From Thelephora terrestris (Eukaryota; Basidiomycota; Agaricomycetes; Thelephorales; Thelephoraceae), in the NCBI GenBank assembly GCA_015956445.1, contig WIUZ02000005.1:1612001-1676000 (forward strand): DNA of 64,000 nt, given 5' to 3'. The notes beneath the pieces were generated by a model. That model worked only from the letters and a program-made list of their open reading frames with translations. It was not told the origin of the DNA and did not search any database. Position 1 is the first letter of the stretch, and every line of letters begins with the position of its first letter. The translations under genes and the position numbers were made by a program. This document shows, piece by piece, positions 1-64,000 of the stretch.

Positions 1-235
1 CTTCTCGGATAACTAGTTGAGGAATCAACAGAAAGTCAGAACTTGGATCTTGCGCTATGATGTCGACGACAGAGGACAGCGACACGTACGCGAGATACGA
101 TAGAATCGCCAGCACTGGGACCGTACTCGTCGTCGGAAGACACCACGCTCGATGACCTGTCTAATTGGTGGGGTTTGCTCCTTGGGAAGTCGCTTCCTGA
201 ATTCCATCGTTGCATCCAATTTTCCCAAAGGAGCA
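1..235 (-). pseudogene. scrambled partial duplicate of importin-alpha 5' exons
   Basis: Two blocks match the intact importin-alpha gene further right. Bases about 150-233 match about 6314-6397, roughly 80% by eye over 84 bases. Read on the minus strand they give LDAT.EFRK and PPI.QVIE.GV. Bases about 1-148 match about 6430-6570: the exon ending DDEYGP..GDS, its intron, and the next exon starting LSEK. The blocks lie in the reverse of their order in the intact gene, as expected if one truncated copy were joined to the start of a second copy. The second copy would continue left of the window. The junction falls at a GTGGTG-like stretch present in both parent segments. The intron acceptor before LSEK is kept, so whether the leftward copy works cannot be judged here. 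Confidence 0.8.
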
Positions 236-2977
236 TTTCGCACCTCGCTATATCGTCTGCTGCCCCGAGCGTTTGGAATATTTCGATCGCGCGCAGTACC
301 TCGGACGTTGCATCTTCGAGCCTGTGCTGTCGAAACCAAATCCTTGCCTGTATTTCCATCACACGACCCAAGAGGTATTTGTCTTCAGTCGCGTGTGACT
401 TGGCTTGTTCGATGTGGACCTGTGCATTGTTGAACTCGTCTTGATCGAGAAACAAAGAGGCCAGGGAGTGATGAATCCAAAACAGTTCATTGTGGAAGTT
501 GAATGTGGATGCGATTTTGAGAGCTATCTCGAATTGACGGATTGCATTCCCTTTCTCGCCTTTGGAATAAAATATATCCCCGAGAGTCCGATGAGCTTTG
601 CAGACCAGAAATTCTTCGCCTTTTTCCGGAAGGGATTCGATCGCGGTTGTCACAGCTTCTTCTGCCGCATCATATTCATCTCCATCCAATAAAAGGTGCG
701 CAAGATTAATTAAACACTCTGCTTGTTGCCCCGTGTTGCCAAGCCGTTTGAAAATTTCCGACGCTTCCTTCGATTGCTGTATCCCTTCCTCGAGGAGGTT
801 TAGCCGCCGATTTGCATCAGATAGTTGTTTTAGTGTTCTAGCAAGATTTGCGTCGTCCCCTTCTTTTCTCCAGAGCTCCAAAACATGGATGAGAAGCCGT
901 TTGTTCTCCACGCGATTTCCAATTGACTGGAATGACCGTGAAAGGTGATACAAGCATTCGGGCTTGAGGCGATGGTCATCCGGAAGCCCCTCGATTGCTG
1001 GCGCCAGGGAGACCGGCCGACTTTTATACCAATAAAGGTGCTTTAGGAAGTTGGCACAGGCAGTCCAGACGTCGTCCGAGCCAGTGGATATGAAGACATT
1101 GAGCAGGTGCTCGACGTTTACATCCTCGGACCTGATCCATTCGCCTTTCCTGAACCCGGGATCGTCAGGATAGATGTAAGTTGATAGTCGGCTAAAGTAA
1201 TGGTCCTTGGTTGCGCAGAGAAGGGGAGATGAGCTTGGCTCTCGGGGACCAAGGTAGTCTCTAATCGGCGCCAGCATGGTGATGACCTCGTTTCTTCGAG
1301 ACGTCAGGGAAAGAAGGCAGAATTTGTCGAAGATGGTATTTCTGTCGGGGATGGTGGGAAACAACCAGTCCAGGTTGTTTTCGTCGATCCCTTGTGGGTA
1401 GAAAGCGACAACTCCCAGCAGCTCGCGCGCGTCAGCTCCCAGTTTGCGGAACGTCGGGGAAGCTAAAGAGAGTTCGATGGCCGCCGCCAAGCTCTCGTTG
1501 TAATCTGTCCGAAGTACCCGTGCCCGCTGCGTGTCCCACTCTTTGGCCAGGCGCTCGTAACTCCACACATTGTGAGATGCAGCAGTGGCGAGTAGGGTGA
1601 TCGAGAGCGCGTGGAAGTCCAATCGCCCAACGAGGTCGCTGACGATGTCGGACCGCTCGCCGGTGTCATGGATGCCGTAGAAGATCTCACATGCTGACTT
1701 GGTTGATAATGTATGGATAATCGGCCGCTTGCAGCATGGAGGGACAGTGGAGACCCGGGAGGTGATCCCGAGACAAATGTTGCTAAACCGACTCAGCTCC
1801 TCGACTACCGCGTACATCTCCCGAGCCTCTGGTCCCTGAGGGTCGAGAATCAATTCGGCATTGTCGAGGAACAAGATCATATCCCTCGAAGCCAGGAATG
1901 GTCGCAGAGGTGCCAAATCCTCGGGGTTATCCACTCCTGCACCGATCACCTTGGAGAGTCGAGCGAGTAGATGGATCCGCGAAGGCGGGAACTGATCACA
2001 ACGTATGAATCGTCGGTTTTCACCAAAGCGGCCCTTGATGCGATCGTGGTGAAGGACAGCGAGGGCAATCGATGTTTTCCCAATCCCCCCTGCACCGATG
2101 AGAGCGAAGGATTCGAGATTATCAGCAAGGCCAGCAATGTTCTCGATCAGTTTATCGCGCCCGAAACAGGCCCATGGCGGCGGGGGAGGCGACTCTCCAA
2201 CAGGGATGCTATCAAACCGTCAGACTGTGGACCCTAACTGTATCGAATGTAACTAACCTGGCTTGAACCTATGGAGCGGTCAGTATTTTCTTGTTTATAG
2301 AAAATCACACTTACCGATCGTTGAGCATTCGCGCGTCCCTGATGGATATCCACGACCCGCATGTGAGTACTAATTCCCAGCTTGGTCTGAAATCAGGCTG
2401 TCAGCAAAGCCAAACCAGGACTTGTCAGACGTACTTACATTGAAGACGTTTAGGAGTCTGTCGAGGCCCTGCCTCCAAGAAGCGATCGCCTCCTTGTCAT
2501 CCTTTGCGTGAAAAAATTTAGAAGCGGCGTTTCGTTTGCCTATCTTGATGATCTTCTCCTGGATATCGGCCAAGGTCCTGTGATGGTGACGTTGGTACGT
2601 GCACCGTCCAGCATTGGTACTCCCACGTACGTAGTCAGTTTCCCAATCGCCCCAAGCACGGGCTGGTCGAGTTCATCCAATTGCCTCCCTTTCAATACCT
2701 GGCCAAGGGCATCGCAAACCTCGGCGCAGGAGAGCCCGAGCTCGATACAGTCCTTTTTGTTTGCCATAGAGTCCTGGGAAAACGTGAGGCAATCACCACA
2801 TGATTCAAGGAGAGAACGTACCCTGATCATTGTCAGGATGATAGCGGCCGAAGCGAAGGCAGCCTTGGCGGGAGTGATGCTCACGATCTCCTTCGCAAGA
2901 TTTATGCCCTCGATAGTCATACTCAGCGCTGAGAGGGCACCATCGCGCCCTTTCGATTGTTTCGGATCGGTGGCCAT
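36..2977 (-). CDS. NLR-like STAND protein A (helical N-domain, NB-ARC/NACHT, TPR)
   Basis: This is a predicted fungal STAND ATPase of the type linked to non-self recognition and cell death. The start ATG at 2977 opens the same first exon as its two paralogues (GRDGALSAL, then ATPAKA-like and MIR before the first intron). Exons run about 2977-2822, from 2773, from about 2577, a linker exon, an 11-base microexon (2258-2268), and a long exon from 2208. The ATPase part shows a P-loop (GAGGIGKTS), a Walker B-like LDNAE, a CITSR-like LGITSR, and an FHALSITLLA motif corresponding to GxP. TPR-like helical pairs fill the second half. The reading frame is open throughout. The paralogues end in a short Ser/Asp-rich tail. 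Here the last 55 or so residues instead read through the importin-alpha fragment, ending DDEYGP..GDS plus read-through into a former intron. Function is inferred from family architecture. No ligand is known. Confidence 0.85.
2258..2268 (-). other. 11-base microexon of NLR-like gene A
   Basis: GTTCAAGCCAG is flanked by an acceptor ending CCATAG and a donor GTTAGT. Splicing it to the exon beginning CATCCC gives VQAS followed by PVGESPPPPP and CFGRDK, which aligns with the paralogues. An intron of 49 bases (2209-2257) separates it from the ATPase exon. Without it the frame is lost. Confidence 0.75.
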
Positions 2978-4809
2978 CTTCCAGACTCGCGGTGGTCGCG
3001 AGAAAAGAGTGCAGCACTCAGGCTGTGCACGAAAGTGGAAAGCCCGAGTCGTGACAGACGCGAGCGGCAATTTTGTGACAATACAGCTCGTGCGAACACT
3101 GTACCCATGCGATGAGTGAAGCGTCTGGCAAATATTCCAGTCCATCCAGAGTCCTCCCCCTCTGCTCTGAACCTGAGGCTGGATATCAGCCTATTCCAGC
3201 CGTGGCTGACGCACCTCGTCGCTCACCCAAACCCGTGTTTCTTCTCTGATGCAAATCAGGAGTGACACCCGGCCACTGACCGCGGTTCCCCACCGAGCCT
3301 CGTCTCAAGTAGATCGACTCCGGGTCTGCTATACCGCCTGAGGTGCACTATCGGAACGCTCGCGTATCTCCCTCTCACTTTGAGCCATGGTCACAGGGAA
3401 GCCGGGCGAGCAGCCGGTCTCCGAGAAAATCCGCGCCTTGGTGACAATCGACACGGTCTGGCATGGGGGTATTTTGGAAGCCTGCATCAGGTGTAAATGC
3501 GTTGATCGTCCCACAGCATTGGCTCCGTTATAGAACCCAACCTCCGGAAACCCCGTGAGTGGGGTAGACACCTTTCGCTGTTAGTCACCAGTCACCGGCG
3601 GTTTCACAAAAGCGCCTCTGGAGACCTGAGTACCCTGGCCCGTTGTCACAACATGCCTCGCGCAAATATAGCCATACGATGAAGGGTGAGGTGAACCGGC
3701 CCTGACGTTCGGATATTCCAGTCATGGTTGCCGCGTGACAAGTTGGCCCGATCATCCAAACTCCTCAGTCAGTTACCGACCCTTCCTCTACTCCCGCGCC
3801 TCTTCTCTAAAGCGAGTCAGAACTCTCAACTCCGCCTTGCTTGACTTGACCCGTTACGCTGCCTGGGTGCATCACTGAAACGCTCGCCTATTGCCTTACA
3901 ACCATCTCGCTGCGAGGGAAGAGACTCGGCTTGTAGCTGGGCAAACAGCGATGTCCATCGTTTGGTCCCCTCAGAGGGAACCGCCAGTCCTCTGGTTGCA
4001 ACTCTGGATCCAAGCGTCCGGAACACCTGCGAGTGGCATAACTATGTCTCACCTGGCTCTTCATTCTCACCCACCAGCCGTCCCTCGCTCGCATGAGTCG
4101 ATGGTCACTCTCTAGACCTCTGCGGAGGTGTCAATGGGATCCTCTCTCATCGAGTGCCCGTTGCCACCGGCTTCTCGCAATGTACCGGCAGCCCTATCTT
4201 AGCACCCATGATTATTGTCGTATCCTTTGGTCGACTTCCGATCGGTCCTGGCTTTCCTTCACCTTGTTTCCCTTGCGGCAACCTTCTGCAGATGATCCTC
4301 AGTTTCTTGATTCAGCGTTCGTATGTCATACCTTACGGCTCAAGGCACACTCGAGTTTACCCCCTCCCCTGCACTCTCGCAACAATATCACTTGAAGCCA
4401 GCTGAAGATCTGGCGTTCTGGTCCGTTCTGGATTGATGTGCTCGCAAAGGTCAATACCTCGCGTGGCCCGTGATGACGGGATGGAACGCCTCGATCTCAC
4501 AAAAACACGCTCAAGGGCTTCGCCAACAGATTATCCTCATTTTCGCAGAGTCCCAAGAAGGCTCAGACAGGTCCAGAATCAAGAACGGAAAGGAAAGAGG
4601 TGATATGATATGTAATAGGCGAACAACAAAAAGAACACAGGGTGGTGGGATGGAAGGAAGAACAGTTGAGGAGCGAGGAAAGACTAGTGAGACATTTGAT
4701 TTCAGTGAGCCACGCAATAGGTAAAGGTTAATGGATGTGATGTAATGGACAGGAGGGAAAAAATACACGACGAAGAGACCGTCAGTCTCTAGAGTATGGT
4801 GTATCCTCT
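2978..4809. other. gene-poor intergenic stretch with degenerate repeats
   Basis: No convincing gene lies between the start of NLR-like gene A and the stop of importin alpha. Short open frames occur on both strands but lack recognisable domains. Bases about 3073-3400 and 3645-3920 look like two diverged copies of one unit: a shared ACAA..CTCG..GCGATGA-like stretch, repeated TATTCCAG (near 3136, 3192, 3713), and a shared GAACGCTCGC/GAAACGCTCGC block. The part next to 4809 is the importin-alpha 3' untranslated region. Confidence 0.45.
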
Positions 4810-6908
4810 CTACGAGCCGAACCTGAAACCGCCGGGGGGAGGGGCACCAGCGTTCGGATCGAACTAGATGAATAAAAGTTGTCAGAAAATTCGAAGCAAC
4901 CAACAACGGGTATTTGCATGGACTCACAGCGAAGGCCCCAGAAGCGTCGACGTTCGCCGGACCAGCTCCTGCATCAACTTCCTCGTCGTCTGGGAAGTAC
5001 TTGTCCATGATGTTATACGCCTTCTTGTAAATATCCCCGTTATCGTGAGATTGGAGGTTATGAATTGTGATCATTCCTCCAGCCTCTTCCACGTAGATCG
5101 CATACTGATTCGCGGCGCCTGCTCCCGCAGCGGCCTTGTCCATCTCACCAACCTTGAGGATGTTATCCAACCCGTCCAGAGCGACTTGGATGATCTTGTT
5201 GTCCATCATAGTCAACAAGTCACACAAGGGTTTGATGCACCCCTGGTTAACAAGGTAACGAATCTGTGTCGGCTCTTGCAGGCCGCCCGAAGTGGCGTTC
5301 GAGATCGCCCAGCACGCTTCCTTCCTGGTCTTGAAGTCAGCATTGGAGAGGATGTTGATCAGAGGTGGGATAATATTGGCGTCAATGACGGCCTGGATCT
5401 GGGGCGGCGATCCGGCGGTGATGTTCGAAATCGTCCAGCACGCCTCCTTCCTGATCCCCTCTTTTGGCGAAGAGAGGAGAGAAAGAAGGGCTGGCAGGGC
5501 TCCCGATGCGATCACCACCTGGGTCTGTAGGTCGTCACCCGTAACGATGTTTCCGACCGAGCGCAGAGCCGGGGTTTGGACAGACGTGGACGGGTGCATG
5601 AGGAGATCCACCAGCCTTCGGCAAACACCCGACTCAATGACGGCCTGAATCTTATCGTTGGATCCGTCAGAAAGGTAAGAGATCGCCCAGCAAGCATCAA
5701 TCAGGATCTCATCGTCCATGGAATAAATCAGCTTCGTCAAGACCGTCAATGCAGGGGAAATCTGGAGGTGACGAAGGACAAGTCAAAATTACGTCACCCG
5801 GAGGAGGAAACAAGCGCGGGTGAAGATGAGACACGTACCAATTCCCAATCTGGTTGAGGGCTCTTACCACGGCAGAAGTTGGAAAGTGTCCAAGTGGCGT
5901 TCCTCTGCATGCTGAGCTTGTGATTCTCACTCAAAAGCGTCAAGAGCGGCCTCAAGGCACCTTGCTGGAGGACGTAATCTCGGCAAACAGGACTGTCACC
6001 AGCGATGTTTCCTAAAGCCCAAACGGCCTGTTCGCGGACATCGAGGACAGGAGAAGAGAGCAGCCTGATGAACTCTGGAACTGCGTTGGCGTTGATAACC
6101 ACTTGGGTGTGGTGAGCAGTTCCGGAGGCAATGTTCGTTAGGGCCCACGCGGCTTCAAACTAAAGATAACGAGAAGGAACAAACAGGTGCGTGATCAGAG
6201 GTAATGAATAGCCGAGACGGGCCAGCGTTTGATGGTGGGGACCCAGAATGGCAGAAGGCTCACCTGCAGCATGGCATGATCCCCCTGCAAAAATTGGACA
6301 AAGCGTGGCACGACACCACACTCGATGACCTGCTCGATCGGCGGGTTTTTCTCCTTGGAGAGTAACTTCCTGAATTTCGTCGTAGCATCCAATTGGCGGG
6401 ACGGGTCATCAGAGAAAACACCCTGGACCATCTCCTCGGACAACTGATCAAAGAAAAAACAGCAAGTCAGAACTAGGATCTCGCTGTATGATGTTCAAGA
6501 CAGAATGAGGATGCGTACGTGAGATACGACAGAATCGCCACCACCAGGACCGTATTCGTCATCGGAGTCACCACCACCAGAGGGGAGCAAGTTCCGCCTC
6601 TTTGAGATGTTTTCCTCTCGCTTTTGCTTCCTGATCTCTACTTGCTGATCTTCACGTCGACGCCTCAGCTCGTCGGCCTTCAATCCCTTGTTTTTATAAG
6701 CTATTGTATCATGATAGCGCGTCAGCAAAGTATCAGAGTAAAACCGTCGGACGAACCTTCTTTGCGATTTACCTGCATCGTATTGGCGGACGAGGGATGA
6801 TGTGAGGGAAGGGAGGATTTTAATCAAACAAAACACGATCACAGTCCTAGGGTGGCACGAGCTCCGTGACCCGTGACGGATAACGCTGTCACTCTACTTG
6901 TCTTTCAT
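4810..6908 (-). CDS. SRP1: importin subunit alpha (karyopherin alpha)
   Basis: This adaptor binds classical nuclear localisation signals and hands cargo to importin beta. The N-terminal importin-beta-binding domain is clear: [16 protein letters not shown], then [10 protein letters not shown] and KRRN, followed by the acidic DDEYGP segment. Armadillo repeats follow with the usual [31 protein letters not shown] and [12 protein letters not shown] signatures, whose Trp and Asn residues line the cargo groove. The last exon is short and ends FRFGS before TAG. At least five short introns occur. The first ATG is not settled: the exon before YKNKG has no in-frame ATG. One possible start at 6908, joined by a 50-base intron, is only a guess. 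Its 5' exons are the parent of the fragment at the left window edge. Confidence 0.93.
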
Positions 6909-6984
6909 GGAAGAAAAGCGCCTCTGTTTGCGCAAAACTACTACGATTAACAGGTATCATCTCGCTTGCTATCAACTCCACCAC

Positions 6985-9900
6985 CTACGAGTCTTCGCCA
7001 AAGGGATACTACAAATCAAAGATTGATTAATTGTGCGAAGGAACCGAGCTCAGCGACGAAGCTTACCTCAAATGGTGGTGGCGGGGGCGCCTCTGGCGAA
7101 TTCTCATCTAACGCGATATGGGGACGAGTGGTAGTAGTCTGAGCGGTCTGCGCAGGTTGCGTCGTTGTAGGCTCTGGCACAACCACGGATGGCTCCAAAG
7201 GAGCGATTAGATCCGCCGGCTCATCTGGTCGTCCATCAAGCAACACCAAAATACCACCGACCCCTGTGAATGTCTCTCCAGGGACAGGGGAGGGTTTTTT
7301 GGACCGCGATACCGAGTTTGTCGACACAGGCCGCACTGGTTGGTACCTCGAATCCGGTGGGAACGAGATATATGTGAGTTGTTGTGGGGTGACTCGTGAG
7401 AAGTTCTGTAGCCTCTCAGAGGTGGCTTCCTTTTTACGTGAAGGTGGCTTGCTCGTGTCCACCAAATTAGAGATTGAGCCGGAGATCGGTGAAACGTCGC
7501 CGTGCTTAGTTGGTTCATCTGTCTTCATTTCCACATCACCGTCCTTCTTCTCGTCCTGGAGGTTGTGAGTTAAATAAGTGTAAACCTCCAACAGCGTGAT
7601 GTTATACGTACCACATCAATCGGCTCGCCTTCAGCAGCAGCCTTTTTCTTTTCACGAGCTTTCACCTTGGCTGTCGTGGATAAGACAGCAGTGGCGACCT
7701 TAGTGACTGCCTCCTTCTTAGCAGGCTTTGTGGGACTCGGATACGCAAAGAGGGTCGGTTTGGCGTTCGAGACGAACTCAAATTTAGGAGTCTGAACGGT
7801 TCATCAGCGCTGCGAACTTGTAATCAGAAGCCCACGAACCTGGAGTTCGCCATTGACACCAATAATCGCCGTGGAACTGAAAGCCAGACATGCGCAATGT
7901 GCAAGAGGATACCAATACCAGAACTGGCAAAAGAGCACCATGCCAACGATAGCGCTCGTGTTCTTGCTCCCCGCGCTACTTTGTAAACTGATCGTCACAT
8001 TCCTTCCTCCGGCATCGATCAAGCCTTGGCCAAGCGCTGCGCCGAACCTCGCCATCGGATCTTCGTGCTTGTCCGAGACTATCTTGGTATACAGCGACCG
8101 GATAGACACCATCGAGGACGAAGCAACTTCAGATTGCTGGACGAGGATCATACCAAGTGCAATGAATGCTCCTTGGCGAACAAAATCAACACTATCCTTG
8201 GTCATCGGTTCCAGAATCTCCACGGCATCTTGGAGGCCAGTGCCCGCGCAAGCGATACCAAGAGCGAGGGTCGCGCCACATCGGACATGGGGGTTGTAAC
8301 TCTCGCTGAGCAATTGGACGATCCGCGGGACTTGGCCGGGGTTCTTGAAGAGGAGGAAAGCAAGAGAGGTGACAGCTGCGCGTCGGACATCATCTGATGT
8401 GTCTGACACAGCGATGTGCAGCAGCTGCCTAACGGCGTTGTTGTTTGACGTCCCTGCGTAGGCCAGAGCGAGGGTATAAACGCCCCCGTAACGAAGTATG
8501 GGATCCTGATATGTTGGTCAGGAAGCGGTAAAAATAGGCCTGCCCTCGCACGTACCTTCTCGCCAAGAAGGAGCTTGGCCATATCATTGGCCTGTTCTTG
8601 CTTCCCGTAGTAGATGAAGGCGATTCCAACAGCCAACCCTCGGATGATCTTCTCATGCTGTGTCTCCCTCGCGTAAGTCAACATCTCTTCTGCACAACTT
8701 CCGTCTGCACTCCCGAGCATGATCAGACCCATTGCAAATCCAGCCGCTTCCCCAGCCACAGCTGAGTCTGTGAAGAGCGTTTGTTTGAGATCGTCGTACG
8801 CCTCGGCATTCTTGCCACCCATGACAGCAACACCAAGTCCCAGGGCAGCACCATGTTGAACAACCTCGCTCTGGGCGGCGCGGAGAATCTGTCGCAGAGT
8901 TCCCTCAACTCCCTTACCGCTACCACACCCAGCGTTGACCAAACCGAGCGCATACAGCGCACCACCCTCCGAGTATTCGGCACCAGGAACAACAGAATCT
9001 TGGCCGCCTTCTGAGGGAAGGTATGGACCGAGTATTAGCATTGCTTTCTCGAAGTAACCCTTGTTGATCACGCCGAGGGCGGCAGTTGCTGAGAATTTTG
9101 ACCAGTTCGAGGCTTGCCCGAGCCACTCGAGGTTTTCGCGGAGGAACTGGTCAGAAGTTGTACCTGAGTGCATGAAAGCATTTTGAAGAGTGAGAGCCGT
9201 ATGGAACATTGACGACCGAGATTCCAGTTTTTCCTAAATGGCATAAATATGCCAGTGTCAGCCTTGAGCTCTTCGGTGCTTAATGTACGATCCTGACGAA
9301 CCTTGGTGGCCTTGAGGATGAGTAGATCGGTTTTATTGTTCCTTCGAAGGAATTCCGAGAACAAGCTGACGCTGGTTTTCCCTTCCAGTATCGTCTTGAT
9401 CTGGGCGAAGATAGCCTTGCTCTCCTGTAAAATCAGTCAGTACCATCAATTGGGCGCGTACCTCGTCCGTTCTCACCTCATCTTCACCTTCGGGCAACTC
9501 AGTTCTAATGGCCTCCAAGAAATCCTGTGATCCGCCTTCGACCAGATCAAAAGCGAACTGGTACGCTAGTGACTTCTCGTTCGGAACCAGAGACACAAGA
9601 AGTGGTACGGTGGTTGCGGATGAGCTGAGAGCGACCAAAAGTCGAGTGAGGGCATGTATGTGGGGGGAGCGGTTTTCAGGCGGTGGGAAGAGGGGGTAGA
9701 GGAATTGGAGGACAAGATCTCGGTAAGAAAGGGAAAACTGAGTGTCAATCACGGCTTCCATGGCATAAGAGAGCAAAGAGACGTCTTTCGTTTGTTCGTA
9801 AATTCGTTTGACAATATCCAGTCGCCGTGATTCGAGGGCAATGCCAATTGCCTTTCCAAATCAAGCCAGTGAGATTTCCAAAAGCCTGAGGAACCCGTAA

Positions 9901-10512
9901 TCGATGTACGCACCTGCTGGTACTCGCCATCGGCAATGCAACGATTGAAAATTGTCTCAATAATCGCAGACAGACGTGGATCGATTTCGAGGGTTCCATT
10001 CGGTTGAGCGTCCTCACGGAGCTGAATATACCGATCGATGGCTTTTGCTATGGCATGGGAGCGGAGTGAGCAAGGATCCAGGGTTTAACATGACGGGGAC
10101 GACACTGACACACAATGGTCTCCACATATTCCTCCATTCCCCGCTTGTATGTTTCCTCCTCGAAAGCCTTGCCGGCTCCAAGTGCGAAAGAGAGAGATTC
10201 ATCGTACTCTCCGAGGAAGTAATAGACCTTGCTCGCCAACAAAGCAGCAAAATCCCGGGCCTCTTTAGATAGTTCCGTGCTTTCATAAAGTGACTCTCTG
10301 TCCGACAGAGATGGCTGATGAGAACCCGGGACGATCGGAAAGTATAGTGCGAACCTGGGCACTTACATGAGAGCTATATGCTCTGAGATCTCGGCCCAAA
10401 ACTGAGGGACGAGTGGGACAAGAGATTTAAGGGCATGCTGTTTAAGCAAAGGCTCGGGATCCGCCAGGAGAGCGAGTACGCCGGCAGCAGAGGAGTGAGG
10501 ACGGGTGACCAT
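6985..10512 (-). CDS. RPN2: 26S proteasome regulatory subunit RPN2 (PSMD1)
   Basis: This is the largest non-ATPase subunit of the 19S base; it scaffolds the ubiquitin receptor RPN13. The start ATG at 10512 opens MVTRPHSSAAGVLALL. Helical repeats follow. The central proteasome/cyclosome repeats are plain: GAALGLGVAVMGG, AAGFAMGLIMLGS, RGLAVGIAFIYYG, RCGATLALGIACAGTG, RQGAFIALGMILVQQ, FGAALGQGLIDAGGRN. A charged lysine-rich insert precedes the C-terminal part. The end is a proline stretch, then a short last exon giving YPFGEDS and TAG. That tail is the expected RPN13-docking end in the family. Introns are numerous and short. The gene shares a 141-base head-to-head spacer with COX13 and ends close to the importin-alpha start region. 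Confidence 0.96.
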
Positions 10513-10537
10513 TGTCGAAGTTGTGGGTCTGTAGATT

Positions 10538-10549
10538 ACGCGTACGCGT
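10538..10549. promoter_or_regulatory. tandem ACGCGT (MCB-like) site
   Basis: ACGCGTACGCGT is a perfect 12-base palindrome built of two MluI cell-cycle boxes. It lies in the spacer between the divergent RPN2 and COX13 genes, 26 bases from the RPN2 ATG. ACGCGT is the known binding core of the fungal MBF (Mbp1-Swi6) factor. Use of the site here is inference. Confidence 0.4.
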
Positions 10550-10653
10550 TCGCTCACTCTACCTCGCAAGAGTCGACGCTCGGCTTCCTCCGAAACTCCG
10601 CCCCAGGTCTCCCGTCTTTCTATCCCAATTTCCTACGAAGTACACCTTAGCAA

Positions 10654-11210
10654 ATGTCTCTCCTTACCGTCTCTCGTCGCGCTGCCTGGCGTGCAGCTCC
10701 CCGCTCAACCCGTTCTGTCGTCGTTGAGGCTGCTCCCAAAGACTGGGTCACAAAACGTGAGGCCGTCAAGCATCATGCCAAAGGTGCGCCAAGCTCTCCT
10801 GCATTTCCCGATGTTGAGGATTCATGCAATCTCCCTGCAGACACTACCGACCTCTGGCGTAAGATCAGCTTCTATTTTTGCATCCCCGCAAGCAAGTGAC
10901 ATTTTGCCCCTGCCACAAATGGATTTCGAGTTGACCTGGGGAAAACAGTCACCGCTTGTTACTTCTGGGTGGAAAAGGTTGAGGCCGAGCACGCTCAACA
11001 CGTGGAGCACCTCAAGGCTGAGAACGATGGCCATATCCCTTTCCCTCCCAACTACGAATACCTCAACATGCGTGGTAAACCATTCCCTTGGGGAATGAAC
11101 TCGCTCTTCTTCAACCCCCATGTATGTTCTAGTTCCTCTGATCGCTCATCGACTCTGATCGACGCAATGCATTGCAGGCCAACAAGGACGTGTCTGCCTC
11201 CGAGGAATAG
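10654..11210 (+). CDS. COX13: cytochrome c oxidase subunit VIa
   Basis: This is a nuclear-encoded accessory subunit of mitochondrial complex IV. The N-terminus (MSLLTVSRRAAWRAA, Arg/Ser/Ala-rich) is a typical mitochondrial presequence. The family core follows as TTDLWRKISFYFCIPAI, TACYFWVEKVEAEHAQHVEHLK, then FPPNYEYLNMRGKPFPWG and NSLFFNPHAN, ending SASEE. There are three introns. The second uses a GC donor (A|GCAAGTGA), the standard form of the rare GC-AG class. The reading through it (CIPAITACYFW) fits the family exactly, and no GT donor does. The predicted protein is about 130 residues, as expected. It is divergent from RPN2. Confidence 0.93.
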
Positions 11211-11357
11211 AGACTCAGCAGCGCAATTAGCATTTCCTAATGTCATTTGATTGTCCGATGTCCTCGAAAAAAGAAAGCAAATAATGATAAAATGTAAGTA
11301 CACCGAAAGCCGAAAAGCGGATATACTAGGGTGTCAAGCGAGGTGGTATCCCCCAGA

Positions 11358-12024
11358 CTATACGAATGTAATCAGAGCACCAAGGGCGACCCCGCCGAGA
11401 GCAAGTCCAACGTCTAACAAGGTGAATGAGTTACAAGGAAGGGCAGCATTGACATTCCCGGTCCTTTGAAAAGTTGATAAGTCAGGGGGTGCGCACGACC
11501 TAGGATATCTTACTGTGTTGGCAGGGCTCCTCCGGCAACGCTGGTGAGGATGGTGACCTGCTCTCCAGCAAACGACGTAACGACACCAGGAAGACTACCG
11601 GCGAGAGTGACTGCGTCGCCACCCTTTGAGCTGAGAACCGTGTAAACGCTTCCTCCGACAGCTATGGGACGTTCAGTGTCCCTTCCTTAGCCATGTGTAG
11701 CCAAGTGATGTCAGGCTTACATGTCAAAGTGCCGTAGACACCATCGCCCAAACTTCCCAAGAACGATGTCCCTCCATTCCATTCACTGGTAACATCACTT
11801 GCAATGGAGCTATAAATAGAGCCCACATCCCCAGTGAGCGAATTGACGAAACTGTTGACTGGGCAAAGTATGGATAAGTTCCTCTGGTTTTCTGGCAGAG
11901 GGCACGACGATCACCCACTTTGGCGTTTCTCAAATGCTCCAGTATCGGGTTGAGCAGAAGCGAAAGTGACAATGGCGAGCAAAGCCAGAAAAGAAGAGAG
12001 GAGGAGTCCAACGTCGACAAACAT
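11358..12024 (-). CDS. small secreted or GPI-anchored Ser/Gly-rich protein
   Basis: I do not recognise the family. The ATG at 12024 opens a clear signal peptide (VGLLLSSFLALLAIVTFASA, then QP), followed by FEKRQ, a possible Kex2 site. Splicing by eye gives INSFVNSLTGDVGSIYSS, TSEWNGGTSFLGS and GEQVTILTSVAGG. The mature part is rich in Ser, Gly, Val and Thr and poor in charge. If the last intron is used (donor GTAAGA, acceptor TTCAAAG), the protein ends with a hydrophobic run (LALGGVALGALITFV), consistent with a GPI signal or membrane tail. If not, it stops about 35 residues earlier, after LPTQ. A TATA-like GTATAAATT lies about 70 bases upstream. The length is about 165 residues. Confidence 0.6.
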
Positions 12025-12093
12025 TGCGGTGGTAAAAAGGAGTCGTCAGGGAGAACAGAAGGGATTCTATGGTCGCTTCCAAAGGTGTGGGGC

Positions 12094-12102
12094 AATTTAT
12101 AC
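12094..12102 (-). promoter_or_regulatory. TATA-like box upstream of the small secreted protein
   Basis: GTATAAATT on the minus strand lies 70-78 bases before the ATG at 12024. The spacing suits a core promoter with a short leader. Assignment is by position only. Confidence 0.4.
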
Positions 12103-12564
12103 TTGTCCGCCCTCGGATGGCTGTGTTAATCACAGTGCGATCGGAGGTGGAAACATTGATAGAGTCGCCAGATTTCAACGCACGGAGCGGGTCAGCTGGT
12201 CCGTTGTCCCGCTGCCGCAGTCGGATATTGAATGGTCGATATCTTTAGACAATCAAGATAGCAGTGCAAGCAGCAAGGGCTCAGGAGTTCTGCCAGATAT
12301 ACACAGCTGCCTCACGGGTGGCGCACTGGTATCCAAGGTGAGAGTGTCAATCAGCCTCATTACTCCACATTGAATTACGGTTGCAATTCTTACCGTGAGG
12401 GGTGCATGAAAAATAAAGCTGCGGCCTGCGACGACCTATGTTTCCGCACAGCAGCACCCACTCGAGGGTAGTCTTCCAGAGTTCTGCCACATGAGACACA
12501 GAGAAAAACAGGAGTCCAAGTTCATCGAAATCCAGAGTCTGACTCTGACTGATAAACTCCGTGT

Positions 12565-12570
12565 CACGTG
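12565..12570. promoter_or_regulatory. CACGTG E-box upstream of RPE1
   Basis: The CACGTG palindrome lies about 78 bases before the RPE1 ATG. In fungi such sites are bound by bHLH factors (Cbf1, Pho4 class). Function here is inferred from position only. Confidence 0.3.
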
Positions 12571-12647
12571 CGACGACCCGGTCGACGATGACCGTGATGA
12601 CATCCAAAAATCTCCGTTCCACTTTTCTCTTGCAATACCGATAAACT

Positions 12648-13753
12648 ATGCCACGAGCAATCATCGCCCCCTCTGTACTCGCTTCGGACTTTGGCCAACT
12701 CACCGCTGAATGCAAGCGGATGATCAAGAATGGCGCAGATTGGTTGCATATGGGTGCGCCCTATTCAGTATCTCCCACAATGTGATCCCTGACCCTTTCG
12801 ACCATCTCAGATGTCATGGATGGGTATACGCCGTTGTAACCACGCACTCAGCATCTTGATCACTGATACTACGGATCTTGCAGCCATTTCGTGCCGAACA
12901 TTACGATGGGTGTGTCCAGACGCTCTTCCTGATCGGTTTGTCGACGGATCTCCTAAACCCCTACATAGGCGCGCCCGTACTAGAATGCGTGGCCAGAGGC
13001 GTCCCAGGAATTTTCATGGACTGCCACATGATGGTTTCTAAACCAGAACAGGTGCAGTGTATTCTCCAGGACTCCCACTGGTTAAATGCATTGCGTTAAC
13101 ACCCCTTTTACCTAGTGGGTCGACGCCATCGCGGATGCCGGTGGTAAACTCTACTGCTTTCACTTAGAAGCAACCTGTGAGTGTCATTATAGAACAAACT
13201 CTCGCGGGTACCCTAACACCCGAAATACGACTAGCGGATGCCATCTCCCTCATCAAGACCATTCACGGGAAGAACATGAAAGCTGGTGTGGCAATTTCGC
13301 CCGACACACCTTCCACAGCCATCACCGACGAGATCGGAAATTTGGCTGATATGCTTCTTGTGATGACGGTCTACCCAGGTTTGTCGCTTGTTTTACGCTT
13401 CGGCTTAGCCACCAGGATTGAACCCGAATACTAGGTAGGGGTGGCCAGAAATTCCTCGACAGATGCCTGCCAAAGGTGTCCGACCTACGTGAACGGTTCC
13501 CAGATAAAGATATCGAAGTTGACGGCGGAGTCACCCCCAAGACGATCGGTACATGTGCTGAGGCTGGTGAGTTATCACCCAGCGGAATGTTACAGGATAA
13601 AGCGAATCTGACCTACTCGTTATCGTTATCAAAGGGAGTAACGTCGTCGTGGCTGGGACAGCCATCTTCGGGTCGGAGGATCCAGAAAATGTTATTACCA
13701 CTTTTAAATCGACCATTAATCAGGCCCAGGACAAAATCGCTGCCGAAGCGTGA
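12648..13753 (+). CDS. RPE1: ribulose-phosphate 3-epimerase
   Basis: The enzyme interconverts ribulose 5-phosphate and xylulose 5-phosphate in the pentose phosphate pathway. It is a cytosolic TIM-barrel metalloenzyme. Spliced, the protein shows [14 protein letters not shown] at the start, [14 protein letters not shown] (metal/catalytic Asp and His), DCHMMV, CFHLEAT, the second catalytic Asp in DIEVDGGV, and [12 protein letters not shown] near the end. Six or more short introns interrupt it. The phosphate-loop motif normally read PGFGGQ comes out PGRGGQ with the best donor, or PGLGGQ with a weaker donor/acceptor pair (13380s to about 13440). The last intron ends in an unusual TCAAAG acceptor. 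About 225 residues are predicted, typical of the family. Its 3' end faces the rhomboid gene. Confidence 0.93.
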
Positions 13754-14046
13754 CACACCCAAGACGTTTGTCAGGAGAAACCTCTGTTTGTGCTCGATTG
13801 TACCTGCTATCTGTGTAAAGTTAATTGCCCCACCAATTCTACTTGTTCAATGCAGTCATTATTCTGGTGTTTGAAAGAAATCGTCGTGCGCATGTGGGTG
13901 GGCCAGGAGGGAGCATGTATTATGAGACACGGTATATACGGAAGTAAATAACGAGGAATGCGTCGGTTAAATACACATAACGAAGTCCGAGGAGGTTCGA
14001 GTCCGAAAAATAGCCAGTTCGTGGGAAGATGCAGTGGGAAAACTTT

Positions 14047-16098
14047 TTAGTTACTTGTGGTTGTGAGTCCGGTTCTGCGAAGGAGCAGGATCAACGCCCA
14101 GAACAGGAGTCAAACGAATGTTAATGCACTCACCCTTTACAGTAGTCATTGGAACTCGTGGGTATGCAGGAGAGGTATCGGCACCACGAGCACGCGGCGT
14201 ACGGATCCGAAGTGTAAAAGTTCCTGATCAAAACAACATACAACACGATCACCAACGGGAGGGCGGCCAGCCGGAAACCCCACGACATGAGGGCGTGTCG
14301 TCTGGTCGCAGAAATAGTCGGGTAGAAGACCGTGCCCACGAGGAGGCCCATCAGGAAACCACCCAAGTGTGCGAAGTTGTCAACGTCTGGTGCAGAGTTT
14401 ACGCTTTGCCATGCGAAACCACATTGCGATTGCACTTACATGGGATGAATCCAATGGCAATGCCAATGATCAAGTTGATGGCGAGGTAGATCAACTAAAA
14501 GGGTTCAGTTAAGAAACGTTCGTCTTTGCTCCTGTGTCCTCACCCTTCTGACAGGTTTGTAGATGTACTGCCAATGAGCAAACAGATCGACCCACTCCAC
14601 CTATCAGAAGCGGACCGTTAGTGGACAAGCGATTATTTACGGGTAGACTGGGGCACCCACGGCGAACATTCCGAAGATTGCCCCAGATGCGCCAACAGAT
14701 GGAATTCCCGGACGAGCAAAGTTTCCACCGAGAACGTTCCTTTTTGTTTCATCAGCCCATACGACGGTTGAGATATAGAAAGAGGCGACTTACCCGAAGA
14801 TTCCAGCAGCCATGTAGGTAATAATGAATCCCGCGGAACCCATTTCCCTTTCGATCTGAACCAGTGAGATGAGATGGCAGGGGGGAAAGGCACCACCAAC
14901 ACCGGTTAAAAACGTACCTGTCCAGCAGCCGTAACCTGCGCAAGCATGTTGAAGATGAAATGAATGATGCCAGCATGCAAGAAGATCGGAGTGACGAATC
15001 TAAGTCGGACAGGGCGGTAAGTGATCTGAACCGATCTCGGTGCATTGGACTCAAGTACCTGAAAGCCTGATCGGGGTCTTGTCCCTTGAACCCTCCGAAG
15101 GCGCAAATTTGCTCAATGGAACAGGTTATCGTGGGCGGGTTAGCCGTGTCATTGGCACCTTGAAGAAAACTTAGTGTGAATTGCGTGAGGGCGAGAATGG
15201 ACGTACATGGAAGATATGTATCCAACGGGATATCTGCGATCAACTTCATGCAAGGAGGGAACCGAGCGCCCAGAGTAATCAAAGCACTCGCTGAAGGTCC
15301 CAGCATGGGATTTACTGTCGGCTACCCAGCAAGGTCGATCAACACTCATAAAACACCGAGCCGAATAAACAAACGTTAAATTTCATACCTTAAACGAGAA
15401 AGGGTTTCCCTGCTCCTTCGCATTGTACACCAGCTCGTAGATGAGAACACCCAGCATGGCCAGGGTCAACGCATATACTGTCCCATGTGTTCCGGTCAGT
15501 GGCCGCGAGAACCCCGGATCTCGCGTCGCTCACCAATGTATGGACGGCTTTGACGACCGATACCGTTTCGTTTGTTCCGTATCCGTTGTTCCAAAGGTTG
15601 ACTAGCATTCCCCATCCACTTAGAGAACGACCCCTTCCCGTCGCGCTCCATCAGTGGTACCGTTGCTTGACTGATTGGATTTGCCTCCACATACTCTACG
15701 AATCGACCGAAATTAGCATGCAGGTGGGTGAAAAAGCGAGGTACACACGTACCGAGGTCCTGGTAACTACTCGACCTCTGATGAGGCCCGGTCACGAGAG
15801 CTTCCTTCGATTCCTCATTCACCATATTGTAATTTTTTCCGTACGGATTACTCCCTTCCTCGTCGTACGTCCCTGTGTATCCAGACGTACCAGAGTAGCC
15901 GGAATGGTTCCGGTCGTGGGAGGGGGAAGGAAGCGTATCAAGCCTACCAGGAGAAGTGACCCGCTCTGGGACACCGCCCGCGTATCCGTCGACATCGGTT
16001 ACATTATAATGATCGTGGTTCCCGTTCGTGTCAGTGGCATCCGTGGGCGGCGACAGTGGTCTCGAGGGGTGGTCGCGGTAATATTCTTGTGCAGACAT
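14047..16098 (-). CDS. rhomboid-family intramembrane serine protease
   Basis: This is a multi-pass membrane protease. A long polar N-terminus (MSAQEYYRDHPSRPLSPP, Gly/Tyr/Asp-rich) precedes the membrane core. The core contains VTPIFLHAGIIHFIFNMLAQ, the catalytic serine in GASGAIFG, and the catalytic histidine in VDNFAHLGGFLMG, both as in active rhomboids. The luminal segment NDTANPPTITCS and the C-terminal CSWCRYLSCIPTS are typical of the fungal subfamily. Start is the ATG at 16098. The stop is either directly after DYCKG (14130) or, more likely, after a last intron, giving GTGLTTTSN and TAA at 14047. About ten introns. It lies tail-to-tail with RPE1 and downstream of the ANK-DIL gene on the same strand. 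Confidence 0.88.
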
Positions 16099-16504
16099 CT
16101 GTCGAGGTTGACGGGGCGAGTGAGTGTTGGAGGAAGATGGGATGTAGCCGCTGATTATAAACTTGTTTCAGAGGACTGGTGCCGTTCACAAGCACCACAG
16201 CCATCAGCCAGCCATTCAACGCGGGAACAGCCCTGCCGCCAAGCTTGAGCACATCGTTGTACAAGATCGGCAATCACCACCTCGTCCGCAGCAATACTTG
16301 CAAGCACCGGCAAAAGTGGCTGTGGGCAGTGTCAAACTTCAGGATAATCCAATGGCCCCAAACTCGGGGGATTTCTACTAGATAATAGCGAAAGATTGGC
16401 CAAGAATAACAAAGCACAGAGCAGTAATGTGATGGTAACAAATGTATACGGCGTGCCCAACTCTAAGATATAATGATATCCAAAACGTCCATAAACCATG
16501 CAGG

Positions 16505-19500
16505 CTAGCCTATGATGCCGAAATCATTCTCCTCTTCTGTTGAGAGCATGATCGAGCGGCCGCGTCTCGAGGATTTCCTCCGTGTCAACGGTGTGATACT
16601 CTGGAGCGGGGCTAGGGTCTTCAGATTCAGGGTGGGATCTTCGTCTGGTGCCGGACTGTCATGGATTCCCTCCGCCTCCTCATCAGGTTCGACTTCAGTA
16701 GGTCTCGTCCATCTCGACGTATATGCTGCGCCGTCAACCCAAGCGAGAAGCCCAACCCCCACGTCCCTCACCTTCTTCCCTCCCATAGTCCAGTCTAACG
16801 GCCCACGGCTCCCAACGCTTGCTAGGTTTGTCTCTGAGCATCCAGGACCTAATCCATTAGACTTGGTTTCTCCAGCGCTCTTGGGCGACTTGCCAGGCAA
16901 CGCAGCAAGCATCTTCGGATCCGAAGGGAAGAACAACGGTAGCATATGTCTCGAGTCGAGAAACTCTCCGAGGGCCTCGGGCGGCTTTGCGGGCTCCCAA
17001 GAAGATTTACCTTGGAGACGATCGAAGAGCATGTCGACACTCGTTTGGGCTGCGAGTGCGTCCGGTATACTTTCCGACGAAGGCAGACTGGGAGGAACAT
17101 CACCCTCAGAAGAGATCAGACTCTCACGGTCCCTCTCAACCATCTGCGAAAGCGTTAACGACAAGCAAGGTTTCAAAAAAGAAACCCCGACCTCCTTCCG
17201 CAACGCCTCCACGCCAAGCCTAACCCTGTGCTTCTCCCAATCCTTTTGCAGCTGGGCGAGGTATTGAGTACACTCCTCTGTCATCCTGCCTTCATTGACT
17301 TCATATCTGTAATCTCGAACTGCACGGCGCATCTAATTCCTATCATGAGTGCCCTGGCGACCATAGATACAACTCGACTGACTTACTTGCAGGGGATTCA
17401 AATTTCGCATCGTCTGTACCGTTGCGATTAAGTTTGAGAAATCGTTGATAGATGAGAGGCACTAGTGTGACGGTTAGGTTGGACGAAAGGCCAACGGCAT
17501 CCCAGCCTGGGTAGCGCACCTGCAGCCAATTCAACAGATCCCTGACCGGTGCAAAATGGGACTGGACGCCTCTCGGTAGTCCCATCTTCCCAACCCACTC
17601 CTCCAGAACGCTAACATTCATGCTGACCTGGATGGCACGGGATCTGTACGAGAAGTTTGGACTTGCCGCCGATATGAACCAGCACCCTCGTACCTGCACA
17701 AGAATTTCTTGCGAGTTAAGATCCGATTGAAAGTTTCGCCTGGTGAAGCAATCCCTTAGAACAGTCATAACATGGGTTGAAGTTGAAACTCACATGCCGT
17801 CCAGTACATCACCTGAGACCAGAATTGGGTGATGAAGGCAGGGTTGACGCCGGAGAGGGTCAAGAGAGTGTGAAATGCCGTCAGGTGCGATGTGATATCC
17901 TTTGGTGTTGGGCCCGGGGGAGAATCAGGGAAAACCGACTGCAATGGGGTCGTCGGCCCATTCCTCCCTCTCGAGAATGTGTTTCGAATCGACTGTTGTA
18001 AGCTCTTTGATGGCGTCGCGGTAGCCGATGGCAATGGAGAAGTTGTTTCGAAGGGAGACGATGGAGGATCGCGCTTTGAAGGGGTCGTAGGCGGTTTCTT
18101 CTTCATCGCGAACGGCCGAAATATTGACCACTCGGACTCGAACTGCACAGAATCGAATTCCGAAAGAAGTGGAGTGTGGTCCAGCAGCGCCGCATCTAAG
18201 AGTCCATCAATCTTTTTCTCCGCCTTACGAATAATGAAGACTAATGTGTTTCATCGGCAGTGAGTGAAACGCGTTTCCTTGGGCAAGACAGATAATATAC
18301 CGAAGATTGAGTTGATCACATCTTCAATGACTTCGAATGATCCCAGTGCCTCGCAAGTCTGGTTTATCGACTCGTCGCATTTCATGAGGTGCAACCAAAG
18401 GGTCGTATTATACAACTGTGTGGTGCTCGGATCGTCAGCTGAGGTATCAAGGTGTGATTTTGGATGACGTACCCAGAAAACCAAACACGGTAAGTCATCT
18501 GGCCTATCCTTGGGTAATCCAAAGAATGAACGATCAAGAGAAACATGTTTGGGAAGACCTACGCACAAAGAATGTATCTTCTATTGTGTCTGCCGCCTCA
18601 GTTACCAGGTTTTCCAACCACGCCTGGTCACAGTACAGGCATGCGAATCTAGCGAGCAGGTAAAGCGCGCTCGCGGGTTCCGAGTTGCGAACAGTGATTG
18701 GGAAGTTCGTTATGAGAGAGTGGAATATTTCGGGCAGCCACGCCGGAGAGAAAGCTAACATTGATCCTAGGTCCTTCTGAGGGGTCTGCAACAAACGGTC
18801 AGGTCAAGAACGACTCCCGACGCAGTTTGAGACCCACATAAATTTCCTCATCGAGTTCACTTTCGTCAACACCATCTGAGTCGATGTCCGATCCACTCTC
18901 ACCCCACCAGGCGGGGTCAAGACACAGTGTCTGGTTGATGTCCTCCCTCACAGCATGCCGCTTTCTCAAACGCGTTGTGCGCTCCTCCAGTGCCTTCCGC
19001 CGCTCCTCCATCCTCCCACCCGCCCAACCCTCGCTGCGCATAGCTTCTTCCAGGAGAAGGGCCACTGTTTCTCGTCCAGGGATGAGAGAGTGACCAGTGA
19101 CGAGATCCAACGCGGTAAGGTTTCGACATGTTCGTACGAATGGCGAGCACCCTGATTTAAGGAAATGGGAAACGAGGGTCGGAGGGGAGAGAACTGCAGC
19201 ATAATGTAGGGGCGTCCATCCGGCTGGTCATGGAATGCCACCGTACAAGCATGAGCAAAACCATTGGCGTGAGAAGCGCAAAATGAAAAGTTGGGACATA
19301 CCTTTGTCCGGAGTCGCCGCGTCCGCTCCTTCAGATAACAGCAATCTGACGCATTCTTCACGCTCGATGTCCCTATCCGAATCCGCTCCAAAGCCGAAGA
19401 TTGTAGTACTAATGAGACCGACGTCTTCTTCGTCTCGGATGCAGAGATCGACATGTGGTTGGGCATGGGGATCTCGTAGGAGGTAAGTGAGAAGCGGAAG

Positions 19501-19659
19501 CTCCCCGAACACGCACGCCCGGACCAGACAATGCGTGACGAGCTGCGCTTTCTGCCCGGGTTCGAGACCGAAATTCGGTGAAAGTAGAGGCGAAACAGTG
19601 GCAGGTGTAGGGTATAAGGGCGACAAGTCTGGTTCTGGTTCAAAACTAGCAGAAGCCAT
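16505..19659 (-). CDS. ankyrin-repeat and DIL (dilute) domain protein
   Basis: This is a fungal protein combining ankyrin repeats with a DIL domain, the globular tail fold of class V myosins, but with no motor. Start is the ATG at 19659 (MASASFEPEPDLSPLYP). The first third holds ankyrin-like units (CVFGELPLLTYLL, CVRLLLSEGAD, a GWTPLHYAA-type segment, GCSPF). It then has a charged segment (EERRKALEERTTRLRKR). The DIL region follows: SALYLLARFACLYC, YNTTLWLHL, a Pro/Ser-rich insert (PTTPSKRDPPSSP), LLNWLQ and the C-terminal part. The tail is low complexity and ends NDFGIIG. A cargo-adaptor role is inferred. The direct partner cannot be read from sequence. Confidence 0.82.
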
Positions 19660-19975
19660 TGCAGATGGGTGCGGTAGAAGGGTACTGCGCAGGGGGGTGG
19701 CTGTATCTACGTCGCGATCAACCCCTATTCGCCAGTGGGTGTAGATCTGCGTGGATCAGGTCGGAAAGCAAATTAAAGGCGCCTTCTGCTGGTCAAAGGG
19801 CAGCGCAAGGTCTGGCTCGCGTCGATGGGGCTGCAAATGGCGGGTATCAAGGCAGGTCGTCACTAAGGCGGGTGGGAGATGACTGCACGACCACTGCGTC
19901 GACAACGATCAGAGGCCGAGGAGGCGGAGGTGCGCGCTTATTCGACCCTCGATCACTTAACCGTTCCGTCCGCCA

Positions 19976-20796
19976 ATGTCACCGACCAAACGTCAGAAAC
20001 TGGAGAAAATTTCCGACGTCAACAGCGATGACGAAGAGGTTATCGACCAGACTCATGACGCCGGTGAGGACGATCTGGAAGAAGAGTGCTCAGATGACGA
20101 TCAGACCTCCTCGGCGGGTGACTCTCCGGATACTGAGGATGAGATTGCTGCTGCCAGGACAACCAAGTCAAAGAAAACTCTGAAGCGTAAACGGCGCGCC
20201 ACAGATCCCTCGAATTTTGGTGCTACACTTAATGCCCTGCTGAGCACGAATGCTCCATCTTCTCTGCCACTATCCCTCAAACCTTCTGCTGCTCGGAAAC
20301 GGAACGAAGAAAAACAGGAGCTCAAAGCAAAAAAGGTACAGCGGATAGAAAAGAAGGAAAAAGAGGATAAGGGCCACATATCTGATGTGATAGGAGGCTG
20401 GGGTGGCGAGAGCGAAAGAGCATTGAGGAAAGTTGCACAGCGAGGAGGTGGGCCTTGAACTTCCGGACCGTTAATATCTCACATCGACTTCCTCGCTCAG
20501 TGGTAAAACTCTTCAATGCGATTGCTGAATCGCAGTCGGCCGTCGTAACGGTCGCAGAGGAAGCAAAGAAATTGCGAGGGTCTGGCAAACCTTCTTTACC
20601 CGCCCCGGCTTTCGAAAAGGGAAACTCAAAAAAGAAGGGTAAACAAAAAGATAACCTCCTGGGACGGGGAAAAGAAGGTTAGCATCTCGCCTGTGCTCTA
20701 ACTTCATTCGTATGTGCTGAACTCAAAGTCGTAGTGGCGTTGGATAAAGAGGATTTCATGGACGTGATCAGATCTGGCGTCAATGTCCGCGTGTAG
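19976..20796 (+). CDS. RRP15: ribosomal RNA-processing protein RRP15
   Basis: This nucleolar protein acts in 60S pre-ribosome maturation. The N-terminus is acidic (DDEEVIDQ, EDDLEEECSDDD). A basic stretch follows (KSKKTLKRKRRA), then the family core ATDPSNFGATLNALLST. Next come the lysine/glutamate-rich helix (KKVQRIEKKEKEDKGH), a WGGESERALRKVAQRG segment joined by an intron to VVKLFNAIAESQ, and the conserved end LDKEDFMDVIRSG. Two introns. The second ends CTCAAAG rather than the usual CAG/TAG. About 240 residues. It is divergent from the ANK-DIL gene over about 316 bases. Confidence 0.88.
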
Positions 20797-21210
20797 TCGG
20801 TGCGTCCTTTGGGTCGTATGAGGAGCATCGTCGTCCGCGGGTTAATTTACCAGCTTTTAGGCGGCTTCTATTCTTGTTGCGAACTAGCCTGCTCGGTTTG
20901 AGACGTGGTTGCTAATCGCCTCTGTGCGATGAATACTGGGAACCGAAAGCGGTCCAACACTCTGACGGCATGAGGGGGTTGTGTCATATTTCAGCGTTGT
21001 AAGTTACGCTTACCGTGCCTACGTAAAGGAGATGTGTCCAAGTTCTGCCCAGTGACTGCCAGTGCATTGTGAATCTCACATTCCCGCCAACTCGCTCTCC
21101 CGGTCCGTTGTGACAAGGCAACGGGCGGGCTGCCCTAAAGCGTTTTTACCCACGTGACGCGGGCTTTTCTCAGTTGATCCCTTCCGGCATCTCGAAAACT
21201 TTACGAGCTC
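20797..21210. promoter_or_regulatory. RRP15-GID8 spacer with a CACGTG site
   Basis: No gene is seen. The stretch is the RRP15 3' region and the GID8 promoter. A CACGTG palindrome at 21151-21156, followed by ACGCGGG, lies about 55 bases before the proposed GID8 start. Confidence 0.35.
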
Positions 21211-22411
21211 ATGGTCAGTCCAAGACCAACACGGTGTCTCTACCCCTAGCTTATGAGGCTCTCAAAAACAGCCACAGAAGGTCCCAATCAGGAAGGAAGA
21301 GTGGGAACGTCGTCTTCATGAGGTGCAGGTCACTAAAAAGTAAGTTCATACTTCCCTCTTCACGTTTCTAAAAGATGAGAATCTATCATTGGGAATCTCT
21401 CTGAACCCCTTGATGAGCTCAAATATTTGCATGTATTATCTGAGACATCTTCTCTTCCTGTTCTTATGTCTGGGATACTAATGTAGACCTCACATTAGTG
21501 ATCTGAATCGGCTAATAATGGATTACCTCGTCATCGAGGGCTACAAGGTCTCCGCAGAAGAATTTAGCCAAGAAGCTGGCCTTACTCCGCCCGTTGACTT
21601 TGAGAGCATTGAAGGGAGAATGAATATCCGGGAAGCCCTCCAGCGCGGCGACGTTGAGGATGCGATCACCCGAGTAAATGACCTAAATCCAGAGGTACGT
21701 TCCTGCCCAGACCAGTTCTCGCCCGGAAAGGCGAAATGATTAGTTGTATACTTGCACCACGCTCAGCCCCTTCGGGGTCGGTGATGAGAGCAAACACCAA
21801 AACTTCAGTCTTCAATATGATCGCTTTCCTTCTAGAATTCATCTCCGCTGAGTTGTACTCATCAGTTACCATTACGTAGATTCTGGATACTAACCCAGCC
21901 CTGTACTTTCGGCTTCAGCAACAAAAGCTGATCGAATATATCCGGCAAGGTAGGATCGCTGAGGCATTGCAATTCGCCCAAGAAGAGCTAGCGCCGCGGG
22001 GTCAGGAGAACCCCGAGTTCCTGCCCGAATTAGAGAACACAATGGCGCTCCTGGCGTTTGAATCATCGAAATCTGCGCCTGAATCGATTTCATCCCTTTT
22101 GTCACCAAATCAACGGATGAAGACTGCAGGCGAGGTGAATGCAGCAATCCTGGAGAGTTTTAGCCAAGGAAAGGAATCAAAACTGGTAGCGCTCCTGAAG
22201 CTATTGTGTTGGGGGGAATCTATGCTCGTGAGTTGATCCCGTGAATTATTGGGTTGGTCTCCGCCGCGTTAACAGAGGCTTAACCACGGGATGATTTTTT
22301 TTCAGGAGGAACGAGCCGATTTTCCCAAGGTGCGCCCGCCTGCTGACGTTGTGTCCTACTTATTGAGAGCCTCGCCAGGTGGAGTTTGGAGAGGGTCCGA
22401 GCCGGCGGTGA
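21211..22411 (+). CDS. GID8: GID complex subunit 8 (LisH-CTLH-CRA protein)
   Basis: This is a scaffold subunit of the GID/CTLH E3 ubiquitin ligase, which degrades gluconeogenic enzymes in yeast. The LisH motif is MDYLVIEGYKVSAEEF. CTLH follows (REALQRGDVEDAITRVNDLNPEI) and CRA (LIEYIRQGRIAEALQFAQEEL, LLAFESS, ESISSLLSP, LLKLLCWGESMLEERADFPKV). The exon before carries KEEWERRLHEVQVTK, as in homologues. That exon has an in-frame TGA just upstream. The only fitting start I find is an ATG (21211-21213) forming a 3-base coding exon followed by a GTCAGT donor. The end depends on a last 49-base intron: with it the protein ends EFGEGPSRR at 22411, without it at 22443. Confidence 0.88.
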
Positions 22412-22509
22412 ATTTCTGTGCATTGTTTCCCTATCCACTGTAACCATAATTTGTACGAATATCATACCTCTTGAGCTTCTGGATAATTATGTAGCGGCCA
22501 TTCGCACAC

Positions 22510-22515
22510 CACGTG
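22510..22515. promoter_or_regulatory. CACGTG E-box in the BCK1 promoter region
   Basis: CACGTG inside a longer CCACGTGTGG palindrome-like stretch, about 300 bases before the kinase ATG and just downstream of GID8. Position is the only evidence. Confidence 0.25.
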
Positions 22516-22814
22516 TGGCCGATACGGCGAGGTGCCTGGGTAGCGTCTAAATCTCCAGGAGTCGTGCGGTCCGAGTCCAACCCTCGCTCGGCGACGACAC
22601 CTGCCCGCCTAGGCCCTAGTTGCACGTCCACGACCCTCGTCGTGCGTCTAGTCCACGCGGTCGTTTCCACCTTCGTCCACCAAGGGTTTACCATCTTGCA
22701 GGTCAACAATCACCTTCCTGGCCCACTCAGGGACTCAACCGATTCGCTCGCGACTTTGACAACCGCTCGTCTTTCCCCTTTGTCTCTTTCCTCCTCGCAG
22801 TACAACTCTGCAAC

Positions 22815-25800
22815 ATGGCGGACGATCCAAAACAACTCCCCGCTGGTGCTCGCAAGCGTTTGCCTATGCGCAGAGTCTTTGTCGTCGCAAACCCCAACGA
22901 AGAAGCTGCCGACGCATCCACCCCGCCTTTCTATCCTCTCCCTTCCATCCCGAGCACTTCCTTTCACCATCCAGACAAGCCAACGCCCAGTCCGCCACAA
23001 CCCAGTCCCATTAACACCGAAAATCTCAAGCAGAAGTTTCAGCCACGTTATAATCCCTCAGATCGCACCCATTCTTCTCCATCCACCCCTACAAGCTCTC
23101 CCGCACTCGAGTCCACCCCCCCACCAAGTACACCCGGTCAAAAGAATATTCCTGCGATTGACCTCGCTCACGGCAGCGACCGCGATAACTCTCAGCACTC
23201 CCTTATCTCGCGTACTGACAATTTTGTCAAGAAAATCACCGCTCCATTCAGCCATGTTCGACGGAAATCTAGTGGTACCAACGTCCCACAGACAACTGGA
23301 TGCGTGCGCACTGCTTGCTTCGATCTTCCTGTGTAATTCACCTGACGTTTGAGTGTTTAGTCCCCCATCCACCGCAATCAGACCCCTCCCCAAACTCAGA
23401 AATCTAACCCATGCTTGAGCGAGACCCGGGTCTTCGTGACTGCCGATTCGGGTATCTTCAAGGTGGTTGATATCACAGGAGCTAGAGATGCTGCGTTCAT
23501 TCGGGAGCGCATCTTTGCTGACGTGCGTGTACAGTATTTGTGTTGCCGAGACATCCAAGAGACTGATTCCTGGATTGATCGAAAGATGCAAATATCCGAC
23601 GAAAACCAGGCTCACTTTTCCATCTACCGTACGGAAGTAGGGTCATACGCCATAGGAGATGCACTTGCCGACGAACGCCTGTTCGAACTCTGTCGGGATC
23701 AAGGAGATTCTTACGCTTCGCTCAAGTTCATGGTCTCCCATACCTCTGCGACCGTCCATGAGTCACCACATGATTCTTCCTACAGTCAGAAGTTCTACAC
23801 CATTCCGCCTCCCGTTGTCGTCCCCCGGAGCAATGACGTATACTCTCCAGTACGTTCGCAGAACCGCTGTGGCTCTCCCCCTAGAAGTTTGTCTTCCGCC
23901 AGTGAACGACTGCCTCAAGAGAGCGGAGGGGGCTATGATGCTTCGGTTTCTGACGACAACGCTGACGCTCCTGAGAGGGATCCCAACCGAACTACGATAA
24001 AGCCCGGTTCTTTCAACCCCACGCAAAGATTCTGTCCGCCATTTGTGCAACCACAGTCTCCCTCGACTGTCGTAGAGAGAGGTCGTACTGAGACCGCTCC
24101 CCTCCGTATCGAAAAGTATCACCCGTCGTCGCACCCTCCACAGCCGCTCTCACCCGGAAGCTCGAGATTTCCGTTCATGGAGGTGGAGGACAACTACACG
24201 TTGCCTATACGCCGCACTCCGCAGACTGCTTTCTCCGATGCAGCTCTAGAACGCGAGCGAGCGCTCGAGGATTCCGAGGCCAGGTTTGAGTTCGCGGAGC
24301 AGCAGCGGAAGGTTCAGGCTCAACAACAGGGGACTGGGGAAAAGGAGAAGCAACGGACCCGCGAGCGCGAACGCGAAAGAGACACTCAGAGGAGGCAGCA
24401 ACCCAAGAGCCGAGGCACGGGAAACGAGCATTGGACGGTTGTTCCATCAGACATACCGTCCAGCGATTACAGGAAGGAACGGCCTAACGCGCACGATGGC
24501 CCTCGCTCACCCCCGTCTCGTCGTGGCGATTATCTGTCGCGGAACACGCCGAGTGAAGGCAGAAGTTCTAGGCGAACGGTTGGCACACCTGTGCCTAACA
24601 ACTGGGCGGTGTCTTGGATTGTTCCCGGTGGAAAAACAGAGTCGAAGGTATCCCCGACGTCACCATCCCTTACCTATCGCGGTAACCGGAGCATGGGAGA
24701 CTTGCGCGGAGCGGCGAAACATCCAACGCCGCTACAACCCGGCAAGCGCGGACCTCCTCCACCACTACCCGTGACGCGGCCAGCAACATCCAGCACCACT
24801 CAAGAACTTTTTGAGTTTAACGGTGTGCAACCCGTCCACCGACCACTTGATTCTCGCAACAACACCATCTCGCCTGTCTCCTCCACCACGCGACCTCTGC
24901 CTGTGGCTGGAAACTCGACGACGTCAAGCACTTCCATCGCTGGTTCACTTGGCCTGATCTCCCCGTCCCATGAGCCATGTCCCAGGCCACGTTCCGCTCT
25001 GGGTAACACTGGTACATCCCCACAGACGTCTACTCGGGTCCAGTCGCTAACGAGTCAAACAGAACCGAACAACCAGACTCGCGCCCCTCCACCGATACTC
25101 TCCCCACACAGTTATAGAAACAATCAAGAGACGGGGTTCAAGACTATCATCCCGAAGATCGTTCCTCCCACCCCTTCCCCTGATGATCGTACCACGGAGA
25201 CCGGAAGCAATGTTCTGCGTGAACCTCCAAGCCCTGCGACGCCTTCCAGCTCACGTTACAGTGCTTCATCAGAGCATTCGCCTGGGGGCGTTGCAAGCCC
25301 TGTGGATGGAGGCTCCGCCGAGTCGACCTTGAAGGGTCAACATAGGTACCCATGGATGGGCGACTTCCCAGGCCTTTCTATTACGACTCAGGTCCTGCCA
25401 GAGTCCACCGTGATGCCTTCGAGAAAGGAGAGGCCCGATATCAAGCCCCTTCCCCAGCGACCAACACAGGCCCCCGTTCATCAAGCCCACCCATTTGCAA
25501 CTCCACCTCCTTTACCATTACCACCGTATCCCATCCCTCCGTCCGATGTTCCCTCGATTACAACCCCGACCACGACTGCTCCCCACAGTCAGCTGTCCCT
25601 GCCAAAGCCCTCTCCTCAACCTCCTACAACCACCCCCCTTCCAGCGCCCGGCCCACTGAAGTTGATTCCGTCCGATGATGATTCAGATAGCGGGAGTGGA
25701 ACACTATGGGCGATCAGCGATAATACTGGCAGTACGATTGAATCGTGGAAGACTACTCCTCAATCGGATCGCAGGAAGAGTTTAACGCCGTTGGTTGTGG

Positions 25801-27407
25801 ATCCAGGGGTACCTCAAGTTTACCCGCAGAAATCATCTGTCTCTGTACCATTACCACAAGTCCCCCAGGTTTCGCCGCCCCAGTACCCCCCTGTGACAAG
25901 AAGACCACCAAAGCCGCCGACAAAGCCTCTGAGCCCGTTCGGCATCCATCTAGGCAACCGGGCCAGTGTTTTTGATGAGGATTTCCGGCCACCGGCTGAG
26001 GAAATGTACGAACGTCTCGGAGACTTCTTCCCTGGTCATGACTTGGATGAGCCTGTGATCGAAGCCAGTTCCGGTGGAACATCACCAACGTCTGCAGAGG
26101 CTGCCCAACCATTCCCCATTCCGGACAGACGAAAGCACAAGAAGTCTATCCGTGTCGTCGCCAATGAGCACAAACGGAGGCTAGACCGCACTTCGAGGAT
26201 TACCTCAGCGAACAACGCAAACATGCTCAGGAAGCGGAGCACTAAACTTTGGGGGGGTAAGATGGAGGAAGTCACTGCCGAGCAATACAAGAACTCGCCT
26301 TCGGCTCTTTCGACGCCAGCAGAGTCTCCTTCGGAACCCAAACGTGCGTGTCGTCAAGGATATCCCAAGACATACAAACTAATAATTATACGACAGCGAT
26401 CTTCAGGTGGGTTCGAGGAGAACTCATCGGCAAGGGCACATACGGCAAGGTTTATGTTGCGTTGAACGCCACCACTGGCGAAATGATTGCTGTCAAACAA
26501 GTTGAGATCCCGAGGACAGAGAGTGACAGGAATGATAGCCGTCAGGTGACAGTCGTAGAGGCGTTGAAGTCGGAAAGCGAAACGCTGAAAGATTTGGACC
26601 ACCCAAACGTCGTTCAGTACCTCGGATTCGAGGAGACACCGAGATACCTCAGCATGTTGGTTTAATCCCTGATTGTCATCGCGGTTTCACTGACAGACGG
26701 CTCCTAGCTTCCTCGAATATGTTCCGGGTGGTTCGATTGCCAGTATCTTGAGAAAGCAGGGCCGGTTTAGTGAAAACGTGACGAAGTCATTCACTTCCCA
26801 AATCCTTGACGGTCTGGACTACCTCCACTCCAAGGGAATAATCCACCGAGTAATTCGTTTTGCTTGTATCTACCGTATTACGCTGACGTGACGATCATGC
26901 CAGGACTTAAAGGCGGATAACATTCTCGTCGAAGAGTTTGGCCATTGCAAGATTACGGATTTCGGTATCTCCAAACGGACGGACGACATAAACATGAATG
27001 GGGCCTATACATCAATGCAGGGGTCAGTTTTTTGGATGGCACCGGAGGTCGTCAATGGGCAAAAGAATGGGTACAATTCCAAGATCGACATCTGGAGCGT
27101 TGGTTGTGTGATGTTCGAGATGTGGACAGGGGAGCGGCCATGGAGTGGTCAAGAAGCCATCAAAGTTCTCTTCCAGGTGCCTATTCACCTGTACTCTATG
27201 GGTCGCCGTAACTTACCCCTTTTCCAGCTCTACCAGTCGAAACTCGGTCCTCCATTACCAATGAATGTTCCTCTATCTCCTGAGGCAGACGACCTTCGCA
27301 AACGTTGCTTCGCTATGAATCCTGACGATCGGCCAACCGCTGGAGAGCTGAAGAAGCATCCGTACCTCAAACTCCCGCCTGGTTGGGAATTCACTGGCTA
27401 CTCATGA
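22815..27407 (+). CDS. BCK1: BCK1-type MAP kinase kinase kinase
   Basis: This is the MAPKKK of the cell-wall integrity cascade downstream of protein kinase C. The predicted protein is about 1,400 residues. It begins MADDPKQLPAGARKRLPMRR. A first exon rich in Pro/Ser leads into a folded block with a ubiquitin/RA-like look (VFVTADSG.FKVVDITGA, RERIFADV, FSIYRTEVGSYAIGDAL, KFMVSH). A long Pro/Ser/Thr-rich region follows, including an Arg/Glu repeat (RERERERD). The kinase domain is at the C-terminus: GELIGKGTYGKVY, the catalytic Lys in AVKQVE, LDHPNVVQYLG, GIIHRDLKADN (split by an intron), DFGISK, SVFWMAPEVV, DIWSVGCVMFEM, ending LPPGWEFTGYS. All catalytic residues are present. The boundary of exon 1 near 23270-23340 is not certain. 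Confidence 0.92.
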
Positions 27408-27828
27408 AGCCGTCGGACATTGGACACTGTGTAGTCATCCTCACGTTCTCCTGGTCTTTATCTCAGTTTTCCTGCTGCTCATCTTTCTAGTCCTGCATAA
27501 TTTCCTATTTCTCTCCCACACCGTTTCATCTGACCCCAGCACCCTCGTTCCTTTCAATACGCACACACACGCATTGTGATGTTTGTCCCTTTTCTCGTAT
27601 GGATCCGATCTCCACGCATTTGTCCATTTTTGCCACGCACGCATTCTCTCAGTCAAGTTCTTTTTAGTGAACATCTGCCGTCTTCTCGCACTTGTGTACC
27701 GTTGTAGTCGCTTTTTAATGGACCCGCCTTGATGGTGCTTGCTTTACTCGAATTTGGAGCTCAACCTCGACCCTCTAAGGGGGGAAATGGATTCTAATTG
27801 CAGAATTAGCAGTAGTAATACTTGGCGA
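27408..27828. other. BCK1-mS35 convergent spacer
   Basis: This is the 3' untranslated space of two tail-to-tail genes. It is T/C-rich with no coding potential of note. Nothing else is seen. Confidence 0.4.
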
Positions 27829-28725
27829 CTAAGGTATTGCGACAGAGGTTTGCGGTGTTGGATTCGGTAGCCACTCTTGGGGGAAGTCGCGAATAGTGAC
27901 CCGTTTCCCTGGGCGAATGCGAAGGTGTTGGCCCTTCTTTGATTTTCGAGCTTTTGAAGAAATGTGCCGGGTGTCCGTTGGGATATCTGACAGGGTACCA
28001 GCAGATTTCTGTCCAAGCAGGCGGGTTTTAGACTCCTCTCAGAAACAAGAGATAAACGCAGGTATACGTTAGCTTCTTCAATGAGTCTATCCAGGGCGTC
28101 GCTTGCCCACTTGAGGTTCATGGCCGGTCTTGGGAAATCCTCACAGGAAATCTTTACGTAGCCGTGCTCTCCTCCCGGTGCATCACTTCCAATGCCAGAA
28201 TCTCGTGGCGGGGTAGGCGTCCATCGGCTTCCGGCGATAAGTTTGAGGCTATGTCTCGCTGAATCATCTTTGAGAGGGAGGTGTGCGACGGGAACGACGA
28301 TCACGCGTTTAAGTGTTGCTGGGTGCTCTTCGCCTCCGTAAGATATCGAGCGAACGACGACTGGGGTTTTGGGTGTAGGCGGAACGAAAGGTTTCCTGAA
28401 AGCTGACCGTGCGGGTCCGAGTAAAACCAAGGGGTTTCTAAAGGTGACGGTATTTGATAGGCTCACCGACGAGTTTTGGTATTTCGTGCTCGATCAAGCG
28501 CATGTGGTAGAGCAGTTGCCGGTGTTGCCTGAGCATTAGGTGACCGGCTACCGTCGTGTCGTCTTCTGTTTGGGGGGGTTCTAGGTCCATGAGGTTGAAT
28601 GGGACCTGACGAGCCCTCGCGGTCTCCTTGCTATCCCTACGCGCCATGAAGACGCTGGATGAGTGGAATGAACGCCTCGTCGTGGTGACCAGAGGGGACC
28701 GACACCGTAGGGCAGCGGAGGCCAT
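27829..28725 (-). CDS. RSM24: mitochondrial small ribosomal subunit protein mS35 (RSM24)
   Basis: This is a component of the mitochondrial 37S ribosomal subunit. The presequence is typical (MASAALRCRSPLVTTTRRSF, then HSSSVFMARR). After PFNLMDLEPPQTEDDTTVAGHL the family core reads KTPVVVRSISYGGEEHPA, KLIAGSRW, GYVKISCEDFPRPAMNLKW and DALDRLIEEAN. A short intron follows. The last exon gives SDIPTDTRHI, KSKKGQ, and RVTIRDFPQEWLPN, ending AIP and TAG. About 260 residues. The SCEDFP...NLKW signature is diagnostic for the family. It is divergent from the CXXC zinc protein gene. Confidence 0.9.
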
Positions 28726-28902
28726 GGCGCGTTAAATGGGTATGTAACCTAGAAATGAGCGGGTCAAGGGGTTGAGGTGGAGGGGCCGGAATTCGGAAAG
28801 TCACGTCGGGTCACGCGCCTCCGGAGATCATCCATATCGATCATCCTCACAATAGCCACAATCTTGTCTCGCGTGTGGCCTTATCCTTTGAGGTGATCCA
28901 AC

Positions 28903-29638
28903 ATGGTCGTGAGTGTTTGTGGCCCCGATTCTCAGCCTGGGTCAAAAGCTTAGGACTGATCTCTTAGAGACTAATGCTAAAAATCAAAGCAGAGCTCGAG
29001 AACGTTACGGATCTTGAACCCGCCACAGAAGATTTCGAATACTTCTTCCAGGTTCCCATCCTCCCTGCGGCACCGCCATGGATCCGACTGACGCCTTGCA
29101 CCTCCCTAGGTCAAGTGTACGCAATGCAACGAAATTCACCCGAAGCTGATCAGCATCAACCGCCAAGAAGAATATGAGGTTTCCGGTGGCAAAGGCGGAA
29201 CGGCCAACTTCGTGTGGAAATGCGGTATTTGCAAACGCGAAGCGAACGCCAAGTTTGAACCCGCTTTTCAAACGAAACCATACTCGTCGGAGAACGGGCA
29301 GCTGCAGCCGTTCCTGACCCTGGATTGCAGAAACCTGGAGTTCGTCGGTTTCGATCCGACAAAGGTGCGTCGTGTGTCGTCGCATTAATGGGAGTGGGAC
29401 TCTGCGTGGAATGTTCTGAATTTCCGATCACAGGGCACATGGAAGTGCGTTGGTGTTGAGTCGGGGACTGTGTTTGATGATGTTGAACTGACCGAGGGCG
29501 AATGGATAGACTACGACGAAAAGGTTAGCCGCTTACCATCCAGACTCTTCCCTTGAGAAGGCGGCTGGTTGACGGTGTTTGCAGGCGGCGCTACCAGTGG
29601 GTGTCTCCGAGGTGAAGTGCGAGTGGTCCAGGGCATGA
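28903..29638 (+). CDS. CXXC zinc-binding protein (UPF0587/DUF866, CZIB family)
   Basis: A small conserved eukaryotic protein with one zinc site; its cellular role is poorly known. The first exon encodes only Met-Val before a GTGAGT donor. The protein continues LKIKAELENVTDLEP and then holds the two zinc knuckles CTQC and CGIC. Between them lies the conserved GGKGGTANFVWKC. The C-terminal half has LTLDCRNLEFVGFDP, GTWKCVGVESGTVF, FDDVELTEGEWIDYDEK and the end VKCEWSRA. Five exons, about 165 residues, full length for the family. Confidence 0.92.
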
Positions 29639-29763
29639 GTTAACTATAGAAGCACAGATGAGGCCAGGGTACAAGTAATAGTCGTACAATATAGTGATAA
29701 ATGGTATACAACCGCACTCGGTGAATCATTACCAGCGCTAGTAGGCAAAGTCCTTGACAATGG

Positions 29764-31940
29764 TCAACTTCGGTGACGCTTTCCGTATAATACCTCTCGT
29801 TTCCACTTGTGGAGGCTGTCTTCCTCATCCGGATCGAGGATCGAGGCGGATTTCTCGCCAATCTTTTGTACGACATCCTTACCTTTCTGAATCATCGAGG
29901 CTTCTTCCTTCTTGGCCTTTTTCAAGTGTGCGACTCCCCAAAGGGCAGCCTCTGCCTTGCCGTACTTGACCTTGTGCATATCGACGCCCCGTTCTTTCAA
30001 GGCGTTGTAGAAATAGTGAAAATGCTACAACGGCAAAATTCGTTGAGTTGGGCACGACGTTCACCAGCTCAAGCTATGACTAACATCGACAGATGTTCTG
30101 AGAAGGAAAATCAGTATTGATAGGCGCACACGGCCCCCAAAGTGGGAGCTCACCTGTAATGGCCGGAGAGGGGGGATAGGGTGTGGATCACTCCCTGTTT
30201 GACACTGATCAGACCGGCTGAGCTGACCAGTCCGCCACTCAGGAAGGAGGAGTGCTGGAATGTACCCGGGTCTAGCACCATCGTAAGAAGGCGTTCGAGT
30301 GGTTTTCGGCTGTGACCCACCTTTTATTCCAACAAAGAGATTGACTTGACGTCGTTAGCATTTCTAACGGAATTGCGGTGGGGTTTTCTCACAGTTTTGA
30401 TCCTTTGGAGGGGTAACCATTAACGCTCAAAGGATGTTGTGACATATCCACCCACCGAAACGTATATCCAGGTGTTTCTCTTGACAGTCCTCTTTAGCAG
30501 TTTGTTCATCAGGCCCTTGAGGGTGAAATTTCTCTTGACTGCCCTCTGTATCCAGTTACTTGACTGGGGGTCAGAGGTATAGTGTTCGACTGCGGTCTCA
30601 AGGCTGTCTTCAGATTCATCGGAAGTCACGCTCACGGACGATGGAGAGCCAGAGGAGCCGAAACTCGTTCTCGGCCGCAGATCTGGTCGGTCGGGATGTT
30701 CTTCACGAACGATCCCTCGGCCATGACCAGCATCCTTCCAGTGTCCCGCGGAAGTGTCGACCAGTTGGCCAGTCCTCTCCCAGCGGAGCTTTCCGTCAGC
30801 GTCCACCTTGATGAGATAATTTAGCCCTACTCAGGCCTGTGAGGGTGCATACCACCTTGGCCTGGTAAATTGAACCTACGCTGTTGAGGGGAGAGATATC
30901 TGTTGTGGCAGCTACGTCGGAATAGTCTATGAAGAACTGGGTCGGATCTCACTCACATAATTCTCTGGAGATCAAGCAATGTGCTTGTCGTTATAACGTT
31001 TTGAGCGGGAATAAACCGGAACCGTACCTCTTTCTCAAGCTGATCCCGTGGACATTCTGGGAGCGACAAGTGTTTTCCGACTCCGCGATCGAGCCTGGAA
31101 TGGGAAGTGTCAATCGTCGCTGCACGGATGCCGGCAAATGTAAACAAGCGGCACCATCGAAAGAAATTTTCGGACGTGTCCTCAGCCTGCCAGCGTCGGT
31201 GATAGTACTGCCGTGAGAAGCGGGACGGGGATCAGTCGCGCGCCGTCCCTGAATTGCATCAGCGGGCAAACCTTGACTACAAGGTTTGCGTGAGTGTCCA
31301 GCAGCCATACACTTTACGGGATGCACTCAACGGTTGGAGCCATAACGGTGTTTCCTATCAACGACATTCAGCGTTCCGCGCAGTAATATTCGAAGGAAAC
31401 GATAGAGACCCATCGATCAGTTCCAGCCAGTGCTGGGTTTCCAGTTGCTTTCTGATTGCACCTTCCCCGTCCAGGACGCCAGTGTGCTGGAATGGCCTGT
31501 TGCCGTCGTGCAGACGGGTGGCGAGGAACGTGGCCCTCCTCCATCTCGACCTTGCATCGTTTCTACCGGCGTCTGCTTCATCCCTTCTTAGCTAGAGTTT
31601 GTTTTTTGTTTATCAGTTTGATGGAGAATATAGAATCTGAAGGACGCCCTACCCGCAGCCTGGCGTGCAGGGAGATATCGAGCCATCGCGAGTCAGGGCT
31701 GAGGAATTTTCTCCTTGTCTTCCGCCTCCACGCCCTCTGGATTCGAATTGCCGCCCTTTCCCGTATTTCTGCATCTTGTGGATTCACCCCATCGAGGGTG
31801 TCTTGACGTCGTTTTAAGTGAGCCTTTGTCTTGAGCTTTATCGCGAGGGATGTCATGGAGCTGACTGCGCTATTGCTTCCGACGCTTCGACGGTGATCTG
31901 ATGGGTTGATGATCCCAAGTCCGACTGCCGCTTGTCTCAT
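29764..31940 (-). CDS. fungal IQ-motif (calmodulin-binding) protein
   Basis: This matches a fungal family with one N-terminal IQ motif and a conserved C-terminal domain; the function is unknown, and calmodulin binding is inferred. The ATG at 31940 opens MRQAAVGLGIINPSD. The IQ motif is RERAAIRIQRAWRRKTRRKF. A family block follows (GVGKHLSLPECPRDQLEKE, then DADGKLRWERTGQLVDTSAG). Next is a Ser-rich insert, an NTWIYVS segment, a block with GTFQHSSFLSGGLVSSAGL, and the terminal part GVDMHKVKYGKAEAALWGVAHLKK ending GKRHRS. The middle exons are short and were joined by homology only. It is divergent from the acidic orphan. Confidence 0.75.
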
Positions 31941-32191
31941 TAGCGGTTAGGCAAACAAAGCCACCGTTCGTGCAGAAACGGCCACCTCTTTCTCTTTGGC
32001 CGGCCAGTTTTGAATGCTACTGGCACCATCTGCCATCTTCTCCAGAACAAATTGTGACTCGAGCAACCCCCACCCTCATTAAAAACCTTCGTGAGTCGTC
32101 CTTGTTGGAATTGACACCACTCCCACCAGCTCATCACTCTTTCTTCCAGAAAACAGTCCAGTGCTCCGCCTAAATCATCCCCTATTCTAAA

Positions 32192-32671
32192 ATGCGTCTC
32201 GTCGAGTCTTCGGATGCCCGGTTGGCGTTGATAAACTCCCTCGCTCGCACTCGCAATCAAAAATTGGCAAACGCCGCTGGCGCCTTGCGAAAATCTCAAC
32301 GGAAGAGAAAGACCACCAGAAGACAGTCGCCTCAACTCGACCCAGATTCCGTCGACCACAACCGCCCACCAGTTGGCTGGCGGGTTTTCATGAAGGATCA
32401 TATTTTCTGGTCGGAGGAAAGAACGGTCAGGTCTTCTGATGATTGGCTGTCCCGCCGGCAAGTTCTCGGGATCCGAGAGTCGTCACCCACACCATCACTC
32501 ATCGACGATCTCTCCGAGTGTTCATCATGCTGCGAGTCTGATTCGCTCGCAGACCCAAACTTGATGACCCCACCCCTCCTGCCGGAGCCAGAGCCAGAAC
32601 CTGTACTTGTTAAGGAGGAGGAAGACAAACTGTTCGATATGTATATTAACATGGACCTGTGTGCCTCGTAA
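32192..32671 (+). CDS. small charged protein of unknown function
   Basis: A single uninterrupted frame of 159 residues, with an ATG start and a TAA stop. It starts MRLVESSDARLALINSLART, is basic at first (KSQRKRKTTRR), has a Trp-rich middle (WRVFMKDHIFWSEERTVRSSDDW), and becomes acidic with Ser and Pro at the end (DDLSECSSCCESDS, LLPEPEPEP). I recognise no domain. Codon use and the orderly composition shift argue for a real gene. It lies between the IQ gene (divergent) and CDC3 (same strand). Confidence 0.6.
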   Translation: MRLVESSDARLALINSLARTRNQKLANAAGALRKSQRKRKTTRRQSPQLDPDSVDHNRPPVGWRVFMKDHIFWSEERTVRSSDDWLSRRQVLGIRESSPTPSLIDDLSECSSCCESDSLADPNLMTPPLLPEPEPEPVLVKEEEDKLFDMYINMDLCAS

Positions 32672-32957
32672 CTTCTTGCGTCCCATCTTCTTCTCCTTTT
32701 TATCGCCTATGTTTGCACCCCCGCTCTGTTAGTATCGTATCATATACCCGTCGTAGCTAGCTATCGAATATTTTTAGGTATTTTATTAGAATAATGAAAA
32801 CCTCTGCAGTTGTTGTCTCAGCCACTAGATGCAAACAAACCCAAACAACTGGGTCTTCGCTGTCGCTTGAACTGGACAACAACCCGCGACGCACTTAGTC
32901 CTTTCGTTTCTCTCGCGTCCTCCGTCGTTCATCTCCTCCCCCCCGTTCCTCTGAAAG

Positions 32958-34618
32958 ATGTCTGACTATTCCAGCCGCAACGGCGACGCCCTCTCTCAAA
33001 ATGGCTATGCTAGCCCATCCAACCCTTCCCTCATCGCTTCCCCGAACAATGCCGCGTCTCCAGTGATTCGCAAGAAACTTATGGGTTTCGTCGGTTTCTC
33101 CAACCTTCCAAACCAAGTTCACAGGAAGAGCGTAAGGAAGGGCTTCCAGTTCACTGCCATGGTCGTCGGTAAGTCGTCTCTATCATCCTGCCGCAATGTT
33201 AGAAAAGCGTCGTGACGTTTTCGCTTTTGACGTTTCAAGGTGAATCCGGTCTCGGAAAATCGACGCTTATTAACACCCTCTTCAACACTGGACTTTACCA
33301 ACCAAAGGAGCCCCTCCCACCCAGCGCCGAGAGGCCCAAGACCGTTGCCATTGAGAGCATCAGCGCGGGTTCGTCTTCCATTCAAGCTACGCGGGCCCGT
33401 CACTGAATTACACTGTAATAGACATTGAGGAGAATGGGGTTCGTCTCCTTTTAACCGTCGTTGATACCCCCGGTTTTGGCGATTTCGTGAACAACGATGA
33501 GAGGTTCGCGCTTTAATCCCCCCTCCTCCTAATGTCCCTCCTTCTGAGACATCCCTAGTTGGCGACCGATTGTCGAGGACATTGAGTCGCGATTCGACCA
33601 GTATATGGAGTACGAAAACAAGGTCAACCGTCAGAAACTCATTGACAACCGCGTCCATGCTTGCTTGTACTTCATTCAACCAACGGGCCACTCGTAAGTC
33701 TCCGCGTCACAGATTACGATTCGAGCGTACTGATCGTCCGCGAAGCCTTCGGCCCATTGATATTGAGTTCATGTCCCGTTTGCACACACGCGTCAACCTC
33801 ATTCCGGTGATCGCCAAGGCAGATACAATGACTGATGAGGAAATCGCCGACTTCAAGACCCGAGTTCGTTCGCCTCGTGTCCGCTTTGCGACCAGCATGC
33901 TGAGATTTTTTTGCAAGGTTCTCGCTGATATTGCCTGCCACAAGATTCACATCTTCCAGGCCCCTACTTACGAGAACGAGGATGAGGAGTCGCTGGCTGA
34001 GGCCGAGGAAATTGCCAGCAAGATTCCGTTCGCCGTTGTTGGCTCAGACAAGATTGTGACGACCCCAGACGGCCGTAAAGTCCGTGGTCGTGCCTATCCT
34101 TGGGGTGTTGTTGAGGTCGACAATGAGGAGCACTGCGACTTCGTCAAGCTCCGTCAGATGCTTATTCGCACGTACATGGAGGAGCTCCGGGAATATACTA
34201 ACGACGTCCTCTACGAGAATTGGCGAACGGAAAAGCTTCTGGGCATGGGCGTTGTTCAGGACCCCACAGTCTTCAAGGAAGTCAACCCCGCTGTCAGAAA
34301 TCATGAAGAGCGAGTCATGCACGAGGCCAAGCTTGCCAAGATGGAGGCGGAAATGAAGATGGTCTTCCAGCAAAAGGTCGCAGAGAAGGAGTCCAAGTTG
34401 AAGCAGTCAGAGGAAGAATTATATGCTCGCCACAAGGAGATGAAGGAGGCCCTCGACAAGCAGAGGGGTGATTTGGAAGAGAAGAGGAGGAGAATCGAGA
34501 GCGGCAGGCCGTTGACTCCGGAAGGCAAATCAAGCGTAAGTTTACACATTCTGTTCCACGAATCCTCGCTCACCAATTGCAGCAGACCGGAAGGAAGAAG
34601 GGTTTCCTTCGCACCTAA
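32958..34618 (+). CDS. CDC3: septin, CDC3 type
   Basis: This is a GTP-binding cytoskeletal protein of the septin filament, acting at septa and hyphal tips. The N-terminus is Ser/Asn-rich, then [23 protein letters not shown]. The P-loop GESGLGKST is split from VVG by the first intron. DTPGFGDF (G3) and AKAD (G4) follow, with the septin-unique element around [20 protein letters not shown] and [12 protein letters not shown]-like residues. A C-terminal coiled coil ([38 protein letters not shown]) matches the CDC3 group. A last intron joins GRKKGFLRT and TAA. The leader is pyrimidine-rich. Confidence 0.93.
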
Positions 34619-35010
34619 TCTGTTTGCCGTACAATGGATGTTCTTGGCTAGTATTTTATGCTCCCTCAGCGGCCGACCGGGTTTATTCTCTCTCCCTCTC
34701 GTTCCTTATTTAGTTTCATATATCGTACGTTTGTTTCTCTGTCGGCCCCAATCCCCCAAGCCACTCCTTTTCTTCGGATTTTTTCCTCCTTCGCTCTTCT
34801 CTATGGCTATTTTCTGTGACTCTTTCTAGTGGAGTGACGTTGTCGTAGTCGGCGGCCCGCCCCTTTTCTTACCCGTCCCTTAGCCTACCACTGATGCCAC
34901 CACAAACACACTTCGATACCAGACTCACGTGGTGACAAACAAACTTTGACGCCTGATCTCCAAAGCCGCTTGACTCAAGATCTCTCACTCTCTTCGAACG
35001 TAACGAAGAT
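34619..35010. other. CDC3-MTR10 spacer
   Basis: 3' untranslated region of CDC3 (T/C-rich) and promoter of the next gene. No further gene or clear site seen. Confidence 0.4.
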
Positions 35011-38000
35011 ATGGCCGATGTGCAAGCAGTTGAGGAGGCTCTTGCTGTCTTCAGTCGCGCCCCAGAAAAGGACCAGCTCGAGAGGGCCAATCGCTGGCTC
35101 CAGGATTTCCAGCACTCCGTAAATACTACTTTCTCCTTGTGTCCCGCCTCACATCAAATGGTCTAACGACGCCCTCCAATCCATCCATACTGGTTTATAC
35201 CAGTCAAATGCCTGGTTGATATGTAACGATCTACTCACAGCACCAGAATCAACACCCGCCGCAAAACTATTTGCTGCTCAAACTTTCAGGACGAAGGTCA
35301 GTATCAGACGCCACCCCTCATCCCGACCAGGGTTCGGATCGGGCTCATCCTTGTCCTTTATCGCCTCCCATCTCGCTATCTAGATCACGTATGATTTGGG
35401 TCAAGTCGCCCCAGAACACCTTCCTGCATTACGGACCACTCTGATAGGAGCGTTGAACCTGTACCACGCTGGGCCGAGGACGATCATCGTACAACTTTGT
35501 TTGGCGCTGTCTGGTCTGGCCCTACAACTGCCCTCATGGGGAAACTGTGTTCAGGACATGATTGAGACTTTTGGACGGAACCCTGCGAGCGTACCGGCTC
35601 TATTGCAGTTTCTGACCGTGCTCCCTGAAGAAATAAACGGGAACTTCAGGATCCCGATTACGGTTAGTCTTTGGTGTTTCTCGGACGATTGGATAAATCT
35701 CTGATTGAAACTCTTGTGGTCGGCTGTGGGCCTCCTTCTGGCATGCAGGATGACGATTACAAAGCGAGAGCTGCAAGCATCTTGACTGCAAACAGTCAGG
35801 CAGTTTTGGATGTGCTCACAATGTATGTCACGGCTCAAGGTGCGCATATATGACGTCGTGCGTACCTTGCACAGGTTGAACGACCCACTCGCAGGAGTTA
35901 CCATGATAGTGCAGTCGGAGATCTTCCGGTGCCTCAGCAGTTGGCTCATCGCCGGTGAAATCGATGCCTCCTCGCTCGCCTCGACTCCACTCCTCGGATA
36001 CGCCTTCGAGGCCCTTGCGTCCGATGATCTCTTCGACGTTGCGGTGGACGTTATTTGTGACACTATCCACGAAACACAAGAGGTCGAGGACAATCAAGAG
36101 GTCATCGGGGTGATCATTCCCAAGGTGATCGCACTCGAGCCCCTCCTTACCACGTGGACGGAGGACTCTGACAAGATTCGCGGTCTCGCTCGGATCTTTG
36201 CTGAGGCGGGTGAGACGTACCGTGGCCTCATCTTGCACCACCCCGAGACATTCTTCCCACTCGTCAAGGCGATTGGACACTGCTCAGCTCATCCCGACCT
36301 CGACGTTGTTCCCATCACGTTCCCCTTCTGGATGAGGCTTGCGCAGAGTATCGGCAAGAAACCCAACGTCTCACCGTTGTTCAACGAGGCTTATCAATCT
36401 CTAATGAGTATCATCATCCGACACCTCCATTTCCCGACGACCGCCATCAGCCAAACAAGCCAAGAAGCGGAAAACTTCCGACATTTCAGGCATGTCATGG
36501 GGGACACGCTCAAGGATTGCTGTGTGGTACTCGGGACGGATACTTGTTTGATGACCGCCTATGGGTTGGTGACGAGTGCTCTCTCCCGCGACCCATCCAC
36601 GGTTTCTTGGCAGGAAATCGAGGCGCCGTTGTTCTCGATGCGTTCCATGGGAGCGGAAGTGGACCCTGAAGATGAAACGGTCGTGCCAAAGATAATGGAT
36701 CTGGTCCCCAACCTTCCCAACTACCCACGCATCCAATACGCGACTCTACTCCTGATTGCGAGGTACACCGAGTGGACGAACAAGCATCCTGATTACCTCC
36801 CCCCGCAGTTGCAGTACGTCTCTGCCGGGTTCGATAGCCCGGAGGAGGACGTTCAGATGGCTGCTGGGCAAGCGTTGAAGTATCTGTGCCAGGATTGTAA
36901 AATGGTCAGACTTGCAATTGATACAACTCGCACAGCGAGCTAATGATAGCTTTTACAGCATCTGGAGGCATTCCTTCCACAGTTACATACCTTCATCTCC
37001 TCCAAAGGACTCAAGTTGGCGCCTGAAGAACGGGTCCAGGTGTACGAAGCCATCGCTCATGTGATCTCTGCTATGAGCATGGAACAAGCCGCCAGCTCAT
37101 TGCAAACGTTCTCGTTGGATATTTTGACGTCGATCCATTCGGCTTCCATCCAACCTACTGCGGTGTCCAAAGAACAACTCAACCAACTGTGCAGTACGTT
37201 TTGGGACTTTTCTCGAAAAATAATGAACTCATGACAGTTCAAGATTCGATGGAATGTCTGGAAACCATGCTTTCGGTGGTTAGGACTTTCGGCAAAGACC
37301 TTCCTGCAGCATGCCAGACAACGTGCCAGGAGGCTTGGAGTTGCTTGGACCTCTTCATCAGCAAGTATGGCTCAGAATACGAGGCTTCTGACCGTGTGAC
37401 TAGGCTTATCCGACACGGACTGACGTTCTTCGGGTCTGCTGCCCTCCCGGTTGCTTCTGCCGTATTTTCAAGGATGACATCCTCGTTCGAGGCTACCAGT
37501 AACCCCGGATACGTGTGGATTATTGGAAAAATCGTCTGCGAGTTTGGAAACGAGGAAGATCCCAACCTGAGGGGTGTGTTCAAGGAATCATACGATCGAG
37601 TATCAGAAAAGGTACTTTCATTGCTGCAAGAAAAGTCCCCTGCCGCGATTCCGGACGGTAAGAAAAACTTGCTGGGAGATATGTCTCACTTACTGACGAT
37701 CCCGTCAGTTCTTGAGGACCACATGCACATGCTTATACACACTTTGGATTATGCACCGGACGTGTTCTTCGATTCACCCAAGTCGTTCTCTATCGGGTTT
37801 AGGGCCGCGATGACAGGTCTCACGCTCATCCAGACGGACCTCATCTTCGCCTCACTTGACCTGATTCGGCTCATCCTCACTCACGACTCCATCCTTCCCT
37901 CATCTGCGGACAAACCCGTACCTCCAAAGTTCCCCATCTATGCGTCTCGAATTCAGCAAGTTATTGAAAAAGAAGGCTACGAGTTGATTGGGTATCTGCT

Positions 38001-38337
38001 TTCGGGGCTTACGGGGGATTTCCCCGAAGATTCGTCGTCGAACGTGATCACGATATTCAGGAACGTTGCGGCAGTTTGGCCACAGCAGCTACTTTCGTGG
38101 TTACCCTCTGTGCTGCAGCAGTTGAACCCCGCCGCTGTTACGGATGAGGCAAAGGCGAAGTTTCTGGCAGAAACAACGAGGTCCGTGCTTTTTTCGTCAA
38201 AGATTCAATGCCTAACGCGTCCATCTAGTACAATCAACGCGAAACAATGGGATAAAATCAAGTACGCGATTCTGGGGCTGCACCGGCAATCCCTGAAGGC
38301 GAGGGAGCGCCGGCGAACTGCGTTAGACCGCCAATGA
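35011..38337 (+). CDS. MTR10: importin-beta-family karyopherin, MTR10/transportin-3
   Basis: This nuclear import receptor carries SR-type RNA-binding proteins. The start is ADVQAVEEALAVFSRAPEK, then ANRWLQDFQHS and, after an intron, NAWLICNDLL. The importin-beta N-terminal pattern continues in KLFAAQTFRTKITYDLGQV. HEAT-like helices follow to the end, including NFRIPIT, FRCLSSWLIAGEID, FEALASDDLFDVAVDVI, LPNYPRIQYATLLLIARYTEW, HPDYLPPQLQYV, and GLHRQSLKARERRR near the C-terminus. The order and length (about 950 residues) fit the TNPO3 group. Seven or more short introns. Confidence 0.92.
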
Positions 38338-38429
38338 AGAAGTAAAGAGGTACATAGTTGGTAGACAGCACAACCAGGATATTGTAAGTAAGTATAGTTG
38401 GTAAGTATAATTAGCGGCCGATGTGTAGA

Positions 38430-38436
38430 CCAATCA
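38430..38436 (+). promoter_or_regulatory. CCAAT box upstream of LSC1
   Basis: CCAATCA lies 95 bases before the ATG of the TCA-cycle gene LSC1. CCAAT is the known site of the Hap2/3/5 complex controlling respiratory genes in fungi. Use here is inferred. Confidence 0.35.
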
Positions 38437-38524
38437 GAACGATCTTCGGAACGACTCGCACGTGCAATCCCTGCCTTCGTCCTCCAGTTCCCGCACTTCT
38501 TCATACCTTCCTTTATCCATCGTC

Positions 38525-40033
38525 ATGTTCCGTCTCTCAAACACGCTCGTTGCTGGCGGTAAGCTCGTCTTGGGGTAGATTTTGACATTTTCGAGCTCAG
38601 TTTTGGCTTGCATTCAGCTGGCCGCAGAGCGTTTTCCAAGTCTGCCACCAGATGGTCATACGAATCGACCATTAAGAACCTCCGGTTGCAGAAAGACTCG
38701 AAGGTTCTGTGCCAGGGTTTCACCGGCAAAACCGTCAGTCATAATTCAACAACTCCGACCGCGAGAACGTAATGCTCATCCGTCCAATCGATTCCGCTCC
38801 TTGCGGGAAAAACAGGCCACGTTCCACATCAAGGAGGCGTTGGCTTACGGGACGAAGATGGTCGGCGGTGTTTCGCCTAAGAAGGCCGGAACAACCCACC
38901 TTGGGTTGCCTGTGTTTGGGTCGGTGAAGGAGGTGAGTAAATTGCCACTCGTAGTTGTTCTCTTTGGGTTTGTCGGAATTGACAAATCCCTCCGCGCGGT
39001 TTTTCTCGTGTAGGCTGTTGAGAAGACGCAGCCTGACGCGACTGTGATCTATGTCCCACCACCAGCGGCTGCTGACGCTATCATCGAAGCTATCGACAAC
39101 GAAATTCCGTTGATTGTTTGCATTACTGAGGGTATTCCTCAAGCTGACGAGATCAGGGTACGAGAATAGTTCGTCGTCTCTGGGACGTGCGGTTGACTGA
39201 TACATGCGCCCCAGGTCGCAAATGCACTCAAGAACCAGTCAAAGTCGCGTCTCGTCGGCCCTAACTGTCCAGGTATCATCAACCCCGAAGGATGCAAAAT
39301 TGGTATCCAACCGGGACACATTCACAAACCTGGAAAGATTGGTGTGTACCATTCGTCTATATTCTAGCCGCAGTACACTTGTGTCTGACGTTCTTTGCAT
39401 CACAGGTATCGTCTCCCGTTCAGGAACTTTAACCTACGAAGCTGTCGCCCAAACGACCGACGTGGGATTGGGACAGTCGCTTTGCGTCGGTATTGGGGGT
39501 GATCCCTTCCCTGGCACGAAGCACATCGATGTCGTCAAGTTGTTCCTTGAGGATGACAAAACTGACGGTGAGTTTGCCTTTTATTCCAACGTCTTGAATA
39601 ACGACGTTGAACGTTTGGCGCTTCTAGGCATCGTTCTGATCGGTGAGATTGGTGGAAGTATGGAGGAGGATGCTGCAGAGTACTTGGAGAAACACAACAA
39701 GACACGAGAGAAGCCCAAGCCTGTTGTTGCATTCATTGCCGGTCGCACTGCTCCTCCGGGTAGGCGCATGGGGCACGCTGGGGCTATTATCTCTGGTGGA
39801 AAGGGTGCGGACCTCCTTCCTATCTATGACATTTGCGAAGAAATACTGATTGTTGTGATCAGGTGCCGCTAAGGACAAGGTTGCTGCTCTCGAAAAAGCT
39901 GGCGTCATTGTCACAGATAGCCCAGCCAAGATCGGGGAGGTGATGCTCAAGGTAGGGTTGCCTATCATCCTCTTTCCGGGTGTAGGTCTGACCTCTCTAT
40001 CCGCAGGCCATGAAGGATGCCGGATTAGCGTGA
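38525..40033 (+). CDS. LSC1: succinyl-CoA ligase alpha subunit, mitochondrial
   Basis: This TCA-cycle enzyme makes succinate and a nucleoside triphosphate from succinyl-CoA. The start [12 protein letters not shown] is a mitochondrial presequence. Conserved blocks after splicing: [11 protein letters not shown] (CoA-binding), [67 protein letters not shown], and the G-G-D-PF substrate loop. [17 protein letters not shown] follows, then [19 protein letters not shown] with the phosphorylated histidine. The end is AMKDAGLA. Nine or so exons, full length. Confidence 0.95.
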
Positions 40034-40126
40034 GCGATTAGGGTGGAGCACCCTGTTGATATAACATAGACGGCTTACATAAATTTATTCCCTTCATACC
40101 TTCAATCTTCCACTACCCTCTGCACA

Positions 40127-40997
40127 ATGTCACCCTCAGAAGAGTTTAGCGCGGCAGCATCGTACTTGTCCAACGCATCTTCGTTGTCGCAGGTGTCAGA
40201 TGTGGTAAAACTGGAGGTCCTCGGCTGTTTGCTGCGTTATACAAAAGCAGCGAGTTCTGATCACTACACATTGTCTCTCTAAACAGCTGTATGGACTCTA
40301 CAAGTTCGTGACCGTCTCGCACACGCCCAACGTCTCGAAGCCAGGGTTGCTTGACTTCGCCGGAAGGGCGAAGTGGAATTCTTGGCAGGAGCTTGGAAAG
40401 AAGTATTCGACCCAATCGGATCCTGATAGTGCAGCACAAGCACGATACCTGGAGATTGCAAAATCTCTCGGCTGGAAGTCTGACGCAGCCGCAGACGACG
40501 GCTTGCCCCCTCAAGATGGAGATGGTGAGAGAGGAAGTGTCAGGGGAGTTATAACCGGGACGGGTGTCTTCGTCAGTACGATGAGTGCTCCTAAGGATGA
40601 CACCGTTGATGACTTGGGCACTGTTCACGGGCTGGCGATTGCTGGAGATGCTCAAAAGTTGGAGGAGATGCTAAAAGCTGATCCATCCCTAGATCTCAAT
40701 CAGAAAGATGGGTTTGTGAGTGTTTTCACCATATATGCACACATGTTCGAGATCGAAGGTTGGGTCAGGGATACACTGCTTTACACCTGGCGTGCGACAG
40801 GGGAAACCCAGCAATTGTCGAAGTTCTCCTGAGGCATGGGGTAGACCAGACACTCAAGGCGAGTTTCTCATTCGTATTTTATTCGTGTATATGCGCTTAT
40901 GTGTTCGATGCAGGATCCGGATGAGCTGACAGCTCTTGAACTCGCAGAAACGTGTGGTCACGACGAGATTGTGAGTGTACTGAAAGCCGGACAGTAG
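40127..40997 (+). CDS. acyl-CoA-binding protein with ankyrin repeats (ACBD6-like)
   Basis: The protein joins an acyl-CoA-binding domain to C-terminal ankyrin repeats, as in ACBD6. It starts MSPSEEFSAAASYLSNA. The ACB signature is YGLYKFVTVS, LLDFAGRAKWNSW and the Tyr/Lys-rich stretch after it. A linker rich in Asp and Gly follows, then the ankyrin part (VHGLAIAGDAQKLEEML, GYTALHLACDRGNPAIVEVLL, LTALELAETCGHDEIVSVL). Stop after KAGQ. Its last intron most likely has a GC donor (AAG|GCGAGT): this gives the ankyrin reading TLKDPDELTALELA. A GT donor 12 bases on is also in frame. Confidence 0.87.
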
Positions 40998-41044
40998 CGG
41001 TGGTGGTCGTCTCTATTAGGCAAAGCAGTAATAACGATTATCGA

Positions 41045-41456
41045 TTATGGTTGTGTTCGTGGTTGCCGGGGCTGCTTGGGAGCGTCTGGCTGGTGCTGTA
41101 GTTGAAGGGTAGGTTTAGAATGCCACTTTGAACCCGGTGGTATAACTTTTCCCTGATTGGAGTTCCAGTTTCAGAACGCGCCCGAAGACACTGAACTCGC
41201 GTGATAAGAGACGCACCTTCGTCAAAAGCTTCACCACCGAATCACTTGGCTGAGCACCAACACCCAGCCAATACTTTATCCTGTCCACGCTCCATTCGAC
41301 ACTCTTGTGTGGACTGTTTGGTTCAACCCGCGGAGTGTAGATGCCCAGAAGCTCAATTGGCTTCGCGTTCCGTCGTTTCCGCTGGTCGACGGCGACGAGG
41401 TGGAGGATTCTGTTGTTTCTGAGGCCGTGGACGGCCAGTCGGAGGCGGACGGTCAT
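41045..41456 (-). CDS. MRPS16: mitochondrial small ribosomal subunit protein bS16m
   Basis: This belongs to the bacterial S16 family in the mitoribosome. The ATG at 41456 begins MTVRLRLAVHGLRNNRILHL, then VAVDQRKRRNAKPIELLGIY, PRVEPNSPHKSVEWSVDRI, and YWLGVGAQPSDSVVKLLTK. One intron follows, and the last exon reads GKVIPPGSKWHSKP with a Gln/Pro-rich tail to TAA. The S16 core is complete. The extra tail of about 20 residues is common in fungi. It lies downstream of NudC on the same strand. Confidence 0.93.
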
Positions 41457-41470
41457 GGCGGAAGAGGTGA

Positions 41471-41490
41471 GATCACGTGTTGACGTGATC
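41471..41490. promoter_or_regulatory. 20-base inverted repeat before MRPS16
   Basis: Arms GATCACGT and ACGTGATC are perfectly complementary around a 4-base GTTG centre. The site lies 15 bases upstream of the MRPS16 ATG and includes CACGTG. It could be a bHLH or bZIP site or part of the leader RNA. Confidence 0.4.
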
Positions 41491-41673
41491 CTCCGCTTCG
41501 GAGATTGCAAATGTCAGCCGTTCCTCATCGACATCCTTTCCTCGTGGTCGAAATCGAGGTGACATTGAGTTCCGAGGTCAAAGAGAAAAGATACATTGTC
41601 ATTTGTTCCTATCGAAGAAGTTGCAGATACAGGTATTATGTATTCGTACTGGAGACAGTTGAACTGTCTTCCG

Positions 41674-42584
41674 CTATGTGATCTTAACGTTGGAAAAATC
41701 GAGTTCAGGATGAGCGGCCTGGAATTTAGCAAGGGCCTATGGTTATTTACAAAATTAAACTCTAACCCTCCGCAGAGATCGATGAGAGGGCAAACCTCGT
41801 GTTTCTTAAGCTCGTCAGAGGTAGGTTTTCCAAGTTGCTGGGTACGTTGCCTGGTCAATTCTAGGAAGACAGTGTACAGAGTGCGGTAATACCTTTTGCT
41901 GGTTATCGAACTAGTGGGGAAAGCGGTGTAAGTCATGGGAATGGCGCTGGTGGTCCAACTTACCATCATCTTCTCCACCATTCCTCTGCAACCATCGTCG
42001 AGTTCACTTAGCGTACAGAGCACCCGCATTGTAAATATACGCACCTGGTTTCGCCATCTAGGTCACTTAGCTTGCTGTTCTCGGGGACGATCTTCGTGGT
42101 GTCTATCTTGGGATGGTGAGTGAGCACATTCTCCCACCATTCCTGGTTCACTTTCTCCAACTGGATATGAATGATCTCTTGGTCCTCTATAAGCCGCAAA
42201 TGTTCAGTGATCAGTGTGGGTAATCCGATAGACTTGCAACAAACCGACTGTCCAGGTGCTCTCCTCCACCTTGATGTCCTTGCAAAGCTCGCCATCCAGA
42301 ATGGGATCCTTGCCCTTGAGAGCTACCGAGAGCTTCTTCTTGAGGACCTTGACGGTAAGGTCTCTCGCACGAGTCCCCTTGGGAATAGGGACCACGATGT
42401 CAACTTCACCAAGTTGTTGCTTCCAAGTGTAGGGGAGAGCTGATCGATGTATAAATTAGTGGTTGTCATTCACATAAATGCGATTATCGATACCAGCTTG
42501 TTCTCGTTTTTCCCTTGCTCTATCTTCCTTATCCTTGAGATCCCGCTCTTCAGGAGAGAGCTTATCGTATTCTTCTGGGGTCAT
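41674..42584 (-). CDS. nudC: nuclear movement protein NudC
   Basis: This is a CS-domain cochaperone acting with Hsp90 and dynein/Lis1 in nuclear migration. It starts [20 protein letters not shown]. The CS domain has [37 protein letters not shown], and [18 protein letters not shown]. NudC-specific residues follow: [53 protein letters not shown] and the end [19 protein letters not shown]. Six or more introns, one of which leaves only a few codons (FDNQQK). About 190 residues. It is divergent from the SUMO ligase (118-base spacer). Confidence 0.94.
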
Positions 42585-42702
42585 CGCAGTGGGAGATGGT
42601 GTACAGTAAACTTTGCAGGAGCCGCACGTGACAGGCCGTCACTATCGGTGGTCTCTTTGCCCAGACGCTGGCCTCCTCCGTCCAGGACAGTCGCGTGCGG
42701 TC

Positions 42703-45050
42703 ATGGCGACTCAGGATACATTTGCTGATATCGAGGTACGCCATTCGATCTTTTTTGGGCCTAAGGGTATCTAACAGGGTCTTGAAATCCTATCCAGACG
42801 GTAAAGGCGAACGTGCGATCCAATATCGTTGAACGTCTCAAAGGCATAATCAGCGGTCTGAACGACGAATGTGGCGTGTCTATCTCGAAGACTGGCAAGA
42901 AGAACGACCTGATTGAGCGCATTATTCGTCAATTTGACTCATGGAGGCTCGCGAAGAACGAAGTGGCCTTCACACGGGCAAAGGCGATTGTGAATCGAGT
43001 GACGTGAGTGCGGCCTGCTCTTCCTCCCTGACTCAGTAGTACGAAGAGTACATCTCAGGCATGGCGTTAGTTCCAGATACGGAGGTTCGAGTTCCAGTAG
43101 CTCGAATACGGGAGGATTATTCATAATCAACCAAATGCCGCAATCCACCACCGTCACCTCTAACCATTCCTACAATGCCCTCAACCCAGGACCCAGTACT
43201 GCAAACCGGCATGTTGGCCCGTATAGAACATCAGGCGGATCTTATCAAAGTCACAGCACGCCACACGCTCCCAAACCTAGTCCGTACCATATCCCTCATG
43301 GCGATCTTGCCCGATCCACGTGCTTACCTTGATGTTTACCTCCCTTGTAGTCATGAAATTTCAGCCTTCGCCATTCCTACGTGTAGATCAAGCTGTTTCT
43401 AATATCGAAGAGTGCCCAGGTCCGCTTTCTCTTATCTCGTGCCACATCTCGCGATCGTATTGACGAACCAAACGTAGAATCTACAAGTTCCGTCGACCGA
43501 AAGCAGGCAGGGTTGACTTTCACTTTAACCTCGGATCAACGTCAAAAGTTGGAATCGACAACGTATGCTAGTCCCACAACATCAGGATCGGCGCAAAATC
43601 TGACTAGGATCTCGTTGCAGGAGCAAGTACCAACTCCGGCTGTATTGCACATCTTCCGCATTCTACTCCCCCATTTTCCAAATACCACGTGGTCCATGTC
43701 AAATGGAGTTCCCCCCTGCTTGCGAAGTCAGAGTCAATAGCATGCAGCTACAAGCCAACTTGAAAGGGTTAAAGAAAAAGCCGGGAACGTCGCCCCCTCC
43801 CGATCTTGGAAGGCTCGTTAGGATGACTCCTGGCGCGTCAAATCGACTGGATTTGATCTATGTCAACAGCCAACAGCCTGTACACGGAAAGGTGAGTCGG
43901 CCACACTCCGATCGGCGCAAACTGAGAACTCGTCATCAGAAGTACTATATCAGTGTCATGTTGGTTGAGGTGACCAGTACCGATGAACTGATCGAACGTC
44001 TGAGGAAAGGGAAATTTGTTAGCAAGGAAGACGTGCTTGGAGAGAGTGAGTTGGACGGTCAAAGTTCATGCCATCTAATGCCGACGTCGCATTTTCAGGG
44101 CAACAGAGTGTGGCTGAAGATGACGAAATTGTCGCCGGGGAGCAAAAGATGTCACTGAAATGTCCGGTAAGTCTTATCGAAGCTGATCCAAACGAGGGCT
44201 TCTCATCTCATTGGCTGTCACAGTTGAGCTACGCCCGAATCAATCTCCCTGCCAGGTCGAAGAAATGCGTACATCCACAGTGCTTCGACGCAACGTCATG
44301 GTACAGCATGATGGAGCAGACGACAACGTGGCTTTGCCCTATCTGCGAGAAGGTTCTGGACCCAGAAGAACTGATAATCGATGGGTATTTAAGCTATCTA
44401 CGTTTGTTCCGGATGCGCGCTAATCGCCACGCAGGTACTTTAGTGATATTCTCAACTCGACCCCAGACTCGGTAGAGGGCGTGATTGTTGAAGCCAACGG
44501 TCAATGGCACACGGACGACAACAAGTACGGTTCCGCCGAATGGATAGCTGCCCATCCCCCCAACCCTGAGCCAGCTAAGGTTGCGCCAGTTCCACCAAAG
44601 CCCCGGACCAACGACAGCAGAGGCGCAAATCCGGGAGCCATCCTAGTCTCTTCCGATGACGAAGACGATGAAGGCTGGGTCAAACGTGAACTATCTCCCT
44701 CCTTTGACCCGGGGACATCGGACACACAGGTTGCTCGTGCGGTCATAGACCTGACTCTGTCCGATGACGAGGACTACCCGCCGGCCCCCGTACCAGCGAA
44801 GCGAAAATCAAGGGACTCTCACTCTCCGACAGAGCCTGTGTGGAAGAAGTCGCGGTATGGTGAACCCAGCACACCCAACGGACCTATCACAGCACCTCCG
44901 ATAACGACCGGTTCTGACACACCATCATGGCGCGCTCCCCCTCCTCATGTGTTGCCCCCTAATCCTCGGAGGACACCTGCCGCTTCCCGGCCCGCTTCTT
45001 ATTACTCCGGGTCTAGCGCATACCGCAATCTGCCTGCGACCAAGTGGTAG
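42703..45050 (+). CDS. SIZ1: PIAS/SIZ-type SUMO E3 ligase
   Basis: This ligase promotes transfer of SUMO from Ubc9 to substrates in the nucleus. The N-terminal SAP-type DNA-binding motif is VERLKGIISGLNDECGVSIS with GKKNDLIERI. A PINIT-like region follows. The SP-RING is intact: C.HPQCFDATSW and WLCPICEKVLDPEELIIDGY, with the Cys/His positions expected for the single-zinc fold. The C-terminus is acidic and Pro/Ser-rich with two SUMO-interacting motifs (ILVSSDDED and VIDLTLSDDED). It ends NLPATKW. Ten or so exons. The Ser-rich part between SAP and PINIT is poorly conserved, so its exon ends are uncertain. Confidence 0.9.
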
Positions 45051-45346
45051 TTTCTCGATGTAGGGCTTTTTAGGGCATGTATTATATTATTTACAGTAGT
45101 ATCGACTCAGCTTTCCGCTAATCGTCCGAGTGCGTATTTCTAAATACATCTCGTGTGCTCATACGACTGAGTGTAGTGTGTTTACCGTCGGATGTCTGCG
45201 ACCCGCCTCGGAACGCCTCTGCATATATCAGTGATTCAGTGCTCACTCCGTCCGTTTTGGCCCGATCTCCCTTCGGTGCTAGCCGAGGACGAAATGATCC
45301 GGGAAATCCGAAACCTTTTTGAGACGCGTCTTTCTGAGTTTTCATC

Positions 45347-45408
45347 CTCAACCTCTTACCACCACCACTCCGTTTCTCTTTCCCTCCCTTGTTTTTTATT
45401 ATCCAAAA
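45347..45408 (+). promoter_or_regulatory. pyrimidine-rich leader of the ADP/ATP carrier
   Basis: A nearly pure C/T run just before the ATG, then ATCCAAAA. Such CT-rich leaders are typical of strongly expressed genes in filamentous fungi. The transcription start itself cannot be seen. Confidence 0.4.
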
Positions 45409-46622
45409 ATGTCTGAGATCAAAAAGTCCAAGACACCAAAGGAGTTCGCTGGTCAGTACAACCTTGTCGTTGCTCCCGCTGAATATGGCTGAGCTGGCAA
45501 GGTATATAGTCGACTTCTTGATGGGCGGTGTCTCCGCCGCCGTGGCCAAGACCTCAGCTGCCCCAATTGAGCGTATCAAGTTGCTCGTTCAAAATCAGGA
45601 TGAGATGGTACCGCTATCCCAGTTTTTCTCGTGCGACATAGTATTTAACGGTTTCACTTCTCCAGATCAAGCAGGGCCGTCTCTCTCACCCGTACAAGGG
45701 TGTCATTGACTGCTTCTCGCGTACTTACAAGGATGAGGGTATGGTTTCGTTGTGGAGGGGTAACACGGCCAATGTTATCCGTTACTTCCCGACGCAGGCT
45801 TTGAACTTCGCCTTCAGTCAGTCACGTCCGCTTCTCTCTGCTGCACTTTCCTAACGCTTCCCTAAAGAGGATTATTTCAAGTCCTTGTTTGGTTTCAAGA
45901 AGAATGAGGGTTACTGGAGGTGGTTCGCTGGCAACGTCGCCTCCGGTGGTGCTGCTGGTGCCTCTTCTTTACTCTTCGTCTACTCGCTCGACTACGCCCG
46001 TACCCGTCTTGCTAACGACGCCAAGTCTGCGAAGGGTGGAGGAGACCGCCAGTTCAATGGTCTCGTTGATGTCTACCGCAAGACCCTCAAGTCTGACGGT
46101 ATTGCCGGTCTCTACCGTGGCTTTGTCCCCTCGGTCGTGGGTATCATCGTCTACCGTGGTCTTTACTTCGGTGTCTACGACTCCCTCAGTAAGCGTTCAT
46201 CTGCCTCTTGCGCCCGTTACACCTTCTAACCGGGCGTTTAGAACCTGTCGTCCTTGTTGGTCCTCTTGAGGGTTCCTTCCTCGCCTCTTTCGGTCTTGGG
46301 TGGGGTGTTACCATCGGTGCTGGTTTGGCTTCATATCCATTGGACACTATCCGTCGTCGTATGATGATGACCTCCGGTGGTACTGTTCACTACAAGTCCA
46401 TGTTCGACGCCGGCTCCCAGATCGTTGCCAAGGAGGGCACCAAATCCCTCTTCAAGGGTGCTGGTGCCAACATCCTCCGTGGTGTTGCTGGTGCTGGTGT
46501 GTTGTCCCTCTACGACAAGCTCCAGCAGGTCATGTTCGGCAAGGTCTACTCTGGAGGTGGGTAGTTGCTTCACAATCTGATGTCTTCCAAGGTGCTAATT
46601 TATGTATGCAGGATCTGGTTAA
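45409..46622 (+). CDS. AAC1: ADP/ATP carrier (mitochondrial adenine nucleotide translocase)
   Basis: An inner-membrane exchanger of the mitochondrial carrier family. It starts [14 protein letters not shown]. The first repeat has [20 protein letters not shown] (Px[DE]xx[KR] motif), [17 protein letters not shown]; the second [20 protein letters not shown]; the third [20 protein letters not shown]. The nucleotide-carrier signature RRRMMM is intact. About 310 residues and five exons. The last intron (donor GTGGGT) joins the end SGGSG, the usual C-terminus. If unspliced it would stop at 46564. Confidence 0.96.
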
Positions 46623-47142
46623 ATACCTTAATATCTCCAGTACTTTGGTTTCACGGAGTGTCCCACTCACTAATAGACCTAGTTTTGCATCCTCTATCTT
46701 ATTCTCGCATATTGGGAGACATTTTGTTGGTACCCATATTAGATACCAAATACAAACCCACTACAGAACATTTTGCGCCCACACCGCCATCGGGCCTCAG
46801 CTCTGCGCCATCTAAAGTTTCGCCGGTGCGCTGTTCAACCGGCCGTAATGTTCTACCGAGCGAGGTTTGCAATGATCCCAGTCATGACAACTGCTGGTGT
46901 AGCTGGCCTCGACCAAGTTCGCTACCTCCTTGTAGTCTATCTCTTTCTATTGTGCAGACTTGTGTTCAAAGACCGCGTGCACAGGTTTACTTTGCTCGGC
47001 CCCTCGAGCTCCTTGACCATCCACGCTGACCGAACCGGTGCAGTTGGCATGATGCGCTGCAACGATTGCCGCTCATCTATACAAAAATTTCCTCTCAATC
47101 TCTTCACCACAACGTTCCTTGTGGCTACGCTATTTTTTGGCC
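46623..47142. other. AAC-NLR B spacer
   Basis: No gene recognised. It holds the carrier's 3' region and the promoter of NLR-like gene B. Short open frames are present on both strands, without domain signals. Confidence 0.35.
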
Positions 47143-50020
47143 ATGGAAACCGAGCCCCAACGACTGAAGGAACAGGATGGAGCTCCCTCCTCGCTGAACG
47201 CGGCCATCGAAGTCGTGAATGTCTCAAAGGACCTCTGCGGTATCGCATCGGCCACGGTCGCATTTGGCTCTGTCAGCGCTCTCCTGACAATGATTAGGGT
47301 ACAACACTCCGTCTACTCTGCAACGATGGACTTCTGGCTCACAGCCGTCTAGGACTCGATGATCAACGAACGGGATTACGTCGAGCTCGGGTTATCTTGC
47401 GCTGATATCTGTAGAGTGCTTGATCGAGGGATCAGTGGAAACAATTCGCAGAACCTCTCTCAGCCTGTGCGGGAGGCGATAAGCCAACTGACAACGTTGG
47501 TTGATTCACCGGCAATGTGTTCCGTGAATTTCCTCGCTCAACGTGTTTTCGCAGGACCGTTGCAGATATCCAACGGAAGGCCACCAAACAAAGCATACGA
47601 GGTACAGCGTCCCGACTCCTTCACGCTAAGAACGATAAGGAAACAATCGCCGCCTGGAAATCAGATCTGAATAGGATGCTTCATATCTTCACTGTGCGCT
47701 CAGTCGTCCTAGCTCGATTGTGGCTGACCATTCGCTCCCAGGCTGAACTCGCAGTGAACGCATATGTAACTGTTTCTGACATCCGCCACGACGTCGCAAA
47801 TACACATAGCATCGTTTCCGATATTCACCGAAGCATGCTGAAAGATCCGGAAGGAATCAATGGCAAACATCAGTCTGTGAGTAACGCCCATACTCTACCC
47901 ACCGCCAGACAGCCACTCACAGTTTCCTAGGCTCGAACTAGGTCAGAAGCCTTTGCCGCTCATGGATATGGTGGCTGGCCCTTACCCTTGACAGATCTGG
48001 AGAATTACCTCCCTCACCGCCGAGAGCCTGTTTTGGCCGTGGGGCACTGACCGAGAAAATCATCGGTTTCGCAGAGACCCTCACTCCAAGCGCTCTCATC
48101 GGTGTTGGTGGGATTGGCAAGACATCCATCGCCTTGACTGTCCTCCATCACGACCGCATCAAGAAGCGTTTTGGCGAGAATCGTCGGTTCCTTCGTTGTG
48201 ACCAGTTTTCCGCATCGCGCGGCAATTTCCTCACCCGGCTTTCCAAAGTCATTGGTGCAGAGGTCGAAAACCCCGAGGATCTTGCTCCACTTCGCACGTT
48301 CCTATCCTCGAAGGAGACTATCATAGTACTTGACAATGCCGAATCAATTCTCGACCCGCAAGGAACGGACGCTCAGGAGATATACGCATTGGTGGAGGAA
48401 TTGAGCCAGTTGGAGACCGTCTGCCTCTGTATCACGTCCCGCATCTCGACAGTTCCTCCTGACTGCGAGACTCTTGACATTCCGACGTTACCTATGGAAT
48501 CCGCCCGTGACGCGTTTTATCGTATATTCAAGAGCCCCGGCCGACCGGCCCTCATCGACGTCGTCTTGGAGCAACTCGAATTCCACCCGCTTTCGATCAC
48601 CTTGCTCGCCACAGTCGCGCATCACAACAAGTGGGATACTGATCGATTGAACAAGGAATGGAAGAGACGAAGAACGGGCCTACTCCACACGCAACACAAC
48701 AAGAGTCTGGCATCCGCCATCGAGCTCTCACTTGCGTCCCCGATGTTCCAGGAGCTGGGCTCCGACGCCAGAGGGCTCCTCGGCATTGTCGCCTTCTTCC
48801 CCCAAGGCATCGACGAGAATAACCTCGAGTGGCTGTTTCCAGATATCTCTGACGGGCCAAACATTTTCGACAAGTTCTGCGTTCTGTCCCTCACATATCG
48901 AAGTGATGGATTCCTCACGATGTTGGCACCACTTCGAGATTACCTTCGTCCCAACGATCCCAACTTATATCCACTTCTTTGCGCGACAAAGGAGCGTTAC
49001 TTCAGCCGGCTATCGGTCCAGCTTCATCCAACCAGGCCCGGCTTTGGAGACGCGCGATGGATAACATCGGAGGATGCGAATGTCGAGCACCTGCTCGACG
49101 TCTTCACAACGGTCGACGAGAACTCAGGAATTGCGTGGACCGCTTGCGCCCATTTCATGGCACACCTCCTTTGGCATAAACCGCGGCTCACCGTGCTGAC
49201 GCCGAAGATCGAGGGACTACCGGACGATCATCCCTCCAAAATACAGTGCCTAATTCAGCTGGCGCTGTTGCTCGGCTCGGTCGGAAACCTTGCGAAGAAA
49301 AAACGCCTCCTTGCCCAAACACTGGAGCTCCAGGGAGGTCAGGGGGGCGATCTTCACGTGGCTCGGACGTTGAGGTACCTGGCCGAGGTAAATGGGCGGC
49401 TAGGCCTCTTCGCGGAAGGGATACTACAAGCGGAAGAAGCGTTGGCAATTTTTGAACGACTCGACGACGAATCGGAACGAGCATCTACTCTGTGCCGCCT
49501 TTCGTGGCTGTTCTACGACAGCAGGCAGATCGATGCCGCGGAAGCAGCCGTATTGCGGTGCATGGACCTCCTTCCGGAAGAAGGCAAGCAATTTCGGATG
49601 TGCCAATGCCAATGTGTTCTCGGGAACATATGCCGTTCAAGGGGAGAGACGGGGAAGGCCATTGAATACTTCGAGACAGCCCTCAGGATTGCATCCACTT
49701 TCGATTGGCAGGATCAACTTTTCTGGAATCATTATTCCTTGGCAGAACTCTTTTTCGAAAAAGACAAGCTGGACGACGCCCACGCCCACGTCGAACGCGC
49801 TAAACTGCACGCGATCGATAACCCATACTTTCTGGGTCGTGCGACGGAACTGGAGGCGGAGTTTTGGTACAAGGAGCGCAGGTTCGAAGCGGCGAAGTCG
49901 GGCGCCACACGCGCCGTTGAGTTGTATGAGAAGCTCGAGGCCACAAAGTACCTGCGGCGCAGTGGGGTTCTTCTTCAGCGGATCGAAGCTGATCTAGTCG
50001 CTTCGGAGTCCGATTTTTAG
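47143..50020 (+). CDS. NLR-like STAND protein B (helical N-domain, NB-ARC/NACHT, TPR)
   Basis: A paralogue of genes A and C with the same exon plan. The ATG at 47143 starts METEPQRLKEQDGA. The first two exons code the helical N-domain (FGSVSALLTMIR, then DYVELGLSCADICRVL). The third begins TVADIQRKAT. A linker exon with a coiled-coil look (VTVSDIRHDVANTHSIVSDI) follows, then the 11-base microexon and the long ATPase-TPR exon from 47995. The ATPase has GVGGIGKTSIAL, IVLDNAESILDP, CITSRIST, and FHPLSITLLATVAHHN. TPR-like pairs follow (GNICRSRGETGKAIEYFETAL, LAELFFEKDKLDDAHAHVE). It ends LVASESDF. The N-domain is likely a death-fold-type four-helix bundle (HeLo or MLKL-N like); this is inferred. 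Confidence 0.87.
47931..47941 (+). other. 11-base microexon of NLR-like gene B
   Basis: GCTCGAACTAG between the acceptor TTCCTAG and donor GTCAGA. With phase-0 entry and two leftover bases it joins to the exon at 47995, giving ARTRSGELPPSPP, in register with the paralogues. Confidence 0.75.
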
Positions 50021-50802
50021 GGTAATTTCTTCGAAACAATTCCAGTCCCTGTATTGGTTGAAGTTGACTGTAGATTATCAGCTCGGGGAACCAAATCATG
50101 ACACCGGTGATTGTCTCGGTCTCCCTAGATGTATGCCCCCTCTCCCTTTGTCATTCAATTGTCCGTTGTCTTTTCTTTTCTTATACTCCCTTCTCCCGGT
50201 TTCGAGGAAGCCGGATCTTGTGTTGGTTTTCATCCTGTACCCGCCCATGCGGTGTTCCATATTTGCTGCTATTTTCCAACGTATTTTGCGTCATTGGCCT
50301 CATTCTAGGACATTTCGGTCTCTGTTATCAGAAGTAACTTTCGGATTCAACACGATGATCGTCGGATATGAAGATGCCATCGAAAACCGAATTTTGCGGC
50401 CTTGTAGTTGTACAAATCGCTTCGGCCCGCCTCACAAATGCGCTCGATACCACCGCGAGGCCGCTTAGCTAGTCTCCTCTGGCAGACTACGTGTTATCAA
50501 CGACTGTTGCGGGTGAGGCATGTAGCGTGCAACTCAAGGGGGAGCTGGAGCGCTAATTTTTCATCGATCGCGACTTCGTTCGTGGGCTTCCTCCTTGCTC
50601 TGACTGTGGGTCCTATTCGTGAAAGGTCCCCGCTGAAGTCGCAAAATTATTTCGCTAGGCTGACTTTCTCCAGACGCGTACACCTAAACCTTCCCGTTAT
50701 TTGAGCTTCCACTTTCCCCCGCTGGGGTATCTGTTCGTTACTTGTACGGTACAGACCAACTCCGATCAACGGTGCCCCACGCCTCTATGCGAACCACATC
50801 AA
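50021..50802. other. NLR B-IRC3 spacer
   Basis: About 780 bases with T/C-rich stretches and no recognised gene. Open frames of up to about 135 codons have no domain and are taken as chance. Confidence 0.35.
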
Positions 50803-53353
50803 ATGCGATGGAGGTCGTTTATCCCGAGAGTCCCATACCTCCGCTACGCTCACACCACTACGCTCAAGCTGCGACCCTACCAAGAGACATGTCTTGAATC
50901 TTGCCTGGACGCTCTCAGGGAGGGTTCCACTAAGATTGGCGTGTCTCTCCCAACCGGAGCTGGCAAGACTGTAGTCTTCGTGTCCCTTCTGGAACGGTTA
51001 CAGGCATTATCCAGAAGTCCCGAAGCAACTCGTTCCCTGGTCATCGTCAACAGCGTCGAATTGGCTCGACAGGCGGCGGATCAGGCACGGAAACTCTTTC
51101 CCCATTGGACAGTAGAAATAGAACAAGGGGCACGACATACCGCGTCTGGGGTCGCTGACGTGTGCGTAATGTTCATTTCTCTTTTGACCTCGGCGTTGAC
51201 GCACGCACCTTCTCCAGCACTGTTGCAACGTACCAGACGCTGCTCAGGACTCCGCGACTTCAAAAGTTTGACCCAGCGGGACTGAGGGCCGTTATTGTGG
51301 ATGAGGCGCACCACGCTGCCGCACCCTCCTACCGCCACATTCTTTCTCACTTCAATTCGAGCATCAAGAGCCCCCAAACTGTCCAAGGTGCTGAGAGCGG
51401 GACCGAAAGTCTGGCGATCCCTCCCGCCCAGCACAGTGTGCCGATCATCGGATTTTCTGCCACGTTCAGTCGACACGATGGGCTTGCATTAGGTTCGGTA
51501 TTTGACCGGATCGTGTACCACCGCGACTTTCTGGAAATGATCAAAGAAGAATGGTGAGCCGTATATACATTATAACTCACCCTCGATCCGCGCTCACATA
51601 GACTCCGGGGTAGGTTATGCAATGTGCGATTCACCTGCGTACAGGCGGATATAAATCTCAAGGAGGTGACCATAAATTCCGCCACTGGGGACTACAACCC
51701 CACCAGTCTGGCAAGCGTCATCAACACTGAGACGCTGAACTCCTTGGTTGTGCAAACTTGGCTCGACAAATCTGGTACGCGAGTTTCCGGGTGGTTGACT
51801 GCACTCCTCATTTTCGCGACGCAGGCGATCGCAAATCCACTCTGGTGTTTTGCGTCAACCTTTCGCACGTCAGGGAGCTCACACAGGCGTTTCGCGATGC
51901 GGGAATCGACGCCAGATACGTGCACTCCAAAACACCTGCAGCCGAGCGGAAATTGTTGGTGGGAGCTTTCAAAGCGGGGGAATACCCGGTTCTCGTGAAT
52001 TGCGGTACGCCGTCCTTGCCTCTATATTCTAGGTTCAAATCTGATGCCGCGGAACTGTCCAGCAATCTTGACTGAGGGAGCGGACATCCCAAGCATCGAA
52101 TGCGTCATCGTTGCTCGACCAACACGGTCGCGGAATATCATGACTCAGATGGTTCGCCTTTCGGACTGACCGCTTCCCCCTCGAGTGGACATTGATGGAC
52201 CTCCATAGATTGGACGCGGAATGAGACTCTCCCCGGAAACTGGGAAGAAAGATTGCCGAATCATAGATTTTATCGACATCGCTGGTCGAACGCCTGGTCT
52301 TGTATCCACTCCGACCCTTTTCGGCCTTGATCCATCCGAAATAGTTGATGGTAAACCACTTGTTTCTTTCTGGTGGAGGCAGTATCTAACTTCCGGGTAG
52401 ATGAACCCCTAGAATCTTTACGAGAACGAGCCCAGGAACAGGAAAAGGGAGCCGGCGTAGGATTCGCGACCGAGAACGCGAATGTTCCTATGGAAGTACC
52501 CTTCCCAGAATCTGTCACTTATGCAGACTACGACAACCCGTTCGCGTTCATTGGGGAAAGTTGCGGGACCACCTCAGTCGTTCACCAGTTGAGTCCATTG
52601 GCTTGGGTCAGCGTTGGCGGGGAGACCTACATCCTTGAGTGTCTCGGTGAAGGTTTCATCCGCGTTGGGCCGTTGGCAGATCCAAAAGGTAATTCCCCCT
52701 ACTTTTCTTCACCCTGAACTGTCTAACTCAAAGACTCAGAGCCGGGAGCCGACTTCCAAGCGCATTATATCCCGGTTGCGTGGGATAAAACTACAGCAAG
52801 GGCGTTCAAGCTTTCACCATACCTGCGTCCCCGTCAAATTATGCGGGCGGAAAACCTCGAGCAGGCCATCCGAGGCTCAGACTTGTACGTAAAGAAGAAT
52901 GTGGCCAAAGGGCAAAAATTCCCTGGGTCCGTGGTCGTCATCTTGAGTCTATCTAGTTCCCGCGGCTGAGAGTTGTTTTTGGTTAGGCTTATGCGGCGAG
53001 CGAAATGGAGAACACAACCTGCGACGGCGAGCCAGAAAAGTTTTGTCGAAGCCCGTTGGAATAAGGTGCCGAAGTATGCTCAAGGGAAGGTGGTGGATGA
53101 CGCGGCTCGCAGCCTTCGTGTCCAAAGGTTGACGAAAGGGGAGGCTGCGAACATCATTACGCGGGTTAAACACGGTGCCATGGTATTTGTCTAGCTCGAC
53201 GACTACTTCGCGGTGGGACTAACCTAGCGCCTTTTGTAGAGCAGATATGAACGTAAGATGAAGGCGTTGAAGAAGGAGGAGCAACTGCAATTAAAGGAAC
53301 TCAGGAGACAAGCTCGAGAAGTAGTTACTGTGGGCCCGCTTGCAGCTCAATAG
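50803..53353 (+). CDS. IRC3: mitochondrial SF2 helicase, IRC3 type
   Basis: A DEAD/H-box helicase that in yeast acts on mitochondrial DNA branch structures. Start at [20 protein letters not shown], a mitochondrial-type presequence. Motifs: [10 protein letters not shown] (Q-like), PTGAGKT (I), [12 protein letters not shown] (Ia), [15 protein letters not shown] (II), [11 protein letters not shown] (III), [18 protein letters not shown] (IV), [19 protein letters not shown] (V) and, across an intron, [11 protein letters not shown] (VI). A C-terminal part with a basic helix ([21 protein letters not shown]) ends VGPLAAQ. The helicase motifs are complete. About 12 exons. It lies between NLR-like genes B and C on the same strand. 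Confidence 0.88.
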
Positions 53354-54001
53354 TTCACAGCATCGACATAATCCTGCGGTTTCGCGTTCAGTTTTCCGAT
53401 CAGGAAATTGGAGCAAGCCGCTCTGCAAAACCAACAATGAGACCCGTTAGCCATTGGAAACGCTGACCTCTTGGGAGGCTATGATCCTCGACGTAGCCTG
53501 TTCATCGAGTGGGATGGGGTGTTTATAGAGGACATGAAAGGGGTAAAAACACAGCGAAAGTGTGAACGAGCAATGGAACAAAAAATAACGCGCGTGCACG
53601 AAGTCTTGAAAAGCACCCGGACGGAGCGCTATTGAGAGAAGGGGAGAGATACGAGCGGTGCCCCCCAGTCAGGATGTTTCTCGGCATTATCATCCCGATT
53701 CTGCGACCCATGATCGGCATCCGGCGCGAAGAATTGATGAATGAGTGCTGCAAGCCATACGATTCATCCTATCCTGATGGAAACTGCTTCAGACTTCGAT
53801 GCAGGCCTTTCTCTGGCAGGCACGGACAATCCAATCCACAGTCTCGACCGGCTGGATTAAACCTGGTCCCTGCTGGTGTCTGAACCAGGAAACAATGGTG
53901 CGCGTAGCTTGAAATCCACCAGCGCATCAGATGGCGCTATCTGCACTAGTTCTCATTGGGTCTGCCACGCAGTGTTATCGCAACCACCTCAACCTTCGAC
54001 A
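53354..54001. other. IRC3-NLR C spacer
   Basis: About 650 bases with no gene I can support. It is the presumed promoter of NLR-like gene C. Confidence 0.35.
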
Positions 54002-56993
54002 ATGGCTACAAAATACAAGCGGCCAAAGGGACGGGACGGCGCCATCTCCGCGTTGAATGTAGCCATCGATGGTTTCAGTCTTGCGAAGGAGATCTCGAGT
54101 GCAACACCCGCCAAGGCCGTTTTCGGTTCGGTCAGCATCCTCTTGGGTATGATCAAGGTAACTTCGTTTTTACTCTGCAGAGATGTGCGCCCGCTTCACG
54201 TTTGTCCAGGACACCATGGCCAACGAACAAGATTACGTCGATCTCGGACTGCACTGCGCCAAGATCTGCGAAACCCTCAAGCGGGGGATGGACAAGACGA
54301 AGCAAGAAGACTTCAGCAAATGCTTATGTGAGGCGATAGATCAGCTAAAGGCGTGAGTCGGGTCGACGGCACATAGTTTGGATCGCCCACTGACAACGCG
54401 TTTGGCCGCAGGACTGTTGAGGAGATCCGAGGGAACGTCACCAAGCAGAGTGGACGCCACCCGGTTTTCAGATTCATCCGTTCTAGAAACGATAAGGACC
54501 AGATCGCGGGTTGGTGGTCAGAACTTAACAGGATTCTTCAGGTCTTCCACGTACGCCCAGTCCCTTTTTACTCGGTCGTCACTCATTTATCATCTTTCAG
54601 ATCGAGTTGGCCATAGACACCAACGCGACAGCCTCGAAAACCGAAGCAACTGTTTCCAAAATTGACGGGGAGGTGTCAAAGCTCCGGGAGGAAATCCGTA
54701 GTCAGGTTCGCCCGGTAAGAGCTCGTGAGGTGCACTCAGCCCACAAGAATTCTGACAACTGTCTAGACTAAAACTAGGTCAGCAACTACAATTTTCAAGG
54801 ATCCACTACCTAATGCTACTGCCTAGCACACCTGGAGAATCGCCTCCCCCTATGCCGAGGGCCTGCTTTGGACGCGATACCCTGATCAAAAGGATTGTCG
54901 ATCTCGCCGAAGACCTCCATCCGATGGCCCTCATTGGCGCAGGTGGGATTGGAAAAACATCCATCGCCCTCACCGTTCTCCAACACGATCGTATCAAGGA
55001 GCGGTTTGGCGATCACCGACGCTTCATACGTTGCGATCAGTTCCCAGCTTCGCGAACCAATTTCCTCGCCCAACTCTCCAAGGTCACCGGGGCCGGCATC
55101 GAAACCCCCGAGGACCTGGCCTCCCTTCGACAATACCTATCCTCCAAGCAAATGTTCATTGTTCTTGACAATGCTGAATCCATCCTCGATCCACCAGGAG
55201 ACAGCGGGAAGGAGATCTACGACGCAGTGGAGGAGCTAGCCCGGTTCCCCGGCATTTGTCTCTGTATCACGTCCCGCATCACTACCATCCCTCCTGACTG
55301 CAAACGCCTTGACATCCCGACCCTCTCGGTGGAGGCCGGGTGCGAGGCATTCTATGGTATCTACGGCCTTGGCCGGTCGGATGTTGTCGGCGACATCTTG
55401 AAGCAACTCGACTTCCACCCGCTGTCAATCACTCTGCTCGCCACCGCCGCCTGGAGAAATGGGTGGAACAACAGTCGGCTGGCCAGGGAGTGGGAGCGAC
55501 GCCAAACGGGTGTGCTTCAGACGGGGCACAACAAGGGCCTTGCGGATACGATCGAGCTCTCGCTCGCCTCCCCGATGTTCAAAGCGCTTGGCCCCGACAC
55601 CCGGGGGCTGCTCGGAGTCATCGCGTTCTTCCCACAAGGGGTCGACGAGAACAATCTTGACTGGCTATTCCCCACAATCTCCAACCGATCCACCATCTTC
55701 GACACGTTCTGCGCCCTTTCTCTGACGCACCGAAGCGGGGAATTCGTCACGATGCTCGCCCCACTCCGCGATTACCTTTCTCCCAAGGATCCCACGTCGT
55801 CCCCACTCCTCTGCACAGTCAAGAAACATTACTTCACCCGGTTGTCGGCAGAACTTAATCCTGGCCTACCCACTTTTGGGGATACGCGGTGGATCGTGTC
55901 CGAAGATGTCAATACCGAGCACCTTCTCAATGTTTTCACGTCTATTGACGCAAACTCGGACGATGTTTGGGATGCATGCGGAAAGTTTTTGTCGCACCTC
56001 TTGTGGCACAAGCCGCGGTACACCATACTAAGGCAAAAGATAGAAGGGCTTCCCGACGAACATCCCTCCAAGCGCGATTGCCTGTTTCACCTCGCACGGT
56101 TGCTTGGAGGAATTGGAAATCAATCGGAAAGACACCGGCTCCTTACTCACGTCCTGGGGCTCGAGAGAGAACGTGGGAGTGATATATCCATTGCTGACAC
56201 GTTATGTTCGCTCTCTAATGCAAACCGGGAGCTGGACCTCCACGAGGAAGGAATACAACAAGGGAAGGAAGCGTTAGCTATTTACCAACGCCTCGGCAAC
56301 ACAACCAGACAAGCAGAATGTCAGTTGAACCTTGCTTGGTTGTTTTATGGTAACGAACAGTATGATGCGGCAGAAGAGGCCGCATCTCGTGCGATCGGAC
56401 TCCTCCCGGAGAAAGGCGAAGAATTTCGGGCCAGTCGATCTCACCGTGTCCTTGGTCGCATACATCATTCGAAGGGCGAGGGGGAGAAGGCCATACACCA
56501 TTTCGAGGAGGCCCTCAGAATTGCGTCCTCTTTCAAATGGCCCAGTGAGCAGTTTTGGATCCATTACGCCATGGCGGAGCTGTTTTCTGACGAAGGCCAG
56601 TTCGACGATGCACACGCTCACATCGAACAAGCCAAGTCATTCGCTGGCGATGATATGTATCAACAGGGCCGCGCAATGCAACAATGGGCCGATATCTTGT
56701 TTAAAGAAGGCAAGCTCAAAGAGGCGATGTCTGAGGCATTGTGCGCACTGGAGGCCTATGAAAAGCTCGGAGCAGCGAGGGCTGCAGAGAACTGCAGGAA
56801 TCTCCTCCTGAATATTGAGCAAACAATGGAAGGTCGGGCCGCCTCTGGTGAATCAGATTCTGATGGTGAGTTTCCAGGAACGATGTCACTTTTTACACCT
56901 GTTGACTTTCTCCCTTATCAGATTGTACGCTATCCGAAACCTCTGAGCATCCCCCCTCCCCTTGAGGCAAATACCAGCACTCCAAGACGCTGA
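54002..56993 (+). CDS. NLR-like STAND protein C (helical N-domain, NB-ARC/NACHT, TPR)
   Basis: The third paralogue, likely the best-preserved. It starts MATKYKRPKGRDGAISALNV. The helical N-domain spans exons 1-2 (FGSVSILLGMIK, DYVDLGLHCAKICETLKRGM), then TVEEIRGNVTK. A linker (IDTNATASKTEATVSKIDGE) precedes the 11-base microexon, and the long exon starts at 54827. ATPase motifs: GAGGIGKTSIAL, FIVLDNAESILDPP, CITSRITT, FHPLSITLLATAAWRN. TPR-like repeats run to the C-terminus (LAWLFYGNEQYDAAEEAA, HHSKGEGEKAIHHFEEAL). The end is GESDSDG with either read-through to 56993 or a last intron (donor GTGAGT) and a stop near 56965. A role in recognition and cell death is inferred from architecture. Confidence 0.87.
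54767..54777 (+). other. 11-base microexon of NLR-like gene C
   Basis: ACTAAAACTAG between the acceptor CTGTCTAG and donor GTCAGC. It joins to the exon at 54827, giving TKTSTPGESPPP, in register with genes A and B. Confidence 0.75.
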
Positions 56994-57339
56994 CCATGCA
57001 TTTGGAGCCACGCCCCATCCCCGAACGTGACACCCCCCATCATCATTGTCACCCTCCTTATTCCCTCTTCTCCCAGAAGCCATTTCCTGGTCTCGATTTA
57101 CTTCCAATGATTGTATTCCACACTGTATGTTTCCCAGTCACTGCACGGAATGAGATAAACCGTACATCGGGGTGATGGGTTGCCGAGCAGCGGTCGGTTG
57201 CACGGCCCGGTGACTCTCTGATGTGTCTTTTTATCTCTTCAAAAGGGGAAGGAATGTATCACTATCCTCGTTAACTCGCTCAAACAAATGTTTTGCGTGC
57301 ATTGCGTCAAATAATTTGGCTCGGGCGTATGGCTCAAGA
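56994..57339. other. NLR C-pseudouridine gene convergent spacer
   Basis: 3' regions of two tail-to-tail genes. No coding signal is seen. Confidence 0.4.
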
Positions 57340-60321
57340 CTACAAAGAAAGAGACGGAGACACTGCGAATTCACTCTGCAATGTCAACACAGCCGCTGCC
57401 TGTGCGTCTTCCAAAATTCCCTTTAATGACTCTGGGTCCTCGAACCCATTCGGGTCCTGTACCAATGACGCAAGTATGGATGCGACGAGGGTGTCCCCAG
57501 CTCCCGTCACGTTAATGATCGATTCTAGTCGGAGGCGATTGGCGGGGAAGTGTTGCAACACAACGATGTCGCCATTCCCACTTCCGTTGGATACGATATA
57601 CCGCTTATGGATGTTGCTCCTCTCGGATGCCCATTTGGTCTGACGCGAGACCCGCATGACGACTACCACCCCTCGTTCACCGCATTTGATGACTAAGTGT
57701 TGGAAGAACGGGAGGAGGTTGATAGCCATCTGAGCTATCCCTCCTTCAGTAAGGAACGAGAGAGTCCCGGTCGTCCCTCCTGGACGAGGAGAAGTGGGCA
57801 ACCTCGCCAAATGGTCCAATTCCATTCGGAACTGAGAGCTGAGACCGAAGGAGTCGAGCGTTTTCCACCACGCCGGGGCGCTGGTAAGATCCACATTATC
57901 AGATTGGGTTACCCGCCAAAGTTCCTCGAGTTCCAGGATGTTGGGACTCGCGAAGGCGATTGGGGCACTCGTACGATTTGGTTCGGACGAAAGAGAAGCG
58001 GAGATTGAAGGGATAATCCGTGTCGATTTGGGAACGGACGTCGGTTCAAAAAAGACTGCCACAGGGATTGTTAGTTTGGTCGTGTGGATTGATTGGGACG
58101 GGTCTCACCAGTTTTCCCGTGCCGATTGCAGTGTGACACAATGTCTGTAATCGCCGACGCCTTCAAGTTGCCGTCCACAGCAACTACGTTCGGATTGTAC
58201 CGGTTTAATTGTTCGACAACCTACGTGAATGCAGTGATTAGTGTGGTGAAGTTGTGAAGGAGGAAAGGCTTACAGCCTTGCCTTCCAGAGACTCGATTAT
58301 ATCCATATCAGCTACGCCAGTGATCAATCCTCCTTCGGTATCCATCACCATATTGCATACGGCGGATGCCTTTTCAGGGACGAGGATCAGGCCGTCTGTT
58401 CGCATGCCCATCCGTGAGAGCTCCTCCCGCAAAACCCCGCCCACGATGTCTTCGCCGACAAAAGAGATCAGGACAGGCGCCTGTGAGAGATGTTCCTTGG
58501 ACAAGATCCGGTGCGTCGCCTCTGCGATGTTTCTGCCCACGCCCCCAGGTGAGAGAGACACCGAACCAGATGTCGTAGAGTGCAGACAAAGAGTCGTTTC
58601 CATGCTGGACTGCTTACGCGCCCTGGATGTGATGTCCATTGCAGCTGAACCAATGATGACCAAGGGAGAAGAGGATCCGGGTTGGTATGATTGCTCAGAT
58701 GACTGAGCGACACATCGAGGCGGTATGGTGGAGGTCTTGTCTACTTGGTGATGCTTCAATGTGACGGGGTACTTTGACCACGAATCAGATTTAAAACCGA
58801 TCCCAAAAGATAAATCACCTACAGATTTTTCGCCCACTTCGACCACTTGCTCAGCCGCTAGCCTCGCATAGGATGCAGCAATTTGACCACCTATGTATAG
58901 GAAGTCGCATGAGCTCTAGAGAAACGTAGGTGAGTGACCCACCGATCATCGAAGTGTTCTCGATCAGTGCTACGTCTGGGGAATCTGGTGAACAAAATTG
59001 GGACGTGACGCAGAGAGAACCACGCACTGCTCAGGAGAGATTTTCCACCAGTAAGTTCGCCAACTCGTTTCAGAATCCAAGGGGTCACTTCCTTCCCACG
59101 TTTGCTGATTCCGTTTTCTTCTGCCTCTTGCACGGCGTCCTCGACGGCTTTCTGAATGGCTTCGCTCATGGAGTGATACTTTGTTGGAATCGGTGTTGCG
59201 AAAATAACGCCGTTCTTCATTCCAAGCTGTTCCTGCACATCTGTGATACTCCGAGATTCGGTCACAGTGTCGTATAGTGATCGTCACAACGCGTACTCAT
59301 GATTCTCGCAGCGTCCGTGGGATTGTCCACTCGCCAAGGACTCTGATGGGTAACATGTATGAGTCAATTGTGTGACACATAATGAGGCGCACACCTGCCT
59401 TGAAGCCACTTTTGTGGCTATAGAACGCGGGGAAATCATCGGTCTGACCGTAAGTGACTACTGGGACGCCCAGTGTCTCCTTCATCGACTGATTAGCCCA
59501 GCATCCAACGTTCGTGACTTACCGAACTGACGAGATATTCCAATGTCCTACGTTGGTCCCGGGTGAGATCGAGGGATATTTACGATGGAAGGCTCAGGGT
59601 GCTGACCTTCCTATGTCGAGGATGGACTTTACCCCTGCAGAGATAAGCGCAACAGGGCACCTCGTTAACTCCGGCAAATCTGCCGAGATATCCAGGGCTG
59701 CGAGGAGGGGTTTAGTACGAGGTTTAAGAGACCGGACAAACAATTTACTATCTTGACCCGCACGGTGAACACCTCCCAGACTAAGAACATACGAGGACTG
59801 AGTGCCATATATGCGTCTCAACTGTGGTAGATAACGCACCCTCCTGTCGCGAAGGCCTGACGGAATGTCAGAATTCAATCTGTTGAAGAGAATAGGCTAG
59901 GCCGTACCTTTATGCCAGCGAGTGCGGCGAAAACGAGAGTAGCACTGCAAGTGGTCCCCCCGTCTCTCTTTAGCGCAATGGCAGCACCGATATCCCTTCT
60001 CGAAAGCTTCACTGGGCCATTCTTGCCTTCCGCTAACCGTTCGAGCTCGTGTGGCTCGAGCCCGATCTTGACGCGACCCTCAATAAGTCCAATGGTAGCG
60101 GGTACGCTTCCGGATGCCCTGACGTTCCGCTCGACAGTCCTAGCCGTTTCCAGGTTTACAGGGTGTGGCATTCCGTGGGTTATGATGGTGGATTCGAGGG
60201 CAACGACTGGCTGTCGGGCATGTAGCGCCTCCGCGACTTCGGGGTGAATGTCTACAAGAGCATTGTTCTTGAGAGCGGTGACCAAGGAATGGATACCACG
60301 TTTAGATGCGCGACCGAGCAT
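57340..60321 (-). CDS. pseudouridine-5'-phosphate glycosidase and PfkB kinase fusion
   Basis: A bifunctional enzyme expected to phosphorylate pseudouridine (C-terminal PfkB kinase) and split pseudouridine 5'-phosphate into uracil and ribose 5-phosphate (N-terminal glycosidase). Start at MLGRASKRGIHSLV, possibly a mitochondrial presequence. The glycosidase (PsuG/IndA family) shows VVALESTIITHGMPHPVN, GRVKIGLEPHELERLA, SRRDIGAAIALKRDGGTTCS, GGVHR.AGQ.., DISADLPELTRCPV, DIGRTLEYLETLGVPVV-like and GVIFATPIPTKYHSM. A linker then leads to the kinase: SPLVIIGSAAMDITSRA, SPGGVGRNIAEATHRI, FVGEDIVGG and the catalytic NVTGAGDT near the end. Both active-site regions are intact. About ten introns. Confidence 0.9.
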
Positions 60322-60493
60322 AAATCTAGCACGGTGAAGCTTGCAGTCACGCACGACTTGGACAATCCAGAGGTGCGCCGATCACTTGGCGCCAGTTACC
60401 CCCGCTTGACCTCAGTGGATGATGCTGCCTCGTTCCCGTTAAACTAATCAGTGACGACGACGACGACAGCGACAGACGACGCAGCATCTGGCA

Positions 60494-61795
60494 ATGGCTT
60501 TCGGTTTGCGTATTCTTTGGTCCGCGCTGTACGGAATCGCAGGGTATTTCTTTTACTTTCCGCCAGCGCATCCGACGTATCTTACGAATCAACAGGGCAT
60601 CTACAATCATCCAAATCTTGCTCTTCTTGCCATTAACACTCGTGACATTGTCTACGAACGCGTTCCTGCTCCTTTCGCTCTTGTATCTAATCCACTCGCT
60701 CATTCATGGAAGTCTACTGTTGTTCTGGGGGAATCCGGCGCTACCGTTCCTTCAAACTCCCACTCACATCTTCCTCCTCCTGCTCTCTTTCAATATCCTT
60801 TCGCAAGAGCTAAGTCCCTGGCTGACCCTTTCGGCCGATTGGTGGGGCAAGATCCTCCGATTTTCGAGTCCGGGATTCATTATCATCGAATCCTTGTCAA
60901 GTCTGGTCGTTGCGCAACACTTGGGAAGAGCAGGGAAGAATTTGGTCGAGGAACGCGAAGGTGCTCAGTTTGGTCTACTAATCGCAACCGCCGTCGCCTA
61001 TGTTGCCTCCGCGGTGTCTATTGTTTGGGTGAGTGGATCACTGTTCCAATTCGGATCCGCTCTCTTAAAGAAACGCGCCTCGGCAGTCATATCCAACCGC
61101 TGCTGATAGCCCTTTGACCTCAACTCTTTTGGGTGTGGCAATCACCGCATTCGTTTTCTTGAGTTTTATTGGGTTTAGTCTCAGGCGTACCAACATCATT
61201 GAATCCTCGGGGTTGGCTCTGTTCTTGGCCTACAATTTCTGGCTCTGCGGTTTTGATTCTGAATCATTCACAAACCCATCCTCTGCATAGTAAGTCCCAT
61301 CATTCCAAATATCTGGACGGTTCCTCACCTGCTCTTAGCACTGCCCCGCCGTTACTGGGGAACATCAAGATCCTGCCTTCCATCCAGAATTTGATCAATT
61401 TCATCACGAATACGCTACCCAAACCGGTGCTTGTCGCACTTGTGTATCGACTTGTCGTCCTCAACCTGGCCTTCCAAATCCTCCCTACCATCGGAGCAGA
61501 TAGCTGGGAGACAGAGGTTGGTGTTGATGATAGCTGGGGGGATCGACCGACCTCCGCTTTAGCGCATCTACTATTGACGTATCGCCAATCCATCATGATC
61601 ATGGTATATTCGCATCTGTTGTGTGCGTTCCCTTGTCTGGCTTGACCTAGTGTGATTCTAACCCCTTGAGCCACAGTGTTAGACTATTCTTCGCACGTTT
61701 GGTGGAGATGGATGAGCGTCTTCTTCACTCTACTGCTGTGGGCTGTAGAACTGACCGTCAGCAAAGACGGGGAGGATTCTCTGAAGGTCGAGTGA
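60494..61795 (+). CDS. ICE2: ICE2-family ER membrane protein
   Basis: A polytopic ER membrane protein needed in yeast for ER inheritance and phospholipid balance. It begins MAFGLRILWSALYGIAG; the first intron joins to LLFLPLTLVTLSTNAFLLLS. Membrane helices follow (HIFLLLLSFNILSQ, GFIIIESLSSLVVAQHLGRA, FGLLIATAVAYVASAVSIVW). Family blocks are RRTNIIESSGLALFLAYNFW, LINFITNTLPKPVLVALVYR, ILPTIGADSWETE, and the end LDYSSHVWWRWMSVFFTLLL with SKDGEDSLKVE. Introns are short, and all exon joins keep the frame. A 172-base spacer separates it from the divergent pseudouridine gene. Confidence 0.92.
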
Positions 61796-62692
61796 CCGTC
61801 ACTGTTAGCGGATTACTGGTGAGAAACCAATTAAATTACTTCCGCTCAATAGAACTGGTATTCTTACCGGTAGTCATAGCCTGTGCTCACTCCTGTTTGG
61901 TATCGGATATATCTTCGCAGAAATGTGATTTGCGGACTCACGAGATCAAGAAAGAAAGTCATTTGTCATAAGTCGTGACAGACCTAACACCATCGTGCGA
62001 GGCAAGTGCTTAACATGATATCCTAGAACTCGTTGGGCGATGAAGACCTGGGGAACTCTGCCAGTGAGTCCCGTGCTACTGTAAATTTACCTCAGCAGTT
62101 GTAGGCTATTTCTGGCGCCACGTGTTTGGCATCCGTCGAGCTCACGCGCCCAATATCAACTATGGCCAGGATTACCGCGCACGAGTTTCTGGTGTTATGA
62201 AGTGTATCTTCCCACGTTGGGGTTGCCCAGACCACATTGTTGTAAATCCCTTGCGAACTTCGTGATTGCCCAGATGTTTTGTCTCCACGACTTTCATTAA
62301 TAATTCCTTGCCTTTGACCCGATCGGGACTGGCGCGGCGGCCTTAACCACTTGCTTCCCTGGCGATTGTTTCTGCATGAAAAAAATGCCCCTCCACACTC
62401 GGCTCAGCGTCGGTGTATGCCAATTGATCGAGAGTCGCTCCGGATTACCACCTTCCGGATACGGCTTCCCTCATTTCGTTGGTATAACGCCGCAATACAA
62501 AGGCGTTCAGATTCAATGGTGCAGGCACCTTGCCTGACCAGCTCTAACATGTGGTCCAGGATATGTGAGGTGCAGGCTCCGGCACGGACGTCGCACCTCT
62601 TACAGACCTTGGTTCTATTGGTACCCTCCTCGCCCTCCGTTTTGTGTTTCCTTCTGTACTCTGCTCACGGGCCACAATAGTGCCCTGTCGCA
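61796..62692. other. ICE2-GH16 spacer
   Basis: About 900 bases without a gene I can support. It carries the ICE2 3' end and presumably the glucanase promoter. Only short frames without domain signals are seen. Confidence 0.35.
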
Positions 62693-64000
62693 ATGCACTC
62701 CTTACTTCTCATACTAGCCGCTCTCCCACTCACATCATTCGCCCTGGTGATCAATGACTTCCGGTACGAATTAGAAGCATCCGCTAACGAAAACGGGACG
62801 ACATCGAACATGTACTGGCTGCAAGACACATACGAAGGCGCTTCGTTCTTTGAGTATGCAGAGGCTCTCACATTTTTCTTTCTTCGTGCATTGAGCCAGC
62901 GGCAGTGAATGGGATTTTTTCTCCGGTCCTGATCCAACCCACGGAAATGTGGCTTACCAGACGAAGGAAAACTCTCAGGATCTGGCGTACGTGGATGGAG
63001 ACGGTAGCGCCGTCTTGAGGGTGGATAACAAGAGCAGCGTCCCCCCTGGTGGTCAACGCAGATCGTATGTCGCCTCCATCCACAGTGGCCAATGCCATTG
63101 AATAGCGCTCATTGTCCCTGGATAGCGTTCGCATAAGCAGCAAAGCCTCGTACAATGGTGGCCTCTTCATTGGCGATTTCAGCGAGTTCGCCTATGGGCC
63201 ATCTGTGTGGCCCGCCTTCTGGGGTGAGAACCATAGATTACGTTACGCGAGGAATATTGTATTGACGCTCCGTTTCCACAGCTGTTGGGTATTCTTTGAA
63301 CCTTATCTCGGTTCATGACATTGGAGACTAACCAAGTGCTAGCCCCTCGTGGCCACAGGGAGGGGAGGTCGACATCATTGAGCACGTCAACAATGATCAG
63401 TCTAACCAAATCACCCTCCACACCGGAAGTGAGGCTGTATGCAAGATCGGACCCGGTGCAAACTTCGACGGAAATGTGCTTGGCAATGATTGTAGGAGCG
63501 GAGCCGGAAGTAACAACGGGTGCGGCATCAAAGCGTTTGATGGAAGCGCTGGCTCGCCGTTCAACGCCGGTGGAGGGGGTGTAGTCGTTACGCTCTGGGA
63601 CGAGACGGAGCTCTCCTTTTGGATGTTTGCCCGTGACAAAATCCCTCAGGATATCCTCGACGGATCCCCTGATCCGGGCAGTTGGGGGACTCCAATCGCC
63701 AGCTGGACGAACCAATCTTGTGACATCCAAAACGCATTCCGGGATATGCAGTGTAGGCTTTGTCGGCCTCTTTCCCCTCGAATGCGATGTTGAAACCTCT
63801 TTCCTCTCGCCTTTTCTAGTGGTTATAAACATCACCATCTGCGGCGACTGGGCTGGAGCTGCTTACGATAGCGGTGGATTTCCAGGAACTTGCGCGGACG
63901 CTGTTGCGGACCCATCCAACTATGACAGTACGACACCTCTCTCTCTCTTTGCGCTGGTTACCGCTCACTCGGACTTCATAGATGCTTTGATCAGAGTCAA
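62693..64000 (+). CDS. glycoside hydrolase family 16 endo-beta-glucanase (partial, runs off the right end)
   Basis: A secreted enzyme acting on beta-1,3(1,4)-glucans. The signal peptide is MHSLLLILAALPLTSFA, then LVINDFRYELEASANENGTT. Later exons give DFFSGPDPTHGNVAYQ, YVDGDGSAVLRVDNKS, SVRISSKASYNGGLFIGDFS, and FGPSVWPAFW-like residues. The catalytic motif GEVDIIEHVNN carries the nucleophile and acid-base glutamates in the E-x-D-x-x-E pattern. CGIKAFDGSAGSPFNAGGGG, SWGTPIASWTNQSCD and ITICGDWAGAAYDSGGFPGTC follow. The window ends before the stop. The gene has many introns and is single-domain so far. It may remodel the fungal wall or degrade plant glucan; the sequence does not decide. Confidence 0.92.

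What the first reader, a model, noticed from the sequence alone, without database searches (positions are those of the whole stretch)
1..240. Scrambled importin-alpha duplicate captured as the C-terminus of an NLR-like gene
Two blocks of importin-alpha 5' sequence lie in inverted order beside the 3' end of NLR-like gene A, whose frame reads through them for its last 55 or so residues. One block is read out of its native frame and the other in it. Paralogues B and C keep a different Ser/Asp-rich tail. This looks like a recombination between importin-alpha copies at a GTGGTG-type microhomology, giving the NLR a new C-terminus and implying another importin-alpha copy left of the window.
Basis: partly seen in the sequence, partly recalled or inferred. 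Interest (0 to 1): 0.72.

Follow-up and report, generated by a model that had tools for sequence, protein, structure and literature searches.

The report
NLR receptor fused to importin-alpha
At this spot in a fungal genome, an immune-receptor-like gene runs in frame, through a shared intron, into a nearly complete copy of the neighbouring nuclear-import gene, so the fungus seems to have built a receptor that carries a copy of its own import machinery as a possible bait.

Summary
Window 131-221 and 1-146 match importin-alpha exon 3 and exon 2/intron/exon 3 in inverted order (BLASTN E 4e-17 and 9e-25). It is the edge of something larger. Left of the window the second block continues for 1.7 kb as an importin-alpha copy (83% identical to the native gene at window 4.7-6.6 kb). 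NLR gene A enters its exon 2 in the native frame. If the importin introns are spliced at their native sites, GT..AG in each case, gene A encodes 1325 residues: NLR, 44-residue linker, then the importin ARM-repeat region without the importin-beta-binding (IBB) domain. The readthrough tail of about 55 residues is the intron-retained reading. A second copy, A', lies inverted 38 kb away with the same scramble and frame. The 458 shared codons hold no stop and no indel in either copy. Part of the ARM region looks exchanged with the native gene. Best reading: a fungal NLR with an importin-alpha integrated domain, perhaps a decoy. No transcript data exist here. Amino-acid evolution is fast and the NLS groove is not specially conserved, so the decoy function is inference.

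The parts
1..12 (-). Start of importin-derived exon 7 of gene A (LSEK...), which continues left of the window to C45:1611833; exons 8 and 9 lie further left, to C45:1610506
   Evidence: Gene model; alignment with native exon 3
13..89 (-). Intron (77 nt, GTACGT...AACTAG) at the same site as the native importin-alpha intron (75 nt, window 6444-6518); the in-frame stop of the unspliced ORF (window 36) lies inside it
90..137 (-). End of importin exon 2 (SDDEYGPSAGDSIVSR), read in its native frame
131..221 (-). Relic of importin exon 3, read out of its native frame as a linker; closer to native exon 3 (16/83 differences) than to the fused exon 3 (31/83)
   Evidence: BLASTN
90..2208 (-). Large exon 6 of NLR gene A: P-loop NTPase (GAGGIGKTS), TPR region, NLR/importin junction near 222-232, linker
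   Evidence: tails of 30 paralogue loci
2258..2268 (-). 11-nt microexon (exon 5) of gene A; the same solution is possible in A' and paralogue D
2315..2386 (-). Exon 4 of gene A; the edge of the inverted duplication shared with A' lies here (window 2318)
2439..2577 (-). Exon 3 of gene A
2631..2773 (-). Exon 2 of gene A (helical N-terminal domain; sub-threshold Pfam MLKL_N match)
2822..2977 (-). Exon 1 of gene A, ATG at 2977
4810..6701 (-). Native importin-alpha (part modelled here; its first exons were not modelled), parent of the fused domain; exons 6519-6566 (end of exon 2), 6264-6443, 5839-6159, 4928-5761, 4810-4863; the only IBB match of the genome search lies at 6555-6701

Best explanation
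Gene A and its inverted copy A' are fusion genes. A fungal NLR (helical N-domain, P-loop NTPase, TPR) recombined near its last codons with a duplicate of the neighbouring importin-alpha gene. It lost about ten NLR residues and replaced the importin promoter and IBB domain with the NLR. Transcripts would be spliced at the native importin introns, giving an NLR that ends in an importin-alpha ARM solenoid which can no longer bind importin-beta or autoinhibit. I propose the ARM domain is an integrated sensor or decoy: it displays a copy of the nuclear-import receptor to invaders (viral proteins, effectors, nonself factors) that bind importin-alpha, and binding or loss of cargo triggers the NLR. 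Shown by sequence: the two loci, frame, splice sites, loss of IBB, tracts shared with the parent. Inferred: transcription, translation, ligand, signalling.
For: In-frame 9-exon model of 1325 aa with GT..AG at all 8 introns. The importin introns sit at the same sites in A, A' and the native gene. Pfam gives 8 Arm stretches plus Arm_3 in the fusion and no IBB, while the native protein has IBB at 4.9e-23; the genome search for IBB gave one match, in the native gene. Best PDB match is importin subunit alpha 4rxh, E 4e-183. No stop and no indel in the 458 shared codons of either copy. For the 130 A-A' differences a neutral simulation stayed stop-free in 1.8% of runs, and the nonsynonymous fraction is 0.623 against 0.719 expected, P 0.005; dN/dS 0.47. 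Noncoding A-A' alignments carry 4 gap events in 817 positions, the 1374 coding positions none (P 0.019). A 222-nt identical run between A and native exceeds all 20000 shuffles. Among 27 of 30 NLR loci scanned, A and A' included, only these two have Arm repeats downstream.
Against: No RNA or protein data. A-A' dN (0.081) is about the divergence of their introns (18/240) and 3' flank (21/290), so the ARM domain evolves almost as fast as noncoding DNA. Exons 2-4 alone do not reach significance (P 0.063), and conversion from the native gene could mimic constraint. NLS-groove positions are not better conserved than others (16/96 against 78/576, Fisher P 0.43); for A-A' they are if anything less conserved (10/42 against 32/252, P 0.09). 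Hallmark residues of ARM5-6 have changed: W to R and R to C in A, N to H in A'. The C-terminal tail is degraded: a 1-nt deletion near the end of A's frame, just after the 458 codons counted, and a 10-nt gap against native in the last exon of both copies. With that deletion counted, the indel contrast weakens to about P 0.07 (by hand).
Confidence: 0.6

Rival explanations
1. Passive readthrough fusion: the NLR gene is functional, the importin part is a recent relic, and the working protein is the intron-retained NLR with a 55-residue tail or is indifferent to its ARM tail.
For: The unspliced ORF stops at the same place in A and A' (...HSARSKF, HTARSKF). Amino-acid divergence of the ARM part is close to the noncoding rate. 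The C-terminal tail is degraded.
Against: No stop or indel in 458 codons of either copy; splice sites, and a CTGAC motif in the first importin intron that fits a branch site (recalled consensus), kept in both; nonsynonymous fraction below neutral, P 0.005.
Confidence: 0.25
2. Separate truncated importin-alpha gene: the copy is transcribed from a cryptic promoter inside the NLR 3' end and acts as an IBB-less regulator of nuclear import, not as part of the NLR.
For: Frame and ARM repeats intact. An ATG codon occurs early in exon 7 (MVQG in A, MIQG in A').
Against: No IBB match lies at either copy; the NLR frame enters the importin exon in its native frame in both copies, which a separate gene would not need. 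No promoter scan was made.
Confidence: 0.1
3. The ARM domain is kept as a generic protein-binding extension of the TPR solenoid, for instance to choose partners or to place the NLR near nuclear pores, without acting as a decoy of importin-alpha.
For: Fast divergence and lack of groove-specific conservation fit a redirected binding surface.
Against: W and N of ARM2, 3, 4, 7 and 8 are unchanged in both copies (20 of 20 residues); tracts identical with the native gene.
Confidence: 0.3

Closest known systems
Sordariales NLRs with a C-terminal CHK-2-like PKinase domain, proposed as integrated decoys (PMC12258605; passages and sections 14 and 20 read)
   Same: Fungal NLR with a complete tripartite core and a C-terminal domain copied from a single-copy host gene
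   Different: There T-NACHT NLRs with a kinase; here a TPR-bearing NLR with an importin-alpha ARM domain, the parent gene under 5 kb away, and traces of gene conversion with it
Plant NLR-IDs with integrated decoys (PMC4759884; passages read)
   Same: Host protein domain fused to an NLR. Table 2 of that paper lists Arm as a domain shared by NLR-IDs and by targets of the effector group HARXL106, AT1G09270 and AT4G02150 (both importin-alpha genes by recall)
   Different: Plant NB-LRR proteins; the word importin does not occur in the held main text; no importin-alpha NLR fusion turned up in my searches
Importin-alpha (SRP1/karyopherin alpha; PDB 4rxh, 1wa5 among the matches)
   Same: ARM solenoid; W and N of ARM2-4 and ARM7-8 kept
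   Different: No IBB domain; C-terminal tail degraded; attached to an NLR
Basidiomycete NLRs with MLKL-like N-domains (PMC9815663; passages read)
   Same: N-terminal helical domain with a weak MLKL_N match (22.3 bits, cut-off 27)
   Different: Match is below the curated threshold; the word importin does not occur in the held main text

Membership tests
STAND/NLR protein | P-loop NTPase followed by a repeat domain | tested here: met
   GAGGIGKTS at the P-loop (motif by recall); TPR_12 5.5e-12 above cut-off; AAA_16 and nSTAND1 matches below their cut-offs; 49 near-full-length rows, A itself included, in the genome search
STAND/NLR protein | N-terminal effector (cell-death) domain | tested here: inconclusive
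   MLKL_N E 1e-4, 22.3 bits against a cut-off of 27; the genome-wide family search found nothing, but its controls did not ring either
NLR with integrated domain (NLR-ID) | Non-canonical domain in frame in one gene with a complete NLR | tested here: met
   By gene model only; for A' the first exons were not modelled; no transcript
NLR with integrated domain (NLR-ID) | Domain derived from a host gene | tested here: met
   Parent importin-alpha at window 4.7-6.7 kb, 83% nucleotide identity
NLR with integrated domain (NLR-ID) | Domain binds an invader's factor and triggers the NLR | not testable with these tools
   Needs binding and cell-death assays
Importin-alpha | ARM repeats with W/N arrays | tested here: met
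   Pfam Arm, 8 stretches; W/N kept in ARM2-4 and ARM7-8 in both copies, changed in ARM5-6
Importin-alpha | N-terminal IBB domain | tested here: not met
   No match in the fusion model of A at E 0.01; one IBB match in the genome search, at the native gene
Pseudogene | Stops or frameshifts in the coding frame | tested here: not met
   None in 458 codons of either copy; a 1-nt deletion in the last codons of A

The most novel reading that the evidence does not exclude
An NLR that senses attack on nuclear import: it carries an IBB-less importin-alpha ARM domain as bait, kept similar to the real import receptor by gene conversion from the parent gene under 5 kb away while diverging elsewhere under conflict. 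It would be the first importin-alpha integrated decoy known to me, caught with its parent beside it.
Probability: 0.35. Interest if true: 0.85.

Novelty: new variant of a known kind. Interest (0 to 1): 0.63.

Why it matters
Integrated decoys are well shown in plants (recalled; reviewed in PMC4759884, passages) but, as far as I saw, only proposed in fungi (PMC12258605). Here the donor gene, the fusion, a second copy, an unfused paralogue and the junction scars all lie within about 47 kb, so the birth of an NLR-ID can be read directly. It makes a testable prediction: whatever binds importin-alpha in this fungus, from a virus, bacterium or nonself partner, should bind the fusion. If the ARM domain is used as a bait, nuclear import is a target under attack in fungi.

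Tried and rejected
Assembly artefact at the window end: rejected, since the window lies inside a 2.5 Mb contig and the arrangement recurs in an inverted, diverged copy.

Pseudogene: disfavoured for the ARM part by intact frames and splice sites. The rapid amino-acid change is reported as evidence against strong constraint. A first stop-free simulation on all N-A and N-A' substitutions (0.45% and 0.35% of 2000 runs) overstates the case, because part of those changes fell on the native branch; I rely on the A-A' version.

Groove conservation as proof of NLS binding: tested and not found. The groove positions were chosen by me from recall of the ARM repeat.

Domain capture as a habit of this NLR family: 30 same-strand ORFs within 1.5 kb downstream, from 27 of 30 loci, were scanned (the longest ORF of each locus, except L024, where the second longest; two ORFs for L026, L043 and L046). 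Apart from A and A' two ORFs matched Pfam, a TPR ORF (L026) and an RNA_pol_L ORF (L032). L035, L041 and L042 were not scanned. Short exons or domains further away would be missed.

MLKL_N by genome-wide family search: nothing, and no control rang, so uninformative.

Indel contrast: my first count of 5 noncoding gap events included alignment ends; the recount is 4.

Other fungal genomes: none were offered by the tools used here, so age and spread of the fusion are unknown. The species was not identified. No structure prediction was run: the spliced protein is not a letter-for-letter translation of the DNA.

Full report
Observation. BLASTN of window 1-320 against the rest of the window finds only the importin-alpha gene at a significant level, in two blocks: 1-146 against about 6432-6574 (77%, E 9e-25) and 131-221 against 6304-6394 (79%, E 4e-17). 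On the coding (-) strand the order is exon 3 fragment, then end of exon 2, intron, exon 3, which is inverted relative to the native gene. The NLR frame runs through both and stops at window 36.

What lies left of the window. The window is C45:1612001-1676000 of a 40.6 Mb genome in 60 contigs. Going left, block 1-146 continues without a break as an importin-alpha copy to C45:1610311, 83% identical to the native gene. The whole unit occurs again, inverted, at C45:1571548-1577262: 87% identity over 5.8 kb to C45:1608659-1614318, including the exon 3 relic. I call the window copy A, the inverted copy A', and the native importin N. A third close NLR, D (C45:1579317-1581306, 89% to A), has no importin beside it. 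A 165-residue importin-alpha query matches the genome only at these three importin places (11 matches at E up to 0.001, 13 of 13 candidates scored), and the IBB family search gives one match, at N.

Gene model. In N the exons following [16 protein letters not shown] are LSEEMV..AMLQ, FEAAW..DWEL, ISPAL..FA and FDPNAG..FGS. A and A' have the same exons with GT..AG at the same sites, except that A's frame ends at a stop before the last of them. Their exons align with N without indels over 458 codons, while introns differ in length (75/77/77, 104/104/99, 77/65/64 nt for N/A/A'). For A a 9-exon model runs from ATG at window 2977 to a stop at C45:1610506 and gives 1325 residues, with all eight introns GT..AG and one 11-nt microexon. 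In A' and D the same microexon solution restores the frame; by my own simple splice score it ranks first of 119 candidate solutions in A', first of 64 in A and second of 59 in D. The more upstream exons of A' were not modelled in full; they are a more diverged N-terminal part (66% over window 2468-2742). The unspliced reading gives the 55-residue tail of the finding, because its stop lies in the first importin intron.

Domains. Pfam on the A model: TPR, eight Arm stretches (best at residues 1165-1204) and Arm_3 (1265-1314). No IBB, which N has at 4.9e-23. The N-terminal MLKL_N match is below its cut-off. The nearest solved structures are importin alpha proteins (best 4rxh, E 4e-183). Of 30 NLR loci whose 3' ends I printed, A and A' included, only these two have the NWMQ linker; the others end from a few to roughly 90 residues after the conserved LL..IE region. 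So the fusion replaced only about the last ten NLR residues of the shorter form. The linker is 28 residues from the relic block, out of frame, plus 16 from exon 2 in frame.

How it formed (inference). GTGGTG stands at the inner junction and in native exons 2 and 3. The relic is nearer to N (16 of 83 differences in A, 13 in A') than to the fused exon 3 (30 to 32 of 83). This fits two importin-derived pieces joined by separate events. The scramble is in both A and A', so it predates the inverted duplication.

Selection. N-A: dS 0.301, dN 0.085; N-A': 0.322, 0.083; A-A': 0.172, 0.081, dN/dS 0.47. In the NLR exon, A-A' gives dN/dS 0.29. Neutral simulation for A-A': nonsynonymous fraction 0.623 observed, 0.719 expected, P 0.005; chance of staying stop-free 0.018. 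Exons 2-4 alone, outside the long identical tract, give P 0.063; exon 5 alone P 0.028. Noncoding A-A' alignments carry 4 internal gap events (2 in 240 intron positions; 2 in 577 flank positions), the 1374 coding positions none: P 0.019. The 1-nt deletion of A just beyond these codons is left out of that count; with it the contrast is about P 0.07 by hand. Against strong constraint: A-A' introns differ at 18/240 and the 3' flank at 21/290 or 39/577, about the same as dN. Codon changes private to A or A' are richer in nonsynonymous ones (52 nonsynonymous, 36 synonymous) than those shared against N (24 and 45); 25 codons differing in all three were set aside, and conversion from N can create private differences (sums). 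So the ARM part looks like a coding sequence whose frame is kept while its residues change fast. Relaxed constraint and diversifying selection both fit.

Gene conversion. Divergence from N is uneven: dS N-A is 0.556 in exons 2-4 but 0.060 in codons 275-400. A 222-nt identical run (N-A) and a 106-nt run (N-A') each exceed all 20000 shuffles of the mismatch positions. The shuffles ignore uneven constraint, but the fall in dS speaks for exchange with the parent gene; the direction is not shown.

NLS groove. W and N of ARM2, 3, 4, 7 and 8 are unchanged in both copies; ARM5-6 are altered (A: W to R, R to C; A': N to H). Over the groove-register positions that I chose, conservation against N is not better than elsewhere (16/96 against 78/576, P 0.43), and between A and A' these positions differ if anything more often (10/42 against 32/252, P 0.09). 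That these arrays bind NLSs, and that IBB loss removes autoinhibition and importin-beta binding, is recalled knowledge.

Mechanism. I favour an integrated sensor or decoy. An IBB-less ARM domain on an NLR would offer an importin-alpha surface to invader proteins without serving import, and binding would release the NLR. Precedents: proposed CHK-2-derived kinase decoys in Sordariales NLRs (PMC12258605, sections 14 and 20 read), and Arm listed in plant NLR-IDs and among effector targets (PMC4759884 Table 2, passages). My paper searches showed no importin-alpha NLR fusion. That covers only the held open-access library, mostly at listing level.

Verdict. Expression and function are untested.

Noticed in passing
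whole genome G000: Very large NLR family: 85 match rows, 49 of them near full length, clustered on contigs such as C8, C1, C2, C12 and C45; only 67 of 249 candidates were scored, so this is a lower bound.
   Followed up: partly
window 1070-1319 against A': In a comparison where A and A' differ by about 9% over much of the block, one 250-base bin shows no difference and the next 2%, suggesting gene conversion between the two NLR copies as well.
   Followed up: no
window 2318 / C45:1571548: The inverted duplication ends inside exon 4 of the NLR, so A and A' have different N-terminal parts (66% nucleotide identity at window 2468-2742), a possible effector-domain swap.
   Followed up: no
window 2258-2268: An 11-nt microexon is a possible shared feature of A, A' and D.
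   Followed up: partly
C45:1706822-1711819 (L023): Close NLR paralogue (84% protein identity) with one in-frame TGA reported in the match, perhaps a pseudogene.
   Followed up: no
C45:1608659-1609390, left of the window: NLR-like fragments (about 70% identity) lie just 3' of the fused gene on the same strand; the mirror region beside A' has matches too.
   Followed up: no
L032:3860-4585 (contig C12): An ORF with an RNA polymerase Rpb3/Rpb11 dimerisation match (8.7e-6) lies within 1.5 kb downstream of another NLR on the same strand; probably an ordinary neighbour.
   Followed up: no
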